Assembly (NCBI GenBank): GCA_009785425.1
Contig: WQWI01000008.1
Location: 1-64,000, forward strand
Direction of reading: 5' to 3'
Origin: Bacteroidales bacterium
GTDB lineage: Bacteria > Bacteroidota > Bacteroidia > Bacteroidales > P3
Length of the DNA: 64,000 bases
The position numbers and the translations under genes were made by a program. A model generated the notes under the pieces. That model ran no database searches. It saw only the letters and a list, made by a program, of their open reading frames with translations, and was not told the origin of the DNA. Below, piece by piece: positions 1-64,000 of this stretch. Position 1 is the first letter of the stretch, and the number at the start of each line of letters is the position of its first letter.

Positions 1-138
1 AACAGGAAGAGATCCCGGATTGTCAAAAATAATGGAATTTCTTACTTGAGAACCAAAACCCAAATCTAAAACAGAAGACTGGGAGTAAACAAGTGTGCTC
101 GCTAAAAATAAGAATAGCAAAGTAAAGGTTTTTCTCAT
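1..138 (-). CDS. Secreted protein, N-terminal part only
   Basis: Not in the ORF track because the left window edge cuts it. On the minus strand an ATG at 138 opens a frame that stays open to base 1 (46 codons). The first 20 residues form a typical signal peptide (MRKTFTLLFLFLASTLVYSQ) with a likely cleavage after the Q/S region, so the product is exported. The mature part visible is too short to assign a family. It has its own promoter about 50 bp upstream and is therefore not simply the next gene of the ATPase operon. Only the start and the export signal are supported. Confidence 0.75.
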   Translation of the reverse strand, partial: MRKTFTLLFLFLASTLVYSQSSVLDLGFGSQVRNSIIFDNPGSLPV

Positions 139-191
139 TGTTTATGATAGTTTATTAATTTGTAGCATGATTTTATTACACATAAAGACTG

Positions 192-223
192 CAAAGATAC
201 AAAAAAAAAATGAATCTACCAAA
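192..223 (-). promoter_or_regulatory. Bacteroidota-type promoter for the partial secreted-protein gene
   Basis: Minus strand TTTG (220-223), 20-bp spacer, TATCTTTG (192-199). The start codon is about 50 bp downstream. Confidence 0.75.
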
Positions 224-230
224 CTTTGAA

Positions 231-329
231 GGCGGTTTTAAGCAAAAAATAAATACCAGTAAGCGACAATATGCTAATAATCACCGATTTACACTTTGTG
301 AAAATTTTAAAAAATGGCGGTTTTAAGCA
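231..329. repeat. Short direct repeat downstream of atpB
   Basis: The 14-mer GGCGGTTTTAAGCA occurs at 231-244 and again at 316-329, in the gap between the end of atpB and the next promoter. No function is apparent. Confidence 0.4.
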
Positions 330-338
330 TATCGCCTG

Positions 339-1655
339 CTACCCCCAATATCTATCCACAAATTCTTGCTTGATTGAAACCTCCTCTTTCGAGAAGTATT
401 TCGCAAAGAATTTCCATGCTGTATCAAGCATTTCAGTGGTATCGATATTTACGTCGATTGCGAGTAAACCTTCGGCATAATCCTTTGCAAAAGCGAGTGT
501 ACGGTTGTCATAATCGGATAGATCAAAACCGTTTTCCAATTTGGTTTTTGCGTTGGCAGCATCGGCATAAAGACGGACACAAGCGTTCATCACTTGCGGA
601 TGATCTTCACGGGTTTGCTTACCTATTACCAATTGCTTCAAGCGTGATAACGAACGGAACGGGTCGATAATAACTTTTCCTGTGTCGCTGTCGGCACGTA
701 AAAACAACTGTCCTTCGGTAATATATCCGGTATTGTCGGGAATAGCATGCGTAATATCCCCACCGCTCAACGTAGTTACCGACAAAATCGTAATTGAACC
801 ACCATCAGGCAACTGTACCGCCTTTTCGTAAATTTTCGCAAGATCGGAATAGAGCGAGCCGGGCATACTATCTTTCGACGGAATTTGATCCATACGGTTA
901 GAAACAATACTCAATGCATCCGCATAAAGCGTCATGTCCGTGAGCAAAACGAGTACGCTTTCATTCTTATCCACAGCAAAATACTCCGCAGCAGTAAGAG
1001 CCATATCCGGAATAAGCAAACGCTCTACCGGTGGCTGTTCCGTGGTATTCATAAAGCAGATAATTCTGTCTAATGCACCGGCACTTTCGAATGTTTTTTT
1101 GAAATACAAATAGTCATCGTTACTCATTCCCATGCCTGCCAAAATAATGCGGTCAACTTTTGCACGAAGGGCAACCATTGCCATAACTTCATTATAAGGT
1201 TGATCCGGATCGGCAAAAAACGGAATTTTTTGTCCGGAAACCAAAGCGTTGTTCAAATCAATACCTGCAATTCCCGTAGGAATGAGTTGCGAAGGCTGCT
1301 GTCTGCGAAACGGATTTACCGATGGTCCACCGATTTCGCGTTTTTCGCCATCAACCTTCGGACCACCGTCAATCGGTTGTCCGTAAGCGTTGAAAAATCG
1401 TCCCGAAAGGTCGTCGCTCACATTTAGAGTTGGCGATTCACCCAAAAAGGTCACTTCCGTAGCCGTACTGATACCTTCTGTTCCCGCAAATATCTGCAAA
1501 ACAACTTGGTCGCCGTTGATTTTCACAACTTGTGCCAAACGGTCGCCAACCATAGCGAGTTCATCATTCATCACATTTTCCGCCTTAATCGTAACGGTTG
1601 CTTTGGTCACACCTTCTAACTTGGTGTAGATTTTTTGGAAAGGTTTTGTATTCAT
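339..1655 (-). CDS. atpB: V-type ATP synthase subunit B (non-catalytic)
   Basis: Subunit B of the cytoplasmic V1 head, alternating with subunit A in the hexamer; it binds nucleotide at the interface but does not hydrolyse it. The sequence carries the family landmarks GIAGIDLNNALVSGQKIPFF and NTTEQPPVERLLIP and lacks a Walker A loop, as expected for B. The track ORF (489 aa) is extended upstream into a palindromic repeat; the start chosen is the ATG at 1655 (MNTKPFQKIYTKLEG), giving 438 aa, close to the usual length of bacterial B subunits. It is the last recognisable gene of the operon here: the usual D, I and K genes do not follow, and a gene with its own promoter begins at 138. A repeat and two DUF genes separate it from subunit A. 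Confidence 0.93.
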   Translation of the reverse strand: MNTKPFQKIYTKLEGVTKATVTIKAENVMNDELAMVGDRLAQVVKINGDQVVLQIFAGTEGISTATEVTFLGESPTLNVSDDLSGRFFNAYGQPIDGGPKVDGEKREIGGPSVNPFRRQQPSQLIPTGIAGIDLNNALVSGQKIPFFADPDQPYNEVMAMVALRAKVDRIILAGMGMSNDDYLYFKKTFESAGALDRIICFMNTTEQPPVERLLIPDMALTAAEYFAVDKNESVLVLLTDMTLYADALSIVSNRMDQIPSKDSMPGSLYSDLAKIYEKAVQLPDGGSITILSVTTLSGGDITHAIPDNTGYITEGQLFLRADSDTGKVIIDPFRSLSRLKQLVIGKQTREDHPQVMNACVRLYADAANAKTKLENGFDLSDYDNRTLAFAKDYAEGLLAIDVNIDTTEMLDTAWKFFAKYFSKEEVSIKQEFVDRYWG

Positions 1656-1712
1656 GGTCTTTGTATTTTCTTGCTTAGTTCTGTGAGTATGCTTGTTTTG
1701 GTGTTTCCTTTG

Positions 1713-1880
1713 ATAGCCGGCAGATTCCTCAGTCGCTACGCTCCTTCGGAATGACCGCGTTTCACATAAGGAAAGGGGAGGTTGCAGTGGCGAGGCATGC
1801 CTCGCCACTGCAACCTCCTACCCCCACCACATTGAAAGGATTGTCATCCCGAACGCAGTGAGGGATCTGCTTGCTATTAT
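1713..1880. repeat. Palindrome-cored repeat, copy 1
   Basis: About 170 bp between atpB and the DUF2442 gene. The left arm (reading like TAGC..CAGATTCCTC...TTCGGAATGACC) and the right arm (GTCATCCCGAACGCAGTGAG...GATCTGCTTGCTAT) are approximately inverted copies of each other. Between them is a perfect 42-bp palindrome at 1777-1818 with half-site GGAGGTTGCAGTGGCGAGGCA. Other copies: 5858-6044, 40132-40226 (no core), 43097-43266, 49526-49705. Confidence 0.85.
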
Positions 1881-1943
1881 TTCCAGCTCTTTTCATTAAT
1901 GAGTTAAATTTTATACTATCCAAAATTATCAAAGAGGTTCTTG

Positions 1944-2261
1944 TCATTGTTTTTTCGTCTTATACTCAAATCCCAAATCGGCAGCAATATTCAGCTCAAC
2001 ATCATTACCACTTCCCAATTCATACAGATACTCAGGAGCGAAATCTGCACCATTAGACCATTCTATCGTATTATATGTTATTCTGCACTGTTTGAAATAG
2101 TCTATATTTTTTAGTGGAGCATACACTTCACCAATCAATTCATTTTTCAAATCAACAATTCTCGTTTCCCCTGTGTTAAACTGCAGCCACAATTTGTAGT
2201 CGTCCAAATGCCTGACATCTGTAACCTCAAGAAACGTTGTATTTTTAACTGCTTTCATCAT
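1944..2261 (-). CDS. DUF2442 domain protein
   Basis: A 105-aa protein whose body (residues about 8-85, with VTDVRHLDDYKLWLQFNTGE and a VDLKNEL strand) matches the small DUF2442 family. Its biochemical role is unknown. It starts one base after the stop of the DUF4160 gene, so the two are surely cotranscribed; these families are often found paired, sometimes in toxin-antitoxin-like arrangements, but that role is not shown. The pair sits between V-ATPase subunits A and B, where no such genes belong, and looks like an insertion tolerated by the operon. M2 (2258) is an equally possible start. Confidence 0.8.
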   Translation of the reverse strand: MMKAVKNTTFLEVTDVRHLDDYKLWLQFNTGETRIVDLKNELIGEVYAPLKNIDYFKQCRITYNTIEWSNGADFAPEYLYELGSGNDVELNIAADLGFEYKTKKQ

Positions 2262-2262
2262 T

Positions 2263-2520
2263 CTATACTAAAGGTGCAATTTTACCAATAGGTTCACCAT
2301 TTTGTGCTTTATTCCATAATTCTAACAATTCCACTCTGTGAATTTCCAACCAATCAAAAACCATTTTCAACGCCCTTTGTGGCATTTCGCCAACCACTGT
2401 GCCGTTTTCAATATAGACTAACATTTTATATTCACCATACCACACATGAAAATGCGGAGGGTTATGATCCTTGAAGTTCATCAAAATGATTAGTCCGTAA
2501 AATTCACTTATTCTTGGCAT
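2263..2520 (-). CDS. DUF4160 domain protein
   Basis: An 85-aa product starting MPRISEFYGLIILMNFKDHN, with the DUF4160 hallmark NPPHFHVWYGEY and a C-terminal helix rich in E and L. The track start at 2547 would overlap the end of atpA; the ATG at 2520 leaves a 23-nt gap and matches the usual family start. Function is unknown; the conserved HFH and acidic residues could bind metal (inference). It is the first gene of the two-gene insert in the ATPase operon and is translated next to DUF2442. Confidence 0.82.
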   Translation of the reverse strand: MPRISEFYGLIILMNFKDHNPPHFHVWYGEYKMLVYIENGTVVGEMPQRALKMVFDWLEIHRVELLELWNKAQNGEPIGKIAPLV

Positions 2521-2543
2521 AATTGGTGTTTTTTTTTGCACTA

Positions 2544-4304
2544 TCAAGCGACTTTCCGCTCTTCAATAGCTTCCGCCAACTCCCCAACATAGCGATCATA
2601 CTCTTCGCTTTCATATTCCGAATAATTCATCTGCTTGCAAATGTTAATAATGCGTTTATAGAATGTCGCACATTCCTCAAAATTCTTGAAGTCGAAAGTC
2701 ATATCGCAAATATCGAGAATTTTATTGTACATGAATTTTTGTCGCTCAAGCGGACAGTTCGCGTCAATTTTGTCAAACGCATCTTGCTGTAAAATTACAA
2801 AATCTATCAATTCCGACTTCCAAAATCTGTCGTGAAATTCTACCGGAACGCCATCATCACCCAAAATGTTGATTTGGTCGTTCACTTCTTTTCCACGTTG
2901 TACGACAGTTTTACCTTTATACACTTTTTCAACCCAACCTTTTTCAATACGTTCGTCCAGATATTCCACAATTTCCGGATATTCCAAATATTTAGAATAG
3001 CTATCCACCGGATCAATCGCCGGATAACGCTTGCTGTCTGCCCGCGATTGAGCAAGTGCATAGAAACAGCGTGCGGTTTTTTTGGTCGCCTCCGTTACAG
3101 GCTCTTTCAAGTTTCCTCCTGCCGGCGAAACCGTTCCCAAGAATGTAATTGAGCCGGTTTGTCCGTTGTTCAAATACACGAAACCAGCACGTGCGTAATA
3201 ATTCGAGATAATCGCAGGCAAATCCATCGGGAAAGCATCCGCTCCCGGAAGTTCTTCCAAACGGTTCGACATTTCACGCAAAGCCTGTGCCCATCGAGAT
3301 GTCGAATCTGCCAACAATAAAACCTTTAAACCCATTGAACGGTAGTATTCGGCAATTGTCATTCCGGTATAAACCGATGCCTCACGAGCTGCAACAGGCA
3401 TGTTTGACGTGTTACAGATAATCGTCGTACGTTCCATCAATTTCCGACCGCTACGAGGGTCTTCCAAATGCGGAAACTCCGTAAAAATTTCTACAACCTC
3501 GTTAGCACGCTCTCCGCAAGCAGCAATAATAATTACATCGGCTTCGGCTTGCTTGGAAATTCCGTGTTGCAATACTGTTTTACCTGCACCGAACGGACCC
3601 GGAATAAAGCCTGTACCGCCTTCTGCAATCGGATTAAATGTATCAATCGCACGAACACCTGTTTCCATAATTTTGAACGGACGTGGCTTGTTATCGTAGG
3701 CTGTGATTGCGACTTTTACAGGCCATTTTTGGCTCATGGTCAGTTTTTCCTCGTTTCCATCCGAGTCCACAATTGTTGCGATATGATCATTAATTGTGTA
3801 ATCCCCTATTCCTGCGAGCCACTTAAGTGTATAACTACCCTTGCTTTTGAACGGCACCATGATGCGATGAGGCAACCACCCTTCTTTTACTTCGCCAAGC
3901 CATGATGCGGCTTCCACCGTATCACCCTCTTTTGCAGTTGGTATGAAATGCCATGTTTTTTCTGTGTCTAACGGCTGTGTATATTCACCACGTTTGAGAA
4001 AAACACCATCCATTTTTTCGAGATCATTTTGCAATCCGTCAAAGTTTCGCGAAAGCAGACCCGGTCCCAAAGTTAGTTCGAGCATGTGCCCTTGAAATTC
4101 AACATGACTACCGATTTTTAAACCGCGTGTACTCTCAAAGACCTGCGTATAAGCTTTACTACCGACGATTTTGATAACCTCCGCCATCAACTTTGTGTCT
4201 TCACACTCGATCATACAGATCTCGTTTTGTGCCACAGGTCCATCCACTTGAACTGCCACAAGGTTAGAAATAATACTCGTTACTTTACCAATTGTATTTT
4301 TCAT
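2544..4304 (-). CDS. atpA: V-type ATP synthase subunit A (catalytic)
   Basis: Catalytic subunit of the V1 head; hydrolyses or makes ATP coupled to ion flow through the membrane sector. The 586-aa length is normal. N-terminal barrel (about 1-70), the A-specific non-homologous region (about 110-200), then the nucleotide domain with P-loop GPFGAGKT at 236-243, the DSTSRWAQALREMSNRLEELP segment and a helical C-terminal domain. Its ATG overlaps the stop of the upstream DUF2764 gene by 4 nt (ATGA at 4301-4304), indicating coupled translation. Downstream, 23 nt separate it from the inserted DUF4160 gene. Confidence 0.96.
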   Translation of the reverse strand: MKNTIGKVTSIISNLVAVQVDGPVAQNEICMIECEDTKLMAEVIKIVGSKAYTQVFESTRGLKIGSHVEFQGHMLELTLGPGLLSRNFDGLQNDLEKMDGVFLKRGEYTQPLDTEKTWHFIPTAKEGDTVEAASWLGEVKEGWLPHRIMVPFKSKGSYTLKWLAGIGDYTINDHIATIVDSDGNEEKLTMSQKWPVKVAITAYDNKPRPFKIMETGVRAIDTFNPIAEGGTGFIPGPFGAGKTVLQHGISKQAEADVIIIAACGERANEVVEIFTEFPHLEDPRSGRKLMERTTIICNTSNMPVAAREASVYTGMTIAEYYRSMGLKVLLLADSTSRWAQALREMSNRLEELPGADAFPMDLPAIISNYYARAGFVYLNNGQTGSITFLGTVSPAGGNLKEPVTEATKKTARCFYALAQSRADSKRYPAIDPVDSYSKYLEYPEIVEYLDERIEKGWVEKVYKGKTVVQRGKEVNDQINILGDDGVPVEFHDRFWKSELIDFVILQQDAFDKIDANCPLERQKFMYNKILDICDMTFDFKNFEECATFYKRIINICKQMNYSEYESEEYDRYVGELAEAIEERKVA

Positions 4305-5134
4305 AGGTCTATATTTTTTTGCTCTACCAATGTTTTCACAAAACCGTCGAATAGCACGGCTCCGCGTTCTTTATCCAGTTTCAACCAACGATCCAAAATA
4401 TCTGCTTTTACCAAAAAAGCAAGAATTTTGTCCATGTCGAAATAATTAAACGTTGTCAATTCGTCCGCCAATTGCCAACGGATTTGATCGAAACGAAATT
4501 CACGTTCCAAAAGATCAATTTCTTCGTCGAGTAAATTAAAAATTTGCTCTCCAAACGGAATCTCACGTCGAAGTCCGAAGTCTGGCAAATTATTTTTAAC
4601 AAAATAATCAATCTCTTCGTCCCAACCTATCAATTGTTTTTGCATAGGCTCTCCTAATTTCCTACACATCCAAGCAGCTTGAATGTTACGCAAAATATGA
4701 TCAAATTCCCACCACAAACGAATAAATCTGTTTTTCGATTTTTCTGCAATCTTTTGATAAAATTGCAACCAAATATAGTACGATCTCTTGCGATACTCTT
4801 CATGAAGACCGCTACTTTCGTGTCCATATTTGAATTTTTGAACGAAATCAATCATATATTCCGGCATGTCGTCCGGTTTTTCTAATTGGGTTTTTAGAAA
4901 ATCTAAACTATAATACCCTTTATTGTCGAACAAATCTTCTCTCCCTCGCATCAAATGATGAAGATTCAGATGATCGTAAGGCATAAGAAATTGTCGTATA
5001 AGCTCACGATCGCAATCTTTGATTTGTCCGTAAATTTCATCGACAAGAGCTCTTAAATCAAAATCTTTCACATCTCGTTCGAGCACAAAATCCGGCAATC
5101 CGGCTACCAAATAATGATATTCCCGCTTGAACAT
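4301..5134 (-). CDS. DUF2764 protein of the V-ATPase operon
   Basis: A 277-aa helical protein (MFKREYHYLVAGLPDFVLER) of the DUF2764 family, which in Bacteroidota replaces subunit C by position between E and A. It has no signal peptide and no membrane segments, consistent with a cytoplasmic stalk component. That it acts as subunit C is inferred from operon position and size, not from motifs. It starts 2 nt after atpE and overlaps atpA by 4 nt, so stoichiometric coupled synthesis is likely. Confidence 0.85.
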   Translation of the reverse strand: MFKREYHYLVAGLPDFVLERDVKDFDLRALVDEIYGQIKDCDRELIRQFLMPYDHLNLHHLMRGREDLFDNKGYYSLDFLKTQLEKPDDMPEYMIDFVQKFKYGHESSGLHEEYRKRSYYIWLQFYQKIAEKSKNRFIRLWWEFDHILRNIQAAWMCRKLGEPMQKQLIGWDEEIDYFVKNNLPDFGLRREIPFGEQIFNLLDEEIDLLEREFRFDQIRWQLADELTTFNYFDMDKILAFLVKADILDRWLKLDKERGAVLFDGFVKTLVEQKNIDL

Positions 5135-5136
5135 GG

Positions 5137-5742
5137 CTATTGTCTTCCAAACAAAAGTTCAACCAATTTCGAGCGAATATGTGTTTTGAAAAGTTCCGCA
5201 AAATCGGCATCCGTAAACGTAAGTTGATAACCGCCGGCTCTAGTATTGATACGGAATCCGGACTTTATATTGCGTTCAAATTTCACATCTACACCTTGTC
5301 CGAATGCGTTTTGCATATTGTTTTGGAGCATATTCAAAAACTCTGCTTCTTTGTTTGCCGGCAAAATCACAGTTAAATTGTCTGTTTTTTGCATATCTCC
5401 GATCACCATTTTGATCAAATCTTTTACAAACACAACATCATCGAATGCTTTTGTCACAGGTGTTTCAATGGTTTTAGCAACAACCAAATCTTCCACCGTT
5501 TGCTTTACACGTGCAATGGTTTGACGCGATGCCAAATCAATTTCCGCTTCAGCATTTCGTTTGGCTTCAACGGCTGATTTTTCCGCTTTTTCTATGATAT
5601 CCGCAGCCTGTTTCTTAGCATCTTCGATAATCTTCTCAGCTTGTTGATGTGCATGCTGAACCAAGTGTTCTGCTTCGGATTTACCTTTTGAAAGCCCCTC
5701 GTTGTACAACTTTTCCGTGAGTTGTTGAAGTTTATTTTCCAT
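5137..5742 (-). CDS. atpE: V-type ATP synthase subunit E (peripheral stalk)
   Basis: Peripheral stalk subunit that ties V1 to the membrane part. Residues about 1-90 are a long charged coiled coil with Ala, Glu and Lys repeats (AEKIIEDAKKQAADIIEKAE), followed by a small mixed alpha/beta domain, the standard layout. The ORF track starts at 5772, but that ATG lies 1 nt from the -7 box and so at or upstream of the expected transcript start; the ATG at 5742 (MENKLQQLTEKLYNEGLSKG) fits the family and gives 201 aa. First gene of the operon. Confidence 0.9.
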   Translation of the reverse strand: MENKLQQLTEKLYNEGLSKGKSEAEHLVQHAHQQAEKIIEDAKKQAADIIEKAEKSAVEAKRNAEAEIDLASRQTIARVKQTVEDLVVAKTIETPVTKAFDDVVFVKDLIKMVIGDMQKTDNLTVILPANKEAEFLNMLQNNMQNAFGQGVDVKFERNIKSGFRINTRAGGYQLTFTDADFAELFKTHIRSKLVELLFGRQ

Positions 5743-5773
5743 ATGGTTTTGAGTATATAGATTTTTTGCCATG

Positions 5774-5804
5774 CAAAGATACGAAAAAAAAAGGAGTTTT
5801 CAAA
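5774..5804 (-). promoter_or_regulatory. Promoter of the V-ATPase operon
   Basis: Minus strand TTTG (5801-5804), 19-bp spacer, TATCTTTG (5774-5781). Transcription should begin near 5770, which is why the atpE start at 5742 is preferred. Confidence 0.8.
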
Positions 5805-5857
5805 ATTTGTATGTAGTCAGGCAAGAGGTGCGGTTTCTGCATAGCAAAAGGGGCAAA

Positions 5858-6044
5858 TAGCAAGCAGATGTCTCGACTTCGCTTCGCTCCGCTCGACATG
5901 ACGGCATTACAAAAAGAGGGGAAAATGGAGTGAGAGGATTTGGCGGCTTCGCCGCCAAATCCTCTCACTCCATTTCATAACGAAACACCCGTCATTCCGA
6001 GCGAAGCACACGTAGTGTGCGAAGTCGAAGAATCCCCCTGCTAC
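5858..6044. repeat. Palindrome-cored repeat, copy 2
   Basis: Left arm TAGCAAGCAGATGTCTCGAC..., right arm CGTCATTCCGAGCGAAGC...AATCCCCCTGCTAC, inverted to each other. The centre has two perfect 25-bp arms (5923-5947 and 5951-5975) around TTC; the stem sequence is unrelated to that of copy 1. It lies between the divergent atpE and DUF4837 promoters. The track ORF start at 5940 lies inside it and is an artefact. Confidence 0.88.
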
Positions 6045-6099
6045 AGCGAAACAAACAATAATGACCAAGCAAAACATGCTATATTTAGACCAGGAATTG

Positions 6100-6131
6100 T
6101 TTGGTATTATTGTTTTTTTTTCGTATCTTTG
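6100..6131 (+). promoter_or_regulatory. Promoter of the DUF4837 gene
   Basis: TTTG (6100-6103), 20 bp, TATCTTTG (6124-6131); the ATG is 12 nt after the -7 box. Confidence 0.8.
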
Positions 6132-6143
6132 TCGAAAAAAAAC

Positions 6144-7124
6144 ATGAGACCATTATTTCTAACTGTAATCTCCGCATTTTTGCTGACTGCATGCAATCTT
6201 GAAAGAAATGTTCAACCTAATTCGGGTGGTAGAACTCTCGAAGTTTTAGTGGTTTGCAGCAGAAGCGATTTCGAAGGCGAGGTGGGCGACACATTACGTG
6301 CAGCTCTTATGAGACCCAATCCGTCGTTAAATCAGGCCGAACCGATGTTTACGTTAGCGAATGTAGCTATGAGTGCATTCGAAAGAGCCGATATGTTTCA
6401 ACGTATGCGGAGTATCATTATAATTAATTTTACTCAGGAAAATCTGCGGCCGTTTATGGTCAGACGAGATGTTTGGGCAAATAATCAAGTCGTGTTTCAG
6501 TTCAATGTTCCGGATAGAGAAACTTTTTTTACGCTATTCAGAGAAAATCAAGCATTGATGGAGCAAACGTTTTTCCACAGAGAGCATGCACGCATGATCA
6601 GCACATTTCGAGCTACGGAAAGTTTTATTATTTCAGACCGTTTGCGAAGCACATTCGGCTTTAGACTTGTTGCTCCTGATCAATTTAGGGTCCGTACAAG
6701 TAATCCGAATTTTGTTTCGATTAACAGAGAAACAAGGCATTTCGGGCAAAATATTATGGTTCACTCCTACCCTTTTACTGCTAACAGTTTCACGCAAGAA
6801 GACATCATTCGTGTTCGCAACGAAATTTCACAACGTTATATTTTCGGTCCGATCGAAGGCTCGTTTATGACTACCGAATACCGCGTGCCTCCAATAAGTA
6901 GAGAGGTAAATTTCAATGGACGATTTGCCATTGAAACTCGCGGATTATGGCGACTAATTGGTGATTTCATGGGTGGTCCCTTTGTCAATTATGTGTTTTT
7001 TGATGAAGAAAGAAATCAAATGATCATGATTGATGGCTTTGTACATGCTCCGGGACGGAACAAACGCGATTTGTTGTTGCAATTAGAAGCAATCGCATAC
7101 TCGATAGACAGAATCGAAAACTAA
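6144..7124 (+). CDS. DUF4837 family lipoprotein
   Basis: A 326-aa protein. The start at 6144 (MRPLFLTVISAFLLTACNLE) gives a lipoprotein signal with lipobox LTAC, Cys17, so the mature protein is anchored in a membrane facing the periplasm or surface. The track ORF adds 68 codons from the upstream repeat and promoter and is rejected. The segment EVLVVCSRSDFEGEVGDTLRAAL and the later repeat of a similar half (EDIIRVRNEISQRYIFGPIEGS) match the Bacteroidota DUF4837 family. No catalytic motif is visible; function unknown. It has its own promoter and is followed by a palindrome that separates it from murB. Confidence 0.85.
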   Translation: MRPLFLTVISAFLLTACNLERNVQPNSGGRTLEVLVVCSRSDFEGEVGDTLRAALMRPNPSLNQAEPMFTLANVAMSAFERADMFQRMRSIIIINFTQENLRPFMVRRDVWANNQVVFQFNVPDRETFFTLFRENQALMEQTFFHREHARMISTFRATESFIISDRLRSTFGFRLVAPDQFRVRTSNPNFVSINRETRHFGQNIMVHSYPFTANSFTQEDIIRVRNEISQRYIFGPIEGSFMTTEYRVPPISREVNFNGRFAIETRGLWRLIGDFMGGPFVNYVFFDEERNQMIMIDGFVHAPGRNKRDLLLQLEAIAYSIDRIEN

Positions 7125-7131
7125 GTACCCC

Positions 7132-7190
7132 CGTAAGGGCGAACCCACGCTTGCATTGAGCGCAGTCGAAATGTGTTCGCCCAACCCCCA
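7132..7190. repeat. Palindromic repeat between the DUF4837 gene and murB
   Basis: GGGCGAAC (7137-7144) pairs with GTTCGCCC (7175-7182), enclosing ATTGAGCGCAGTCGAA-like repeat DNA. It belongs loosely to the GTAGGGGC palindrome set. The ORF track carries murB upstream into it. Confidence 0.55.
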
Positions 7191-7221
7191 AAGGACAGAT
7201 ACCGGTTCTTGCTCCAACAAA

Positions 7222-8253
7222 ATGAAAATCGAACAAAACATACCGCTAAGAAAACACAATACGTTCGGCATTGACGTAAACGCTCGGTATTTCGTAGAAA
7301 TATCAACAATAGACGAATTGAAAACGCTCGTTTCCTCCGACATTTTTCAAAATAATTCCTACTTAATTTTGGGCGGAGGTTCAAACATCTTGTTTACAAA
7401 ATCCTTCGACGGGTTAGTGATAAAGCCCAATTTTAAAGGCATTGAAGTTGTTCGTGAAACCGAAAACGAAATTTTCATCAAAGCATATTCCGGCGAAATT
7501 TGGCATGATTTTGTGATGTACTGTTGCGAAAAAAACTGGAACGGACTCGAAAATTTAGCTTATATTCCGGGGAATGTCGGTGCATCGCCCATTCAAAATA
7601 TCGGAGCATACGGCGTTGAAATTAAAGACGTGTTGGATTCGCTTGAAGCATTTAATTTTGAAACAAAACAGATTGATATTTTTTCAAACATAGATTGCAA
7701 ATTTGATTATCGCGAAAGCGTGTTCAAGCACGAATACAAAGGAAGATACGTGATTTGCTCGGTAACTTTTCGTTTATCAAAACAACCTAAATTCGACACA
7801 AACTACACAGCAGTAAACGATGAGCTGAAACGCATGAACGTGTCCGAATTATCTGCGAAAACGATTGCCGAAGCCATCACAACTATCCGCAAATCCAAAC
7901 TTCCGGAAACTTCGAAAATCGGCAGTGCAGGGAGTTTTTTCAAGAATCCGACAGTATCGCAAGATATTTTTCAGTCCTTAAAAACACAGTATCCGGATAT
8001 TGTTGCATACCCCTGTCATCCTGAGCAAAGCGAAGGATCTGCTATGAAATTAGCCGCAGGCTGGCTTATCGAACATGCCGGCTGGAAAGGGTTTCGCAAG
8101 GGCGATGCGGGTGTGCATACACAACAGGCGTTGGTGCTCGTCAATTACGGAAAAGCAACAGGTGCCGAGATTTTGAACCTCGCTCATCAAATCATAGATT
8201 CCGTAAAATCAAAATTTGGCATAGAATTAGCACCGGAGGTGAACATTTTTTAA
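7222..8253 (+). CDS. murB: UDP-N-acetylmuramate dehydrogenase MurB
   Basis: FAD-dependent reductase making UDP-MurNAc from its enolpyruvyl precursor with NADPH, in the cytoplasmic peptidoglycan pathway. FAD-domain motifs: ILGGGSNILF and IPGNVGASPIQNIGAYGVEI; GSAGSFFKNP carries the catalytic serine, and the C-terminal LAPEVNIF carries the conserved glutamate. Start chosen at 7222 (MKIEQNIPLRKHNTFG), the standard family start, giving 343 aa; the track start at 7156 comes from the upstream repeat. Residues 265-274 (CHPEQSEGSA) are encoded by a fragment of the palindromic repeat family inserted in frame in a loop after AYP. The core before and after is intact, so the enzyme is probably active. 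Confidence 0.95.
   Translation: MKIEQNIPLRKHNTFGIDVNARYFVEISTIDELKTLVSSDIFQNNSYLILGGGSNILFTKSFDGLVIKPNFKGIEVVRETENEIFIKAYSGEIWHDFVMYCCEKNWNGLENLAYIPGNVGASPIQNIGAYGVEIKDVLDSLEAFNFETKQIDIFSNIDCKFDYRESVFKHEYKGRYVICSVTFRLSKQPKFDTNYTAVNDELKRMNVSELSAKTIAEAITTIRKSKLPETSKIGSAGSFFKNPTVSQDIFQSLKTQYPDIVAYPCHPEQSEGSAMKLAAGWLIEHAGWKGFRKGDAGVHTQQALVLVNYGKATGAEILNLAHQIIDSVKSKFGIELAPEVNIF
8014..8043 (+). repeat. Repeat-family fragment inside murB
   Basis: The 30 bases encoding CHPEQSEGSA match the right arm of the palindrome-cored repeats (TGTCATCC.GA.C...GGATCTGCT; compare 1842-1873). The length is a multiple of three and the frame is kept. Confidence 0.8.
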
Positions 8254-8273
8254 TCAAAAAACCTAAAGATAAA

Positions 8274-8305
8274 TTTGCTAAATTCAAAAAAATGTTGTAA
8301 CTTTG
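8274..8305 (+). promoter_or_regulatory. Promoter of the structured RNA
   Basis: TTTG (8274-8277), 20 bp, TAACTTTG (8298-8305), a full match to the Bacteroidota consensus, with no plus-strand ORF behind it. Confidence 0.75.
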
Positions 8306-8308
8306 TGG

Positions 8309-8463
8309 GGCTGAAAGGAACTTGTTTTAAGTTTACCCGCGATTAGCACAGACGACGAATTTTCACTGTGACTAACACTAAGAGGACGGTCAAAGCGTCG
8401 AAAATTGACTCCAGAAGGTTGGTGGCCCTTTTGCTCTGAACAAGTTCCTTTCAGTCTTTTTTC
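8309..8463 (+). ncRNA. Small structured RNA, possibly 6S-like
   Basis: About 155 nt. A good promoter ends at 8305. A 16-bp perfect terminal stem joins 8311-8326 (CTGAAAGGAACTTGTT) to 8439-8454, and a U run (8457-8462) follows at once, giving a defined 3' end. The interior is not coding on the plus strand and contains a further inner pairing (AATTTTC with GAAAATT). Size, a long closing stem around a large internal region, and a private promoter resemble 6S RNA, but I see no sequence signature that proves this; the SRP RNA and tmRNA hallmarks are absent. The 3' end overlaps the stop of the convergent BECR-like gene by a few bases. Confidence 0.6.
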
Positions 8464-8900
8464 CAAAGTAAATTTTCGTTTTTGAAGTATTTTTTGTCCC
8501 TTGTAAACGCTGTTTTTATCTCATAAAAACCTGCTTTAAAAGCAAAATTTAACTCTATAACTGTTACTTTTGGAACACAGTTCCAATGTACTAAAAAAAA
8601 TGATTGTCGACCTTCCTGCTTATAAATCCGATTAAATTTATCTATTACCAAATCAACGAACATTAGCGGAGTTAGTCCAAGTTTTGCTAATTCGTCTTTG
8701 TGTCGATTAAAGATGTGTTTAATGTGACTGTCGTCAATGTAGATGTCTGCTGGGGTTTTACCGATTGCTCTAGCAATAGGGCTGCGTAAGCGACCGATTT
8801 TTCTATACTGCCTTTGATATTCAATTCGAGAGCTACCTGCTGTTGTTTTCTTTTTCATGTCGTGTTTTATTTTTAGTAGATAATTTGTTTTTGCGTTCAT
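8451..8900 (-). CDS. BECR-fold (barnase/EndoU/colicin/RelE-like) nuclease-type protein
   Basis: A 149-aa basic protein starting 7 nt downstream of dprA, so probably expressed from the dprA transcript. The central part (DIYIDDSHIKHIFNRHKDEL, then a helix and IYKQEGRQSFFLVHWN strands) resembles the phage barnase-EndoU-colicin E5/D-RelE-like group found in toxins and phage proteins: a helix with HIxHIxxRH-type residues followed by a beta sheet. The fold call rests on pattern only. No obvious antitoxin gene adjoins it. The start could be 8900 or the internal ATG at 8858 (MKKKTTAGSS). The last codons lie in the arm of the convergent RNA's terminal stem. Confidence 0.6.
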   Translation of the reverse strand: MNAKTNYLLKIKHDMKKKTTAGSSRIEYQRQYRKIGRLRSPIARAIGKTPADIYIDDSHIKHIFNRHKDELAKLGLTPLMFVDLVIDKFNRIYKQEGRQSFFLVHWNCVPKVTVIELNFAFKAGFYEIKTAFTRDKKYFKNENLLWKKD

Positions 8901-8907
8901 TTATGTA

Positions 8908-10029
8908 TCACAAAATCCGCCAACGCTTTCCGGGTAAAACCTCAACTATTCCGGCAATTTCTAATTGCAATAAAGTTGCAGAAAGTTTCGATAACGGCAG
9001 TTTTAACAAGTCGCAAAGTTCATCAACAATGGCTTCAGGGTGGTTTTGTAAAGCCTCGAAAACAACACGTTGATCATCGGGAAGTTCGATAAATAGTTTT
9101 TTCTGAATTTGTCTCGTCATTCCGAGCGAAGTCGAGGAAGCCCCTTGATTTTTCTCCAAGTCCCAGTTGAGCAAATAGCGAACATCTCGTGCACTTTCAA
9201 TCAATGCCGCTTTATTGGTTTTAATGAGAAAATTACACCCGGCCGAACGTTCATCATTCAATCGTCCGGGAACCGCAAACACATCACGATTGTAACTGTT
9301 GGCGATATCTGCAGTAATGAGAGCTCCGCCGTGTCGTGCCGCTTCAACCACAATCGTGGCATCAGAAAGTCCTGCAATAATGCGATTCCTCGAAGGAAAA
9401 TTCACTGCGTCGGGATTGGTTTTGGATAAAAAATCAGTCAACAAACCTCCGTTTTTAAGCATTTTTTTTGCTAAATTTCGATTCTGATGTGGATAAATTC
9501 GATCCAAACCATGGCCTAAAACTCCCACAGTTGCCAACTGATTGTCTAACGCTATTTGATGCGCCAAAGTATCGATTCCGTATGCCAAGCCACTAATCAC
9601 TAAAACATTGTCGTTTTTCAAATCCGAGAGTACGTCGGCAATCGTTTGTCGTCCGTAATCCGTACATTTTCGCGTACCAACTATACTCACAATTTTTTCG
9701 GCATTCAAATCTGCATTTCCTTTGAAATAGAGCATCAGCGGGCTATCCGAACAATGAGAAAGCCGTCGCGGATAATTTTCATCTTTGAAAAAAAACGTTT
9801 GAATTTGATGTTTTTCGATGAACAAAAGCTCTTCTTCTGCACGTTTCAATACATTTTGCGACACAATTTTTTGTGCGGTGATTCGTCCGATTTCCGGAAT
9901 TTTTTCCAAGTTTCGCTTTTTCTCTTTGAAAACGGCTTCCGCACTTCCGCAAAAATTCACAAGGCTTTTCCCGAGCTTATCGCCAATCCCGGGCAAAAGC
10001 GTTAATCCGATGTTGTAAAGTAGTTCCAT
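8908..10029 (-). CDS. dprA: DNA-processing protein DprA
   Basis: Single-strand DNA binding protein that loads RecA during natural transformation and also protects incoming DNA. Layout: N-terminal helix-hairpin-helix (about 1-65, LLPGIGDKLGKSLV), Rossmann/LOG domain (about 80-285, with SIVGTRKCTDYG, VISGLAYGIDTLAH, FPSRNRIIAGLSD and VEAARHGGALITA), and a C-terminal winged helix (about 315-373). Length 373 aa is normal. Residues 295-306 (QGASSTSLGMTR) between the LOG domain and winged helix come from a palindromic repeat fragment in frame. A BECR-like gene follows 7 nt downstream. Confidence 0.94.
   Translation of the reverse strand: MELLYNIGLTLLPGIGDKLGKSLVNFCGSAEAVFKEKKRNLEKIPEIGRITAQKIVSQNVLKRAEEELLFIEKHQIQTFFFKDENYPRRLSHCSDSPLMLYFKGNADLNAEKIVSIVGTRKCTDYGRQTIADVLSDLKNDNVLVISGLAYGIDTLAHQIALDNQLATVGVLGHGLDRIYPHQNRNLAKKMLKNGGLLTDFLSKTNPDAVNFPSRNRIIAGLSDATIVVEAARHGGALITADIANSYNRDVFAVPGRLNDERSAGCNFLIKTNKAALIESARDVRYLLNWDLEKNQGASSTSLGMTRQIQKKLFIELPDDQRVVFEALQNHPEAIVDELCDLLKLPLSKLSATLLQLEIAGIVEVLPGKRWRIL
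9115..9147. repeat. Repeat-family fragment inside dprA
   Basis: CGTCATTCCGAGCGAAGTCG plus GAGGAAGCCCCTTG is the right arm of the palindrome-cored repeats (compare 49652-49700) without its small inner hairpin. Read on the minus strand it encodes the GASSTSLGMT linker of DprA. Confidence 0.85.
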
Positions 10030-10148
10030 ACCCTATATAACGCAAAAAAGTCGTTTTTCGTATAAAAAATTCCTTAAAAAATGTTAAAATGTTGATAACT
10101 TTCTGAAATTGTTAATAAGCTTGGTGAAAAAATATCATTTTTTTTTCG

Positions 10149-10156
10149 TACCTTTG
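10149..10156 (+). promoter_or_regulatory. -7 box of the ricT-gldH-PBP1A operon
   Basis: TACCTTTG 19 nt before the ATG of ricT. The best -33 candidate (TTGG at 10121) is 24 bp away, longer than usual. Confidence 0.5.
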
Positions 10157-10175
10157 TAAAAAATTATGCCCAAAA

Positions 10176-11552
10176 ATGACCGACACTACAAATATTGCTC
10201 AAGATACAGAACAACCCGAATATAACACGCTCGATGAACGCCCAATCATCAAAGAGGATAACAAATATAACACACGAGGCTGTTGTCGCAAACCTACTCT
10301 GGAAGACCCAACTCGCGCACAACAAATGTGTTGCTGTGCCAAGTTGGCAACGTTCGACTGGACAAAAGGATTAACCGGTGCCGATGATACTTCCAAGTAC
10401 AATGTAATCGAAGTTCGTTTTAAAAATTCGCACAAAGACTTTTATCGAAATGTTGACGCAACAACGGTTTTGGCAGTTGGCGAAATTGTTGTTGTAGAAG
10501 CACCGACCGGACACGATGTTGGAGTTATCACACTGACGGGCTCTGCAGCTCATCTGCAATACCGCAAACGTCAGAATGTTTTGCCTGTTGAGGAATTACG
10601 AAAAGTGCTTCGAAAAGCACGCCAAAACGATGTTGACAAGTGGAATAAAACCATCGATTTGGAAAAAGAAACTCAAATCAGAGCCCGAAGAATCGCCAAC
10701 GATATGGGGCTCAAAATGAAAATTAACGATGTCGAATATCAAGGCGATGGTAGTAAAGCCACGTTTTTCTACACTGCCGATGATCGCGTGGATTTTCGAC
10801 AACTGATCAAGGTTTATGCCGAGGAATTTCGTATTCGAATTGAAATGCGGCAAATCGGTGCACGCCAAGAAGCGATGCACCTCGGCGGGATTGGTTCGTG
10901 CGGAAGAGAGTTGTGTTGTGTCACATTTTTGAGCAATTTTCACACGGTTTCGACACATACGGCACGTGTGCAACAACTATCGCTAAATCCTCAAAAATTA
11001 GCCGGGCAATGCGGAAAACTGAAGTGTTGCCTGAACTACGAATACGAAATGTACAAAGAAGCAGCGAAAGATTTTCCCGATCCCGAAATTCCGTTGTTTT
11101 TCAGAAAGGGCAAGGCTATTTGGCAGAAAACCGATGTGTTTGCACGAACAATGTATTATGCCTACGCCAACAATCAAGGTGAATTGATGGGGCTTCCGGT
11201 TGAATCTGTTCATGAAATTATCAAACTGAATCAAGAGAAAGATTTTCCGGAAGGCTTGGAGCAGTTCACAAAAAAAGGCAAAATTAAAACATTGCCGAGT
11301 GAAGGTGCCGAGTTCTTCGATAATGTTGTCGGACAAGATGATTTGACACGTTTTGACAAGAAAAAATCTCGTCCTCAAAATTCGCGTCCGCCACGTCAAC
11401 CGCGAGAAAACCACCGCAATGCGAAAGGCGAATCTAACGAAGCAAAGCCACGCCCAAACAATCCTGAACAACGTTCGGAAAAGCCCATTCAGCGACCTGT
11501 TCGACAAATCCAAAAACCGATTTTAAAACCCAAAAACAATCCGGATGCGTAA
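10176..11552 (+). CDS. ricT: RicT-like PSP1-domain protein
   Basis: Member of the YaaT/RicT family; in Bacillus RicT is part of the RicA-RicF-RicT Fe-S complex that affects RNA processing, and in Bacteroidota it precedes gldH. The PSP1 domain spans about residues 100-300 and ends in the cysteine-rich hallmark GSCGRELCCVTFLS and AGQCGKLKCCLNYE; an extra cysteine cluster (GCCRKPT, QMCCCAK) lies at the N-terminus, possible metal or Fe-S ligands. The last 80 residues are a basic Pro/Arg/Asn-rich disordered tail (SRPPRQPRENHRN), suggesting nucleic acid contact (inference). Length 458 aa. Its end overlaps gldH by 8 nt. Confidence 0.85.
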   Translation: MTDTTNIAQDTEQPEYNTLDERPIIKEDNKYNTRGCCRKPTLEDPTRAQQMCCCAKLATFDWTKGLTGADDTSKYNVIEVRFKNSHKDFYRNVDATTVLAVGEIVVVEAPTGHDVGVITLTGSAAHLQYRKRQNVLPVEELRKVLRKARQNDVDKWNKTIDLEKETQIRARRIANDMGLKMKINDVEYQGDGSKATFFYTADDRVDFRQLIKVYAEEFRIRIEMRQIGARQEAMHLGGIGSCGRELCCVTFLSNFHTVSTHTARVQQLSLNPQKLAGQCGKLKCCLNYEYEMYKEAAKDFPDPEIPLFFRKGKAIWQKTDVFARTMYYAYANNQGELMGLPVESVHEIIKLNQEKDFPEGLEQFTKKGKIKTLPSEGAEFFDNVVGQDDLTRFDKKKSRPQNSRPPRQPRENHRNAKGESNEAKPRPNNPEQRSEKPIQRPVRQIQKPILKPKNNPDA

Positions 11553-12012
11553 ATTAATTTTTCTGCTGTTGTGTGCGTATTTGGTGTCCTGTTCGCCATC
11601 GAGTAACGCCATCTTGTACGAATCTGTGGCGATTCCGGAAGCAGGTTGGACGATTGACAATCCGGTACGGTTTACGGTGGAAATTACAGATACAACGCAG
11701 CTTTACGACATTTACATCACCTTGCGACACAACACAGATTACCAATGGATGAATTTGTTTTTGTTTTTGAAAACGTTTTATCCCTGTTTGGAGTTTTCGC
11801 GTGACACACTAGAGTGTTTCTTAGCAGACGAGACAGGACGCTGGTTTGGAAGAGGTACCTCTTCTGTGAGAAATAATGTGATGCTTTTACAAAGAAATGT
11901 AAGATTTCCGCAAAAAGGACGTTATCAATTTGTGTTTACCCATGGCATGCGTACGGAAAATCTACAAAATATCATGGATTTAGGCATGAAAATTGTGCCG
12001 GCAAGAAATTAA
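11545..12012 (+). CDS. gldH: GldH-family lipoprotein
   Basis: A 155-aa lipoprotein of the GldH family, named for gliding in Flavobacterium but conserved in non-gliding Bacteroidota as well. Signal MRKLIFLLLCAYLVSC ends in a lipobox (VSC, Cys16). The mature part is a single beta-rich domain with TTQLYDIYITLRHNTDYQWMNL and the C-terminal GRYQFVFTHGMRTENLQNIMDLGM, both family landmarks. It overlaps ricT by 8 nt and is followed 7 nt later by PBP1A; the order ricT-gldH-PBP1A is typical of the phylum, so a role in envelope assembly is more likely than motility here, since no other gld motor genes are visible. Confidence 0.88.
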   Translation: MRKLIFLLLCAYLVSCSPSSNAILYESVAIPEAGWTIDNPVRFTVEITDTTQLYDIYITLRHNTDYQWMNLFLFLKTFYPCLEFSRDTLECFLADETGRWFGRGTSSVRNNVMLLQRNVRFPQKGRYQFVFTHGMRTENLQNIMDLGMKIVPARN

Positions 12013-12019
12013 TGTAAAG

Positions 12020-14260
12020 ATGACCCAACAAAGAAAAAAAATGAGTTTAACAAAAAAATTATGGCTGATTTTCGCAGGACTTTGGACTTCTGTAATCATG
12101 CTTTTTGTCGGTATTTCGCTCGGTTGGTTCGGATTTATGCCCACATTTGAAGAGTTAGAAAACCCTCGAACCAATTTAGCAACGGAAATTATTTCTTCTG
12201 ACGGAGTTGTGTTGGGTACATTTTTCATCGAAAACCGTGTAAATGTTGACTATTCGCAACTTTCGCCATACTTGATTCAGGCGTTGGTTGCTACGGAAGA
12301 TGAACGATTTCATCAGCATTCAGGTATAGATGCCCGTGCATTGATGCGTGTGGTTGTGAGAACCGTAATGTTGCAACAAGGCGGACAAGGAGGCGGTAGC
12401 ACAATCTCTCAACAATTGGCAAAAAATTTGTTTCCAAGAGAGCATAGAAACACACTTGGTTTAGTGATGCAAAAATTTAGGGAATGGGTTATTGCCGTAA
12501 GGCTCGAACGCAGTTATACCAAAGAGGAAATCATCGCAATGTATTTCAACACGGTAGATTTCGGCAACAATTCGTTCGGTGTTCAAACCGCCGCCAACAC
12601 GTATTTTGGTGTGAATCAAGAAAATTTGAAAGTTGAAGAAGCCGCATTATTAGTCGGGATATTACAGGCTCCATCATTTTTTAGTCCGGTACGACATCCC
12701 GAACGGGCTACACGTCGTCGTGATGTAGTGCTTGGCCAAATGCTTAGGGCAGGATACCTGACAAGAGAAGAACACGACAGCATTCGTCAAGTCCCGTTGG
12801 ATATGTCAAGATTCAGACAGCAAGATCACAGAGCCGGTTTGGCACCATATTTTCGTGAGTTTCTGCGCATGTATGTGAGAGATTGGATCGCGAATAACCC
12901 AAGACCCGATGGAACAAGGCACAACCTTTACAGAGACGGATTAAGAATTTATACCACGATAGATTCTCGGATGCAGCGTTATGCCGAAGAAGCCGTTGCC
13001 GAACACTTGTCAAACAATCTGCAACCGGCGTTTTTCAGACAGTTGAGGCATTTGAGAAATCCGCCGTTTAGCAATAATATCTCGTCTGATGATGCTCGAC
13101 GGATAGTGACTCAATCCATGAGAAGGTCAGATCGCTACCGTCAAATGAGGCGTGCCGGAGCATCAAATTCAGAAATCGAAGAAGCATTCCATACACCTGT
13201 AAGAATGCGGGTTTTTTCCTGGCAAGGCACATTAGACACTGTGATGTCTCCGTGGGATTCGCTGCTTTATCACAAATGGTTTTTGCATGCAGGCTTAATG
13301 GCTGTTGAGCCGCAAACAGGGCATATAAAGGCTTACGTTGGCGGAATTAACTACGATTTTTTCCAGTTTGACAATGTAACCGGAGGCCGCAGGCAAATTG
13401 GCTCGGTATTCAAGCCATTTATTTATACAATGGCTATGGCGGATGGCTATTTGCCTTGCGATAAAATTCCGAATGTGCAAGTGTGTATAGAACTACCCGG
13501 ACGGCAGGATGATTGGTGCCCGAGAAATTCCTCAACTCTAAGAGAAGGAGAGATGGTCACTATGCAATGGGCTTTAGCACGCTCTGTAAACTTTGTTTCT
13601 GCTTATTTGATTAGACGATTCCCACCGCAATCCGTAATCAATTTAGTTCGAAAAATGGGCATCGAAGCCCCTATAGAGCCGGTACCGTCAATTGCCTTGG
13701 GAGTTTCCGATATATCCGTATTTGAAATGGCAGGAGCAATGGCAACTTATGCCAATAGAGGAGTTTTTATTCGACCGTCATTCATCACAAGTATTGTAGA
13801 TCGCAACGGAGTTGTTATCTATCGTCCCGTACCGGAACAAAATGAAGCCATGAGCGAACGAACGGCTTATCTGACTTTAAGGCTTATGCAAGGTGTTACA
13901 GAATTCGGTACAGGAGTGCGTTTGCGAACCAGATATGGTTTTAATATGCCTATCGCCGGAAAAACAGGAACAACCCAAAATAACTCCGATGGTTGGTGGG
14001 TTGGCATAACTCCGCAATTAGCCACAACTGTTTGGGTTGGTGGCGAAGTACGCTCAATTCACTTCCCAAATATCACCTACGGACAAGGTGCAAACATGGC
14101 TTTGCCGATTTGGGCACGCTTTATGCAAAGGGTGTACCGCAACGAATCAATCAATCTCTATCGAGGTCCTTTTGCGACTCCTCCGGGAATCAACTATAAT
14201 TTCAATTGTGAAGAAACCGAACAAGAGGATCCTGAAGGTGGGTTTGATGATATATTCTAA
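12020..14260 (+). CDS. mrcA: Bifunctional penicillin-binding protein 1A
   Basis: Peptidoglycan glycosyltransferase/transpeptidase anchored by one N-terminal membrane helix (LWLIFAGLWTSVIMLFVGIS). GT51 domain: ATEDERFHQHSGID and GGSTISQQLAKNLF. Transpeptidase: SVFK (active serine in RQIGSVFKPF), SVN (ARSVNFVSAY) and KTGTTQN. The track start at 11993 overlaps gldH; the ATG at 12020 is preferred and gives 746 aa, normal for the class. Third gene of the ricT operon. Confidence 0.95.
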   Translation: MTQQRKKMSLTKKLWLIFAGLWTSVIMLFVGISLGWFGFMPTFEELENPRTNLATEIISSDGVVLGTFFIENRVNVDYSQLSPYLIQALVATEDERFHQHSGIDARALMRVVVRTVMLQQGGQGGGSTISQQLAKNLFPREHRNTLGLVMQKFREWVIAVRLERSYTKEEIIAMYFNTVDFGNNSFGVQTAANTYFGVNQENLKVEEAALLVGILQAPSFFSPVRHPERATRRRDVVLGQMLRAGYLTREEHDSIRQVPLDMSRFRQQDHRAGLAPYFREFLRMYVRDWIANNPRPDGTRHNLYRDGLRIYTTIDSRMQRYAEEAVAEHLSNNLQPAFFRQLRHLRNPPFSNNISSDDARRIVTQSMRRSDRYRQMRRAGASNSEIEEAFHTPVRMRVFSWQGTLDTVMSPWDSLLYHKWFLHAGLMAVEPQTGHIKAYVGGINYDFFQFDNVTGGRRQIGSVFKPFIYTMAMADGYLPCDKIPNVQVCIELPGRQDDWCPRNSSTLREGEMVTMQWALARSVNFVSAYLIRRFPPQSVINLVRKMGIEAPIEPVPSIALGVSDISVFEMAGAMATYANRGVFIRPSFITSIVDRNGVVIYRPVPEQNEAMSERTAYLTLRLMQGVTEFGTGVRLRTRYGFNMPIAGKTGTTQNNSDGWWVGITPQLATTVWVGGEVRSIHFPNITYGQGANMALPIWARFMQRVYRNESINLYRGPFATPPGINYNFNCEETEQEDPEGGFDDIF

Positions 14261-14304
14261 AAAGTACGGGCTATTCTTTCTGTCATTTTGTCATAATTTT
14301 TTAT

Positions 14305-14320
14305 TTGGAACGACTTTTGT
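14305..14320 (+). promoter_or_regulatory. Candidate sigma-54-type promoter of dnaK
   Basis: TTGGAACG, 4 nt, TTGT, with the GG and the final G 12 bp apart as in the -24/-12 consensus TTGGCACG-N4-TTGC; the last C is T here. No TAnnTTTG box is present in the 110-bp gap. The start codon is 50 bp further on. Confidence 0.4.
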
Positions 14321-14370
14321 TTGATGTGAGTTGAAAAACATTCGCAAAAAACAAAAAAGGACAAAATACT

Positions 14371-16314
14371 ATGGCAAAAATTATTGGAATTGACCTCGGA
14401 ACATCTAACTCCTGCGTAGCAGTAGTCGAAGGTAACGAACCCGTTGTGATCACAAACAACGAAGGCCGCAGAACAACACCTTCTGTGGTGGCGTTCGTTG
14501 ATGGTGGCGAACGAAAAGTTGGTGATCCTGCCAAACGTCAGGCAATCACAAATCCTCAAAAAACTGTTTTTTCAATCAAACGTTTTATGGGTGAAACCAT
14601 GGAACAAGTGAAAAATGAAATTTCGCGTGTACCATACACTATCGAAGCCGGAAAAAACAACATGGCAACCATCGGTATCGATGGAAAAGCCTACACACCA
14701 CAAGAAATTTCGGCAATGATTCTTCAGAAAATGAAGAAAACAGCCGAGGATTATCTCGGACAAACTGTATCCGGAGCAGTTATTACCGTACCTGCATATT
14801 TCAGCGATTCGCAACGTCAAGCGACAAAGGAAGCCGGAGAAATCGCCGGTTTGAAAGTACACCGTATCATCAACGAGCCAACCGCAGCGGCTTTGGCTTA
14901 TGGTATCGACAAGAAACATCAAGACAGTAAAATTGCTGTATTCGACTTTGGTGGCGGAACATTTGACATCTCAATTCTCGAACTTGGCGACGGCGTGTTC
15001 GAAGTAAAATCAACCAACGGCGACACACATTTGGGTGGTGATGATTTCGACCAAAACATCATTAACTGGTTGGCAGACGACTTCCTAAAAGACAAAGGTA
15101 TCGACTTGCGTAAAGACCCAATGGCTTTGCAGCGTTTGAAAGAAGCTGCAGAAAAAGCAAAGGTCGAGTTGTCAAGTTCGACCTCTACGGAAATCAATCT
15201 GCCGTACATCATGCCGGTAGAAGGGATTCCGCAGCACTTGGTAAAAACGTTGACGCGTGCTGAATTTGAAAAAATCAACGATAGTTTGATTCAACGTTGC
15301 GTTGCACCTTGCGAAAAAGCATTGTCGGACGCAGGGTTAAAGGCATCGGAAATTGACGAAGTGATTTTGGTTGGAGGCTCAACACGTATTCCTGCAATCC
15401 AAGCGTTGGTTGAAAAAATCTTTGGAAAAACGCCGTCAAAAGGTGTAAATCCGGACGAAGTTGTGGCTTTGGGTGCCGCGATCCAAGGTGCTGTTTTGAC
15501 CGGTGAAGTGAAAGACGTGTTGTTGTTGGATGTAACTCCGCTTTCGTTGGGAATTGAAACGATGGGCGGTGTGATGACTAAGCTCATCGACTCAAACACG
15601 ACCATTCCGACCAAAAAATCGGAAACTTTTTCGACTGCAGCAGACAATCAACCCTCTGTTGAAATCCACGTGTTGCAAGGCGAGCGCCCAATGGCAACAA
15701 ACAATAAAACGATTGGACGCTTCCACTTGGACGGCATTCCTTCGGCACCACGCGGGATGCCGCAAATCGAAGTGACTTTTGATATTGATGCAAACGGAAT
15801 TTTGAGCGTGTCGGCATTGGATAAAGGTACCGGAAAATCCCAACAAATTCGTATCGAAGCATCGTCAGGACTCTCGGATGAAGAAATCAAACGCATGAAA
15901 GAAGAAGCCGAAGCCAACGCCGAAGCCGACAAAAAACTGAAAGAAGAAGCCGACAAATTGAACGCTGCAAGTACTATGATTTTTCAAACAGAAAAACAAC
16001 TCAAAGAGTATGGCGAGAAAATTTCAGAAGAAAAACGCATGCCAATCGAAGAAGCCTTGACGGAACTGAAAGAAGCCGAAAGCACAAAAGATATATCCAA
16101 AATCGAACCCGCTCTCGAAAAGCTCAATACCGCATGGACAGCTGCTTCTGAGGAGCTTTACAAAGCTATGAATGACGCACAAGGCGGTGCTCCAAATCCA
16201 TTCGGAAATGCAGATCCGTTTGCAGGAAACACCACTGACACGACAAATGCTCCAACTCAAGACGAAACTGTTACGGATGCCGATTTTGAGGAAGTGGAAG
16301 AGGAAACAAAATAA
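14371..16314 (+). CDS. dnaK: Chaperone DnaK (Hsp70)
   Basis: ATP-driven chaperone that binds exposed hydrophobic segments, working with DnaJ and GrpE (neither in this window). Signature sequences: [14 protein letters not shown] at the N-terminus (the usual T in LGTTNS is S here, which occurs elsewhere in the phylum), [14 protein letters not shown], and [13 protein letters not shown]; then the linker [14 protein letters not shown], the substrate domain and the helical lid. Length 647 aa and the acidic tail [12 protein letters not shown] are normal. Preceded by GGACA about 10 nt before the ATG. A 28-bp perfect palindrome and a T run 3' of the stop probably end the transcript. Confidence 0.97.
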
Positions 16315-16319
16315 TGTTT

Positions 16320-16347
16320 GTAGGGGTCGAAAATTTTCGACCCCTAC
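16320..16347. terminator. GTAGGGG palindrome acting as dnaK terminator
   Basis: Perfect 28-bp palindrome with half-site GTAGGGGTCGAAAA, beginning 6 nt after the dnaK stop and followed by a T-rich stretch. Same family as 44522-44553 and 51450-51477, with a different core. Confidence 0.7.
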
Positions 16348-16368
16348 TTTTATTTCCATTTTTTTTTG

Positions 16369-16376
16369 TATCTTTG
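16369..16376 (+). promoter_or_regulatory. -7 box directly before the FakA/FakB-type gene
   Basis: TATCTTTG followed by CATT and then ATG at 16381. No clear TTTG 19-20 bp upstream. The spacing places the transcript start at or next to the ATG. Confidence 0.6.
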
Positions 16377-16380
16377 CATT

Positions 16381-18210
16381 ATGTTATTCGAAAAACTTAC
16401 ACAGGATATGATTACACGCATCAGTGGCAAACATCTTTATTACGCGTTTTTGGCGGGAGCCAAGCGCATCTTGGAAGAACAGCAATACCTCAATAAAATT
16501 AACGTTTTTCCTGTTCCGGACGGAGATACGGGAACAAATATGGCTTCGACCGTTCAAGCCATTATTGACAACACCAAAATTCATACCGGTTACAAAGAAA
16601 CAGCTATGTCTGTCGCCGATGCCGCATTGATAGGGGCACGAGGAAATTCCGGAATTATTTTTGCACAATTTTTATTCGGAACTGCCTCTGATTCGCCAAA
16701 CTCAGAAACTATCTCCATTGAAGAGTTTATCGAAAGTGTAAAAGCAGGTGTTAAAGCTGCTTACGAATCAATTTCAAATCCTGTTGAAGGTACAATTATC
16801 ACGCTTTTGCGACGATGGGCAGAAGTTATGGATGAGTCTAAAACGAAAGCAAAAGATTTTGTCGAATTGTTGACTCTCGCCTACCCCGCTTTGGAGGAGG
16901 CTTTGAAGGAGACCAAAAAACTTCTTCCAAAATTGGCAAAAGCCAAAGTCGTTGATTCCGGAGCCCAAGCCTTCGTGTTTTTTGTTCAAGGTGCATTGGA
17001 ATTTCTGACAACAGGAACGCTGAAAGATTTAGCAGGAACACGCTCGCAAACTATCGCAGAAATTGAAGAAGCACACATCGACCATGAAGAAATCAAATTC
17101 AGATATTGCACCGAAGGCATGATGACTTTGGTTAATGATGTGGATTTAAAAAATCTACGACATCAACTTTCTCGATTAGGCGATTCTATTGTGGTTGCAG
17201 GTAGTAGTATGCGTTTGCGTGTACATATTCATACCGACACACCTGCAAAAGTATTTGCCATTTTGTCTCGCTATGGAAACATAGATTTTCAGAAAGTCGA
17301 CGATATGGAATTTCAACACGAATTGCTGACTAAAGGACCCAAAAACAAAATTGGACTACTCATTGACAGTTGTGCAGATATGCCGAAATCAGTCCGTGAA
17401 CAGCACCAAATGCATTTGATTTCATTGAATTTGCATATCGGAAAAAGCCAGTATTTAGACCGTATTTCTATCACACCGAATCAATTTTATCGCTTATTGC
17501 GTAAAGGCGATGAAAAAGAAAAAATATCAACGTCTCAGCCTTCGAAAAAAGATTTTCTCGATAAATACAATTTTATGGCATCGCTTTACGACTCGGTAAT
17601 AAGTTTGAGCGTTTCGTCAAAATTGAGCGGAACTTATCAAAACAGTGCAGATTCTGCAGGGCGCGTGGCTATTAATACTGGTAAGCGAATTTCTGCAATT
17701 GATACTAAACTGTGTTCAGGTACAGAGGGGTTGCTTGCAGTTTTGGCTGCAGAAGCAATCGAAGAAGGATTTTCTCACGAAGAAATTTTAGGCAAAATCA
17801 ACCAATGGATTCCAAAATCTAAAGTTTTTGTGAACACTAAGTCTATTGAAGGATTTATTCGCAGTGGGCGCATTTCTAAAAGTAAAAGTATAATTGCTAA
17901 TTTGCTGGGACTTCGTCCGTTGATTACGATGACGAAGGAAGGTACAGGTGATAAAATCGGCAACTTCAAAGGTCAAGAAAAAATGATTCGTCATAATTTG
18001 GAAATTTTCCGTAAAGATCACGAAGAATTTGGCATTGACAGATACTGTATATGCTATACCGATCAGGCTGAAATACACAAGGCAGAGGAAGTTGCGGAAC
18101 GTATGTATCAAATTTGCGGAAAAAAGGTAGAATACATCACGCAAGTATCGCCTGTTCTCGGCTCTATTGGCTATAACGGTGCTATTGAGGTGGCTTATGT
18201 GATGACGTAA
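16381..18210 (+). CDS. DAK2-DegV fusion (FakA/FakB-type fatty acid kinase)
   Basis: A 609-aa fusion. Residues about 1-200 form a DhaL/DAK2 kinase domain with the Mg-ATP loop NVFPVPDGDTGTNM and GARGNSGIIFAQ; a middle FakA-like region follows; from about residue 320 there is a DegV (FakB) fatty acid-binding domain (IGLLIDSCADMPKSV, VISLSVSSKLSGTYQN). In Gram-positives FakA phosphorylates fatty acids bound to FakB; here both parts are in one chain, so the same reaction is inferred. The ATG at 16381 is 4 nt after the -7 box, so the mRNA may be leaderless; the ATG at 16408 (MITRISGKHLYYAFLAG) is the alternative and also fits family starts. Confidence 0.88.
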   Translation: MLFEKLTQDMITRISGKHLYYAFLAGAKRILEEQQYLNKINVFPVPDGDTGTNMASTVQAIIDNTKIHTGYKETAMSVADAALIGARGNSGIIFAQFLFGTASDSPNSETISIEEFIESVKAGVKAAYESISNPVEGTIITLLRRWAEVMDESKTKAKDFVELLTLAYPALEEALKETKKLLPKLAKAKVVDSGAQAFVFFVQGALEFLTTGTLKDLAGTRSQTIAEIEEAHIDHEEIKFRYCTEGMMTLVNDVDLKNLRHQLSRLGDSIVVAGSSMRLRVHIHTDTPAKVFAILSRYGNIDFQKVDDMEFQHELLTKGPKNKIGLLIDSCADMPKSVREQHQMHLISLNLHIGKSQYLDRISITPNQFYRLLRKGDEKEKISTSQPSKKDFLDKYNFMASLYDSVISLSVSSKLSGTYQNSADSAGRVAINTGKRISAIDTKLCSGTEGLLAVLAAEAIEEGFSHEEILGKINQWIPKSKVFVNTKSIEGFIRSGRISKSKSIIANLLGLRPLITMTKEGTGDKIGNFKGQEKMIRHNLEIFRKDHEEFGIDRYCICYTDQAEIHKAEEVAERMYQICGKKVEYITQVSPVLGSIGYNGAIEVAYVMT

Positions 18211-18214
18211 AAAA

Positions 18215-18242
18215 AGCAACAAAACGCCGTGTATTTGTTGCT
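18215..18242 (+). terminator. Hairpin after the DAK2-DegV gene
   Basis: AGCAACAAA (18215-18223) pairs with TTTGTTGCT (18234-18242), 4 nt after the stop. A similar hairpin (AAAGCAACA/TGTTGCTTT) lies beside tRNA-Gln at 35830-35868. Confidence 0.55.
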
Positions 18243-18254
18243 TCATTGCTGCTG

Positions 18255-18374
18255 CCTACCAGGAACACTCAGACCTTTCGAGTTATGGCATAGATTTGGA
18301 TCATTCCGAATCTTTCTTGGTTCAATTTTTCAAATACCACACCACAAAATTACAGCATTTTTTGAGAAAAACAA
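18255..18374. repeat. Left end of a smaller, older integrated element
   Basis: Starts with CCTACCAGG (18255-18263), part of the tRNA-Gln 3' end, then about 100 bp (18274-18374) that align well by eye with 21317-21417: TTTCGAGTTATGGCATAGAT, then TTTTTCAAAT, then TTTTTTGAGAAAAACAA. Interpreted as the degraded att site and subterminal region of an element related to the main island. Confidence 0.5.
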
Positions 18375-18380
18375 TACTTT

Positions 18381-19688
18381 TTATTCGGGATTTTTGAAGT
18401 AATCTCCGATGAGATATAAGGGTACATTTGTCATCCAATCTTCTTCTTTGTAGTCGGTAAGCGAAGTACGAATTGCTTTTGTAGGTTTGTGCTTCTCGCA
18501 AAAATACTTGAAGCTTTTAGCTCTTAAGATTTCGCCTGCTTTTACTTCAATCGGTATCAGTTCATCATCCTCATTTTGAACAATAAAATCAAGTTCGTAT
18601 CTTCCGTTTTCAAAAGGATAATAATTGAGTGAAGATTCTTCATTGAGCAAAAGTTGCTGAAAAACATATTGCTCGGTTAATGCACCTTTAAATTCTTCAA
18701 AAACTTCATTTCCATTGACGAGTGTTTTTGCATTTAATTTCGACATCGCTCCAAGTAGTCCGATGTCGTTGTGATATAACTTAAACGCAGAAAAATCTTG
18801 ATAAGCAATAAGCGGTAGAGCAGGCTTTGTAACAGCGTGAATTTTATGCAATAATCCGGCGTCTGTTAGCCATTGAATTGCCAGTTCAAAATCCTTTGCC
18901 CTCGCACCTTCTTTCAATACACCATAAATAAATTTTTTGTTTTCTTTCGCCAATTGTGCAGGAATACTGCTCCAAACCATATTTATTCGTGGCAAAATTT
19001 CTTTTGGTGCGTGTTTTGAGAAATCGCTTTGGTAGTTTTCGATAATCTTATTCTGAATTTGTCGAGCCTTTTTCCAATCTCGATTTTCAGCAAATGCGAC
19101 AACCGCTTCGGGCATTCCTCCTACATAAAAATAGTATCGCAAGAGTTCAATAAATTTCTTAGAAAATAATGGGATGTCAAATAATTTTTCTCTTAGAATT
19201 CTTGCCAAGCCGTTTTCTTCGCCCATTGCAAGTAGAAATTCGTAGAATGACATTGGATAAAGTGTCATCATATCAATCTTCCCAACAGGGAAGGATTCAT
19301 TAGGATGGATATTAGTTCCCAAAAGAGAACCGGCAGCAATGATTTGATATTCTCTTGCTTCTTCACAAAAATACTTTAGCGAAGTAATGCCTCGTTCTAC
19401 GGCTTGAATCTCGTCTAAAACAATCAAAGTGTCTTCGGGTGTGATTTTTAATCCCGAATAAAATTCAAATGCCATAATCAGCCGTTTGGGGTCGAGGTCG
19501 TTCTGAAATATATCTTTCATTTCGTCAGCCCGTTCAAAATTGATATATACCATTTGCTTGTATTCGGACTTTCCGAATTCTTGAAGCAGATAAGTTTTAC
19601 CCACCTGCCTTGCTCCCAAAAGCACAAGCGGTTTTCTATTTCTATTTAATTTCCACTCTAATAGTGATTTAATCTTACTTCTATACAT
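18381..19688 (-). CDS. AAA ATPase with DUF4143 C-terminal domain
   Basis: A 435-aa protein of the large AAA_14/DUF4143 family. Walker A LLGARQVGKTYLL at about residues 22-34, Walker B LIVLDEIQ at about 87-94, then AAGSLLGTNIHPNESFPVGK (sensor region) and a C-terminal domain with LDFIVQNEDDELIPIEVKAG, a restriction-like D...ExK pattern typical of DUF4143. The role of this family is not established; members are common on mobile or strain-variable DNA. It has its own promoter and sits inside the smaller tRNA-linked block beside a PHP and a GNAT gene. Confidence 0.85.
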   Translation of the reverse strand: MYRSKIKSLLEWKLNRNRKPLVLLGARQVGKTYLLQEFGKSEYKQMVYINFERADEMKDIFQNDLDPKRLIMAFEFYSGLKITPEDTLIVLDEIQAVERGITSLKYFCEEAREYQIIAAGSLLGTNIHPNESFPVGKIDMMTLYPMSFYEFLLAMGEENGLARILREKLFDIPLFSKKFIELLRYYFYVGGMPEAVVAFAENRDWKKARQIQNKIIENYQSDFSKHAPKEILPRINMVWSSIPAQLAKENKKFIYGVLKEGARAKDFELAIQWLTDAGLLHKIHAVTKPALPLIAYQDFSAFKLYHNDIGLLGAMSKLNAKTLVNGNEVFEEFKGALTEQYVFQQLLLNEESSLNYYPFENGRYELDFIVQNEDDELIPIEVKAGEILRAKSFKYFCEKHKPTKAIRTSLTDYKEEDWMTNVPLYLIGDYFKNPE

Positions 19689-19717
19689 GTTTTTGCAGTT
19701 TGTTTATTCGTAAAATG

Positions 19718-19775
19718 ACATTTTTTTGCACTTAAATCCGTTGCAAAAATACATTTTTTTGCAGTTAAAAACAAG
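19718..19775 (-). promoter_or_regulatory. Promoter with two direct repeats before the AAA/DUF4143 gene
   Basis: Minus strand CTTG (19772-19775), 20 bp, TATTTTTG (19744-19751). The 19-mer ACATTTTTTTGCASTTAAA occurs at 19718-19736 and 19751-19769, exactly 33 bp apart, overlapping the promoter; it could be an operator or a duplicated promoter. Confidence 0.5.
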
Positions 19776-19876
19776 CTTTTCGCACATTTTTTCCAATTTT
19801 ATGACTGTAGAATGACACATTTTAGCCAAATTTTACGATTTTTTCTATGCCATATTCGATTTTTTTTCTCATATTT

Positions 19877-20554
19877 TTATACATAAGGCGAAATCATTTC
19901 TGCCTTACCAGTCTTTATACCTGCGATGATATCATGAATATCACGGGCTTTCTCGTACAGCATAATACCGCCCGAGCCGCATTGTTTTACACTGTGTGCA
20001 TCACTGCCCGATTGCATAGGCAACCCATGCTTCTTTGCAAATGCGTATGCCTTCAAATTAACCGCCTCTGACCGCTCTCCATTGTAGGCTTCGATACCAT
20101 CCATTAATGCCGGATCCACAGGCTTAGGTCGCATTATCCAAGAGCCTTCACGAAACGGATGTGCTTGTGCCAAGTACCCACCGTGCCTGCGTACCAATGC
20201 ACTATACTCTGCCACACTTAAAGCATCCATCCCCGGATGTGCGTACAAAAACGCCTCATCCAACCCATAAGTCAAAAATTCCGCTCCTCGCACATTGTAC
20301 TCCCAACCCAAAAACACATCCAAGCCAATAGCATCCCCCTCCAGTTTTGCCGCCTCATACCCCGATAAAAGGAACGCCACTTTCTCGTCCCAAGTCATCT
20401 TACGATACCCTCCAAAATTCCCATTAAAAAAATGATCAGTAACAATAACCCCCGCATACCCAAGTTGTTTGTACGCACGAACCATCGCCTCCGGCGTATC
20501 TATGGCACAAGCACTTACGGGTGCAGTATGAAAGTGGGTTTCGTATAGATACAT
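19877..20554 (-). CDS. PHP-domain metal-dependent phosphoesterase
   Basis: A 225-aa protein with the PHP order of metal ligands: ETHFHTAP (HxH near the N-terminus), VTDHFF, an acidic GWEYN, AQAHPFR and GSDAHS. Such proteins hydrolyse phosphoesters of nucleotides or small metabolites using two or three metals; the substrate cannot be told. It begins 4 nt after the stop of the GNAT gene, so the two are cotranscribed. The codon use looks more GC-rich than its neighbours (runs such as CCCGAGCCGC), which suggests a separate origin from the surrounding AT-rich DNA. Confidence 0.88.
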   Translation of the reverse strand: MYLYETHFHTAPVSACAIDTPEAMVRAYKQLGYAGVIVTDHFFNGNFGGYRKMTWDEKVAFLLSGYEAAKLEGDAIGLDVFLGWEYNVRGAEFLTYGLDEAFLYAHPGMDALSVAEYSALVRRHGGYLAQAHPFREGSWIMRPKPVDPALMDGIEAYNGERSEAVNLKAYAFAKKHGLPMQSGSDAHSVKQCGSGGIMLYEKARDIHDIIAGIKTGKAEMISPYV

Positions 20555-20558
20555 ATTT

Positions 20559-21176
20559 TTATTGATTTTTCGAGTATTTCAAGTACAAAAAATTATTAAT
20601 TCCGGATTTTTGTTCGCCTCCACGTGCTTTTCGGCGATGTGCTTCTTCGTAGCCAAATTTTTTGTACAGCCTAACCGCATTTTCGTTTGTATCTACCACT
20701 TCCAGTAAAAATGTGTCATAGTTTGGAAATGCGTGTACGTGATTTAGCAACGCTGTTGCAACGCCTTTTCCGGTATGTTTTGGATGTGTTGCCACCATTT
20801 CTACAGTTGCTGTGTTTTCGGTTGTTTTCACAGACGGACACTTTTTTATGGTTGCTTTAAGATAATGCCCAAACATAAAGCCAATAATAAAACCTTTCAC
20901 AGTTCCAAAATGTTTCATAAACTCCTTTTTGCGAGGTCTTATGAAAACATCGTTTTTGGGCATACAACCAATCATTCCGGCAATTTCGCCATCAATCATA
21001 GCAAAATAAACGTGTTCAAGATTAAACATATGTGCACTTGCCGTGATTAATGCTTTTTTGTCATCATCATTCTTAACGATTTGCCCCAAATGATCCATCA
21101 AGAACGCCTCAACAAAAACTTCGCTAACTTTTTCACGAACGCTGTCGTCAAATTCTGTTGCTTTTTTGATTTTCAT
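20559..21176 (-). CDS. GNAT family N-acetyltransferase
   Basis: A 205-aa acetyltransferase. The acetyl-CoA loop is visible in VEMVATHPKHTGKGVATALLNH and the following strand-helix ends in ENAVRLYKKFGYEEA, the standard GNAT motif A and B. Residues about 60-75 (EIAGMIGC) form the first core strands. The substrate is unknown. First gene of the GNAT-PHP pair. It lies inside the smaller accessory block, about 75 bp from the island's left att copy. No good promoter is visible on the minus strand. Confidence 0.85.
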   Translation of the reverse strand: MKIKKATEFDDSVREKVSEVFVEAFLMDHLGQIVKNDDDKKALITASAHMFNLEHVYFAMIDGEIAGMIGCMPKNDVFIRPRKKEFMKHFGTVKGFIIGFMFGHYLKATIKKCPSVKTTENTATVEMVATHPKHTGKGVATALLNHVHAFPNYDTFLLEVVDTNENAVRLYKKFGYEEAHRRKARGGEQKSGINNFLYLKYSKNQ

Positions 21177-21252
21177 AAATTTATTTTGTTTGACTCAATG
21201 CTCAATAAAAAACCCCAACACTTCACAAAACACGCCATTGAAGTTTCAAAAC

Positions 21253-21266
21253 GTTGACCTACCAGG
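21253..21266. repeat. Left attachment-site copy of the island
   Basis: GTTGACCTACCAGG, identical to the bases covering the 3' acceptor arm of tRNA-Gln at 35875-35888. Confidence 0.8.
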
Positions 21267-21316
21267 TTACTTAACCTTTTGAGTTTTTAATTGATTGTTA
21301 ATTTGTTATGTTTTTG

Positions 21317-21417
21317 CTTTTCGAGTTGTGGCTTAGATTTGGTTAGTTTCGAGTCCTTCAGGCTTAATTTTTTCAAATCCACAGCACAAAGTTACGACAT
21401 TTTTTTGAGAAAAACAA
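21317..21417. repeat. Subterminal repeat at the island's left end
   Basis: About 100 bp resembling 18274-18374; contains TGGCTTAGATTT (21329-21340), also found at 35767-35778 beside the integrase gene. Candidate integrase or Xis binding region. Confidence 0.5.
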
Positions 21418-21653
21418 ACCGCTCATATTTCCGTGATATTAAGTTGTTTGCGATTTACTTGTCAAAACTTCACGTTTTTTGAAATTTTGATAAAGTTGTT
21501 TGCAAATGATTACCTCGTGATGTCGCTGGGCGTGAAGGGCAAAATACCTTTTCTATTACTAAATTTTTATTAATGAACTCTAACTTAGAAAAAGAAATGT
21601 TTTGATAACAAGCACAATACGAAAATCTCTATCCCTTGTTTTATTTCTAAAAT

Positions 21654-23315
21654 TTAGTTTCTTATTTCTAAAATCCATACTGGCTCTTTTTTTGAGCCTG
21701 TATTTCGGATTTTATTTGACACTCTTAATTCTGTGATCAGATTCTTAACTTTGTTCTTCTTCTGTTTCTCGCTCATCCATTCCGGCAACATATTCCAAAG
21801 CAATTTGTTTATATCTTGCCGATTTAGACATCCGTGTTCTTTTATGGATTTCAAAACCCAATCAACATACTGCTGTTTTTCGAATGCCTTGTTTCTAGAA
21901 TACTCCGCTTTTCGCCCCGTTGATTGCGATATTTTTGCACCAATGAAATAGTTTGGTTTCCGCCCCTCGATAAGCTTCTTCTTTTTCAGTTCTTCGACGG
22001 CTTTGTCAGTTATTTCTAAATGCTTTTGAACTCTATCTAAAAGAACAACCTCACTTAAATCCAAATCGCTACGCTTTTCAATAAGTGTTTTTGAATAATT
22101 TTCATCAATTGCTTGTCCGTACATATACATGACGACCATTTGCGGATCGGTCAAAATATAATCGGGTAATGGAAAAAAGCGATTGCGTTGCGACACATAC
22201 AACGTGTGAATACCGTATCCCAAGCGGTCAATCATACCCAAATTGAACATTGCGTGAACAAGCCACGGATTGCGGTAACGATTGGGTGTTTTGTCGCCGA
22301 GACTGTATTCTTCAGGTTTTCCCTCAAAAAAACTTCCGGCGTTGGAAAAAATCAACTTATCAACTTTTTCAGTAACAATAATCCTTGATCGAAGTGAATA
22401 ATCTTGATGTGCCACGCAATTATGAATAGCCTCTAAAATACTTTTTGTGTCGTATTTATTGACAGTTGTAGCAAGTAGTTCGAAGTCGGGGTAAAACCGA
22501 ACTTGTACATTTCGGATTCGTTGCATCACTTGTGTTGTCGTTAGAAGGAACGGAACAGTAAAATGTTCGTATGCTTTTTCTTCGGCATCCAATTTCCACG
22601 TGATCTCTGCAACCGACGGAAGCAAGTAATGTGTGGATTCCGGCTTGCCTAAAAGCAAAATCGCTGTTCGAGTTATTTTTCCGTCAATCGTGATTTTTGC
22701 CCTATTTAAGAATGTAATATCGTCCCATTTGTCAACGTCGTCAGCCAATTTAGGGTATTTTTGCTTAAATTGTTTTCGTGCTTTTGAAATAGCTTCACTA
22801 TCTAAATCGTTGAGCGAAGCGTTTGGAATGATTTTTGCCGTCCAATCTTCAACAATATCTTGTTTTCTGATTCGCTCGATTTCTTCTATGTTCAACGGCA
22901 CTAACTCTTCGCCGTCTCTGCCATAATAGTGTCCTTCAAAGGCAATAGGAATACCCTTTGGAGCTGGTGGAATTTCAAGCAGAACAACCCTGCCGTTTGG
23001 ATGATTTACTTCGTAAATCTCGATGAACGTAATTCGATTGGTCATTTTGTTGGCGATTTCGCCTTTTAGATGATCCAAATCTTTTCGTGCTTTGCGAAAC
23101 TGTGAACCCACAACTTGATGCTTTTTGTTCACACCAAACACGAGCCAAGCCGAAGTTTTGTTTTTAAGATTTGCTTCGTTGCTCAACGCCGAAAAATACT
23201 TTCCCAACTTTGTGAAGTCGTATTGATTTTTGGCTTCCTTAAATTCGACAACTTCCGTTTCGGCTTCTAAAGCTAACAATTCGTGAAGTTTTTCTTTTAT
23301 TTCGTGAGATGTCAT
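21654..23315 (-). CDS. Schlafen/AlbA_2-type ATP-binding regulator-like protein
   Basis: A 553-aa protein. Residues about 15-160 are an AlbA_2 (Schlafen-like) domain: EVVEFKEAKNQYDFTKLGKYFSAL..WLVFGVNK..EIPPAPKGIPIAFEGHYYGRDGEELVPLN. About 190-400 is the RecG-like/HATPase_c_4 region with LEAIHNCVAHQDYS, and winged-helix segments follow to the C-terminus. Proteins of this architecture are frequent beside restriction systems and on islands; proposed roles are nucleic acid binding or regulation, unproved. It lies 66 bp downstream of the YobI-like gene and has a possible -7 box of its own at 23330, so it may be a separate unit of the defence locus. Confidence 0.8.
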   Translation of the reverse strand: MTSHEIKEKLHELLALEAETEVVEFKEAKNQYDFTKLGKYFSALSNEANLKNKTSAWLVFGVNKKHQVVGSQFRKARKDLDHLKGEIANKMTNRITFIEIYEVNHPNGRVVLLEIPPAPKGIPIAFEGHYYGRDGEELVPLNIEEIERIRKQDIVEDWTAKIIPNASLNDLDSEAISKARKQFKQKYPKLADDVDKWDDITFLNRAKITIDGKITRTAILLLGKPESTHYLLPSVAEITWKLDAEEKAYEHFTVPFLLTTTQVMQRIRNVQVRFYPDFELLATTVNKYDTKSILEAIHNCVAHQDYSLRSRIIVTEKVDKLIFSNAGSFFEGKPEEYSLGDKTPNRYRNPWLVHAMFNLGMIDRLGYGIHTLYVSQRNRFFPLPDYILTDPQMVVMYMYGQAIDENYSKTLIEKRSDLDLSEVVLLDRVQKHLEITDKAVEELKKKKLIEGRKPNYFIGAKISQSTGRKAEYSRNKAFEKQQYVDWVLKSIKEHGCLNRQDINKLLWNMLPEWMSEKQKKNKVKNLITELRVSNKIRNTGSKKEPVWILEIRN

Positions 23316-23329
23316 AGGATGTTTTTTTG

Positions 23330-23358
23330 CAAAGGTACGGAGTTATTTTGGACTTTTC
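23330..23358 (-). promoter_or_regulatory. Possible promoter of the AlbA_2 gene
   Basis: Minus strand TACCTTTG (23330-23337) 14 nt before the ATG. The 28 bp behind it closely match the sequence upstream of the OmpA-family gene (59638-59665). Confidence 0.45.
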
Positions 23359-23381
23359 TTATGCACAAGCATCATTTGTAT

Positions 23382-26300
23382 TTATTTAGAAATCTCAATC
23401 CTATCTCCTACAACCTTGAAACTAGTAATGTATTGCTGTTGTCTTAAAATATTTACAAATTTGAGGGTGGTTGGATTTTTTGGAATGAAGAACGCCTCTT
23501 CATTTTGGGACATACTAGAATACGGCTCGGAGAAATGTGAAAAAATATCTGAAATATCATCATTGTCAAATTTATGACTTGATTTGTTAAATAACGCGAT
23601 AACTGCCCTATTGGTTTTATCAAAATTTTTAAGCACTGCCTTTAATATACCTTTGCTAATATCATAAGGTTCTTTATTTGCAATTAATATATTTCCCACC
23701 AACTCCAGTATTTCAGCACTTTCTATAATGCTTCCTTCGTCGTACGTATTGATAATTTCTAATTTATCTTTTTGTGATAAAACTCGTGACTTTAATAATG
23801 AAATAACATCTTTATTATTTATTGATAACTCAGATAATTTTTCCGACAATTCGTGCTTCCTTACTTCTATCAATTTGATGTGTAAAGCGGATTCTTTTTC
23901 TTTTAATTTGCTGTAATTTTCTTTATTCAGACCTAGCTTATTATTTTTAATTAACAGCCTTATATTTTCATCGGATAAATTTTCAAAACTTAAAGAATTA
24001 TAATAATATGGGACAGATTTTAACAATAGGTCGTATGATTTCGCATATATTTCCTTGCTTAAAATTATTGCTTCCAAGAACTTTTTAACTGTCCCTTCAT
24101 CAGGGCTTTCCGTGTCAATTTTGAAGTTTGACAACGCCTTTGCATTTTCTTCATTATTCAAAAAGTCCAAAATATGTTCCTTCAGTTCTTGTTCATTATC
24201 GCAATAGTTATTGATGACATTTTCCCAGGTAGGCTGGATTTTAGTGTTTTGTATTAATAAATTTCTTATTTCTATGGTCTCTATTTTTTCTAAATAAAGG
24301 ATTCTTGTTTTCACTTTTTTAATAATTGCGATTTTGTCTTTCTCATCGAGTTTTTTGCTGTTTAGTAATCCTGCTAGATATTTTTCGCTTTCGTTTGTAT
24401 TTGCCTCTATTTTGAGATAAGTATTCGTAATATAATTTTTTATATTTTCGTCAATGTAATCTACTAAAATATCACAATTAGAATTTTTAATTGCGTGGTA
24501 GTTTTGTGTGTCGAAATCGACTTGATTAAACTTGCTTTTTGTTTGAATAATTTTCCTAAGCATTATCTTATTTATTTGATAATGGTTGTTTGTATATACA
24601 TAATCGAACATTTCACCCGAAATCACATCTGTATCTATGTCAGAAAATTTAATATCAAGTGTATTTAATATCTCTTTAATTTTATCTTCTTTGTACAGAC
24701 TACAAAAATCAGATCTGTCGGAGATAATTTGTTTTAAATTAGAATTCTTTGAGATTTCCTTTATATCTGAAATTTCAGCATATTTGATAATAAGCAGAAA
24801 GTACTTGTCTTTTATTTCTTCCGGCATTGACGATGAATGTACATATTTCCAAATGTTGTTACTCCATCGCCAACGACTACATAGTTCCTTTATAAATTTC
24901 TCTACATTGTATCCCGAATCTAGATATACATTGATAAATTGTATGGAATTTTCAGATTCGTTGCTCAATAAACCAAATAGTTCGAGTTTATAGCTATGTA
25001 GTTTCGTGCCGAAAAGATCATTGGAATCTAAGTGATTCAGAATAAAATTCACTAATTTAAAATTTAATATGGATTCTTGTCTAAAATCATTCACATCAAG
25101 TTCCTCTATTAAATTCTCAACATTGTCAATTTGAAAATCAAAATTCAGTTTACTTTGAGATTTTACATTTATCAAAAAAGTATTGTCATTTTGAGACAAC
25201 TCTCCTTCGTAGAAAAGCGATATATAGCGTGAGTATTCTTCGTCAATATACCCCTTTCTCAACAACAAGTTAATCAGCTCTTTTTGCTTTTCTATTGATT
25301 TTTTTTGGTCGGATTCTTTTATATCATCTTCACTATGGATTTCTACGTGATTTGAGATCATCAAATTTTTTAGAGGCTCATGTTGTAAATTTTCTCTTTT
25401 TCGTTCTAATTGCCAAATTTTTGAATTCAATTCAGAAATTCTATTTTTATTCCAAGCATCAATTTGTGCTTTCCTATCTTCATAAGATAGGCTTTCATCA
25501 ACCGCTTTCTCAATATCAGAAAATTCTAATTGTATATGATCTATTCTGTGGCTTCTATTTCCAAAATATAAGGTGTTGCTTGCAATTAAATGAGAGAAGA
25601 TCTCATCATCAAGTATCTGATCAAGAGTATAGTTTGTGTCATTCAGAATAACGAACGTAAATCCATAAGAACTTTTTTCGTTTATTTTTTTGACGTATTG
25701 AAGAACATATAAAGCTTGTAATTCTTTTACATCTTTTATTTTTAGCAATTCTAATTGTTTTATTTCTCCTTTATATCCAGCGACCTCTTTTTCTATCTTC
25801 TCGCTTTCTAGCTTAACGTAATTTTGTTTTTTATTAATTGTTTGATATAAAAATCCATCATTGTTAGTAAGCTTTGCAAAATCATTCGGACAGATATTTT
25901 TGTAGACAATCATTGCAAGCAGCTTATTATGAAATTCCTCACAGTCTACTGTAAGCATATTGTCATATATTTTGAATTCATTGATTATGTTGTAGAGCAG
26001 TCTCATTTCATCTATAAACAGAGCAATATCACTAATCAAATTTTTAGAAACATCGGTTGTTATTTTTTCGATAGACTGTCGAAGTATTTCTTTTGAGTTA
26101 GAATGATTCAGAAATGGTATAACCGGTATAATAAAATCAAAAAATTTGGTACGATCCTTATTTACAAATATATCATCTCGAATAGCATAAATGAAAACAA
26201 CATCTCTCCTAATTTTTTTTGAATTGTTGATAAGTAAATTGATTTCTCGTAATTTTGTGAAAATTTCAGTTTGTTTGAAACGATCCAGGTCTTCAATAAT

Positions 26301-27098
26301 GACAACATTGTAGTCTGTGGCTTCAAAGAAATATAAAATCTCTTCTAAATTATGATTCAAGATTGATTTATTTATATCAGGATTGATCTGTATTTCGGCA
26401 TCACTTATTTTCAATTTGCTTATTTTCAGATTGTGTAAAATGCGAATAATTTTACGTAAGAAAAGAACAACACCTATTAATACTATGGACAAAGAACTGT
26501 AATGGAGTACGACTTTTTGAACAATTGACAACTCGCTTATTGATGATGGGAAAATGTGTAGAAACACAGTTGGTTTAATCAACAAAACGAATGCTAAAGC
26601 AAAAAGGATATAACCTGAGGCTTTTAGCAATAAATGCCATCCTGTGTGCTTTTTTATTTTTTTTAACCTTGAGTCTGGTAATTTTTGATTTTTTTCTTTA
26701 TAAAATAATTGTTGAATGATACTTAATTCTATCAAACGTAACAAGTTTTCGCCCTCTGTTTTATTTTTAATTTCTTTTTCCTCGCTAAATGTCGCTAATG
26801 ATATATTCAAGAAGTGTAAGTCCTTATTGGTGTTTTCTTTTTGAAATGCTTGCAGAATACTACTTTTCCCTGACCCATAAGTGCCTGTCAAAGCTATGTT
26901 TTTAATGTTTTTTCTTTTTCGGCTACTTAATGCCCAACTTAATGCTTCAAAATAGTTTTTCCCATTCTCTATTCTGTCCGTAGGAGAGAGAGAATGAAAA
27001 AGGTTATCTTCTATGGCTTGGGGTTTGCAAGCAAACTTCTGCCATCTATTGACGAAGAATTTTTTTATTGATTCTATGCGCTTCTTTATTCTATCCAT
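23382..27098 (-). CDS. YobI-like membrane P-loop NTPase
   Basis: A 1238-aa protein, very AT-rich. Walker A GTYGSGKSS at residues 72-80, two membrane helices at about 158-178 and 200-216 inserted in the NTPase domain, Walker B VVIIEDLDRF at 265-274 and a sensor FIYAIRDDIF at about 302-311. This order (P-loop, TM pair, EDLDRF) fits the YobI-like/KAP-related STAND-type NTPases. The remaining 800 residues are helical repeat-like with coiled coil at about 420-470 and 560-600, a plausible sensor or effector region. It begins 38 nt after the RT gene on the same strand. A membrane NTPase coupled to an RT would fit abortive-infection-type defence (inference). Confidence 0.85.
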   Translation of the reverse strand: MDRIKKRIESIKKFFVNRWQKFACKPQAIEDNLFHSLSPTDRIENGKNYFEALSWALSSRKRKNIKNIALTGTYGSGKSSILQAFQKENTNKDLHFLNISLATFSEEKEIKNKTEGENLLRLIELSIIQQLFYKEKNQKLPDSRLKKIKKHTGWHLLLKASGYILFALAFVLLIKPTVFLHIFPSSISELSIVQKVVLHYSSLSIVLIGVVLFLRKIIRILHNLKISKLKISDAEIQINPDINKSILNHNLEEILYFFEATDYNVVIIEDLDRFKQTEIFTKLREINLLINNSKKIRRDVVFIYAIRDDIFVNKDRTKFFDFIIPVIPFLNHSNSKEILRQSIEKITTDVSKNLISDIALFIDEMRLLYNIINEFKIYDNMLTVDCEEFHNKLLAMIVYKNICPNDFAKLTNNDGFLYQTINKKQNYVKLESEKIEKEVAGYKGEIKQLELLKIKDVKELQALYVLQYVKKINEKSSYGFTFVILNDTNYTLDQILDDEIFSHLIASNTLYFGNRSHRIDHIQLEFSDIEKAVDESLSYEDRKAQIDAWNKNRISELNSKIWQLERKRENLQHEPLKNLMISNHVEIHSEDDIKESDQKKSIEKQKELINLLLRKGYIDEEYSRYISLFYEGELSQNDNTFLINVKSQSKLNFDFQIDNVENLIEELDVNDFRQESILNFKLVNFILNHLDSNDLFGTKLHSYKLELFGLLSNESENSIQFINVYLDSGYNVEKFIKELCSRWRWSNNIWKYVHSSSMPEEIKDKYFLLIIKYAEISDIKEISKNSNLKQIISDRSDFCSLYKEDKIKEILNTLDIKFSDIDTDVISGEMFDYVYTNNHYQINKIMLRKIIQTKSKFNQVDFDTQNYHAIKNSNCDILVDYIDENIKNYITNTYLKIEANTNESEKYLAGLLNSKKLDEKDKIAIIKKVKTRILYLEKIETIEIRNLLIQNTKIQPTWENVINNYCDNEQELKEHILDFLNNEENAKALSNFKIDTESPDEGTVKKFLEAIILSKEIYAKSYDLLLKSVPYYYNSLSFENLSDENIRLLIKNNKLGLNKENYSKLKEKESALHIKLIEVRKHELSEKLSELSINNKDVISLLKSRVLSQKDKLEIINTYDEGSIIESAEILELVGNILIANKEPYDISKGILKAVLKNFDKTNRAVIALFNKSSHKFDNDDISDIFSHFSEPYSSMSQNEEAFFIPKNPTTLKFVNILRQQQYITSFKVVGDRIEISK

Positions 27099-27136
27099 TC
27101 TGTTTTTGTGGTTTTCATAGGTTATTCGTTCTTGTT

Positions 27137-28648
27137 TTAATACCCAAATATTTTTATTTCATCAGGTTCGACTACTTGTGGTATCGCTTCAATTTGGTCT
27201 TCATTCACAATTGAATTATTTGCGAATTCTTCTCTGATTGGTTGCTGTTGTATCCAGTCAATATTCCAAATATCAACATCTCTATCTATGACCTTTTGGC
27301 AAAGTTTTTCTGTGTAGTCTTTTTTTCGTTCTGTTTTTATTGTCAAACGTTGTAACCAAACTTGCAAATGACCTACATTTGGAATTTTATCAAATTTTTT
27401 TTCAATAGAATCTAATATTTCTGCCACTGTTTCGGGATTGGTTTCCAAAGAAAGAATTTTACTCAAAATAGCCGTTATTACAGGATATGTTCTTGGATTT
27501 CTGTAAGCAATATCAGCCAAAATGCTTACCAAAATCTTTGAATTTTCAGATTCTTGGAATAATCTCAATGGATAGATTTTTTCTTCTAAAAACCTCGTCA
27601 AAGCCGTAGCCAAACTCCCTGAATTTGGGTGTTTTTCTGCCAAAGAATGAATGAGAAATAGCTGTTTTTGTAGAGATTTACGTTCTTGCGTTGCTTCGTT
27701 CCAATACAATTTATCGGGTTTGATAACATCTCTAACTATATTGTCTGAAATAAATGTTTTTTGCGAATTAAGTTTGAGATTCAAATCAATCAATGTTTCT
27801 GTCAGTAATTTTGCAATTTTTACTACCGTTTCTTGGTTTGTAGCAAAAATCCTATAATCGTCACGATACCTCAATATCTGATAATCCTCAATTTTGTATT
27901 TTTCTTCTCTACGATTGTAATAATAAATTTTACAAGAGAGTATTCTGTCTGCGTAACCTAAAACCATTTCGGCAATAAAATCCATTAAGGCACTTCCTTG
28001 TGGTATTCCATTAGTTTGAGAATGTTGCATACTTTGAATAGTAGTGTCAATATTATCTCCTATTTCTTTCCTCTTGATACCTGCCAAGATGTCTTTTTTC
28101 ACTTTTTCTTTTCCGTGTAACGCCCACGGAATAGTATGAGTATAGATAGAGCCGTAACAATCTGTTATGTCAGTATTCATAAAACAATCATAATTTAATG
28201 CAAGTTCTAATGATTGTTGCTCTACTTGTTGCCACCAATTTGTTATTGTTTTTGCTTTATTCGGTTTTTCGCCTCCTATCGCAATAATTGGGATACTACT
28301 ACATTTTATTTTTTCATTTGCTTGAAATTTTTTAAACTGACTTGCAATATGTTTCCAATTTTCTTCTTTTGTAATTTTATTCACAAGATTTACATATATT
28401 GCTGGATTGATAAGTTGTATTGGTCGCCACGCAAATTTCCCATCTTTATTTGTTAGAAATTTGTAATTGACATCATCTAATTTCTTAGCATTTTTCAAAG
28501 CAATATTTCCAATATTTCCGTTTCGTGAAAGGGCATTTAACAATGGCTGAAAGTCAAAGTATTTCGGCAAATCAACACTACTATAACTTTCCTGTTTCAG
28601 AAAAAACTCTCGCGCGTCTGTATGCGATAATTCAAGGATTGTTCTCAT
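27137..28648 (-). CDS. Reverse transcriptase of the defence-associated (UG/Abi-like) kind
   Basis: A 503-aa protein with RT motifs in order: fingers region with KFAWRPIQLINPAIY (71-85), motif A NTDITDCYGSIYTH (158-171), motif B GIPQGSALMDF (214-224), catalytic motif C YRDD (261-264), then LKLNSQKT. The DITDCYGS and YRDDY forms and absence of a maturase or endonuclease domain argue against group II introns; no msr/msd-like inverted repeat is evident nearby, arguing against a retron. Residues about 330-503 are helical repeats. Start ATG overlaps the stop of the RM gene by 4 nt (28645-28648), so its translation is coupled to RM. The exact UG class cannot be assigned without a tree. Confidence 0.88.
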   Translation of the reverse strand: MRTILELSHTDAREFFLKQESYSSVDLPKYFDFQPLLNALSRNGNIGNIALKNAKKLDDVNYKFLTNKDGKFAWRPIQLINPAIYVNLVNKITKEENWKHIASQFKKFQANEKIKCSSIPIIAIGGEKPNKAKTITNWWQQVEQQSLELALNYDCFMNTDITDCYGSIYTHTIPWALHGKEKVKKDILAGIKRKEIGDNIDTTIQSMQHSQTNGIPQGSALMDFIAEMVLGYADRILSCKIYYYNRREEKYKIEDYQILRYRDDYRIFATNQETVVKIAKLLTETLIDLNLKLNSQKTFISDNIVRDVIKPDKLYWNEATQERKSLQKQLFLIHSLAEKHPNSGSLATALTRFLEEKIYPLRLFQESENSKILVSILADIAYRNPRTYPVITAILSKILSLETNPETVAEILDSIEKKFDKIPNVGHLQVWLQRLTIKTERKKDYTEKLCQKVIDRDVDIWNIDWIQQQPIREEFANNSIVNEDQIEAIPQVVEPDEIKIFGY

Positions 28649-31482
28649 ACTCGACCCCCCTCAGCTATCTTGATTTCTTCTGCCGTCAGTCCATACAACC
28701 CATAAACAATCTCATTGATTTTATCTTCGCTGTATTCAATCCGTGATTTTATCTGCTCAATGCGATTTGGAACAGTTGCAGATTGTAGTTTTTCATTCAG
28801 TTGTAAAAGTAAATCTACGTTTTTTACAATTTCGTTCTGTGCTTGGATTTCTAACTTATTTTTTAAGTCAATTAATTTTATCGGAAGAGGCTTTAAATTA
28901 ACTGTTTTTACTTGGGCAAATACTCGTCCGCTTTCTTGAACTTTACTTTGATACAAGAAATTTAGTAGTTTGCTATTGTAAATACCCAAAAAATACTTGA
29001 TGTCAATTTGATCTGTCAGTAAATGTAAAACGTGTGTGCTATCAAGTGAAAAATAACCTTCTCTGTCAAGCGTAGCTACAATTTTGTCGCTTGTTTGCCG
29101 ACTAATAATTTTTGCAGGAACATTAAACATTTTTTCATCTGTATTGCTCCATAAATCTTTTGGCGAATAATAAACATAAGTGTCGTTAAATGATGTGGAA
29201 TAACGGTTAATATCCCTACCTTTCAAAATTGGTTTCCATTGCTTCGTTTTTGCTTTGTCTGAAAGAAACCTTTTGTTGTCGCCCGTAATTATTCCTTGAT
29301 AAACTTTCACTATTGAGCCAAGCTCTACTACATTCTTTTGTCGACATATGTTTCCGAGAATTTTTGAAACCCCTTTATTCATTGTTAAATTAAAATCAGA
29401 GGAACTCAAAAAATCTTTTTGCGGAACTTTATTTATTGTAGGATTTTTAAAATCTTCAAAGGAATCTATAGCTATGATATTTGCATCCTTTCGCTTATTT
29501 GTTTTAGAATGGACGAACACGGCATTACCGCCTATTTCCGCATCTCCAAAAACTTTATATCGTAAATCCATAATGATGTCGAATCGTCCAGAGTCAAGCA
29601 TTAGTTTTCTGATTGGCTTGAACGAAATAGTGTTATACAACGAATTTGGAACGATAAAAGAAAAATATCCCTTGTCCGCCACAAGAGAAAGACTTTTTTC
29701 TATGAATAATGCGAATAAATTTACTTTATATTCAAATCCCGCTTTGTAACGAATTTGGTAATAATCTAAAATCGCTTTTTCCTGTGACTCTTGTTTTTTG
29801 CCAAGTTGTAGTGTACGATACGGCGGATTCCCAATCACACAATCAAAACCGCCTTGTGCAAATACTTCGGGGAAATTCTTTTGCCACGAAAACGGCTTTA
29901 CTTTTCGGTCGTCGCCAAAATCCAATTCGCCATCATAATAATCAAGGTCAATCAAACTGTTTCCGCTTTTGATATTGTCGTCCAAAGTTGGTAAAATGCG
30001 GTCGTGAAACATTTTGGTTTGTGCCTCGATACTCTCTTTGGTCTCGCCCTCCATGCATTTGAGCAACAGCGAAAGTTTCGTAACCTCAACGGCATTGCTG
30101 TCCAAATCCACACCAAAAATATTGTTTAGCAAAATTTCTTTCTTTTTGGCGGTAGTCAATTCGCCCATTGGTGTCAATGGGTTATTTTTACCGCCTTTGC
30201 TTGGTTTGCCGTTTTCGGAATAAAAGTCTTTGTGCCAATTCAACAGATATTGGTAGGCACCAATCAAAAAACTTCCACTTCCACAAGACGGATCAACAAT
30301 TTTGATTTTGCTGACTTCTTTCGGAGTTTTACCTTTTATTAATTTTCCGACAGTATGTTCTACGATGTAATCAACGATGTATTGTGGAGTGTAATAAACT
30401 CCGCCTGCCTTACGAACTTCGGGTTTGTGTTCAATTGTTGGACGCCCACCGACTTTCGATAGTGTGATTTGTTTGCCCAAAAATTGTTCGTAAGCACTTC
30501 CCAAAATCTCTACCGATAAAACCGAAAATTCATACGGACATTTTGGATAATATAATTCTTCAATAATACTCTTGATAACCTTGTTATCAACGGCAATTTC
30601 AGGACTTAATTTATCTTTGCTAAAATCGAAAAGTCCTGAATTATACTTGTTGTCGGCACTATGAAAATCTTGAAGTAGGTTTTCGTAGTATTCTCCCGAC
30701 TGAATGGAGATTTTTAAATTTTCGTAAGGCTCAACGCCTCTATCTTCGGCGATACGCAGAAAAATAATGCGATCAATGATGGTTTGCACCAAAAAATTCA
30801 ACTGCTCCTCATCCACATTATTACGAAGTGCAATGTTTTTCGCAAGTTCAACACGCCATTTATCAAGCGAACACAGAAAATCATGATCAACGGTTGTTGT
30901 TCCTTTTTTGTTTCTGTCGCTCTGAATATATTTGTCAAAACTGCCTTTCAGCACACGCTCTTTGCTAAACGTGTCCCAAATAAAATCAAATTCGGCGATG
31001 TAATCGGAATAGGTCAGATATTTTATTCGTGCGACACTCGCTTTGTCGGTTGGCTTGGGCTTATTAGAACAATCATAAATTGCAAGTTCTTCAAAGTTGG
31101 TAATGACGCTAATCGGCATTTTTGCACTCCAACCGTAACGACGAATTTGATACGCTGGTTCGATTTCGTTTTTGATTGCTACGCTTGGTTTTTTCGCTTC
31201 AAGAAAAAACAATCGCTTTCCGCCCGGAAGTCGAAACGAATAGTCAGGTGCCTTGGTTGCTCCGCCAATTTTTATGCGGTCTTCGTGAATAACTTCTCGA
31301 TAACTCTCCGCATAACCTTGCTCGTTGTCAATGTCCCAGCCGAGTGCTTTCCAGAACGGATTAATGAAATCCTGTCTTGTTTGCATTTCGTTGTAGTCCT
31401 TATTTTGATAGAACTCCTTCTGCTCATCGAAACGTTGAACAAGGGACTTGATTATTTTTAATGCTTTTTCTTTGGTTTGCAT
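28645..31482 (-). CDS. Type IIG restriction-modification enzyme (Eco57I-like)
   Basis: A 945-aa single-chain enzyme that should both cut and N6-adenine methylate DNA. N-terminal nuclease with PD...ExK pattern (PDYS at about 79-82, FLEAKK at about 93-98); methyltransferase motif I DPSCGSGSF (397-405) and motif IV NPPY (552-555); C-terminal TaqI-like target recognition domain (about 700-900, with VKVYQGIITGDNKRFLS and KPILKGRDINRY). It has a complete promoter and heads the operon RM-RT-NTPase. All key residues look intact. In type IIG enzymes the target is set by the TRD; it cannot be read here. Confidence 0.9.
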   Translation of the reverse strand: MQTKEKALKIIKSLVQRFDEQKEFYQNKDYNEMQTRQDFINPFWKALGWDIDNEQGYAESYREVIHEDRIKIGGATKAPDYSFRLPGGKRLFFLEAKKPSVAIKNEIEPAYQIRRYGWSAKMPISVITNFEELAIYDCSNKPKPTDKASVARIKYLTYSDYIAEFDFIWDTFSKERVLKGSFDKYIQSDRNKKGTTTVDHDFLCSLDKWRVELAKNIALRNNVDEEQLNFLVQTIIDRIIFLRIAEDRGVEPYENLKISIQSGEYYENLLQDFHSADNKYNSGLFDFSKDKLSPEIAVDNKVIKSIIEELYYPKCPYEFSVLSVEILGSAYEQFLGKQITLSKVGGRPTIEHKPEVRKAGGVYYTPQYIVDYIVEHTVGKLIKGKTPKEVSKIKIVDPSCGSGSFLIGAYQYLLNWHKDFYSENGKPSKGGKNNPLTPMGELTTAKKKEILLNNIFGVDLDSNAVEVTKLSLLLKCMEGETKESIEAQTKMFHDRILPTLDDNIKSGNSLIDLDYYDGELDFGDDRKVKPFSWQKNFPEVFAQGGFDCVIGNPPYRTLQLGKKQESQEKAILDYYQIRYKAGFEYKVNLFALFIEKSLSLVADKGYFSFIVPNSLYNTISFKPIRKLMLDSGRFDIIMDLRYKVFGDAEIGGNAVFVHSKTNKRKDANIIAIDSFEDFKNPTINKVPQKDFLSSSDFNLTMNKGVSKILGNICRQKNVVELGSIVKVYQGIITGDNKRFLSDKAKTKQWKPILKGRDINRYSTSFNDTYVYYSPKDLWSNTDEKMFNVPAKIISRQTSDKIVATLDREGYFSLDSTHVLHLLTDQIDIKYFLGIYNSKLLNFLYQSKVQESGRVFAQVKTVNLKPLPIKLIDLKNKLEIQAQNEIVKNVDLLLQLNEKLQSATVPNRIEQIKSRIEYSEDKINEIVYGLYGLTAEEIKIAEGGRV

Positions 31483-31508
31483 AGCGTTGTTGAGCTATAA
31501 GTGTTCTG

Positions 31509-31540
31509 CAAAGATACTCATTTTTCCCGAGTTATACAAA
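31509..31540 (-). promoter_or_regulatory. Promoter of the RM-RT-NTPase operon
   Basis: Minus strand TTTG (31537-31540), 20 bp, TATCTTTG (31509-31516), 27 nt before the RM start codon. Confidence 0.75.
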
Positions 31541-31576
31541 ATAAGTTTTCAACAAAAAAATGTTTGACTATCTGGG

Positions 31577-32236
31577 TTATTTCGAAGTCGCACCATATAC
31601 AAACTTCTTCTTGATTTGCCCGCCTTCAATGCTCACGATTGCTCTGCATTTTCCGCCATTATGAAGCACATCTTCAACCACTACTTCTTTGCCTTGTCTG
31701 AGTCGCTCGATTTGCTCTAAATTGAGTGTTTTGTTGCCAACGGTTATGGGATTATTCATTTGGTTATTGGCGTTCACCAACCATTGTGGCATTGTCGGCT
31801 TGCTCGGCTCTGTATTGCCACCATTCGGCTGGTTTTTGCTGTCATAATACTGCTCAACTTTCGCCAAAATTTTATAGACTTCTGTCGTGTATTTCAGAAT
31901 TTCGTCCATCTGCTTGTTGCCTTTTTCAAGCAAGATTTCGGCATCTTCGTAGATGTGGCTTGCTTGAATAAAGCGTGTTATTTGATTGAAATTTGTACAG
32001 ACGATTTTAACGTGTGTTGTGAAATCGTTGATTGCAATGTTGGTTTTTCGGGCTGTTTTATCGTAGGTTGTTAGGGTAAATTCTTTCTTGAACAGGCAGT
32101 GCCGAATGTAACTTGATTGGTTTCCATAACCGTGTTTGGCTATGTTTTCCAAGAACAAAGCGTGTTCCTTGGGAGTGAGTCGAATTTTTAGATTTACAGT
32201 TCTGTTTTCCGTTTCTTTTTTTGTTTTTTGTGTCAT
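31577..32236 (-). CDS. mobC: MobC-like mobilisation accessory protein
   Basis: A 219-aa protein. Residues about 10-55 (VNLKIRLTPKEHALFLENIAKHGYGNQSSYIRHCLF) are the ribbon-helix-helix typical of MobC relaxosome proteins, which bind oriT and help the relaxase. The helical middle is also MobC-like. The C-terminal 60 residues (TLNLEQIERLRQGKEVVVED...) resemble the DUF3945-type module seen in Bacteroidota mobile-element proteins, an unusual addition. No relaxase (MobB) gene follows; the next gene is the RM enzyme, so this is an orphan and mobilisation would need help in trans, or it now serves another DNA-binding role. Confidence 0.75.
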   Translation of the reverse strand: MTQKTKKETENRTVNLKIRLTPKEHALFLENIAKHGYGNQSSYIRHCLFKKEFTLTTYDKTARKTNIAINDFTTHVKIVCTNFNQITRFIQASHIYEDAEILLEKGNKQMDEILKYTTEVYKILAKVEQYYDSKNQPNGGNTEPSKPTMPQWLVNANNQMNNPITVGNKTLNLEQIERLRQGKEVVVEDVLHNGGKCRAIVSIEGGQIKKKFVYGATSK

Positions 32237-32295
32237 AATTTTATATTTTTAAGTTGTTAGAAAATCCGACTTTGGAGGATTTTCATCCTCGCAGA

Positions 32296-32340
32296 GGCAA
32301 GGTCTTTTGTGGGGCGTGTCCCACAAAAGTACACCTTGCC
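32296..32340. repeat. Two-part hairpin in the candidate oriT
   Basis: Outer stem GGCAAGG (32296-32302) with CCTTGCC (32334-32340); inner stem CTTTTGTGGG (32304-32313) with CCCACAAAAG (32320-32329). Confidence 0.7.
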
Positions 32341-32552
32341 AATCGCCGATGCGATTATTTTTTTGTTGGTATGGTATTGTTTTTTCTTTTCCAAGTCTAA
32401 AAGATGCAGGGTTGGATTTGCGGTGAGTGGCATTCTTGTTTTAGATAGTTTGTGAGTTGTTTTTTTGTTTTGGAGTTTGGGTTGGGCTGTTTGTTTTGTT
32501 TTTTATATTTTGGCTATTTTTTCAATTTAATGAATTGATATTTCGGCTTTTG

Positions 32553-32636
32553 ACTGTCTGCAATGTTTGTATTGTCTGTATATAATGCACTGTTTGTATT
32601 GCCTGTGTATGTTGTATTGTCTGTATTGCTTGTGTA
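32553..32636. repeat. Degenerate TGTATTGYCTG iterons
   Basis: Four to five irregular copies of TGTATTGTCTG/TGTATTGCCTG in 84 bp, spaced about 10-25 bp. They could be protein binding sites for MobC, Xis or a replication protein. Confidence 0.5.
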
Positions 32637-32642
32637 GATAAT

Positions 32643-32670
32643 GGGAAGCCCTGTCCCCACAGGGCTTCCC
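32643..32670. repeat. Perfect 12-bp hairpin
   Basis: GGGAAGCCCTGT (32643-32654), loop CCCC, ACAGGGCTTCCC (32659-32670). Confidence 0.7.
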
Positions 32671-32713
32671 AGTGCCGTTGTTTTTTTTGTAATTTTTAGT
32701 TGAACCTCCTTTT

Positions 32714-32974
32714 TTAAGTGTTTAAATATTCTTTAATTGCGAATTCTGAAATCAATCCGGTTTTCGTTGATTTAATCGCCCCACTCGAAACCATAGATTT
32801 TATGGTGCGATGAGCCTTGCCAAGTCGTTTTGCAACTTCGTTGATTGTGTAAAGTTTTTCAACTTCACTTTTTCTTTTCTCTGTTTCATCAATACCTTTT
32901 CTAACGGCATCAGAAATCAGTTCTGCCAGTTGTTCGCCCGGAACAATCACGGCTACATTGTTTTGTTTGCTCAT
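32714..32974 (-). CDS. Excisionase-like helix-turn-helix protein
   Basis: The ORF track starts at 33016, but that ATG lies at the -7 box; the ATG at 32974 (MSKQNNVAVIVPGEQLAELI) is preferred, giving 86 aa. Residues about 40-85 (LYTINEVAKRLGKAHRTIKSMVSSGAIKSTKTGLISEFAIKEYL) are a MerR/excisionase-type winged HTH. The N-terminal half (QLAELISDAVRKGIDE) is the helix often preceding this domain in Bacteroidota element proteins. Likely roles are excision factor or regulator of the island. It faces away from the plus-strand regulator at 33295. Confidence 0.75.
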   Translation of the reverse strand: MSKQNNVAVIVPGEQLAELISDAVRKGIDETEKRKSEVEKLYTINEVAKRLGKAHRTIKSMVSSGAIKSTKTGLISEFAIKEYLNT

Positions 32975-33013
32975 AATAATACTGTTTTTATCGTTTTTGG
33001 TTAAATTATTTTG

Positions 33014-33045
33014 CAAAGTTACGGAATAGAAGCCGACAAAACAAG
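33014..33045 (-). promoter_or_regulatory. Promoter of the excisionase-like gene
   Basis: Minus strand CTTG (33042-33045), 20 bp, TAACTTTG (33014-33021); transcript start near 33010, 35 nt before the chosen ATG. Confidence 0.6.
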
Positions 33046-33191
33046 TCTTTTGTTAAATTATTTTGAAAGAATGTGCTTTCGTAATAATGCATATTGCCAG
33101 CATAATTAAGCATTTCAAAGAAGTTTTATGTGAAATTTAATTTTTATTCACAATCTCATCAATGTTTGTAAAATAATATGATAAGACGCAC

Positions 33192-33248
33192 AAAATCACA
33201 CAAGTTGATAAAAAATCACAAATTTCATCAAAAAAAATCGTAACTTTG
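33192..33248 (+). promoter_or_regulatory. Promoter and possible operator of the island regulator
   Basis: -7 box TAACTTTG (33241-33248). AAAATCACA occurs at 33192-33200 and 33212-33220, exactly 20 bp apart, overlapping where a -33 element would be: a plausible two-turn operator for the regulator's own control. Confidence 0.4.
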
Positions 33249-33294
33249 CAAAATAATATAAAGCGAAACACAAAGCAATCAAAAATACTTACGC

Positions 33295-33732
33295 ATGAAA
33301 TACCAATCAAAAAACCGAGAAGAACGCCTACAAATGTGCCATCAAATGATTAAACGTTTGGAAGAATTTATACATCTCAAAGGTCAAACATTTAATGAAC
33401 TGACACAGGAATTACAATTGTCTTCGGCTTATTTCTCTGCTCCAAAAAGAGGGGAGGGGGTCTTCGGAGCAGATGTCGTTGTTATGATTCTTGGTTACTA
33501 TCGCGATATGTCGCCGGATTGGTTTTTATTTGGTAGTGGCTCCAAATTTCGTGGCACGGCATTAGAGGCAAACAAAGTTACTTCCATTTCTGTCAAAAAA
33601 AACAAACTGGAAGCCGATTTAAGAAAAAGCCTTGAAAAAACGAAGAAGATGTCAAGCACGCTACAAAAACTGCAATCCAGCACCGAAAAATCATTGGGCG
33701 AATTCGAGAAACTTCTTTCTAAGGTAAAATAA
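33295..33732 (+). CDS. Island HTH regulator with coiled-coil tail
   Basis: A 145-aa protein. Residues about 25-80 (HLKGQTFNELTQELQLSSAYFSAPKRGEGVFGADVVVMILGYYRDMSPDWFLFGSG) form a Cro/CI-like HTH of the kind common on Bacteroidota integrative elements and prophages. The rest is a Lys/Ser/Glu-rich coiled coil (KLEADLRKSLEKTKKMSSTL), likely for oligomerisation. It is the only plus-strand gene of the island and diverges from the excisionase-like gene; its stop overlaps the end of the convergent phosphoesterase gene by 14 nt. It probably represses its own or integration genes (inference). Confidence 0.78.
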   Translation: MKYQSKNREERLQMCHQMIKRLEEFIHLKGQTFNELTQELQLSSAYFSAPKRGEGVFGADVVVMILGYYRDMSPDWFLFGSGSKFRGTALEANKVTSISVKKNKLEADLRKSLEKTKKMSSTLQKLQSSTEKSLGEFEKLLSKVK

Positions 33733-34339
33733 CGATCCTTTTTTTACTCATTCTCACCTTTTCATCAATCCGCTCTTTGATGTCCATCAATAGTTGCGGT
33801 GTATAATCGTTGAGTTCAACACAGCAGTTATATTTTTTGGGACTGCCTATCGCTTCAATTGTTTGTTCGTTATCGTGCGTGTGTCCGTAGATATGGTAAA
33901 GGTTATTATAGTTTCCTGACCAACTCGCAAGCGGGTAATGACACGCCAAAAAATGATAACCATTGTAGCGTATTTCTGCCATATCGCCAACAAATAAAAA
34001 CTTGTCGGATTTTCTTTCCGCTTTTTCCACATCGATACGGCGGTCGTGATTTCCGATGATAAATATCTGTTTGCCATTGAGCCGAGCAAGGATTTTTTGC
34101 CAATCCCAACCTTTCCATATAAAATCGCCCAAATTGATAACAATATCGTTTTCGCCAACAACAGAATTCCAATTTGCGATGATGATTTCATTCATGTCTT
34201 CTACCGATGCAAACGGACGATGGTTGCAATGCTTGATAATGTTGGCATGACCAAGATGCAAGTCTGATATAGCAAAAACTTTTCCGTCGTCGCCGGCTAT
34301 TGTCAGATAGCCGTATTTTCCTTTTTGTGTTACTTCCAT
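33719..34339 (-). CDS. Calcineurin-like metallophosphoesterase
   Basis: A 206-aa enzyme with the two-metal phosphoesterase signature: DLHLGH, GDFIW, GNHDRR, a late CHYP and GHTH. This set is complete, so it should be an active phosphodiesterase or phosphatase; the substrate is unknown (nucleotide or phosphoprotein). Similar proteins are frequent on phages and integrative elements. A 66-aa ORF ends 15 nt upstream on the same strand, and the integrase lies before that, so all three may be one transcript. It overlaps the regulator gene tail to tail by 14 nt. Confidence 0.88.
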   Translation of the reverse strand: MEVTQKGKYGYLTIAGDDGKVFAISDLHLGHANIIKHCNHRPFASVEDMNEIIIANWNSVVGENDIVINLGDFIWKGWDWQKILARLNGKQIFIIGNHDRRIDVEKAERKSDKFLFVGDMAEIRYNGYHFLACHYPLASWSGNYNNLYHIYGHTHDNEQTIEAIGSPKKYNCCVELNDYTPQLLMDIKERIDEKVRMSKKRIVILP

Positions 34340-34354
34340 GATTTCAAATGTTTT

Positions 34355-34555
34355 TTAGGTTATTAAATGTTCGAAAAACGCCTTATTAACAGGCTGTCGC
34401 ACGTTTTTCGATGATTGCTTTTCCATTAATTCATAGCAATGTCTAAACCATTCCTGGTCAATTGGTTTTCCGTTTTCGTCGTCGTTAAAAAATACGTACT
34501 CACGATAGCCCGGAATAGGCTCTTTCATGTCTTTGGTAATTTTCCATGTTTTCAT
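34355..34555 (-). CDS. Small hypothetical island protein
   Basis: 66 aa, MKTWKITKDMKEPIPGYREY..., acidic and aromatic-rich with no signal or membrane segment. I do not recognise it. Support is contextual: same strand, 26 nt after the integrase gene and 15 nt before the phosphoesterase gene, ATG start, and no overlapping better frame. Confidence 0.5.
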   Translation of the reverse strand: MKTWKITKDMKEPIPGYREYVFFNDDENGKPIDQEWFRHCYELMEKQSSKNVRQPVNKAFFEHLIT

Positions 34556-34581
34556 AATTTTAGATATTTAAGGTTAATAAA

Positions 34582-35742
34582 TTACAATCCGGCAATCGCC
34601 TGATTAAATGCATTCATAGATTCGACTTTCTGACTTTGCAGAATCTTGGCGTAAATCAACGTAACTTTCAACGAGGAATGTCCGAGAATTTTACTAATCA
34701 CTTCGAGTTTCATTCCACTATCAAGTGCCAGTGTAGCAAAAGTGTGCCGAGCACAATGGAGCGTTATCGCCTTCTTGATATCGGCGATTTTCGCAAGTTC
34801 TTTCAAGTAACGATTAAAAACTTGATTGGTCGGCACAGAAAAGACGGCTTCGTTGTCGCTCTTTTTTCCTTTATCCGGCAACATTTTTTTGGCTTCGTTT
34901 ATCAAAGGAATATTAACGGGCTTATTGGTTTTGTGCATCGTCAAAACAATAAAATCGTCTTTGATGTTTTCGAATTTCAGCCCTTTCAAATCTTGATATC
35001 GCAATCCAGTGTAGCAAGTGAATAAAAACAAATGCAAGATTTTTTTCAATCTTCTGTCTATAATCAAGTCGCCCGAATAAAGTTTTCGAAAGGTTTGCAG
35101 TTCGTCCATCGTGAGAAATTCACGCTTGCCCTCAACACTCTTGATTTTTACCTTATCGAAATCGTGGCTATCTAACAGCCCCTTGTTTATTGCTCGATTC
35201 AAAAACGATCTGATGATGCTTAAATCTTTGTTCCAAGTGTTTGTCTCGTTCCCTGACACGATCATCCATTTCTTATAATCCATCAGAAATTTGTAATCGA
35301 TATCCGATAATTTGAGGTTACTACGAAAACGCTCCAACTTTGTGAGTTTTGCCAAATAAGTGCGTTTTGTTTCTTTGGAAAGCGTGATATCTTCCTCAAT
35401 TTCAGCCTTTGCAAATTTAAAATAGTTGTCCGATGTAGTTCTTCCGAAGAGAGCCATTTTCAAACCTTCGAGAGTTTGTGGCTTTTTTTTGATTTGGCAG
35501 TCGGCGGTATAAGCCTTTGTCTGAGCATCGTAAAAATCGAGCATTTTGTTCTTATCCCAATGTTCAAATTCGTGCTTATTGACACGTTGTTTTCCATCGT
35601 CCCAGTTTTTCGGATTCACCAGTAATGGCAAGGCAAATCGGTGCTGACGATTGTTAAAATTTGTCCGTAAATAGACGGTTGTTTGTCCTGTTTTTGAAGC
35701 GTAATCTTTTCGTACGATAAACTTCGTTGGAGAATGTTTCAT
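34582..35742 (-). CDS. int: Tyrosine recombinase (island integrase)
   Basis: A 386-aa site-specific recombinase. N-terminal arm-binding and SAM-like core-binding domains (about 1-190), then the catalytic domain with the R-H-x-x-R-H-Y set: TGLRYQDL, HCARHTFA, LGHSS and the nucleophile in LIYAKI. The architecture matches Bacteroidota mobile-element integrases. The track start at 35781 is a TTG; the ATG at 35742 (MKHSPTKFIVRKDYASKTGQ) fits the family. It lies about 130 bp from the tRNA-Gln att site and would catalyse integration there. The upstream 40 bp contain a 9-bp inverted repeat (AGTTGAAAT...ATTTCAACT) and the arm-site candidate TGGCTTAGATTT. Confidence 0.92.
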   Translation of the reverse strand: MKHSPTKFIVRKDYASKTGQTTVYLRTNFNNRQHRFALPLLVNPKNWDDGKQRVNKHEFEHWDKNKMLDFYDAQTKAYTADCQIKKKPQTLEGLKMALFGRTTSDNYFKFAKAEIEEDITLSKETKRTYLAKLTKLERFRSNLKLSDIDYKFLMDYKKWMIVSGNETNTWNKDLSIIRSFLNRAINKGLLDSHDFDKVKIKSVEGKREFLTMDELQTFRKLYSGDLIIDRRLKKILHLFLFTCYTGLRYQDLKGLKFENIKDDFIVLTMHKTNKPVNIPLINEAKKMLPDKGKKSDNEAVFSVPTNQVFNRYLKELAKIADIKKAITLHCARHTFATLALDSGMKLEVISKILGHSSLKVTLIYAKILQSQKVESMNAFNQAIAGL

Positions 35743-35766
35743 AAGTTGAAATTTGTGGCTTTTTTC

Positions 35767-35778
35767 TGGCTTAGATTT
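35767..35778. repeat. Candidate integrase arm site, right end
   Basis: TGGCTTAGATTT, identical to 21329-21340 at the left end; a one-mismatch version is at 18286-18297. Confidence 0.4.
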
Positions 35779-35874
35779 CAACTAAAAACTACAAAAAGGG
35801 GGGATATTTCTTGAACGACACTTTTTTGAAAAGCAACATTTACAATGTTTTACTGTATTTGTTGCTTTGTCGTA

Positions 35875-35888
35875 GTTGACCTACCAGG
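35875..35888. repeat. Right attachment-site copy (in tRNA-Gln)
   Basis: GTTGACCTACCAGG, covering the 3' acceptor strand and part of the T arm of tRNA-Gln plus one base beyond; identical to 21253-21266. Confidence 0.8.
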
Positions 35889-35946
35889 ATTCGAACCTAG
35901 ACGAACAGAACCAAAATCTGTCGTGCTGCCATTACACCATAGGTCA
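35876..35946 (-). tRNA. tRNA-Gln (anticodon TTG)
   Basis: Minus strand, 71 nt without encoded CCA. The acceptor TGACCTA (35940-35946) pairs with TAGGTCA (35877-35883). Anticodon arm ACAGA-TTTTGGT-TCTGT gives anticodon TTG. The T loop GTTCGAATC is standard. It has a full promoter and is the target of the island; the gene is intact after integration. Confidence 0.96.
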
Positions 35947-35955
35947 ATCGGGGTG

Positions 35956-35986
35956 CAAAGATACGGATTTTTTCCGAAATAACAAA
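35956..35986 (-). promoter_or_regulatory. Promoter of tRNA-Gln
   Basis: Minus strand TTTG (35983-35986), 19 bp, TATCTTTG (35956-35963). Confidence 0.8.
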
Positions 35987-36001
35987 ATTTTTCTGTATTT
36001 T

Positions 36002-36032
36002 TTTGCCGTTTGCATTTTTTTTTGTATCTTTG
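36002..36032 (+). promoter_or_regulatory. Promoter of the GT117 gene
   Basis: TTTG (36002-36005), 19 bp, TATCTTTG (36025-36032). Confidence 0.8.
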
Positions 36033-36055
36033 TGAGTTAAATCATTTCAAATATT

Positions 36056-39000
36056 ATGAAGAACTACAAACGTCTTAACCTTATCATCGGCTTAATCATT
36101 GGAGTCGTTGCATGTACGGTTTACATCATGACTGCCGAACGCAGTGCAAGCTGGTGGGATTGCGGACAATTCCTCGCAACAGCATTCAAACTTCAAGTGG
36201 GACACCCTCCCGGAGCTCCAACATTCCAACTATTAGGAAATCTTTTTACCCTACTCGTGGGACGAGACCCAATGTTGGCTGGCTTCATGGTTAATGTACT
36301 GTCGGCTGTCGCAAGCGGACTTTCAATCATGTTTTTGTTTTGGACAATTACAATACTTGGTAAAAAATTAGCCTCAAAGTATGGTGAAATTACAGACACA
36401 AAAATGTGGGCAATCTTCGGTAGCGGATTAGTCGGAGCAATGGCTTTCTGCTTTTCCGATGCTTTTTGGTTTTCGGCTGTAGAAGGTGAAGTTTATGCAC
36501 TCTCAGTGTTTTTCACTGCAGTAACATTTTGGGCGATATTGAAATGGGACGAAGAAGCCGACAAACCGCATAGTTTGCGGTGGATTATTCTAATCGCATA
36601 TTTAGTTGGCTTGTCTATTGGTGTCCACCTCTTGAATTTACTGGTGATTCCGGCGATTGTATTCATCGTTTATTACAGAAAGTTTCAACCAACACGCAAG
36701 CGTTTCTGGGTTGCACTTGCAACTTCTGTTGTTTTGCTCGGTGGGATTTTGTGGGGGGTAATTCCTTATATCGTTCACTTTGCAGGACGATTTGAATTAC
36801 TTTTTGTAAATGGTTTCGGCTTGCCATTCAACTCAGGGGCTATTTTTTGGTTCGCATTACTTATCGGAGGAATTACTTGGGGAATCCATTATTCTATCAA
36901 AAAAGGCAAAGTGATTTTGAACACGGCATTGCTTTGTTTGACGTTTCTTTTAGTCGGATATTCAACGTATTTTATCGTGATTATCCGTGCAACTGCCGAA
37001 ACTCCTCTCAATTTTGGAGCACCAAAAAACACGTTCGCTTTGTTGGATTATTTGAATCGCGAACAATACGGTACCCGTCCGTTGGTTTACGGCAGTTCTT
37101 TCACAGGAAGTGCTCTTCGTATTGAAGAGCGTTCGCCAAGATATACACGCAACTACGAAACCAGACGATACGATAGAGTTGGTGCGAATATGCGAGTTGT
37201 TTGGGATCCTACACACACCGGATTGTTTCCGCGTATGCATGCTATGTCTAACGAGCCAGGTCGTCCGAATATAGATTTTTACCATTTCTTTGGCAGAATA
37301 ACACCGAGATTTTACACCTGCCCGAGAACAGGCGAACAGCGACAAATGAAGCCAACCTTTGCAGAAAATATGCGATTTTTCATTCGTTATCACCTCGGCT
37401 GGCAATACATGCGATATTTCATGTGGAATTTTGTCGGACGACAAAACGATATACCGGGAAGGGGCTTCGATGTGCAAGGGAATAGAGATGTATTCCACGG
37501 AAATTGGATTAGCGGAATACGATTTATTGATGAGGCTCGCCTCGGACCTCAAACCAACTTGCCGGATTTTCTAAAATATAATCAAGGGCGAAACACCTAC
37601 TTCTTCTTGCCATTGATTTTAGGATTGATAGGATTATTCTATCAATACCGAAAAGACAAAAATAATTCGTTTGTTACGTTTTTGCTATTTTTCATGACCG
37701 GAATTGCGATTGTAATCTACCTCAATCAGCCTTCTACCGAGCCTCGCGAGCGAGATTACTCCGTTGTTGGCTCGTTCTACGCTTTCGCTATATGGATCGG
37801 ACTTGGTGTAATGGCAATTGCCGATTTTCTGCAAAGAAAAGCCAAACTCAGCGGCAAACTCGCCGCAGGAGTTGCCACGGTGGTAACATTTTTGGCAGTT
37901 CCAACGTTGATGGCTCAACAAAATTGGGACGATCACGACCGCTCTCAATTATTTGCCGCACGAGATGCTGCACGAAATATGCTCAAATCCACCGAACCGA
38001 ATGCGATTATAATTTGCAACGGAGACAACGATACATTCCCACTTTGGTTTGCCCAAAATGTGGAAGGTTTGCGACCTGATGTACGGATTATCAATTCCGC
38101 TTTGGCTGGAAGTCATTGGCATATTCTGCCACTATTTAACACCGTTTACCAATCTGCACCGCTGAACCTTACATTAACCAGAGCAGATTATCAGCAAGGA
38201 ACTAATGATGCTGTTTTTATTCAAGACAGAAATGTTGGTCGTCGTGAATTGATAGAGCTGATTAGGTTCGTTGGCAGTGATAATCCAAACACTCAACTTA
38301 CATTGGCCAGTGGCGAAGCTACAAACTTTTTGCCAACCACACAATACGTTTTGACGATTGACCGTGACGATCTTTTGGCAAGAGGCATCATTACCGAAGA
38401 GCAGCACATGTTCACGGTTACGCAAATGGAACATGATATTGATGTGGGCAGATGGAACAGGATCCATCGTTCGGATTTAGCATTTTTGGATATTTTGGCG
38501 AGCAACAATTGGGAACGCCCGATTTATGTAACTAGCCCGTGGGCACAACGCCACATTTGGCCTATTACACAATTTGCACAAATGGAAGGAACTCTTCATC
38601 GCTTTGTGCCGTTTCATAATCCGAACAGAGGTCTCACTAACGCAGGGGCGAACGGCATTGCAACGGACAGAACCTATGACTTGTTTATGAACGTATTCAC
38701 ATCATGGGGAAATGTCAATCACCCAAGAGTTAGAATTTGTTTTGATACTCGCCGTACGGCACAAAACCAACGACATCAATTTGGTTTTCTCGCACAGGCT
38801 TTGATTGTTGATGGAAGAATGGAAGATGCAGTTAGAGTTTTAGATAGAGCATTGTATCTTTTCCCGCATCGCAACATTGATTTTGATCCGTCGATGATTT
38901 TCTTTGTTCAGTCTTATTTCCGAACAGGCGAAACCCAAAAAGGCTTAGAATTAGCCAATAAATTGATAGGTATCTATGAAAGAAATTTGCTTTACTTTGA

Positions 39001-39163
39001 GAGTTTTCCACCAAGACACCGTAGGTTTTTAGAGTCTCATATACAAGAATCTCTCACAGTATTTATGCACTTACGTCACCTGCTGCAAGGATTTGAAGAA
39101 GAAAGCCAAGAACTATTCGAGCGTTTAGACAACCTTTTAGCAATCCGAGGATTTCATGAATGA
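36056..39163 (+). CDS. DUF2723/GT117 family membrane glycosyltransferase-like protein
   Basis: A 1035-aa polytopic protein. The N-terminal half has about 10 or more membrane helices and the DUF2723 hallmarks: SASWWDCGQFLATAFKLQVG near residue 30 and GHPPGAPTFQLLGNLF just after, with the acidic residue position typical of GT-C enzymes. The C-terminal half (about 600-1035) is soluble, with a TPR-like end (MEDAVRVLDRALYLFP). Family members are regarded as O-mannosyltransferase-like GT-C enzymes, probably acting at the outer face of the inner membrane; the acceptor is unknown. It stands alone with its own promoter. The length is normal for Bacteroidales. Confidence 0.88.
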   Translation: MKNYKRLNLIIGLIIGVVACTVYIMTAERSASWWDCGQFLATAFKLQVGHPPGAPTFQLLGNLFTLLVGRDPMLAGFMVNVLSAVASGLSIMFLFWTITILGKKLASKYGEITDTKMWAIFGSGLVGAMAFCFSDAFWFSAVEGEVYALSVFFTAVTFWAILKWDEEADKPHSLRWIILIAYLVGLSIGVHLLNLLVIPAIVFIVYYRKFQPTRKRFWVALATSVVLLGGILWGVIPYIVHFAGRFELLFVNGFGLPFNSGAIFWFALLIGGITWGIHYSIKKGKVILNTALLCLTFLLVGYSTYFIVIIRATAETPLNFGAPKNTFALLDYLNREQYGTRPLVYGSSFTGSALRIEERSPRYTRNYETRRYDRVGANMRVVWDPTHTGLFPRMHAMSNEPGRPNIDFYHFFGRITPRFYTCPRTGEQRQMKPTFAENMRFFIRYHLGWQYMRYFMWNFVGRQNDIPGRGFDVQGNRDVFHGNWISGIRFIDEARLGPQTNLPDFLKYNQGRNTYFFLPLILGLIGLFYQYRKDKNNSFVTFLLFFMTGIAIVIYLNQPSTEPRERDYSVVGSFYAFAIWIGLGVMAIADFLQRKAKLSGKLAAGVATVVTFLAVPTLMAQQNWDDHDRSQLFAARDAARNMLKSTEPNAIIICNGDNDTFPLWFAQNVEGLRPDVRIINSALAGSHWHILPLFNTVYQSAPLNLTLTRADYQQGTNDAVFIQDRNVGRRELIELIRFVGSDNPNTQLTLASGEATNFLPTTQYVLTIDRDDLLARGIITEEQHMFTVTQMEHDIDVGRWNRIHRSDLAFLDILASNNWERPIYVTSPWAQRHIWPITQFAQMEGTLHRFVPFHNPNRGLTNAGANGIATDRTYDLFMNVFTSWGNVNHPRVRICFDTRRTAQNQRHQFGFLAQALIVDGRMEDAVRVLDRALYLFPHRNIDFDPSMIFFVQSYFRTGETQKGLELANKLIGIYERNLLYFESFPPRHRRFLESHIQESLTVFMHLRHLLQGFEEESQELFERLDNLLAIRGFHE

Positions 39164-39198
39164 TGAGTGATTATCTTTGCAAAACAAAAACGAAATAC

Positions 39199-39229
39199 TT
39201 TGTGTATTTCGTTTTTTTTTGTATCTTTG
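39199..39229 (+). promoter_or_regulatory. Promoter of the M48 protease gene
   Basis: TTTG (39199-39202), 19 bp, TATCTTTG (39222-39229); start codon at 39245. Confidence 0.8.
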
Positions 39230-39244
39230 CAGGAAAAAAATCAC

Positions 39245-40111
39245 ATGAAAAAAATTATCTTCTTTATCCTCTTCCTTGCCGTATTGAATAGTTGTAGAAC
39301 TGTGCCTATAACCGGACGCAGACAGTTTGTAGCAATTCCTGCATTTTACATGAATTCGTTAGCACTAACTTCATTCACTGAAGTGGTTAATACAAGCCGA
39401 CTTTCAACAAATGTTGAACAAACTCAAATGATTGAGCGTGTTGGAAATCGTATCCGTGTGGCGGTAGAAGATTTCTTAGCAACAGAAAATTTATCGCACC
39501 TAACCCAAGATTTTGTTTGGGAGTTTATTCTGATCGACAATCCGGCCATAAATGCGTGGGTTATGCCGGGAGCCAGAGTTGCATTCTATACGGGGATTCT
39601 ACCCGTTGCTGCTAACGAGGATGGTGTAGCCGTAATAATGGCACACGAAATCGCACATGCCGTTGCTAATCATGCTGCCGAACGAATGAGTCGAGCATTG
39701 ATTACGCAATTAGGCGGCGTTGCACTTTCGGTAGCTTTGAACGAACAGCCGCAAATGACCCAGGCGTTGGCTTTGTCGGTCTTTGGAGTAAGTACGGAGC
39801 TATTTAGTGCTCTACCGCACAGCCGTCGAAACGAATTGGAAGCCGACAGGTTGGGTTTGATTTTTATGGCAATGGCAGGATACGATGTGCACGAAGCACC
39901 CAGATTTTGGCAACGAATGATGGATCTTTCCGGCAATCCGTCCGCATCTGATTTCCTTTCGACCCACCCCTCAAACGCAAGACGTATTAACGAAATCAAC
40001 AGACATATTCCGGAAGCTCTGAAATTTTACAGACCATACGCCGGCGTTCGTCACCAGCAGCCTGTTTTAGGCGATCCACCCGCCGCACCGGGAACAAGGA
40101 CACGGCGATAG
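39245..40111 (+). CDS. M48 family zinc metallopeptidase lipoprotein
   Basis: A 288-aa lipoprotein protease. Start at 39245 (MKKIIFFILFLAVLNSCRTV) gives lipobox LNSC, Cys17; the track's earlier start runs through the promoter. Zinc site HEIAH in MAHEIAHAVANH (about residue 130) and the third ligand in ELEADRLGL are intact. The NPAINAWVMPGARVAFYTGI segment is typical of the LoiP/BepA-like branch that cleaves damaged envelope proteins. It is followed by repeats and the convergent speA. Confidence 0.9.
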   Translation: MKKIIFFILFLAVLNSCRTVPITGRRQFVAIPAFYMNSLALTSFTEVVNTSRLSTNVEQTQMIERVGNRIRVAVEDFLATENLSHLTQDFVWEFILIDNPAINAWVMPGARVAFYTGILPVAANEDGVAVIMAHEIAHAVANHAAERMSRALITQLGGVALSVALNEQPQMTQALALSVFGVSTELFSALPHSRRNELEADRLGLIFMAMAGYDVHEAPRFWQRMMDLSGNPSASDFLSTHPSNARRINEINRHIPEALKFYRPYAGVRHQQPVLGDPPAAPGTRTRR

Positions 40112-40131
40112 CCATTAACGAGTAACGGTCA

Positions 40132-40226
40132 GTAGCAAGTAGATTCCTCGCTTCGCTCGGAATGACGGCGATTTTAATAGAGGAGGAGTAAAAAAGGAGC
40201 GTAGCAACGAGGGATCTCCTTGCTAT
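40132..40226. repeat. Palindrome-cored repeat, truncated copy
   Basis: Both arms are recognisable (AGTAGCAAGTAGATTCCTCG... and ...GGGATCTCCTTGCTAT) but the central palindrome is missing. It lies between convergent genes. Confidence 0.7.
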
Positions 40227-40251
40227 TGTCCGTTATTTTTGCTACATCGGC

Positions 40252-40275
40252 AAGGGCGGGCGAACCCCGCCCCTA
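40252..40275. repeat. GTAGGGGC-type palindrome at the end of speA
   Basis: GGGCGGG (40254-40260), CGAAC, CCCGCCC (40266-40272), then CTAC. It lies just downstream of speA on the minus strand and may end its transcript. Confidence 0.6.
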
Positions 40276-40278
40276 CCG

Positions 40279-41670
40279 TTAATATCCCAAAATTTTCAGC
40301 ATGGATTTATGGCTTTGTTCTTTGGCAAATAGTTTTGTAAAATATTCGCCATCTTCGTCCACATCAATGAGAATATGTTTTGGTGCAGGTATTAAACAAT
40401 GTTGAATACCGCCATATCCGCCGAGTGACTCCTGATAGGCACCTGTATGAAAAAATCCGATGTATTGAGGAATCTCCGATTGTAATTTTGGCAAAAACAC
40501 AGCGTTTGAATGGCGTTCCGAATTGTAAAAATCCTTACCGTCGCAAGTCAAACCTCCGAGGAAAACACGCCGATATTCGGCATCCCAATTGTTTATTGGC
40601 AACATGATAAAGCGTTGATCGTTACCCCAGACATCGGGCAATGTAGTAATAAACGAACTGTCAATCATGTACCATAATTCCCGGTCGTTTTGTTGCTTCT
40701 GATTCACAATAGAGTACAAAACCGCACCGGATTCGTTCACTGTAAATGATCCAAACTCAGTAAATATATCCGGTTCAACTACACCATGTGAGTTACAAGT
40801 TTGCTGAATTTGTGCAATAATTTCCTCTGCAATGTATTCATAATCGTAGTCGAAATCCAACGAGCTTTTGAATGGGAACCCCCCTCCGATGTTCAAAGAA
40901 GTTAAGGACGGACACACTTTCTTCAACTCACAATAGACATTTACAGCCTTGGAAAGTTCATTCCAGTAGTGTGCAGTGTCTTTAACCCCGGTGTTGATAA
41001 AGAAGTGCAACATTTTGACTTCAAACTTACTACGCTTGATACGCTTGATGTAAAAATCAACAATGTCGTTGATGCGCAAGCCTAATCGTGATGTATAGAA
41101 ATCAAACACAGGCTCTTCTTCCGTAGCAATGCGAATACCGATTTTGCATTTTTGTTGTACGTTAGCTTCCAGTAAATCCATCTCTTCCTTATTGTCAATA
41201 ATCGGAATGGTGTTGTGAAAACCTTTATTGATGAGTTCGGCGATATTTTCAATGTATTGAGGGCGTTTGAAACCGTTGCAAATGATATAAATATCTTTGT
41301 TTGTGATTTTTCCTTGCTCGTAAAGTTCGTTGATTAAATTGATATCGAACGCAGACGAAGTTTCCAAATGTGTATCATTTTTTAACACTTCCTCCAGTAC
41401 AAATGAGAAATGCGAACTCTTTGTACAGTAGCAATAATTGTATTCACCCTGATAATCTACCTTAGCCATAGCCACATTAAACAGTCGCTTAGCACGCTGA
41501 ATTTGAGAACTTATCTTAGGCAAATATGTAATTTTTAGGGGCGTTCCATATTGTTTAATAATGTCCATTAACGGCACATTGTTAAAGTACAACTCATCAT
41601 CCTTGACCTCGAATTCAGCCTGCGGGAAATCAAATGTCTGTTCGATTAGGTCTTTGTATTTGTTCTTCAT
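40279..41670 (-). CDS. speA: Arginine decarboxylase, PLP fold III type
   Basis: A 463-aa PLP enzyme of the alanine racemase-like fold that removes CO2 from arginine to give agmatine, the first step of spermidine synthesis in Bacteroidota. The PLP lysine is in NYCYCTKSSHFSF; the glycine loop LNIGGGFPF and the C-terminal LTCDGKDFY (active-site Cys/Asp) are present. The length matches the short Bacteroidota decarboxylases rather than the 630-aa E. coli SpeA, so the assignment to arginine rather than another basic amino acid rests on family resemblance. It is divergent from the cysteine-rich lipoprotein gene. Confidence 0.82.
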   Translation of the reverse strand: MKNKYKDLIEQTFDFPQAEFEVKDDELYFNNVPLMDIIKQYGTPLKITYLPKISSQIQRAKRLFNVAMAKVDYQGEYNYCYCTKSSHFSFVLEEVLKNDTHLETSSAFDINLINELYEQGKITNKDIYIICNGFKRPQYIENIAELINKGFHNTIPIIDNKEEMDLLEANVQQKCKIGIRIATEEEPVFDFYTSRLGLRINDIVDFYIKRIKRSKFEVKMLHFFINTGVKDTAHYWNELSKAVNVYCELKKVCPSLTSLNIGGGFPFKSSLDFDYDYEYIAEEIIAQIQQTCNSHGVVEPDIFTEFGSFTVNESGAVLYSIVNQKQQNDRELWYMIDSSFITTLPDVWGNDQRFIMLPINNWDAEYRRVFLGGLTCDGKDFYNSERHSNAVFLPKLQSEIPQYIGFFHTGAYQESLGGYGGIQHCLIPAPKHILIDVDEDGEYFTKLFAKEQSHKSMLKILGY

Positions 41671-41741
41671 TTTTCTGATTCAATTGAGTTAAACTTGATT
41701 TTTTTCACCAATCCGATTGACTCGGATTTGAATTTTCGCTG

Positions 41742-41772
41742 CAAAATTACGAAAAAAAAATGATAAAACAAA
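41742..41772 (-). promoter_or_regulatory. Promoter of speA
   Basis: Minus strand TTTG (41769-41772), 19 bp, TAATTTTG (41742-41749), leader about 65 nt. Confidence 0.65.
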
Positions 41773-41789
41773 GATAATCTACGAAAAAA

Positions 41790-41821
41790 TTTGCATTTTT
41801 CAAAAAAAAGTCGTAACTTTG
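41790..41821 (+). promoter_or_regulatory. Promoter of the cysteine-rich lipoprotein gene
   Basis: TTTG (41790-41793), 20 bp, TAACTTTG (41814-41821). It is nearly back to back with the speA promoter. Confidence 0.78.
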
Positions 41822-41855
41822 CACCATTATTAACCAAATTAAAACAAATAAAATC

Positions 41856-42215
41856 ATGAAAAAAGTATTGTTAGTGCTCGCCGTTGCTGCTTTTGCCGTT
41901 GCTTGCGGAAATGCGGGACAACGAGGAACAGCTGCTGAACATTCAGGATGTTGCCAGACGGCAGCAGTAGTAGTTCCTATGTGCTGTCAAGAAGGTTTGA
42001 GCCAAGAAGAGTGTGCAAGAAGAAAAGCCGGTCCTTCGTGCTGTCAAGAAGGCTTGTGCCAAGAAGAATGTGCAAGAAGAAAAGCCGGTCCTAATTGCTG
42101 TCAAGAGGGATTGAGCCAAGAGGAATGCCAAAGAAGAAAAGCAGCAGCACGAGGTTGCAGCAGAGCAGCCGGAGAAGGCTGTAAAAGAGGAAATGAAGGT
42201 TGTTGCAGTAGCTAA
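41856..42215 (+). CDS. Cysteine-rich tandem-repeat lipoprotein
   Basis: A 119-aa protein with a clear lipoprotein signal (MKKVLLVLAVAAFAVACGN, Cys17). Residues 43-99 are three tandem 19-residue units of the form CCQEGLSQEECARRKAGPS, each with a CC pair and a third Cys 9 residues on; further CC pairs lie before and after. Several of the cysteines could bind metal or Fe-S or form disulfides. I do not recognise a family. The strong promoter, intrinsic terminator and short length suggest high expression. The DNA repeats (57-bp units) are close to identical, so recent unit duplication is likely. Confidence 0.85.
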   Translation: MKKVLLVLAVAAFAVACGNAGQRGTAAEHSGCCQTAAVVVPMCCQEGLSQEECARRKAGPSCCQEGLCQEECARRKAGPNCCQEGLSQEECQRRKAAARGCSRAAGEGCKRGNEGCCSS

Positions 42216-42238
42216 CAATCTTCCTTTACAATCATCTA

Positions 42239-42263
42239 AAACCCCGCAAAAGGCGGGGTTTTT
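42239..42263 (+). terminator. Intrinsic terminator of the cysteine-rich gene
   Basis: AAACCCCGC (42239-42247), loop, GCGGGGTTT (42253-42261), TT. Confidence 0.88.
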
Positions 42264-42285
42264 AGTTTCAAAAATAAATTTTATC

Positions 42286-43086
42286 ATGACACTAAACTTA
42301 ACTAAATCCATTTGTTTTTTCGATTTAGAAACAACCGGAATAAACATAAACAGAGACCGTATCGTTGAAATTTGCATACATAAAATCAACCCGGATCAAT
42401 CAACACAAACCAAGACATATCGCCTCAATCCGACTGTTCCAATTCCTGTGGAAGCCAGTATAGTTCACGGTATCTACGACAAAGATGTGGTAGATTGCCC
42501 CACATTCAAAGACGTTGCAGGCGAACTCAACGCTTTCTTCGGAAACAGTGATTTGGCAGGGTATAACTCCAATAAATTCGATGTCCCGATTTTGGTTGAA
42601 GAGTTTTTGCGTGCAGAAGTTGATTTTGATATGAAAAATCGTCGGTTGCTTGATGTACAAAACATTTTTCATCAAATGGAGCAACGCACACTCGTTGCTG
42701 CATACAAATTTTACTGCAACAAAAAATTGGATGGTGCACACAGTGCTGAAGCAGATACTTTGGCAACGTACGAAATTTTGTTAGCGCAGTTGGAACGCTA
42801 CAAAGACGTGCCTTTTGAAGATAAAAAAGGGCAAATTTCGTTTCCTGTTGTTAATGATATCGAAGCACTATCTGAATTTACAACCACTAAAAAGTTTGTG
42901 GATTATGCAGGCACAATGGTTTACAACGACAAAGGTCAAGAGGTCTTTAACATCGGCAAACACAAGGGGCGCTTGGTTTCCGAAGTTTTTGCATACGAGC
43001 CATCGTACTATTCATGGATGATGGACGCGGATTTTTCGCTTTCGACTAAACGGAAATTGACGGAGATACGTTTGCGAAACCGATAG
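42286..43086 (+). CDS. DnaQ-like 3'-5' exonuclease
   Basis: A 266-aa DEDDh exonuclease. Exo I FFDLETTGIN, Exo II GYNSNKFDVPIL, Exo III AHSAEADTLATYEILL with the H and D of DEDDh. The C-terminal 60 residues (FNIGKHKGRLVSEVFAYEPSYYSWMMDADF) are a small DUF3820-type module common in Bacteroidota versions. It is a stand-alone proofreading or repair nuclease, not the main Pol III epsilon for certain. The track start at 42193 overlaps the upstream gene and terminator; the ATG at 42286 is preferred. No promoter box was seen between the terminator and this start, so read-through is possible. Confidence 0.9.
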   Translation: MTLNLTKSICFFDLETTGININRDRIVEICIHKINPDQSTQTKTYRLNPTVPIPVEASIVHGIYDKDVVDCPTFKDVAGELNAFFGNSDLAGYNSNKFDVPILVEEFLRAEVDFDMKNRRLLDVQNIFHQMEQRTLVAAYKFYCNKKLDGAHSAEADTLATYEILLAQLERYKDVPFEDKKGQISFPVVNDIEALSEFTTTKKFVDYAGTMVYNDKGQEVFNIGKHKGRLVSEVFAYEPSYYSWMMDADFSLSTKRKLTEIRLRNR

Positions 43087-43096
43087 GCAGTGAAAA

Positions 43097-43266
43097 TAGC
43101 AAGGAGATCCCTCGCGCCACTTCGTTACGCTCGGAATGACGGCTATCGCATAAAGGAGAGAGAATGGAGGCGTGGCTTAGCCACGCCTCCATTCTCTCTC
43201 TCCTGTTCCTCCTCAACAGCACTGTCATCCCGAAGGAGCAGTGCGACTGAGGGATCTCCTTGCTAC
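43097..43266. repeat. Palindrome-cored repeat, copy 3
   Basis: Arms TAGCAAGGAGATCCCTCG... and ...GGGATCTCCTTGCTAC; the centre has two perfect 22-bp arms (43156-43177, 43179-43200) around one base. It separates the convergent exonuclease and sufS genes, so it can act as a two-way terminator. Confidence 0.88.
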
Positions 43267-43278
43267 TATACTGTACCT

Positions 43279-44493
43279 TTACATTAACATTTTTTTCGCA
43301 GTTTTCACACCCTCGATAAAAACATCAATTTCCTCTTTCGTGTTGTAAAATGCGAAACTCGCACGCACTGTTCCGGGAATGCCCAAAATCTCCATAAGCG
43401 GTTGTGCACAATGGTTTCCGGTTCTTACGGCAATACCCAACTGGTCGAGAATTGCACCAACGTCAGAATTGTGAACATTCTTGATATTGAAACTCAAAAC
43501 GGCTGTTTTTTGCTTGCTCGTTCCGTGGAAAATAATATCGTCGATTTCACTTAATTTTTCTGTGGCGTAAGTCAGCAATTCGTTTTCGTATTTCGCAATT
43601 TCTTTGAGTCCGATTTTTTGCATATATTGAATTGCAGTCTCAAGTGCTAAAATTCCATCAACATTAGGTGTTCCGGTTTCAAACTTGAATGGCAATTCAT
43701 TAAAGGTGCTTTCTTCAAAGCGTACTTCCAAAATCATTTCGCCACCGAACTGGTATGGTGGAAGTTTATTGAGCCATTCGGATTTTCCGTAAAGCACGCC
43801 AATTCCCATAGGTGCGTACATTTTGTGTGCTGAAAATGCCAAGAAGTCGCAATCTAATTTTTGCACATCAATCACTTCGTGAGCCACGCTTTGTGCGGCA
43901 TCTATCAAAACAGGAATGTTTTTTTTGTGGGCTTTTTCAATCAACACTTCAATTGGATTGATTGTGCCGAGAACGTTTGAAATATGCGTAATAGCAAGAA
44001 TTTTTACGTTTTGCGAAAGCAAATTATCAATCTCTGACAAGTCTAACTCACCGTTTTCCAAGACAGGAATAACTAATAAATTTGCTTTTTTCTGTTTGCA
44101 CATTTGTTGCCAAGGCACGATATTGGCGTGGTGTTCCATAGCCGAAATCAGCACGCTGTCGCCTTCATTCAAGAATTGTTGAGCAAACGTTTGAGCGACC
44201 AGATTGATACCTTCGGTAGTGCCTTTCGTGAAAATAATCTCGTGCTGTTCTTTGGCGTTGATAAACTTTTGAACAGTTGTTCTTGCACTTTCCAGAGCCT
44301 CCGTAGCCATTCGTCCGAGCGTATGTGTGCCACGATGTGCGTTGCTGTTTATAGTTTCATAATAATCCGAGATGCGGTCTATGACTGCTTGCGGTTTTTG
44401 TGTTGTAGCGGTATTATCTAAATATACCAAGGGTCTTCCGTTCACACTTTGGTGTAAAACCGGAAAATCTTTTCGAATGGAAGTTGTATTCAT
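43279..44493 (-). CDS. sufS: Cysteine desulfurase SufS
   Basis: PLP enzyme that takes sulfur from cysteine for Fe-S cluster assembly (SUF system). Length 404 aa from the ATG at 44493 (MNTTSIRKDFPVLHQ). Landmarks: YLDNTATTQKP, THISNVLGTINP, AFSAHKMYAPMGIGVLYGK with the PLP lysine (SAHK), and RTGNHCAQPLME with the catalytic cysteine, the SufS form. The ATG lies 4 nt after the -7 box, so the mRNA is predicted to be leaderless. No other suf genes are adjacent in this window, unlike many operons. Confidence 0.95.
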   Translation of the reverse strand: MNTTSIRKDFPVLHQSVNGRPLVYLDNTATTQKPQAVIDRISDYYETINSNAHRGTHTLGRMATEALESARTTVQKFINAKEQHEIIFTKGTTEGINLVAQTFAQQFLNEGDSVLISAMEHHANIVPWQQMCKQKKANLLVIPVLENGELDLSEIDNLLSQNVKILAITHISNVLGTINPIEVLIEKAHKKNIPVLIDAAQSVAHEVIDVQKLDCDFLAFSAHKMYAPMGIGVLYGKSEWLNKLPPYQFGGEMILEVRFEESTFNELPFKFETGTPNVDGILALETAIQYMQKIGLKEIAKYENELLTYATEKLSEIDDIIFHGTSKQKTAVLSFNIKNVHNSDVGAILDQLGIAVRTGNHCAQPLMEILGIPGTVRASFAFYNTKEEIDVFIEGVKTAKKMLM

Positions 44494-44497
44494 GGTG

Positions 44498-44505
44498 CAA
44501 AGATA
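44498..44505 (-). promoter_or_regulatory. -7 box of sufS
   Basis: Minus strand TATCTTTG, then CACC, then the ATG. No clear TTTG at 19-20 bp. Confidence 0.6.
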
Positions 44506-44521
44506 CGAAAAAAAAATAACA

Positions 44522-44553
44522 TTGTAGGGGCGAGGCATGCCTCGCCCCTACAA
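44522..44553 (-). terminator. Perfect 32-bp palindrome after the TonB receptor gene
   Basis: Half-site TTGTAGGGGCGAGGCA, no loop. It lies 15 bp past the receptor stop on the minus strand and is followed by a long T run (44506-44515), so it should terminate that gene. Confidence 0.75.
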
Positions 44554-44568
44554 CAATATTATACCAAA

Positions 44569-46881
44569 TTATATCAAAAACCTCACCCCAAAATAAACCT
44601 TCCTCGGCATCGCAGGACCGTAAACAAATCCGGAATCACGCAAACTCCCTGCATTTAACGCTGTTGACTGAAATTGATCAAAGATATTTCTCATACCAAT
44701 ACTGGCTTGCATTCTCAATAGTTTGGACAGTCGAAATTCGTAAGCAACTCTCACTCCTGCATCGAAAAACGAAGGCGTTCGAAACAATTCATTATGACTG
44801 ACATATCCCTCCAAATGAGGAATAAGCATTGATCCTGTGTAAGTTCCCGTTGCAGAAATAGTGAGCCTTCTTATAGGCGTATAACTCAATACAATATAGC
44901 CATATTGATTAGGTGCACGCAACATTTCTCTTATAGGTTCAACATCCTCCGCCCATTCATGGTCTTCCGCGTAGCGACTGCTCTGAAGGGTAAAACCAAC
45001 ATTTGCAATAAGTCTAGAGGTTAAGCCCACAGTCAGTTCGAAGTTAAGACCTTGTACCACAGCACCTTCTTCGTTTACACGCTGAAAGGCTTGTTGACCG
45101 GGGTTATACCTTGAATCGGTAAGTTCAAGTGCAAACACATTCCGGATATTTGTGTGAAACGCATCAATCAAAAAGTTGGTATTCACTCTGCCAAATGCTC
45201 TATTCAGGTCAACTGAAAAGTTGAAGCTGTTTGAAAATTCGGGCTCCAAATCTTCTGCCATTTCAATCAAAACAGGCATACCATCTGCGAAAGGGATGTG
45301 CAAGTCTTCATCCTCAATTTGTGGTGGACGAAAACCGGCGGCATAACTTGCACGGAAAGTTATGTAATTATTTAGTGCAAAACGTGTGCTTGCACGTGGC
45401 GAAAAAATGACATTCTCCATCAGGTTATGTCTATCTAAACGCCCTCCGACCTGCAAACTGAATCGTTCATTTCTCCATTCGTTTTGAATGAACCCACCAA
45501 ACGATCTTGCACGTTGTCCGAGAGGAATCGCACGATGATAGGTATAATCTTCGAGGTTATTGCCGATAAACTCCATTCCTGCTGTAATTTGTGCAGGCAT
45601 AAACAGAAAATTATCTACGGAATAGGTATATTGTGCTCCTGCGACAAACGTGAAATCATTGGTTCGCCCGTAGCCTTCGAGGTCTTCATCGTCATCATCA
45701 TCTTCATCGCGTGCACCAAAAAAACTTTCACGACGAATATGTTGTGCCGAAGCGAAAACATTGAAACGATGCCTGTAATCTCTCGAAAAAAGATTGTACG
45801 TCAAACTTCCTCCATTGATTCTGTGGCTGAGTTGTTCGGTAAGATCGGCTTTGTGCGGAGGTTCGAAAAGTTCGTTCCCTCCACGTCGAAACTCGTGCAT
45901 ACGATGATATTCCAAGATTAATCTCGATTGATTAGTTAAGTTGTGATGAGCCTTGAAACCTAATGTTTCGGAACGAAGCATAGGTGCTTCGGAAAATCCG
46001 TCACCACTACGGTCGTAAGCACTGCGATTGTTGGCAACGGCAAACAAGTAAGCACCTGTTTGGAAATCGTCTGTTACAAACGAGCCATTGAGCGCAGTAC
46101 TTATATCGGTCAACCCTCTTCCAAAGACTCCTGTTTGATTAGAAATTGCAAACGAGTTTCTCAAGGGCTCTCTGGTAATGATATTAACCACTCCGGCAAC
46201 AGCATTTGGGCCATAAAGAGCAGACCCCCCGCCACGAATAACCTCTACACGCTCGATCATTCCAATAGGAAACTGCTCAAGTCCGTAAACACTTGCAAGC
46301 GAACTGAATATCGGGCGACTATTAATCAAAATCTGTGTATACTGACCGCCTAACCCGTTGATGCGAAGGGTGGGAGTGCCATCAACGATACACGTACTTT
46401 CGAGACGAAGTCCGGGTTGAAAACTGAGTACTTCGGACAGGCGCGTTGCTCCGGCAGCCTCAAAACTTCTTGCAGATAACACGCCTACAATCGTTGCAGA
46501 CTCTCTACGATCAATCTCGTTTCGCGAACCGGTAACCACCACGCCGGACAATTCCAAGGCTTGTGGAGTAAGTTCAAAATTAACCTCAATTGTTCGGTCA
46601 GAATGCTTATAAACTGTTTTTTCTACCCGTCCATAACCCACGAAAGATGCCACAAGCGTGAGTTCGCCAACGGGCGCATTGGTTATCAAAAAATGTCCGG
46701 TAGCGTCGGTCGTTCTACCTATATTTGTTCCTTGTATTCCTATGGAAACAAAGGGCATGTGTTCTCCGGTGGATGCATCAATAACGTGTCCGAAGATGTT
46801 GGCATCGGAGAATTGTCTGGTCTGTGCAAACATTGTTGTTTGCAAAATTAAAAGTGCTGATAGTATGATGATTTTTTTCAT
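44569..46881 (-). CDS. TonB-dependent outer-membrane receptor
   Basis: A 770-aa receptor. Signal peptide (MKKIIILSALLILQTTMFAQ), CarboxypepD_reg-like beta sandwich at about 30-110 (IFGHVIDASTGEHMPFVSIG), plug domain at about 115-230 (SGVVVTGSRNEIDRRESATI, VEVIRGGGSALYGPNAVAG) and a C-terminal beta barrel ending in a typical aromatic strand (KVYFGVRFLI). A run of acidic residues (EDDDDDEDLE) in an outer loop could bind cations. The start at 46881 is chosen over 46914. The His-rich membrane protein gene just upstream suggests metal or metal-complex uptake (inference). Confidence 0.92.
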   Translation of the reverse strand: MKKIIILSALLILQTTMFAQTRQFSDANIFGHVIDASTGEHMPFVSIGIQGTNIGRTTDATGHFLITNAPVGELTLVASFVGYGRVEKTVYKHSDRTIEVNFELTPQALELSGVVVTGSRNEIDRRESATIVGVLSARSFEAAGATRLSEVLSFQPGLRLESTCIVDGTPTLRINGLGGQYTQILINSRPIFSSLASVYGLEQFPIGMIERVEVIRGGGSALYGPNAVAGVVNIITREPLRNSFAISNQTGVFGRGLTDISTALNGSFVTDDFQTGAYLFAVANNRSAYDRSGDGFSEAPMLRSETLGFKAHHNLTNQSRLILEYHRMHEFRRGGNELFEPPHKADLTEQLSHRINGGSLTYNLFSRDYRHRFNVFASAQHIRRESFFGARDEDDDDDEDLEGYGRTNDFTFVAGAQYTYSVDNFLFMPAQITAGMEFIGNNLEDYTYHRAIPLGQRARSFGGFIQNEWRNERFSLQVGGRLDRHNLMENVIFSPRASTRFALNNYITFRASYAAGFRPPQIEDEDLHIPFADGMPVLIEMAEDLEPEFSNSFNFSVDLNRAFGRVNTNFLIDAFHTNIRNVFALELTDSRYNPGQQAFQRVNEEGAVVQGLNFELTVGLTSRLIANVGFTLQSSRYAEDHEWAEDVEPIREMLRAPNQYGYIVLSYTPIRRLTISATGTYTGSMLIPHLEGYVSHNELFRTPSFFDAGVRVAYEFRLSKLLRMQASIGMRNIFDQFQSTALNAGSLRDSGFVYGPAMPRKVYFGVRFLI

Positions 46882-46906
46882 TTTGAATATGATTTTATTG
46901 TGAAAA

Positions 46907-46940
46907 CGGGACATATCCCGCCCTTATCGGGCAATATGTC
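46907..46940 (-). promoter_or_regulatory. Competing hairpins between the two metal-uptake-like genes
   Basis: CGGGA-CATA-TCCCG (46907-46920) can form alone, or GACATAT plus CCCG can pair with CGGG and ATATGTC (46928-46940). The two folds exclude each other, as in an attenuator. Confidence 0.35.
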
Positions 46941-46963
46941 TTAAATAAAAAAGGGAGGTAGGC

Positions 46964-47365
46964 TTACACCGTCAAAGGAGGTCCTCTTAAGAAAAAAGAT
47001 GTGTAAAAGCCAACTTCAGGATGCTCCGATAAGAAAAATTTTGTATCCTCGCAAACCGTTGCTACGAGTTCTGAAACAAAGACTTGCAAGGCAATACCCG
47101 ACGTTTCTAATGCAGATTTTTGAGCAATGAAAATAAGTTCTTCTTGAGAGTGTCCACCTGAAAGTGGTGGTCTTTCCGATTCTGCACAACAATAGTAGTC
47201 GCAAGTATTATTATGGCACCTGTTGTGAAAGTGAGAGTGCGTAATTTTCTTACCGTCAATGATATGCACGTGCGAAAAGAAGCCAATGTTGAAGTAAAAC
47301 GCCGCAAACAAGGCTAACAAAAAGCCTGAAATCCATTGTTTGTGAACTTGTGGTTTTACAATCAT
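46964..47365 (-). CDS. His/Cys-rich single-pass membrane protein
   Basis: A 133-aa protein: N-terminal membrane helix (WISGFLLALFAAFYFNIGFF), then FSHVHIIDGKKITHSHFHNRCHNNTCDYYCC, a dense His/Cys segment able to bind metal. This form (HVHIIDG..HSHF) recurs in Bacteroidota next to TonB receptors; function is not established. Start at 47365 (MIVKPQVHKQ), 4 nt after its -7 box TATCTTTG, predicting a leaderless mRNA. It probably forms an operon with the receptor 82 bp downstream. Confidence 0.75.
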   Translation of the reverse strand: MIVKPQVHKQWISGFLLALFAAFYFNIGFFSHVHIIDGKKITHSHFHNRCHNNTCDYYCCAESERPPLSGGHSQEELIFIAQKSALETSGIALQVFVSELVATVCEDTKFFLSEHPEVGFYTSFFLRGPPLTV

Positions 47366-47369
47366 TTTG

Positions 47370-47377
47370 CAAAGATA
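47370..47377 (-). promoter_or_regulatory. -7 box of the His-rich protein gene
   Basis: Minus strand TATCTTTG, CAAA, ATG. Confidence 0.6.
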
Positions 47378-47455
47378 CGAAAAAATTATGAAACAATTCA
47401 ACCCTACTTGTTAATAACTTCTCGCAAAAAAACGCGATTTTTTGCTTTTTTTGAC

Positions 47456-47463
47456 TATTTTTG
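47456..47463 (+). promoter_or_regulatory. -7 box of the oligopeptidase gene
   Basis: TATTTTTG, CATT, ATG: the same spacing and bases as before the DAK2-DegV gene. Confidence 0.5.
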
Positions 47464-47467
47464 CATT

Positions 47468-49504
47468 ATGATAAATGCACCCATAGCAAAGAAAGAAGCA
47501 AAAATACTAACGACCCACGATGTCGTTCGGCAAGACGATTATTTTTGGTTGAACAAACGCGATGATCAAGATGTTTTGGATTATCTGAACGCCGAAAATG
47601 CGTACTGCGACGCAATGATGAAAGACACGGAAGACTTGCAAAAACAACTCTTTGACGAAATCAAATCGCGTATCAAAGAGGACGATCAAAGTGTTCCGTT
47701 TTTTCGCAAGGAATACTGGTATTACACACGTTACGAAACAGGTAGAGAATACCCGATTTATTGTCGAAAATTCCAAACACAAGACAATCCGGAAGAAATT
47801 ATTTTAGATGTGAACCAACTTGCCAAAGGTCACGCATTTTGTGCTATTGGCGAAATCGCAATTAGCGATGACAATAAAATGTTGGCGTTTGCCGTAGATT
47901 TTGTCAGTCGTAGAATTTATGATATTTGGTTTAAAAATCTGGAAACGGGCGAAATTTTGAATGAAAAAATCGAAAAAACTTCGGGAAATTTCACGTGGAC
48001 GGGCGATAATAAAACCTTGTTTTATGTGAAGCAAAACCGCCAACTACGCTCGTGCCGTGTGCTAAGATACGTGCTTGGAAATCCCGAAAAAGAACAAGAA
48101 ATCTTTTTTGAAAAAGATGCACAGTTTAATGTCGGTGTTGGACGAACGAAATCGGACGACTATGTTTTTTTGTTTTCGGGAAGTTCCACATCGGCGGAAT
48201 ACCGCACAATTCCGGCAAATCAACCCGAAGCGGAATTTCAGATTTTTCAACGCAGAGAAAAAGATTTGGAATATTCCATCGAACATTTTGAAGACCATTT
48301 TTTCGTGATGACGAATTGGGATGCAACCAATTTCAAATTGATGAAAACGCCACTGAATGCGACCGAAAAAGAGAATTGGAAAGATATTATTCCGCACCGA
48401 GACGATGTAAAATTGGAAGATTTTGAGGTTTTTTCCGACTATTTGGTTTTGCAAGAGCGAAAAAATGCACTCAATCACATTCGAATTATCAGTTTGAAAA
48501 ACAGCGAGGATTATTATCTCGAAATGTCGGAAGAGGTCTATAATACAGGCATTGGCTACAATCCCGATTTTTATGCCACAACGTTGAGATACGGCTACAC
48601 ATCAATGACCACGCCACGAACATCGTATGAATACAATCTGAAAACTCGCAAAATTGTGATGCTCAAACAACAGCAAGTTTTAGATAAAAATTTCAAACCC
48701 GAAAACTACGAAAGCAAGCGTTTGTGGGCTGTTTCGCACGATGGCGAACGGGTGCCGATTTCGATGGTTTACAGAAAAGGACTTTCTCTTGACGGACAAA
48801 ATCCGACCTTGTTGTACGGCTATGGTTCGTACGGGATTTCGCTCGACCCTAATTTTAGTTCGGCGAGGTTGAGCCTTTTAGACAGAGGGTTTGTGTATGC
48901 GATTGCACACATTCGCGGAGGCGAGGAAATGGGTAGAAAATGGTATGAAAATGCGAAATTTTTAAAGAAAAAAAATACGTTTTTGGATTTCATCGCTTGT
49001 GCGGAAACACTTCTTAAAGAGGGATTTACGACACCTCAAAAACTTTCAGGAATGGGCGGAAGTGCAGGCGGATTGCTGATTGGAGCAGTTGCAAATATGC
49101 GACCGGATTTGTTTCACACACTCATCGCACAAGTGCCTTTTGTAGATGTAGTTACGACGATGCTCGACGAAGATATTCCGCTAACCACAGGCGAATACGA
49201 AGAATGGGGAAATCCCAACGAAAAAACGTATTTCGACTATATGCTATCCTATTCGCCTTACGATAATGTGAAAGCACAAAACTACCCAAATATGTTGATA
49301 ACAACGGGTTATCACGATTCGCAAGTGCAATACTGGGAGCCCGCAAAATGGGTAGCCAAACTCCGTGCCACGAAAACCGACAACAATCTTTTGCTATTCA
49401 AAACCGAAATGAACTTTGGGCACGGCGGTGCTTCGGGACGGTTTGAATCGCTTAAAGAGACTGCTTTGGAGTTTGCGTTTTTACTACGAATGGTTAAAAG
49501 GTAA
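47468..49504 (+). CDS. ptrB: Oligopeptidase B-type prolyl oligopeptidase (S9A)
   Basis: Serine peptidase of 678 aa that cuts short peptides after basic residues. The N-terminal seven-bladed propeller (about 70-400) gates the catalytic alpha/beta hydrolase domain. Catalytic Ser in GMGGSAGGLL, Asp in the TTGYHDSQVQYWEP region, His in NFGHGGASGR. HIRGGEEMGRKWYENAK is typical of oligopeptidase B rather than prolyl endopeptidase. Start at 47468 is preferred over the track start, which runs through the promoter. No signal peptide: cytoplasmic. Confidence 0.92.
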   Translation: MINAPIAKKEAKILTTHDVVRQDDYFWLNKRDDQDVLDYLNAENAYCDAMMKDTEDLQKQLFDEIKSRIKEDDQSVPFFRKEYWYYTRYETGREYPIYCRKFQTQDNPEEIILDVNQLAKGHAFCAIGEIAISDDNKMLAFAVDFVSRRIYDIWFKNLETGEILNEKIEKTSGNFTWTGDNKTLFYVKQNRQLRSCRVLRYVLGNPEKEQEIFFEKDAQFNVGVGRTKSDDYVFLFSGSSTSAEYRTIPANQPEAEFQIFQRREKDLEYSIEHFEDHFFVMTNWDATNFKLMKTPLNATEKENWKDIIPHRDDVKLEDFEVFSDYLVLQERKNALNHIRIISLKNSEDYYLEMSEEVYNTGIGYNPDFYATTLRYGYTSMTTPRTSYEYNLKTRKIVMLKQQQVLDKNFKPENYESKRLWAVSHDGERVPISMVYRKGLSLDGQNPTLLYGYGSYGISLDPNFSSARLSLLDRGFVYAIAHIRGGEEMGRKWYENAKFLKKKNTFLDFIACAETLLKEGFTTPQKLSGMGGSAGGLLIGAVANMRPDLFHTLIAQVPFVDVVTTMLDEDIPLTTGEYEEWGNPNEKTYFDYMLSYSPYDNVKAQNYPNMLITTGYHDSQVQYWEPAKWVAKLRATKTDNNLLLFKTEMNFGHGGASGRFESLKETALEFAFLLRMVKR

Positions 49505-49525
49505 AAAAATGAACGAAAAAATAAA

Positions 49526-49705
49526 TAGCAAGCAGATGTCTCGACTCCGCTATGCTCCGCTCGACATGACGGCTTATCGTGTAGGGGGAAAAGGAGAAGT
49601 TATCGGCGGCTCTGCCGCCGATAACTTCTCCTCCATCAAGAGCCTCCAACCGTCATTCCGAGCAAAGCACACGTAGTGTGCGAAGTCGAGGAATCCCCTT
49701 GCTAC
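49526..49705. repeat. Palindrome-cored repeat, copy 4
   Basis: Arms TAGCAAGCAGATGTCTCGAC... and CCGTCATTCCGAGCAAAGCA...; centre with perfect 19-bp arms (49592-49610, 49614-49632) around TCT. It ends 18 bp before the start of the GNAT gene. Confidence 0.9.
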
Positions 49706-49723
49706 GGAAAAAGCATCAAAACA

Positions 49724-50230
49724 ATGAAAAACACGATACATACACGTCCAATCGAGCCGAAAGATTACCCGCTTCTCGAAAATTTTCTTTATCACGCAAT
49801 ATATATTCCCGAAGGCAAAGATTACCCGCCGTATGAAATTGTTTTTGACCCGAAAATATACATTTACGTAGAAAATTTCGGATTGAATTCCGATTGCGGA
49901 GTTGTTGCTGAATGTTCGGAATCTGGCGATATTGTTGGAATTACTTGGACTCGAATTATTCCTGCTTATGGGCATCTTGATGAAAACACTCCCGAACTTG
50001 CCATATCAACATTGCCCGATTATCGCGGACAAGGCATCGGAACAATGCTGATGAATGACTTGTTTGAACAACTTCGCAAGTGTGGCTACAAACGAACATC
50101 GTTGTCTGTTCAACAAAACAATCCTGCCGTCCGATTTTACAAACGACTTGGCTATGAAATCACGATTGAAAAATTAGACCACGCAGGACACGAAGATTAT
50201 ATTATGGTGAAAAATTTGGTAGAACAATGA
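49724..50230 (+). CDS. GNAT family N-acetyltransferase
   Basis: A 168-aa acetyltransferase with the acetyl-CoA site LPDYRGQGIGTMLMNDL and the following NPAVRFYKRLGYEI. The substrate is unknown. The chosen start at 49724 (MKNTIHTRPIEPKDYPLL) is the usual GNAT start; the track ORF begins in the repeat. The right arm of repeat copy 4 ends just upstream, so the native promoter has been displaced or lies inside the repeat; no TAnnTTTG box is visible in the last 20 bp. Confidence 0.85.
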   Translation: MKNTIHTRPIEPKDYPLLENFLYHAIYIPEGKDYPPYEIVFDPKIYIYVENFGLNSDCGVVAECSESGDIVGITWTRIIPAYGHLDENTPELAISTLPDYRGQGIGTMLMNDLFEQLRKCGYKRTSLSVQQNNPAVRFYKRLGYEITIEKLDHAGHEDYIMVKNLVEQ

Positions 50231-50565
50231 AAACAACATACAATTTGCCACTACGTCCCATCATTCCGTTAGGAATGATACGCTCGGTAGCAAGAGGAAT
50301 ACACCGCCGGTTCCGCATACCGTTAGGCGATGCCCTGAGCCTGTCGAAGGGTCTGCGACCGAATTCGACAATGGTTGCATTCCTACGGAATGCTGAATGG
50401 ATTGTGGACACCGTTTTTCTACCGAGCGATGCATCCCGCTGGGATGCGGGAGTAGCGTCATTGCGAGGGAGGTACGACCGAAGCAATCCAGAAAATAGAT
50501 TGCTTCGCTACGCTCGCAATGACGACAAGAAACTATCGAACTATAAACTATAAAACTAAAAAGTT
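50231..50565. repeat. Mosaic of repeat fragments between the GNAT gene and udp
   Basis: A 335-bp gap built of short repeat pieces: ATCATTCCGTTAGGAATGAT (palindrome), CCTGAGCCTGTCGAAGGG, GCATTCCTACGGAATGC (palindrome), GCATCCCGCTGGGATGC (palindrome), and an inverted pair GTCATTGCGAGGG...AAGCAATC / GATTGCTTCGC...CGCAATGAC (about 50457-50523). The 108-aa track ORF across it is not a credible gene. Confidence 0.75.
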
Positions 50566-51444
50566 ATGATTCCAGCATCAGAATTTCCGCAAAACGCAGA
50601 CGGCAGTGTATATCACTTGCATTTGCACCCCGAACAATTGGCTGAAACCGTTATCCTACTTGGCGATCCGGGACGTGTTCCGATATTTTCAAAATATATG
50701 GAGCGTATCGACCATAAACAGCAGAACCGTGAAATCGTTACACACACAGGCGTTTACAAAGGAAAAACGCTAACCATTATGTCCACAGGAATGGGAACGG
50801 ACAACTTGGATATTGTTGTCAATGAATTGGACGCATTGGTCAACATCGATCTAAAAACTCGTGAAATCAAGTCCGAAAAAACTTCGCTAAACCTTGTGAG
50901 AATAGGCACTTGTGGTTCGTTGCAAGAAGACATCGAAGTAAACAAATTTATTGCTTCTGCCTATGGATTTGGTATTGACGGGTTGATGAATTTCTACAAG
51001 CCCGAAAATGATGTGTGCGACCGTGCGATGGAGCAAGCGTTTATGGATCACTCAAAGTGGCCTGCAACGTGGCCAAGACCGTACTTCGTCAAAGCATCGA
51101 ACGAACTCATCGAGCGTATTGCAAAAAACGACATGTATCGTGGAATTACCGGAACAGCACAAGGATTTTATGGTCCGCAAGGTCGTGTAGTACGTTTGCC
51201 GTTGGCGTTTCCGCAAATGCACGACGTGATGAAATCGTTTGAACACAACAGTTGGAAAATTACCAACCTCGAAATGGAAACATCGGCACTTTACGGATTG
51301 GGACAATCGCTCGGACACAAAACAATGACAGCCTGCTTGGTTGTAGCAAACCGAGTTACCGGAAAATTCTCGGAGAATTACAAACAAACGATGGAAAGTA
51401 GTATCGAAATGCTGTTAGACCGAATCTTGAACATCGCTGTGTAA
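50566..51444 (+). CDS. udp: Uridine phosphorylase-like nucleoside phosphorylase
   Basis: A 292-aa NP-I family enzyme that splits a nucleoside with phosphate to base and ribose-1-phosphate for pyrimidine salvage. Phosphate site GDPGRV near residue 33 and STGMGTDN; the RIGTCGSLQ loop; and nucleoside-binding NLEMETSALYGLG. The length is longer than E. coli Udp (253) but normal for the Bacteroidota form. It begins after the repeat mosaic and is followed by a palindrome. Confidence 0.9.
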   Translation: MIPASEFPQNADGSVYHLHLHPEQLAETVILLGDPGRVPIFSKYMERIDHKQQNREIVTHTGVYKGKTLTIMSTGMGTDNLDIVVNELDALVNIDLKTREIKSEKTSLNLVRIGTCGSLQEDIEVNKFIASAYGFGIDGLMNFYKPENDVCDRAMEQAFMDHSKWPATWPRPYFVKASNELIERIAKNDMYRGITGTAQGFYGPQGRVVRLPLAFPQMHDVMKSFEHNSWKITNLEMETSALYGLGQSLGHKTMTACLVVANRVTGKFSENYKQTMESSIEMLLDRILNIAV

Positions 51445-51449
51445 CGCCT

Positions 51450-51477
51450 GTAGGGGCAAATAATTATTTGCCCCTAC
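51450..51477. repeat. Perfect 28-bp GTAGGGGC palindrome
   Basis: Half-site GTAGGGGCAAATAA, 5 nt after the udp stop. No strong T run follows on the plus strand. Confidence 0.75.
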
Positions 51478-51508
51478 TACCACCAAAAAACAATTATTTC
51501 GGAAAACC

Positions 51509-52381
51509 ATGAATAAAATTTCCGCACTAATCAAACTGATTGACGACCCTGACGAGCAGATTTTTTGGCAAATCAAAAATGAAATCTTGTCGATGGGTTC
51601 GATCATTATTCCGGATTTGGAAAATGCTTTGGTTTCCACATCGGATGGAAATTCCATCGAACGAATTAACGAAATTTTGAACGAATTTCAAACTGAAAAC
51701 CTATGTCAAAATTTCGAACAATGGTTAAAAAGTGAGGAGCAAGATTTGCTCGGATTGATGATTTTGATTGAACAAATTCGCGATTTCAATGTTTCGGAAG
51801 AAGACATCATTAAGCCGATTGCTCAAATCAAGTTCGACATTTGGATTGAGTTGAGCGAAGAGCGAACAATTTTGGAACAAGTCAAAATTATTGACCGAAT
51901 TTTTTACGAAAAACACAACTTTGAAGCCGACGAACGAGAGCCTTACGAACTGCCGAATTATTTTATTTCAAGCCTTTTGAAAAACAAAAAAGGAAACGAT
52001 ACAACCCTGGGCTTGTTGTATTTGTATTTAGCACAATCTCAGAATATTTCGTTTTGGGGCGTGAAATTGTTGTCGAATTTTATTTTAGCTTATACCGATT
52101 CTTCTCAAAACAAAGCCATTGATGATGTTTGGTTTTATTTAAACCCGTACAAAGTCCATGCAGTGCCTTACAAAAATGCAGCGAAATTTTCACGTCCGAA
52201 TTTACAAGAATTCTTTGCAAGTGCAGGTGTAGAACTGAATATCGCCGACATCACGCCTTGCTCAAATGTGGACATTGCACGCCGTTGGCTATGGTTTATT
52301 CAACAAGCCTATATTCGCAAGAATAACGAAGAAAAAACGGACTTGTTAAATAAATTATTGAAATTATTTGTTCATGTCTGA
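51509..52381 (+). CDS. SirB1/transglutaminase-like protein
   Basis: A 290-aa protein with an N-terminal helical HEAT-like part (about 1-115) and a SirB1-type transglutaminase-like core (IFYEKHNFEADEREPYELPNYFISSLLKNKKGN...LGLLYLYLAQSQN). In SirB1 relatives the core order LxxRxGxPI..GLPGHF is recognisable; here the usual catalytic residues are not obvious, so it may be non-enzymatic. Function is unknown. The nrnA promoter begins inside its last codons. Confidence 0.65.
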   Translation: MNKISALIKLIDDPDEQIFWQIKNEILSMGSIIIPDLENALVSTSDGNSIERINEILNEFQTENLCQNFEQWLKSEEQDLLGLMILIEQIRDFNVSEEDIIKPIAQIKFDIWIELSEERTILEQVKIIDRIFYEKHNFEADEREPYELPNYFISSLLKNKKGNDTTLGLLYLYLAQSQNISFWGVKLLSNFILAYTDSSQNKAIDDVWFYLNPYKVHAVPYKNAAKFSRPNLQEFFASAGVELNIADITPCSNVDIARRWLWFIQQAYIRKNNEEKTDLLNKLLKLFVHV

Positions 52382-52398
52382 TTTTTTCCGTACCTTTG
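52367..52398 (+). promoter_or_regulatory. Promoter of nrnA
   Basis: TTTG (52367-52370), 20 bp, TACCTTTG (52391-52398); the -33 box lies inside the preceding gene. Confidence 0.78.
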
Positions 52399-52448
52399 CA
52401 TAATCGAAGCTAAACAGCAGTACAGGCACAACAAAGTTAACATTTTTC

Positions 52449-53462
52449 ATGAATACTTTTGAGTATATATCAAAATTTAGGGAACTGATTGAGAAATCGG
52501 AAAATATCGTAATTTTGACGCACTACAATCCCGACGGAGATGCAATAGGTTCGTGTGCAGCATGGCACGACTTCTTCCTAAGTTTGGGAAAAAGCTCACA
52601 AATTGTACTTCCTAATGACTTTCCACAAAATCTCAAGTGGATCAAAGGCTCGGAAACAGCTGTAATTGCTACCAAAGAAATGAAAAAAGCCGAAGCGTTG
52701 ATTGCTTATGCAGATTTGATAGTTTGTAACGATTTTCAGTCGTTTTCGAGAGTGGGTAAATTGGAGGAAATATCTCTGAAATCGAGAGCAAAAAAAGTTT
52801 TGGTTGATCATCACGTTGATCCGGAAATTGAGCAATTTGATTTGGTTTTTTCAAACATAGAAAGCTCATCGACAGCAGAAGTAGTCTTCGAAATAATTAC
52901 GCAACTAACTCCCGAAGAGCCAGTAAGTAAAACTATTGCGGAAGCGATTTACGTAGGAATTATGACGGATACGGGGTCGTTCAGTTTTTCGAGTGGCCAT
53001 AAAAAAACGTTTGAAATTGTAGCAGAATTGATTGATTTGGGAATTGATACCTGCCGAATTTATCAAGAAGTTTACAGCACATTTTCAGAAAATAGAATGA
53101 GAATGCTAGGTCATTGTTTGACGAACCGACTGAAAGTTCTACCCGAATTTTCAACCGCTTATATGTACCTCGCCAAGGAAGATCTATACAGATTCCGCGA
53201 AACTCCGGGCGATACGGAAGGTATCGTGAATTATGCACTTGCCATAAAGGGAATAAAATTTGCTGCATTCTTTACAGAACGAGAGAAACGTATTCGTATC
53301 TCGTTCCGTTCGAAAGGCGAAGTTGATTGCAATGAATTTGCCAGAACCTTCTTCAATGGTGGAGGACACCACAATGCTTCGGGAGGAGATTCGTTCGAAA
53401 CTATGGAAGAAACCATTCAAAAATTTGAAAAATTACTGCCGGAGTTAAAACAACTAAACTAG
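52449..53462 (+). CDS. nrnA: DHH phosphoesterase NrnA (nanoRNase/pAp phosphatase)
   Basis: A 337-aa DHH-DHHA1 enzyme that degrades short RNA oligomers and dephosphorylates pAp. Metal motifs: THYNPDGDAIGS, VCNDF, VDHHVDPE and MTDTGSFSFS; DHHA1 domain ends with FFNGGGHHNASGG. Cytoplasmic. It has its own promoter and is followed by the FKBP gene 54 bp later. Confidence 0.93.
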   Translation: MNTFEYISKFRELIEKSENIVILTHYNPDGDAIGSCAAWHDFFLSLGKSSQIVLPNDFPQNLKWIKGSETAVIATKEMKKAEALIAYADLIVCNDFQSFSRVGKLEEISLKSRAKKVLVDHHVDPEIEQFDLVFSNIESSSTAEVVFEIITQLTPEEPVSKTIAEAIYVGIMTDTGSFSFSSGHKKTFEIVAELIDLGIDTCRIYQEVYSTFSENRMRMLGHCLTNRLKVLPEFSTAYMYLAKEDLYRFRETPGDTEGIVNYALAIKGIKFAAFFTEREKRIRISFRSKGEVDCNEFARTFFNGGGHHNASGGDSFETMEETIQKFEKLLPELKQLN

Positions 53463-53483
53463 AGACGCACAGTTGTGCATCTC
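53462..53483. repeat. Short palindromic repeat
   Basis: GAGACGCACA against TGTGCATCTC, one mismatch, between nrnA and the FKBP gene. Confidence 0.5.
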
Positions 53484-53516
53484 CGAAAATAACAAAACAA
53501 CAAAATCAACAAAACC

Positions 53517-54425
53517 ATGAAAAAAATCCTAATTACAGCAGCTACCTTGCTTTTGATAGCCAGCGTTTTCACTTCTTGCGGAAGAAGCGAATTGAGAGGC
53601 TTCAACCGAACTGAAACCGGTTTGCATTACAGATTTTACGTAAAATCCGATAGTCCGAGAGCACAAATTGGAGATATTATTGTTGGTGAAATGTGGGTCC
53701 ATATAGATGAAGAGTTGAACGTCACGAACGCAGGTAATCCGGATGTTTTGGCTCAGGTAGAACTCCCACATAGCGATGATTTGCTGTATAACCTTGTTAT
53801 GGAGGCTTTTCAAATGATAGGAGTTGGCGACAGCGTGAAGTTTGCGATCTGTCTTGATATGTTGAGGGGTGCGGATAGTGAATCTCGTAATCCTTTTATT
53901 CCGGAAGGCAACATTATGTTTTACACCTTCAAAGTTACAGGTATTTACTCGCCGGAAGAATTTGAGCTAAGAATGCAAATGGAGCAAATCATAGGTGAAG
54001 CCATAGAAGCCGAGATGTTGGCTGCTTTTCTTGAAGAAGAAGGAGTCACCGCACAACCTAATGACGATGGTGTTTACGTAATTATTACAAATAGAGGGAC
54101 TGGTGCTCGAGCAACCACAGGACGAATGATTCAAATGCATTACGTTGGTCGTTTGATTGATGGAACAGTTTTTGATACAAGTTTTGAAGATGTTGCCCGA
54201 GAGCATGGTCTTTTTACGCCGATGCGTCAGTACGACCCACTTGAGTTTCCGGTTGGAGTAGGGCAAATGATTCCGGGTATGGATAATGCCCTTGTGGATA
54301 TGAGAGCAGGAACAAGAGCAACCTTGATTATCCCGTCGAATATGGCTTATGGAGGACATGCTATGGGTATGATTCCTGCATTTTCAACGCTGATTTTCGA
54401 TATCGAAATAGTTGCTGTGAACTAA
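53517..54425 (+). CDS. FKBP-type peptidyl-prolyl isomerase lipoprotein
   Basis: A 302-aa exported protein. The signal MKKILITAATLLLIASVFTSCG ends in a lipobox (Cys21). The C-terminal 110 residues are an FKBP domain: MIQMHYVGRLIDGTVFDTSF, FPVGVGQMIPGMDNALVDM, RATLIIPSNMAYGGHAMGMI. The N-terminal half resembles a degenerate FKBP-like domain (GDIIVGEMWVH... GDSVKFAICLDML), as in GldI-type proteins of the phylum. It probably folds periplasmic or outer-membrane proteins. ftsX starts 6 nt after its stop. Confidence 0.88.
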   Translation: MKKILITAATLLLIASVFTSCGRSELRGFNRTETGLHYRFYVKSDSPRAQIGDIIVGEMWVHIDEELNVTNAGNPDVLAQVELPHSDDLLYNLVMEAFQMIGVGDSVKFAICLDMLRGADSESRNPFIPEGNIMFYTFKVTGIYSPEEFELRMQMEQIIGEAIEAEMLAAFLEEEGVTAQPNDDGVYVIITNRGTGARATTGRMIQMHYVGRLIDGTVFDTSFEDVAREHGLFTPMRQYDPLEFPVGVGQMIPGMDNALVDMRAGTRATLIIPSNMAYGGHAMGMIPAFSTLIFDIEIVAVN

Positions 54426-54431
54426 AAAGCA

Positions 54432-55310
54432 ATGAGTACATACGAAGAAAAATATCAAAAAAGACGACTGCGGAAGTCGTACATCACGTCGGTAATTAGT
54501 ATTACGCTTGTGTTGTTTTTATTGGGCATACAGGGTGTAATCCTCATACATGCACACAAATTGTCGCGTTATGTTCTCGAAAATATCATAGTTACAGCTG
54601 TTTTGAATGACAACGCCGAAGAAGCCGATATAGCACGATTGCAAAGACAGTTGGAGTTTACGCCTGCTGTAAAAAATTCCGTGTTTATATCCAGAGATGA
54701 AGCAGCTAGAATACTTACAGAAGAATTGGGCGAAGATTTTGTTGCGTTTATAGGACATAACCCATTGTCGGCATCCATCGAAATACGTTTGAGAGCGGAA
54801 TATGCAAACCCCGAGAGTATAGCAGCTTTGGCAGATCAATTGCTGGAAATCAGCGACGTTCAAGAGGTATATTATCAAACGAATTTGGTGCAGTTGATAG
54901 ATGACAATATACGTCGGATTAGCCTCATTCTACTTAGTATTAGTGCGATTATTTTGTTTATTGCAATAGCCCTAATCAATAATACAATTCGCTTGGCTGT
55001 TTATTCGAAACGCCTGCTGATTAAGAGTATGCAGTTGGTTGGTGCTACACAAGGATTTATTCGAAAGCCGTTCATCAAGCGAGGAGTTTGGCAAGGTATT
55101 ATTGGTGCATTTTTGTCGTCAGCCATGCTTGGCACTTTGGTGTATTACCTGCAGTATTACGCACCGGAGATTGTGAGTGTCCAAGATATGAGTTGGTTTT
55201 TACTTCTGTTTGCAAGTATTTTTGCTATTGCTATTATTTTCACGTGGATTTCGTCTTACCTTGCTGTTCGGCGATTTTTGAAAATGGGACACGATTTGAT
55301 CCACTATTAA
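54432..55310 (+). CDS. ftsX: Cell division ABC permease-like protein FtsX
   Basis: A 292-aa membrane protein: one N-terminal helix (SYITSVISITLVLFLLGIQG), an extracytoplasmic domain (about 60-165) and three C-terminal helices (about 175-285) ending FLKMGHDLIHY. With FtsE it transmits a division signal to peptidoglycan hydrolases. In many Bacteroidota ftsX is followed by a DUF3098 gene and uppP; here those two lie 6 kb away on the other strand, so the cluster has been rearranged. It starts 6 nt after the FKBP gene. No ftsE in the window. Confidence 0.93.
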   Translation: MSTYEEKYQKRRLRKSYITSVISITLVLFLLGIQGVILIHAHKLSRYVLENIIVTAVLNDNAEEADIARLQRQLEFTPAVKNSVFISRDEAARILTEELGEDFVAFIGHNPLSASIEIRLRAEYANPESIAALADQLLEISDVQEVYYQTNLVQLIDDNIRRISLILLSISAIILFIAIALINNTIRLAVYSKRLLIKSMQLVGATQGFIRKPFIKRGVWQGIIGAFLSSAMLGTLVYYLQYYAPEIVSVQDMSWFLLLFASIFAIAIIFTWISSYLAVRRFLKMGHDLIHY

Positions 55311-55364
55311 AGGATTAAACAATGAACATTGGAACGAAGTGCATCGCATTTCGTTCTTTTTTTG

Positions 55365-55372
55365 TATCTTTG
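55365..55372 (+). promoter_or_regulatory. -7 box of aroC
   Basis: TATCTTTG 15 nt before the ATG at 55388. No TTTG at the right spacing. Confidence 0.6.
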
Positions 55373-55387
55373 CATCTACAATCATTC

Positions 55388-56404
55388 ATGAACAGTTTCG
55401 GCGAACATATCAAACTAACAACTTTTGGGGAGTCTCACGGTGTGGCTGTTGGTGGCGTTATCGAAGGATTTCCGGCAGGTGTTGAAGTTGACGAAAATTT
55501 TATTCAAACAGAACTGGATCGCCGAAAACCCTCTCAACATAAGGCCAGCACAGCACGAAAAGAAAGCGATCGCATAGAAATTTTATCGGGAATTTTTGAA
55601 GGTAAAACACTTGGAACACCGATTGCATTCATTATTCGCAACGAAAACCAACAACCGGACGATTATGAATATCTTCGCGAAATATTTCGTCCCGGACATG
55701 CAGATTTCACTTATGCTAAAAAATACGGGCATTACGACCATCGCAGCGGTGGGCGTTCCTCTGCACGCGAAACCGCCTCACGTGTTGCTGCCGGAGCATT
55801 TGCAAAAACTATTCTGCAAAGCAAGGGTATAGAAATCACAGCAACTATCAAACAAATCGGAACAGCAAAAACTCCTAACGACATTGAGCGTTTGCTCGAA
55901 CAAACCAAAGCCGAAGGCGACAGCATCGGTGGAATTATTGAATGTGTCATAAAAGGTTGTCCTGTGGGTATTGGTGAGCCCGTTTTCGGCAAACTGCAAG
56001 CCCGACTTGCCGAAGCCATGATGAGTATCCCTGCTGCAAAAGGATTTGAATACGGTGAAGGCTTTGCATCCGCTACGATGAAAGGCAGCGAACATAACGA
56101 TGCTTACATTTTTGATAACGAAGTAAAACCTGCAACCAATCACAGTGGCGGCATTTTGGGTGGTATCAGCACCGGATTAGATATTGTTTTTCGTGTGGCT
56201 TTCAAACCCATTGCGAGCATTTCCAAGCCTCAGCAAACTGTTGATAAGAAAGGCAATTCCGTAGAACTTGCTAACCGAGGCAGGCACGACGTTTGCTGTG
56301 TACCCAGGGCTTTGCCTGTGGTGGAGGCTATGACGGCACTTGTGCTCCTTCATTTTTTTGTGCCCAAAAAAACGAAGCAAAAAAAGGCTTTGCGAAAATT
56401 ATGA
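55388..56404 (+). CDS. aroC: Chorismate synthase
   Basis: FMN-dependent enzyme making chorismate, the last shared step of aromatic amino acid synthesis. Signatures: GESHGVAVGGVIEGFPAG, RPGHADFTYAKKYGHYDHRSGGRSSARET, and the C-terminal GRHDVCCVPRALPVVEAM. Length 338 aa from the ATG at 55388. The last 18 residues, after the conserved VEAMTALVL helix, are encoded by the left terminal inverted repeat of a cassette (from 56349): a Lys-rich tail that replaces the native end. The active site lies before this tail, so function is likely kept. Confidence 0.94.
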   Translation: MNSFGEHIKLTTFGESHGVAVGGVIEGFPAGVEVDENFIQTELDRRKPSQHKASTARKESDRIEILSGIFEGKTLGTPIAFIIRNENQQPDDYEYLREIFRPGHADFTYAKKYGHYDHRSGGRSSARETASRVAAGAFAKTILQSKGIEITATIKQIGTAKTPNDIERLLEQTKAEGDSIGGIIECVIKGCPVGIGEPVFGKLQARLAEAMMSIPAAKGFEYGEGFASATMKGSEHNDAYIFDNEVKPATNHSGGILGGISTGLDIVFRVAFKPIASISKPQQTVDKKGNSVELANRGRHDVCCVPRALPVVEAMTALVLLHFFVPKKTKQKKALRKL

Positions 56405-56481
56405 TCTCCGCTGACGCTCCGACAATTTTCGCAGTATCGTATTCGTCGCGTTGCTCCTCATAATTTTTTACGCTTCGCTTG
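56349..56481. repeat. Left inverted repeat of the cassette
   Basis: Begins TTCATTTTTTTGTG and ends TTACGCTTCGCTTG. Contains an inner hairpin GCGAAAATT...AATTTTCGC. Confidence 0.8.
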
Positions 56482-56498
56482 TATTCCATTTTTTTTCG

Positions 56499-56506
56499 TA
56501 TCTTTG
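56499..56506 (+). promoter_or_regulatory. -7 box of the cassette gene
   Basis: TATCTTTG, 24 nt before the ATG at 56531 and inside the cassette, so the gene keeps its promoter whichever way the segment lies. Confidence 0.6.
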
Positions 56507-56530
56507 CGAAAGATTTACGATGTCGCAGTT

Positions 56531-57379
56531 ATGTTCCGAAAACTCATATTTATTTACCTTTTTCTTGCGATAAGTCCGAATATTTTTGCGCAGATTGCAG
56601 ATGCGGACTTCTTTACTCTTGAAAGAGAAATGTGTGGTGTAAAAAAAATCACAGAAAGACATAGTCCAAGACCCACTGGTCATTGGAAATCCGTTTTTTT
56701 CTACGATGAAAATGGTTTCTTGTTGCGTCAAGTTAGTTACCATAAAAGAAGAAGATGGCATTTTTTTAAAGCTAGGGCAGATTATAGATATGAATATTCT
56801 ATATCTGACACATTGCTGATAATAAAACAGAGGGAAGTTCGAAATATTAATAACAATCCGCCTAACTATATCAAAAAAAAGTACTATTACAACCACTTGA
56901 AACAGTGTTACAGGTTTGAAATTTATTCTTCAAACTTTTCTTTGATAAGTAATGGAAAGCCGTTTGTTGTGGGCGATAATTTTATCTACAAAGATGATTT
57001 GCTTCAGAGTTTTGACCGACACATATTTTTTTGGAGAAACGATAGTTTAGAGTTGGGTGGGAGTGATAGACATACTTTTACTCATGATAGCAAACGGCGA
57101 ACGGAACAAATATATCGTAATATTCATACCGGTACGGCATTTATGTGTTATTGTATAACAACCACAGTCTATCAAAATGGAAAGCTAACTGACATTATAC
57201 GAGATTGCGATGGATCGGGAGGGGTATTCATGGGTGTGTATTTTTGGAGTAAAGATAGACCTGATAAAATGCACATTAGATTCTCCAATTTCGATAGACA
57301 CGGAAACTGGACAAGGAGCTATTTTGTGACGGAAAAAGGAAAGCGCCTCCGTTCAGAAAGAAGAATAAGATATTGGTAG
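56531..57379 (+). CDS. Secreted protein with YD/RHS-like strands, carried by the cassette
   Basis: 282 aa from the ATG at 56531 (the track start is a TTG in the promoter). A signal peptide (MFRKLIFIYLFLAISPNIFAQ) predicts export. The mature part is beta-rich, with strand units like VFFYDENGFLLRQVSYHKRRR and FDRHGNWTRSYFVTEKG, reminiscent of YD-repeat/RHS-type and Bacteroidota MORN-like secreted proteins, and it is rich in aromatic residues and Arg. I do not recognise a named family. It is the sole gene between the inverted repeats. Confidence 0.7.
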   Translation: MFRKLIFIYLFLAISPNIFAQIADADFFTLEREMCGVKKITERHSPRPTGHWKSVFFYDENGFLLRQVSYHKRRRWHFFKARADYRYEYSISDTLLIIKQREVRNINNNPPNYIKKKYYYNHLKQCYRFEIYSSNFSLISNGKPFVVGDNFIYKDDLLQSFDRHIFFWRNDSLELGGSDRHTFTHDSKRRTEQIYRNIHTGTAFMCYCITTTVYQNGKLTDIIRDCDGSGGVFMGVYFWSKDRPDKMHIRFSNFDRHGNWTRSYFVTEKGKRLRSERRIRYW

Positions 57380-57385
57380 TTTTTC

Positions 57386-57517
57386 ACAGGCAAAGCGTAA
57401 AAAACGATGAGGAGCAATGCGACGAATACGTTATCGCGAAAAATTGTCGCACGGGTGCGACGTTATTTTTTCGCAAAGACTTTTTTTGGTTCGTTTTTTT
57501 GGTCACAAAAAAATGAA
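57386..57517. repeat. Right inverted repeat of the cassette
   Basis: Inverted match to 56349-56481. Contains hairpin TCGCAC/GTGCGA and GCGAAAAA...TTTTTCGC. Confidence 0.8.
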
Positions 57518-57520
57518 CAA

Positions 57521-59527
57521 TCAAAGTATCTGAATCTCCGTACGGCGATTTTGTGCACGACCTTCTTCTGTGTCGTTAGGTGCAACAGGTCGCGACATGC
57601 CGTAGCCTGCAAATTCCAAACGATCGGAACGAATACCTCTGCTTATCAAAAAATCATAAACGGATTTAGCACGGTTTTCGGAAAGTCGCTGATTAAAGCT
57701 CACACTTCCAACATTGTCGGTATGCCCGCTGATTTCAATGCGAACACCTGGATTTTCATTCATAAATCTTACCAAACGCTCCAATTCTTGTATAGATTCA
57801 GGCTGTAAAGCATATTCGGCAGTGGCAAAAAAGATATTTCGCAACACGATACTTTCTCCTTGTTGAATTTGAGCAAGGGGAACATCAATTGTTATGGGTT
57901 GAATTTGATTAGCGATATCGCCAAATTCAAAATGCTCGGAGTGAAACAAATAGCCTTCTCTAGAAATGTTCAAGGCATAACTTCCGTCTGACGGCAAAGT
58001 TACTAAAAACTCTCCGGAAACTTCGTCAGCTTCTGCTCTTGCGACCACTTGTCCGGTGCGAAGGTTTATAATCTCAAGCCTCGCATCTAAAGGTAAATGA
58101 GTTCTTGCATCGAATAAATTCCCACGCAAATAACTTACTGCCAAAGGTCTTACGTCGCGATGCAGTTCGAAAACATAAATATCTGTTCCGCCTTTTCCAC
58201 CCGAACGATTCGAAGAAATGAAAGCCTTGTCTCCCCTTGAATTCACAAAAAAACTACTTTCGTCTCGGTGTGTGTTGATAGGATAACCTAAATTTACAGG
58301 TGTTCCCCAAGTTCCATCGGGATTTCTTCTGGAAACAAAAATATCTTTTCCACCCAGTCCGGGATGCCCGTCCGAAACAAAATAAAGGGTTTGGTTATCG
58401 TAATGGATAAACGGGGCACTTTCGTTACCGCTTGTGTTTATAGGGTATCCGAGGTTTTCAGGTTCCGACCACATGCCGTTGTCTTGAAGTACTGTCATCC
58501 AAATATCTGTTCCGCCTTTTCCACCGGGACGGTTGCTCGCAAAAAACAACGTTCTTCCGTCCGGTGCGATAGACGGTTGAGATTCCCAAAATCTTGTGTT
58601 GATCGGTGGTCCAAGGTTAAATGGTCGCCCCCAACTATCCCCTACCCTTCGGCTCACATAAATATCACAACTTCCAAAACCATCTCTACGGTTGCATCCG
58701 GCGAAAAACAAATATCTACCGTCGGGCGAAATACTTGGCGCCCCCTCGTTATCATCAGTAGTTATAGGATACGGCATACGAACAGCATTTTTCCAAGTTT
58801 GTGTACTGTCGCAAAATGTACTGAAATAAAAATCCTCACGACGATCTTCGACTAGTCTCGTAACGGTCATCGCATTTGGATGTGAAGCGTCTCTTAAAGG
58901 TCTTCCTGTTCTCCTGTCGACAACGTATGTTCGTTCTGTTTCGATGCGGGTACGTCTTGTGAAAATCATCGTTCTTCCATCTACGGTTAGAACCGGAAAA
59001 TATTCGTCCATTTCCGAATTAATACTATCCCCTAAATTTACGGGCTCAAATGGAACAGGATTATTCCTAAATTTAATAGCAGTACGTGCTCTTTGCAAGT
59101 TTGCTTCGGCTCTTTCTCGAACTTCATCACTACGAATAGGAGTCGCTAAATATCTTAAAAAAGACTCTTCAGCTTCTTCATAAAATCCTTGCGAAAGCTC
59201 TAAACTTCCCAAACGAGAAAGGGCGAACGGATGAATGCTCGGGTCTAATTCGACAAACCTTCGATAAGCCCAAATCGCACTATCCGGCATGCTGCTTAGT
59301 TCGAATGTTTCGCCCAACATCAGCCATGCTTCGGTGAAATTCGGGTCTTCGTTCAATGCTCTTCCGAATAACGCAATTGCTTCCTGCATGTTATTTTGAT
59401 CAAATTCTCTCAACCCTTGATTATAGAAGCGTTCCGCCCTTGACGAGTTCGTAGAAAGCGGGCGGGCCTGGCTGTAAACTAAAACAGTCAATAGACAGGA
59501 TAATACGAAGAGAGTTGTTTTTTTCAT
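57521..59527 (-). CDS. OmpA-family envelope protein with TPR and PD40 repeats
   Basis: A 668-aa exported protein: signal peptide (MKKTTLFVLSCLLTVLVYSQ), TPR repeats (about 30-155, AERFYNQGLREFDQNNMQEAI), PD40/WD40-like propeller repeats (about 175-440, with SPDGRYLFFAGCN, APDGRTLFFASNRPGGKGGTD), a CarboxypepD-like sandwich (about 450-540) and a C-terminal OmpA peptidoglycan-binding domain (ISGHTDNVGSVSFNQRLSENRAKSV). This layout is typical of Bacteroidota envelope proteins, including PorE-like ones that tie outer-membrane machinery to the wall. No T9SS genes are nearby, so a specific role is not claimed. Confidence 0.92.
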   Translation of the reverse strand: MKKTTLFVLSCLLTVLVYSQARPLSTNSSRAERFYNQGLREFDQNNMQEAIALFGRALNEDPNFTEAWLMLGETFELSSMPDSAIWAYRRFVELDPSIHPFALSRLGSLELSQGFYEEAEESFLRYLATPIRSDEVRERAEANLQRARTAIKFRNNPVPFEPVNLGDSINSEMDEYFPVLTVDGRTMIFTRRTRIETERTYVVDRRTGRPLRDASHPNAMTVTRLVEDRREDFYFSTFCDSTQTWKNAVRMPYPITTDDNEGAPSISPDGRYLFFAGCNRRDGFGSCDIYVSRRVGDSWGRPFNLGPPINTRFWESQPSIAPDGRTLFFASNRPGGKGGTDIWMTVLQDNGMWSEPENLGYPINTSGNESAPFIHYDNQTLYFVSDGHPGLGGKDIFVSRRNPDGTWGTPVNLGYPINTHRDESSFFVNSRGDKAFISSNRSGGKGGTDIYVFELHRDVRPLAVSYLRGNLFDARTHLPLDARLEIINLRTGQVVARAEADEVSGEFLVTLPSDGSYALNISREGYLFHSEHFEFGDIANQIQPITIDVPLAQIQQGESIVLRNIFFATAEYALQPESIQELERLVRFMNENPGVRIEISGHTDNVGSVSFNQRLSENRAKSVYDFLISRGIRSDRLEFAGYGMSRPVAPNDTEEGRAQNRRTEIQIL

Positions 59528-59636
59528 GGTTTTTTGCTGCTTATTGTCAGCAACTTACATTTGTGCACCAACTTGGTGCACAATTTTGCTACTGTCGATA
59601 GTCGTTGTTTTTTGATATTGCTCATAGTTCAACTTA

Positions 59637-59665
59637 CAAAGGTATGGAATTATTTTGGACTTTGT
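59637..59665 (-). promoter_or_regulatory. Probable promoter of the OmpA-family gene
   Basis: Minus strand TACCTTTG (59637-59644), about 105 nt before the start. The flanking 28 bp match 23331-23358, and a shorter copy is at 60322-60342 beyond the RAYT element. Confidence 0.5.
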
Positions 59666-59686
59666 TGTTCGTTTCTTTGTATTCTT

Positions 59687-60303
59687 GCCCGTAGGGCATC
59701 CATATCAATAGAAACAGCATTGCTTTCAATCCCTTCAAAACCTCGTAGAGGTTTCATATTATTCAATTGGTTTAAAGATGTATCGTTCGTCATATTCTAT
59801 TTCAAATAATTTTAGAAATTCAAGATATTCTTCTTGAAATGTCCGCTTTTTATGGTGCTGTTCCTGCGTTGCAATATAATTGCAAATATTGGAAATTTGC
59901 GATTTGCCATAAGAAAATGCACCAAAACCTTCTTGCCACGAAAATTTCCCCATTACAAAACGATTTTCATTGACCCACAACGAAGAACTTCGTTTTACAT
60001 CTGCCACTAGTTCTGACGGCGATTGTTTGGGTGACATACTTACGAAGACGTGGACGTGGTCTGGCATTCCGCCGATTTGCAATAATTTATGTCCTTTGTT
60101 GGTAATCGTTCCGGTCATATATTTGTACAATTCGTCTCGCCAATGGAGCTGTATCAATCCTATTCGATTTTGAACGGCGAAAACGTAATGAATATAGATT
60201 TGTGTGTATGTGTTTGCCACTTCTCTATTGATATGAAACGCCTACGGCGTTTTGGTTTTGTGTGATACCGTGTTTTCTATTGATATGAATGCCCTACAGG
60301 CAA
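59687..60303. mobile_element. RAYT element with REP-like ends
   Basis: 617 bp. The 28-bp inverted ends share half-site sequence GTAGGGCATNCATATCAATA (59687-59714 against 60276-60303, two mismatches). A further internal copy of the right-end motif, with the hairpin AACGCCTACGGCGTT, lies near 60224-60255. It holds one IS200-like transposase gene. A 21-bp direct similarity (AAAGGTANNGAATTATTTTG) lies outside both ends. Confidence 0.75.
59759..60220 (-). CDS. REP-associated tyrosine transposase (IS200-like TnpA)
   Basis: A 153-aa HUH enzyme that cuts and joins single-stranded DNA through a 5'-phosphotyrosine. HUH motif in MPDHVHVFVSM (HVH) and the nucleophile in the helix SNICNYIATQEQHHKKRTF. 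The family member type (Y1, domesticated RAYT) is suggested by the palindromic repeats on both sides rather than classical IS ends. Length 153 is full. It probably mobilises REP-like sequences. Confidence 0.92.
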   Translation of the reverse strand: MANTYTQIYIHYVFAVQNRIGLIQLHWRDELYKYMTGTITNKGHKLLQIGGMPDHVHVFVSMSPKQSPSELVADVKRSSSLWVNENRFVMGKFSWQEGFGAFSYGKSQISNICNYIATQEQHHKKRTFQEEYLEFLKLFEIEYDERYIFKPIE

Positions 60304-60386
60304 GAGCGTCGCTTTTTGTAAAGGTACAGAATTATTTTGGGGTTGCCCAAAATAATTTATTCTTGAATAACATATATTGCTCTCGC

Positions 60387-60749
60387 TTATCCTGTTATTC
60401 TTGAATCTGTAGTCGTAAAGAGAACACCACCAGAAACAAACCCCACCATATCATCAGCTTGAACTCCTGTGCCAACTAATAAAATCCCATTAGTACCAAT
60501 TCTGGCAGCTCTGTTTTTCAGTTCATTTATTACTCGATCTTGTGCCAACTGCCTTGAAAATTCTACACCACTTGAAGCTTCAATTAATCCAATTGTTTCA
60601 AATTGCGATGGTGGATCAAGGTAAATTCTAACCACTGATGGATTAATGGCTGACCTTGCTTGACTTGTAACAATTGTTGATCCTGCGACACAACTCAAGA
60701 GAACGATAGCAAAAAATGATATTATTGCCATTGCTTTATACTTCATCAT
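60387..60749 (-). CDS. Small DUF4156-like lipoprotein
   Basis: A 120-aa lipoprotein with signal MMKYKAMAIISFFAIVLLSC (lipobox LLSC). The mature part (VRIYLDPPSQFETIGLIEASSG, LAQDRVINELKNRAARIGTNGILL) resembles the DUF4156-type fold seen in small envelope lipoproteins, where a variable-length helix precedes an AAxxGAN-like segment. Function is unknown. It stands alone with its own promoter. Confidence 0.7.
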   Translation of the reverse strand: MMKYKAMAIISFFAIVLLSCVAGSTIVTSQARSAINPSVVRIYLDPPSQFETIGLIEASSGVEFSRQLAQDRVINELKNRAARIGTNGILLVGTGVQADDMVGFVSGGVLFTTTDSRITG

Positions 60750-60763
60750 ATTTTAAGTTTTTG

Positions 60764-60771
60764 CAAAGTTA
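60764..60771 (-). promoter_or_regulatory. -7 box of the small lipoprotein gene
   Basis: Minus strand TAACTTTG, 14 nt before the ATG. Confidence 0.6.
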
Positions 60772-60828
60772 CGAAAAAAAACGAAACCAATCTCTCGTTT
60801 TTTTTCTAAACTATCACCACTAAATTGT

Positions 60829-61614
60829 TTACAACATAAACGCAACAACCGCCGCAAACACACAGTAAATCGCAAAATAAATTAATTTGCCTTTTTTGAC
60901 CAAATTTATCATGAATTTACAGGCAAACAAGCCTGCAACAAACGCCGCCAAAAAGCCAACGCCCATCACTGCTATAGGAATTCCACCCAAGGCAGAGGCA
61001 CCATCTCTCATTATTTCAATGACTTTCAATAAATTTTCGCCAAGAATAGGAATCAACACCATCAAAAATGAAAATTGAGCAATAACCGTACGTTTATTTC
61101 CGAGCAAAAGTCCTGTGGCAATAGTTGTTCCCGAGCGTGAAAGTCCTGGAATGACAGCCACCGCCTGTGCCAATCCGATAATGAAGGCATCTTTGAAACT
61201 GATATCTCTTTGTCCGTCTTTGTTGTAATGTGCAAAAGTTAGCAATGTTGCCGTCAATAAAAGTGCACCACCGACAATCCATAGCCTTCCGTCAAACAGG
61301 CTTTCCACCTGGTCTTTGAAAAAGAGTCCGACAATCATAATTGGAATCATCGACACAAAAATCATTGAGATATAGCGTGTTTCGGAATTCCATTTAAATT
61401 CTAAGCCACCTTTGAAAAGTTTTGATATTTCATGCCAAAACACAACAATCGTACTCATAACTGTTGCCCCGTGTACCACAACCGTAAAAGTCAAATTTCC
61501 TTCTTCAAAACCAAAAAGAGCCTTTGCAATTTCCAAATGCCCACTACTGCTTACAGGTAAAAACTCTGTTAATCCCTGAAGCAAGCCTAAAATTAGCGCT
61601 TCGAACCAAGTCAT
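60829..61614 (-). CDS. uppP: Undecaprenyl-diphosphatase UppP
   Basis: A 261-aa polytopic membrane enzyme that recycles undecaprenyl-PP to the monophosphate carrier for wall and glycan synthesis. Family landmarks: [20 protein letters not shown] near the N-terminus and [19 protein letters not shown] in the middle, both with catalytic residues. It starts 4 nt after the DUF3098 gene; the pair is a conserved Bacteroidota unit usually preceded by ftsX. Confidence 0.95.
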
Positions 61615-61618
61615 GCAA

Positions 61619-61930
61619 TTAATCTTTCGGGCGTTTCATAATCGCCACAAATGCAATTACAAATCCTGTCAAAAGCACCAATGGTGCCACAACCATACGT
61701 TGTGTATTGAACAATTCGTAACTAAATACATTCGGGTCATCAGAACCTCCACCGATCAACAGTAAATACCCAACAAGCAAAACACCAAGTGCAACAAGCA
61801 ACAAGATATAGTTTTCTTTACCGAAAGGAAAATCAAGTTTTCCACCGATATAGCCGTACTTACCGACTTTCTGAGGAGCAGCTTTCGGTGTTGAGTCTAA
61901 AGTATTTTTTTTGTCTGTATTTTTTGACAT
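61619..61930 (-). CDS. DUF3098 membrane protein
   Basis: A 103-aa protein with a charged N-terminus and two membrane helices ([20 protein letters not shown] and [19 protein letters not shown]). The DUF3098 family lies between ftsX and uppP in Bacteroidota and is of unknown function, presumably at the division site or in lipid carrier metabolism. Start at 61930 ([10 protein letters not shown]) rather than 61975, which precedes the promoter's transcript start. Confidence 0.85.
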
Positions 61931-61945
61931 AGTGATATTTTTTTG

Positions 61946-61953
61946 CAAAGATA
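61946..61953 (-). promoter_or_regulatory. -7 box of the DUF3098-uppP operon
   Basis: Minus strand TATCTTTG, 15 nt before the start. Confidence 0.6.
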
Positions 61954-62002
61954 CGAAAAAAAAACGACATTTCACTTTTTTTTACCTGCTATCCGGAGCC
62001 GA

Positions 62003-62557
62003 CTATCTTAAATAGTACGATTGCGACATCGGAACTCGCCGAATAGCATTGGCAGGGCATACTCTTGCCAACTCACATTCATTGCAGTTTCTACACAAAT
62101 CCTGTTGAATTTGTAAATACATCGCCCCATTTCCGAAATCATTACAACCTTGCACACATCTTGCACAAGCAATACAGAGTTCTCGGATTATCGTGTATTC
62201 AAAATACGGATCCTCTATGAATCTGCGCTGAATTGCACCTGTAGGACACAATAAATTTTCCGCAGCAGTCGTGAGATCCATCACATTGGAACGAAAATAA
62301 CCACCGCACAAATCACAAAAACCACAAACGGTTTTGATATGAATCGCTCTTACTGCGGAAGGCATCAAAACGCAGTCCGTTTCGCAAAGCCCACAAGCAA
62401 TACACAAACTCGGATCAATCTGCCAAAAGAGATCCGCTTCCATTACTTGAGTTCTCGGAATTGCAAAACCTATAACCGTCAATATCGCACCTATTGCGAG
62501 AAATCGTCCAAAAGTATGCAGAAGTTTTCGGCGTTGTTCGGGGGTTGATTTGTTCAT
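62003..62557 (-). CDS. Membrane-anchored multi-cluster ferredoxin
   Basis: A 184-aa protein: a basic N-terminus, one membrane helix (FLAIGAILTVIGFAIP) and four cysteine clusters CIACGLCETDC, CGFCDLCGGYF, CIACARCVQGC and CRNCNECELARVCP, giving about four [4Fe-4S] centres, close to NapG/NapF-like or PhsB-like electron carriers. The third cluster is followed by CNDFG. It acts as an electron relay at the membrane; the partner is not in the window. Start at 62557 (MNKSTPEQRRKLL) avoids the repeat-derived extension. Confidence 0.85.
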   Translation of the reverse strand: MNKSTPEQRRKLLHTFGRFLAIGAILTVIGFAIPRTQVMEADLFWQIDPSLCIACGLCETDCVLMPSAVRAIHIKTVCGFCDLCGGYFRSNVMDLTTAAENLLCPTGAIQRRFIEDPYFEYTIIRELCIACARCVQGCNDFGNGAMYLQIQQDLCRNCNECELARVCPANAIRRVPMSQSYYLR

Positions 62558-62571
62558 TTTTATATATTTTT

Positions 62572-62603
62572 GTAGGGGCGAGCGAAGCATGCCTCGCCCC
62601 TAC
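62572..62603. repeat. Imperfect GTAGGGGC palindrome
   Basis: GTAGGGGCGAG and CTCGCCCCTAC around CGAAGCATGC: the core seen at 44522-44553 with a CGAA insertion. It lies between two minus-strand genes. Confidence 0.75.
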
Positions 62604-62617
62604 GGTTTATGATTTCT

Positions 62618-64000
62618 TTATTTCAGCCACTCATCAAACCAATCGATAAAACTGCGTTGCCAAAGAATTCCATTCTGTGCTGTAAGAATCCAGTGGTTTT
62701 CATCCGGGAAATAAAGGAAACGACTTGGAACACCCATTAGTTGTGCGGCATTAAACGCAGCCATACCTTGCGAAATCGGAACTCTATAATCTAATTCGCA
62801 ATGAATTACGAAAATAGGCGTGTGCCAATTTTGAACAAATCGGTGTGGCGATGAAGCGTACGAGCGTTGTGCGATTGCATTGTTTTTGTCCCAAAACGGA
62901 CCACCCATCTCCCAGTTAATAAACCACATTATTTCGACCTCCAAATAGAATTGCTCAAAATTGAATATTCCATTATGAGCCAATAATGCTTGGAAACGGT
63001 TGTTGCAGTTATGTCCGGCTAACCAAAAAGTCGAAAACCCGCCGTAACTCGCGCCGGCAGCACCCAAGCGGTTTTCGTCAACAAAAGGTTCTTCTGCTAC
63101 AACATCGATTGCTCTGAGCAAATCTCTTTTGTTCATTCCGCCCCAATCTCCACTGATTTGCTCGTTCCACGCTTGCCCGAAACCCGGAACTCCACGACGA
63201 TTCGGAGCTACAATAATATAATCGTGTGCCGTCATCAATGGGAAATTCCAGCGATAACTGAAATGATGACCAACCATACTTTGAGGACCTCCACCACAGA
63301 AAAGAATTGCAGGATATTGGTTGTTTGGATTGAAGTCGGGTGGAAAAAAGACCCAAGTCAACATTTCCTCTCTTGGACCTCCTGGAATTGTTGGTTCGAC
63401 AGAAATCCAACGTTCTTCCATTGTCCCCATATCGAGTTGTGCCAAAAGGTCAGTGTTTACTTGCGAAAGTTGTGTTACATTGCCATTCAGTCCAATCGAA
63501 AAGATTTCATTTGGCGAGAAAAATGTTTCTCCGGTTGCAATCAATTTATCGCCCAACCAACGCAAAGCACCAAAGCCTTTGTCTTCATTCGTGATTGGCG
63601 TGACGGTATTTGTTGCTAAATCTATTTTTCTGATATTGGTACGACCGTGCCAAGGCACTAAAAAGTAAATGGTTTCGCTATCTCTGCTCCACAATAAATT
63701 CTGCACATCAAAGTCATAATTTGTCGTGTGAATAAGACGTGCGCCCGTGCGGAAATTGTACGTTGCCAAATTTCTTTGGTCAGATTGGTACCCCTCTCTT
63801 TCTTGAGTTTCCCAAGCAATCATCGTTCCGCATGGCGAAAAACGAGGATTTCTATCATAGCCCATCATACCTTCCGAAATATTTCGGGTTGTTCGTGTGG
63901 CGATGTCAAAAATAAAGATATCGGCATTCGTTGAGATTGCCCATTCAATTCCTGCTATTTTTTTAGAATTGTATGCTATTTTCGTTCCACATGGCGACCA
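62618..64000 (-). CDS. S9 family peptidase (DPP5/acylaminoacyl-type), partial at N-terminus
   Basis: The track ORF starts at 63868, but the frame stays open for 44 more codons to base 64000 and repeats the same motif (WSPCGTKIAY, then FSPCGTMIAW), so the start is beyond the edge; 460 residues are visible. The N-terminal part is a propeller; the catalytic domain has GASYGGFS (Ser), LDYRVP (Asp) and DENHW (His). It resembles Porphyromonas-type dipeptidyl peptidase 5, which in that group releases dipeptides from peptides in the periplasm. The signal peptide is not visible. Confidence 0.88.
   Translation of the reverse strand, partial: WSPCGTKIAYNSKKIAGIEWAISTNADIFIFDIATRTTRNISEGMMGYDRNPRFSPCGTMIAWETQEREGYQSDQRNLATYNFRTGARLIHTTNYDFDVQNLLWSRDSETIYFLVPWHGRTNIRKIDLATNTVTPITNEDKGFGALRWLGDKLIATGETFFSPNEIFSIGLNGNVTQLSQVNTDLLAQLDMGTMEERWISVEPTIPGGPREEMLTWVFFPPDFNPNNQYPAILFCGGGPQSMVGHHFSYRWNFPLMTAHDYIIVAPNRRGVPGFGQAWNEQISGDWGGMNKRDLLRAIDVVAEEPFVDENRLGAAGASYGGFSTFWLAGHNCNNRFQALLAHNGIFNFEQFYLEVEIMWFINWEMGGPFWDKNNAIAQRSYASSPHRFVQNWHTPIFVIHCELDYRVPISQGMAAFNAAQLMGVPSRFLYFPDENHWILTAQNGILWQRSFIDWFDEWLK

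Follow-up and report, generated by a model that had tools for sequence, protein, structure and literature searches.

A structured RNA gene convergent with a predicted PBECR3-like RNase gene: a probable type-III-like toxin-antitoxin module in Bacteroidales

What does the small element that follows murB in this Bacteroidales genome encode, and with what does it work? The window (the whole stretch of DNA analyzed, 64,000 nucleotides of contig WQWI01000008.1) had been examined before in a sequence-only reading, which reported at this site a complete promoter, a perfect 16-bp closing stem, and a U run that together define about 155 nt with no ORF on that strand. Each of these features was recovered here, at the same coordinates. 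The plus-strand promoter (8274-8305) is of the Bacteroidota type and consists of TTTG at 8274-8277, a 20-bp spacer, and TAACTTTG at 8298-8305. Behind it lies a predicted antitoxin RNA of ~156 nt (8307-8462, plus strand). Its closing helix, P1, is formed by 16 uninterrupted pairs between a 5' arm at 8311-8326 and a 3' arm at 8439-8454, and a terminator-like run of six U residues (8457-8462, plus strand) follows 3' of P1. The RNA is predicted to be non-coding, with no plus-strand ORF of at least 40 aa and no ATG inside 8307-8462. A search of the RNA region of the window against Rfam 15 gave no match at the gathering score, in support of the earlier proposal that the RNA is undescribed. At E ≤ 10, it returned only sub-threshold chance matches to eukaryotic families, outside the RNA span. 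The RNAs at 38 relatives' loci likewise had no Rfam match. The small RNA and its coordinates therefore stand as first read. The 6S role suggested for it does not, as discussed below, and the likely role of the convergent ORF at 8451-8858 as its functional partner had been missed.

This ORF (8451-8858, minus strand; start in the ORF list at 8900) lies tail-to-tail with the RNA, and the U run is complementary to its last Lys codons. Its 135-aa product is a predicted toxin. Pfam returned PBECR3 only (E=2e-4), at 21.7 bits, which is under the 30-bit cut-off. Proteins with the same genomic arrangement pass Pfam, with 57 bits for PBECR3, 64 bits for PBECR1, and 66 bits for LPD3. Residues H48, H53, N76, and T116 are invariant in 15 homologues. 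In the work of Iyer et al. (2017, PMC5512222), the PBECR active site is described as a His of the N-terminal helix with a C-terminal Thr/Ser, and H48/H53 and T116 of the window protein agree with that description. An AlphaFold2 model (pLDDT 86.6) was compared with the PDB using Foldseek. The two best matches were toxins of toxin-antitoxin systems, 7vd7 and the RNase toxin BrnT (3u97), with weak E-values (best 0.077), and the top ten also included PfiAT and RelE at modest E-values. No homology to ToxN, CptN, TenpN, or AbiF was found by Pfam, which gave only PBECR3, or by PADLOC, which has no family for this protein; NCBIfam gave one 16-bit match, far under its cut-off. On the basis of fold and motif, we predict that the protein is a small soluble BECR/RelE-fold endoribonuclease of PBECR3-like type. 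No homologues of it were found in phage records.

The RNA and the predicted toxin gene are closely linked within the genus. Searching 61 genomes at the DNA level, we found full-length RNA copies in the four nearest ones. These copies sit between unrelated housekeeping genes, and all but one converge with an ORF of ~133 aa that resembles 8451-8858. A covariance model (R1), which spans 11 copies, retrieved exactly 11 RNAs from the 61 family genomes, confined to the same four genomes, and all RNA homologues are preceded by a promoter of the same type as that of the window RNA. A protein profile (A2) identified 10 toxin genes in four of the five genus genomes and also picked up divergent relatives from another genus in the family. 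The RNA adjoins all 10 genes of the window toxin family, and the toxin accompanies 10 of the 11 RNAs, in genomic locations that are unrelated to each other; most of the genomes are drafts assembled from uncultured bacteria.

Inside P1, whose arms are ~110 nt apart, three further plus-strand hairpins are predicted. P2 (8343-8375) pairs TTAGCACAG with CTGTG-A-CTAA and has the loop CGACG at 8353-8357. P3 (8389-8409) pairs GTCAA with TTGAC, and its loop, CGTCG at 8396-8400, is the complement of the P2 loop. P4 (8412-8433) pairs CAGAAGG with CCTTTTG. The window RNA has a minimum free energy of -50.3 kcal/mol (z = -3.1), and one of 200 shuffles folds equally well. The opposite strand of the region also folds well (z = -3.7), because any perfect inverted repeat would do so. 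Across the homologues, G-U occupies 26 cells and A-C 8, and this excess points to structural constraint on the plus strand, the strand chosen in the first reading.

We then measured covariation in an alignment of 11 copies with 35 pairs in four helices. The alignment is model-based and fitted to the structure, hence favoring it, and 89.9% of its cells are paired, against 53% at best when the partners are slid by one column. Compensatory changes in relatives, which had been proposed as a check on the RNA, were found: two-sided changes occur at 17 pairs, compared with a mean of 9.5 in shuffles, and covariation scores 0.378, compared with 0.205. Both values lie beyond those of all 500 shuffles. 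Seven P1 pairs and five P2 pairs have changed on both sides, with 79% of P2 cells paired. The structure of the RNA is under selection and is not due to chance. The P2 and P3 loops occur as CGACG/CGUCG or CUACG/CGUAG, depending on the copy, a covariation at one position only. That position changes in step in every alignable toxin-linked copy, and a mismatch is seen only in the toxin-less copy G003:C65. A kissing pseudoknot between P2 and P3 inside the closing stem is predicted from this complementarity, which covaries at the single position. One RNA copy (L128:1501-1673, G003:C144) is ~20 nt longer and has an apparent internal duplication before P2.

The locus is a mobile two-gene module that was inserted as a unit. 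In the window, toxin and RNA together occupy 8254-8907, exactly between the stop codons of murB and dprA. Two relatives, G001 (L130) and G004 (L131), have empty sites at which murB and dprA are directly tail-to-tail, and therefore the pair was inserted as one piece. Decay of the modules was also visible. The RNA gene has been kept at three loci where the toxin is deleted (G003:C65), frameshifted (L067), or truncated (L066). At the first of these (L035:812-1019), nothing is left of the toxin gene but its promoter element and final codons (LWKKD). The RNA there is intact in outline, and its P2/P3 loop pairing has decayed. At L067:2114-2517 (G002:C1), the RNA gene is present and a PBECR1 toxin is frameshifted near an A-rich run, which could be decay, phase variation, or an assembly error. 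Among the small solo genes of this sample, the RNA promoter is absent only at a divergent LPD3 gene (L107). Retention of the RNA after loss of the toxin is the pattern usually seen with antitoxins.

The toxin genes have a promoter-like element of their own. TATACGAAA-N-GCGTTATA lies directly upstream of most solo toxin genes in the genus, and it also precedes dprA in three genomes, including that of the window (10036-10064, minus strand; TATACGAAAAACGACTTTTTTGCGTTATA). In the form TATACGAAA-N(6-16)-GCGTTWTA, it has 106 matches in the five genus genomes and none in the reversed control. Other genes behind the element encode KilA-N, ORF6N, Bro-N, RhuM, and DUF2851 proteins and a response regulator, and the element possibly marks a competence or stress regulon. 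The window toxin has no element of its own and lies ~50 bp behind dprA. Judging from this arrangement, it is probably read through from the dprA promoter element.

The pairing of such toxins with a convergent RNA extends well beyond the window family. We searched Bacteroidales with Pfam models PF18812, PF18809, and PF18798 alone, so that the RNA played no part in the selection. Small ORFs were those of no more than 220 aa whose stop is followed by at least 150 bp of sequence, and a promoter was scored where TAnnTTTG lies 40-180 bp downstream of the stop, on the opposite strand. A convergent promoter was present at 30 of 31 small PBECR1, PBECR3, or LPD3 genes, with a TTG box as well at 27. In an overlapping set, it was present at 38/39 module ORFs versus 4/87 unrelated control ORFs of the same loci. 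The kind of RNA varies with the toxin, each toxin family having its own. Two tandem hairpin units occur in two of the LPD3-linked RNAs, at L099:1889-1962 (units of 27 nt) and L117:1930-2026 (units of 46 nt), and the stems of the L117 units differ by compensatory changes. The related RNAs at L143 and L157 have one unit each. The AlphaFold2 model of LPD3 has a pLDDT of 73, and its Foldseek matches were uninformative as to a BECR fold; one protein has overlapping matches to the LPD3, PBECR2, and PBECR3 models.

The arrangement is also found at several larger proteins that end in PBECR-type or LPD3 domains, namely Mu-type portal/MuF head proteins and one ArdC-zincin protein. The latter (L076) is a polyvalent protein with a C-terminal PBECR3 near the window family, and it has a convergent promoter and RNA. 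As a test of prediction, we searched for PF18810 (PBECR2) and obtained eight matches in Mu-like head proteins, three of them already met in the PBECR3 search. In seven of the eight, the portal/MuF gene ending in PBECR2 faces a convergent promoter at 40-180 bp that reads into a stem-closed RNA; at the eighth, a promoter-like box lies ~200 bp out. PBECR2 matches outside Mu-like head proteins mostly have no convergent promoter. The head-gene loci (L166-L173) belong to Mu-like prophages in several Bacteroidales families. Solo, head-protein, and polyvalent forms all come with an RNA, so the RNA follows the nuclease domain and not the gene context. A PBECR1 relative had no plasmid match and 112 matches in phage records, and the two examined were the C-terminal ends of giant proteins. 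In the search of Bacteroidota outside the Bacteroidales, PBECR1 was found in one of 396 sampled genomes, the window's own. This 1.6-Mb genome contains at least 12 modules, as counted from the searches.

We consider it fairly likely that the RNA and the RNase form a mobile toxin-antitoxin module, in which a type-III-like RNA antitoxin folds into a protein-binding shape and neutralizes the RNase. This interpretation draws on the linkage in both directions (10/10 and 10/11), the Pfam-only result (30/31), and the way the RNA tracks the toxin domain. It also draws on the selection on RNA structure, the fold of the partner, the asymmetric decay, the insertion as a unit, the lack of an antisense signal to the 5' part of the toxin mRNA, and the two LPD3 RNAs with tandem units. 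In the proposed mechanism, the minus-strand gene would encode a small BECR/RelE-fold endoribonuclease (PBECR3-like), and the plus-strand gene, with its own strong promoter, would yield an abundant structured RNA. In this RNA, the closing stem would enclose three hairpins, two of them apparently kissing through their loops. The RNA would bind the RNase directly and block it, as ToxI does with ToxN. If the supply of RNA fell, or if the protein entered a cell that has no such RNA, the RNase would be free to cut cellular RNA. The antitoxin would be a single folded unit from a separate convergent transcript, as opposed to repeats in the toxin's own leader.

A type-I-like reading, in which the convergent RNA acts as a cis-antisense RNA that pairs with read-through 3' ends of the toxin mRNA and lowers toxin synthesis, appears unlikely. 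The two genes do converge, the U run of the RNA overlaps the last toxin codons, and toxin mRNA that extended beyond the stop codon would have full complementarity to the RNA. However, antisense pairing needs no conserved fold, whereas compensatory changes have maintained the four helices of this RNA, with G-U pairs on one strand. The kind of RNA differs from one toxin family to the next, and there is no excess complementarity to the 5' part of the cognate mRNA: duplexes predicted between the RNA and that part were no stronger for cognate pairs than for non-cognate or shuffled ones. Antisense action at the toxin start region was rejected on this lack of signal. Antisense control is less likely, though conceivable through the 3' overlap, because it is the fold of the RNA, not its complementarity, that is conserved, and because 5' complementarity is lacking. 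Type I systems with a convergent antisense RNA share with this locus an RNA that overlaps the toxin 3' end. Their toxins are usually small hydrophobic peptides, in contrast to the 135-aa predicted soluble RNase found here, and the structural selection on the RNA and the absence of 5' complementarity set the locus further apart.

It is quite unlikely that the two products form a functional ribonucleoprotein, in which the RNA, serving as cofactor, guide, or scaffold, would activate or direct the nuclease and not inhibit it. A structured RNA and a nuclease would co-occur just as strictly in that case, but no variable guide-like segment is evident among the 11 RNA copies, and the same arrangement recurs where the domain lies inside unrelated large proteins. 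A cofactor or guide role is disfavored because RNA genes outlive toxins, at three loci, as expected of an antitoxin and not of a cofactor.

Very improbable is the view that the element is only a terminator or an inverted repeat between convergent genes. It fits the perfect inverted repeat, the U run, and the folding of both strands, but not the long segment between the stem arms or the strict promoter in front. The conserved internal fold and the absence of the element from the empty murB-dprA junctions of relatives led us to reject a bare terminator.

That the RNA is 6S-like or another housekeeping regulatory RNA, adjoining murB by chance, is scarcely credible: its size, long closing stem, and strong promoter would suit such a role, but no Rfam family matches it, it occurs in 0-4 copies per genome, and it always lies beside a toxin gene or its scar. 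The covariance search against 6S models proposed earlier gave no match of the window RNA to any Rfam 6S-type model, at the gathering score or at E ≤ 10. The RNA is present in 4/61 family genomes (1-4 copies each) and absent from 57, and its covarying P1 encloses three hairpins, as opposed to a single rod with a central open-complex-like bubble. On these grounds, 6S RNA was rejected. The window RNA resembles 6S RNA, Bacteroidales-1, and 6S-Flavo in length and long closing stem, and differs from them in fold, copy number, distribution, and context. Rfam Bacteroidales-1 (RF01693), probably the Bacteroides 6S RNA, had no match anywhere in the five genus genomes.

The closest known counterparts of the module proposed here are type III toxin-antitoxin systems (ToxIN, CptIN, TenpIN, and AbiF/RCd22). 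They share with it a structured RNA, with hairpins or, as predicted here, a pseudoknot, that is paired with a ribonuclease toxin, also predicted here, and a promoter and terminator for the RNA. In two tandem units, the likeness extends to the LPD3-linked RNAs of L099 and L117 only, the window RNA being a single unit. As described in PMC4627078 and PMC12373285, type III RNAs are repeats upstream on the same strand, co-transcribed with ToxN or AbiF toxins, whereas the RNA here is convergent and separately promoted. Type III RNAs usually consist of repeats, and here one complex unit is usual; type III toxins are ToxN/AbiQ or AbiF, and here they are BECR/RelE-like PBECR families. We do not file the window system as a type III member because it does not have the layout that defines that type, although by analogy it probably works like one.

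The second point of comparison is the set of PBECR domains of polyvalent proteins (PMC5512222). In that paper, the toxin domain family, the His plus Thr/Ser active site, the solo and fused forms, and the MuF fusions correspond to what we found, and the window subfamily differs in being sub-threshold in Pfam. The term 'noncoding RNA' was not found in the paper, and apparently no RNA partner of PBECR is described in it. The open-access papers searched contained no account of RNA genes that pair with PBECR or LPD3.

More tentatively, and possible rather than probable, these may be immunity RNAs for a superfamily of BECR nuclease domains that serve as weapons of Bacteroidales phages and conjugative elements. 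The RNA would shield the producer cell and stay behind, so that the nuclease would be active in the next cell. Solo copies would be domesticated modules, several of them under the dprA promoter element, forming an RNA-gated toxin arsenal.

To our knowledge, only a few toxin folds are known to be countered by RNA antitoxins that target the protein. If the toxin-antitoxin interpretation is true, it would add a new class, in which nucleases of RelE/BECR type, which proteins neutralize elsewhere, have as partners many structured RNAs unrelated to one another. The class would hold at least in Bacteroidales, with many copies per genome. PBECR1-3 and LPD3, known so far only as protein domains of phages and conjugative elements, would gain a testable partner, and RNA-based self-protection would be predicted for phage head proteins that bear a nuclease.
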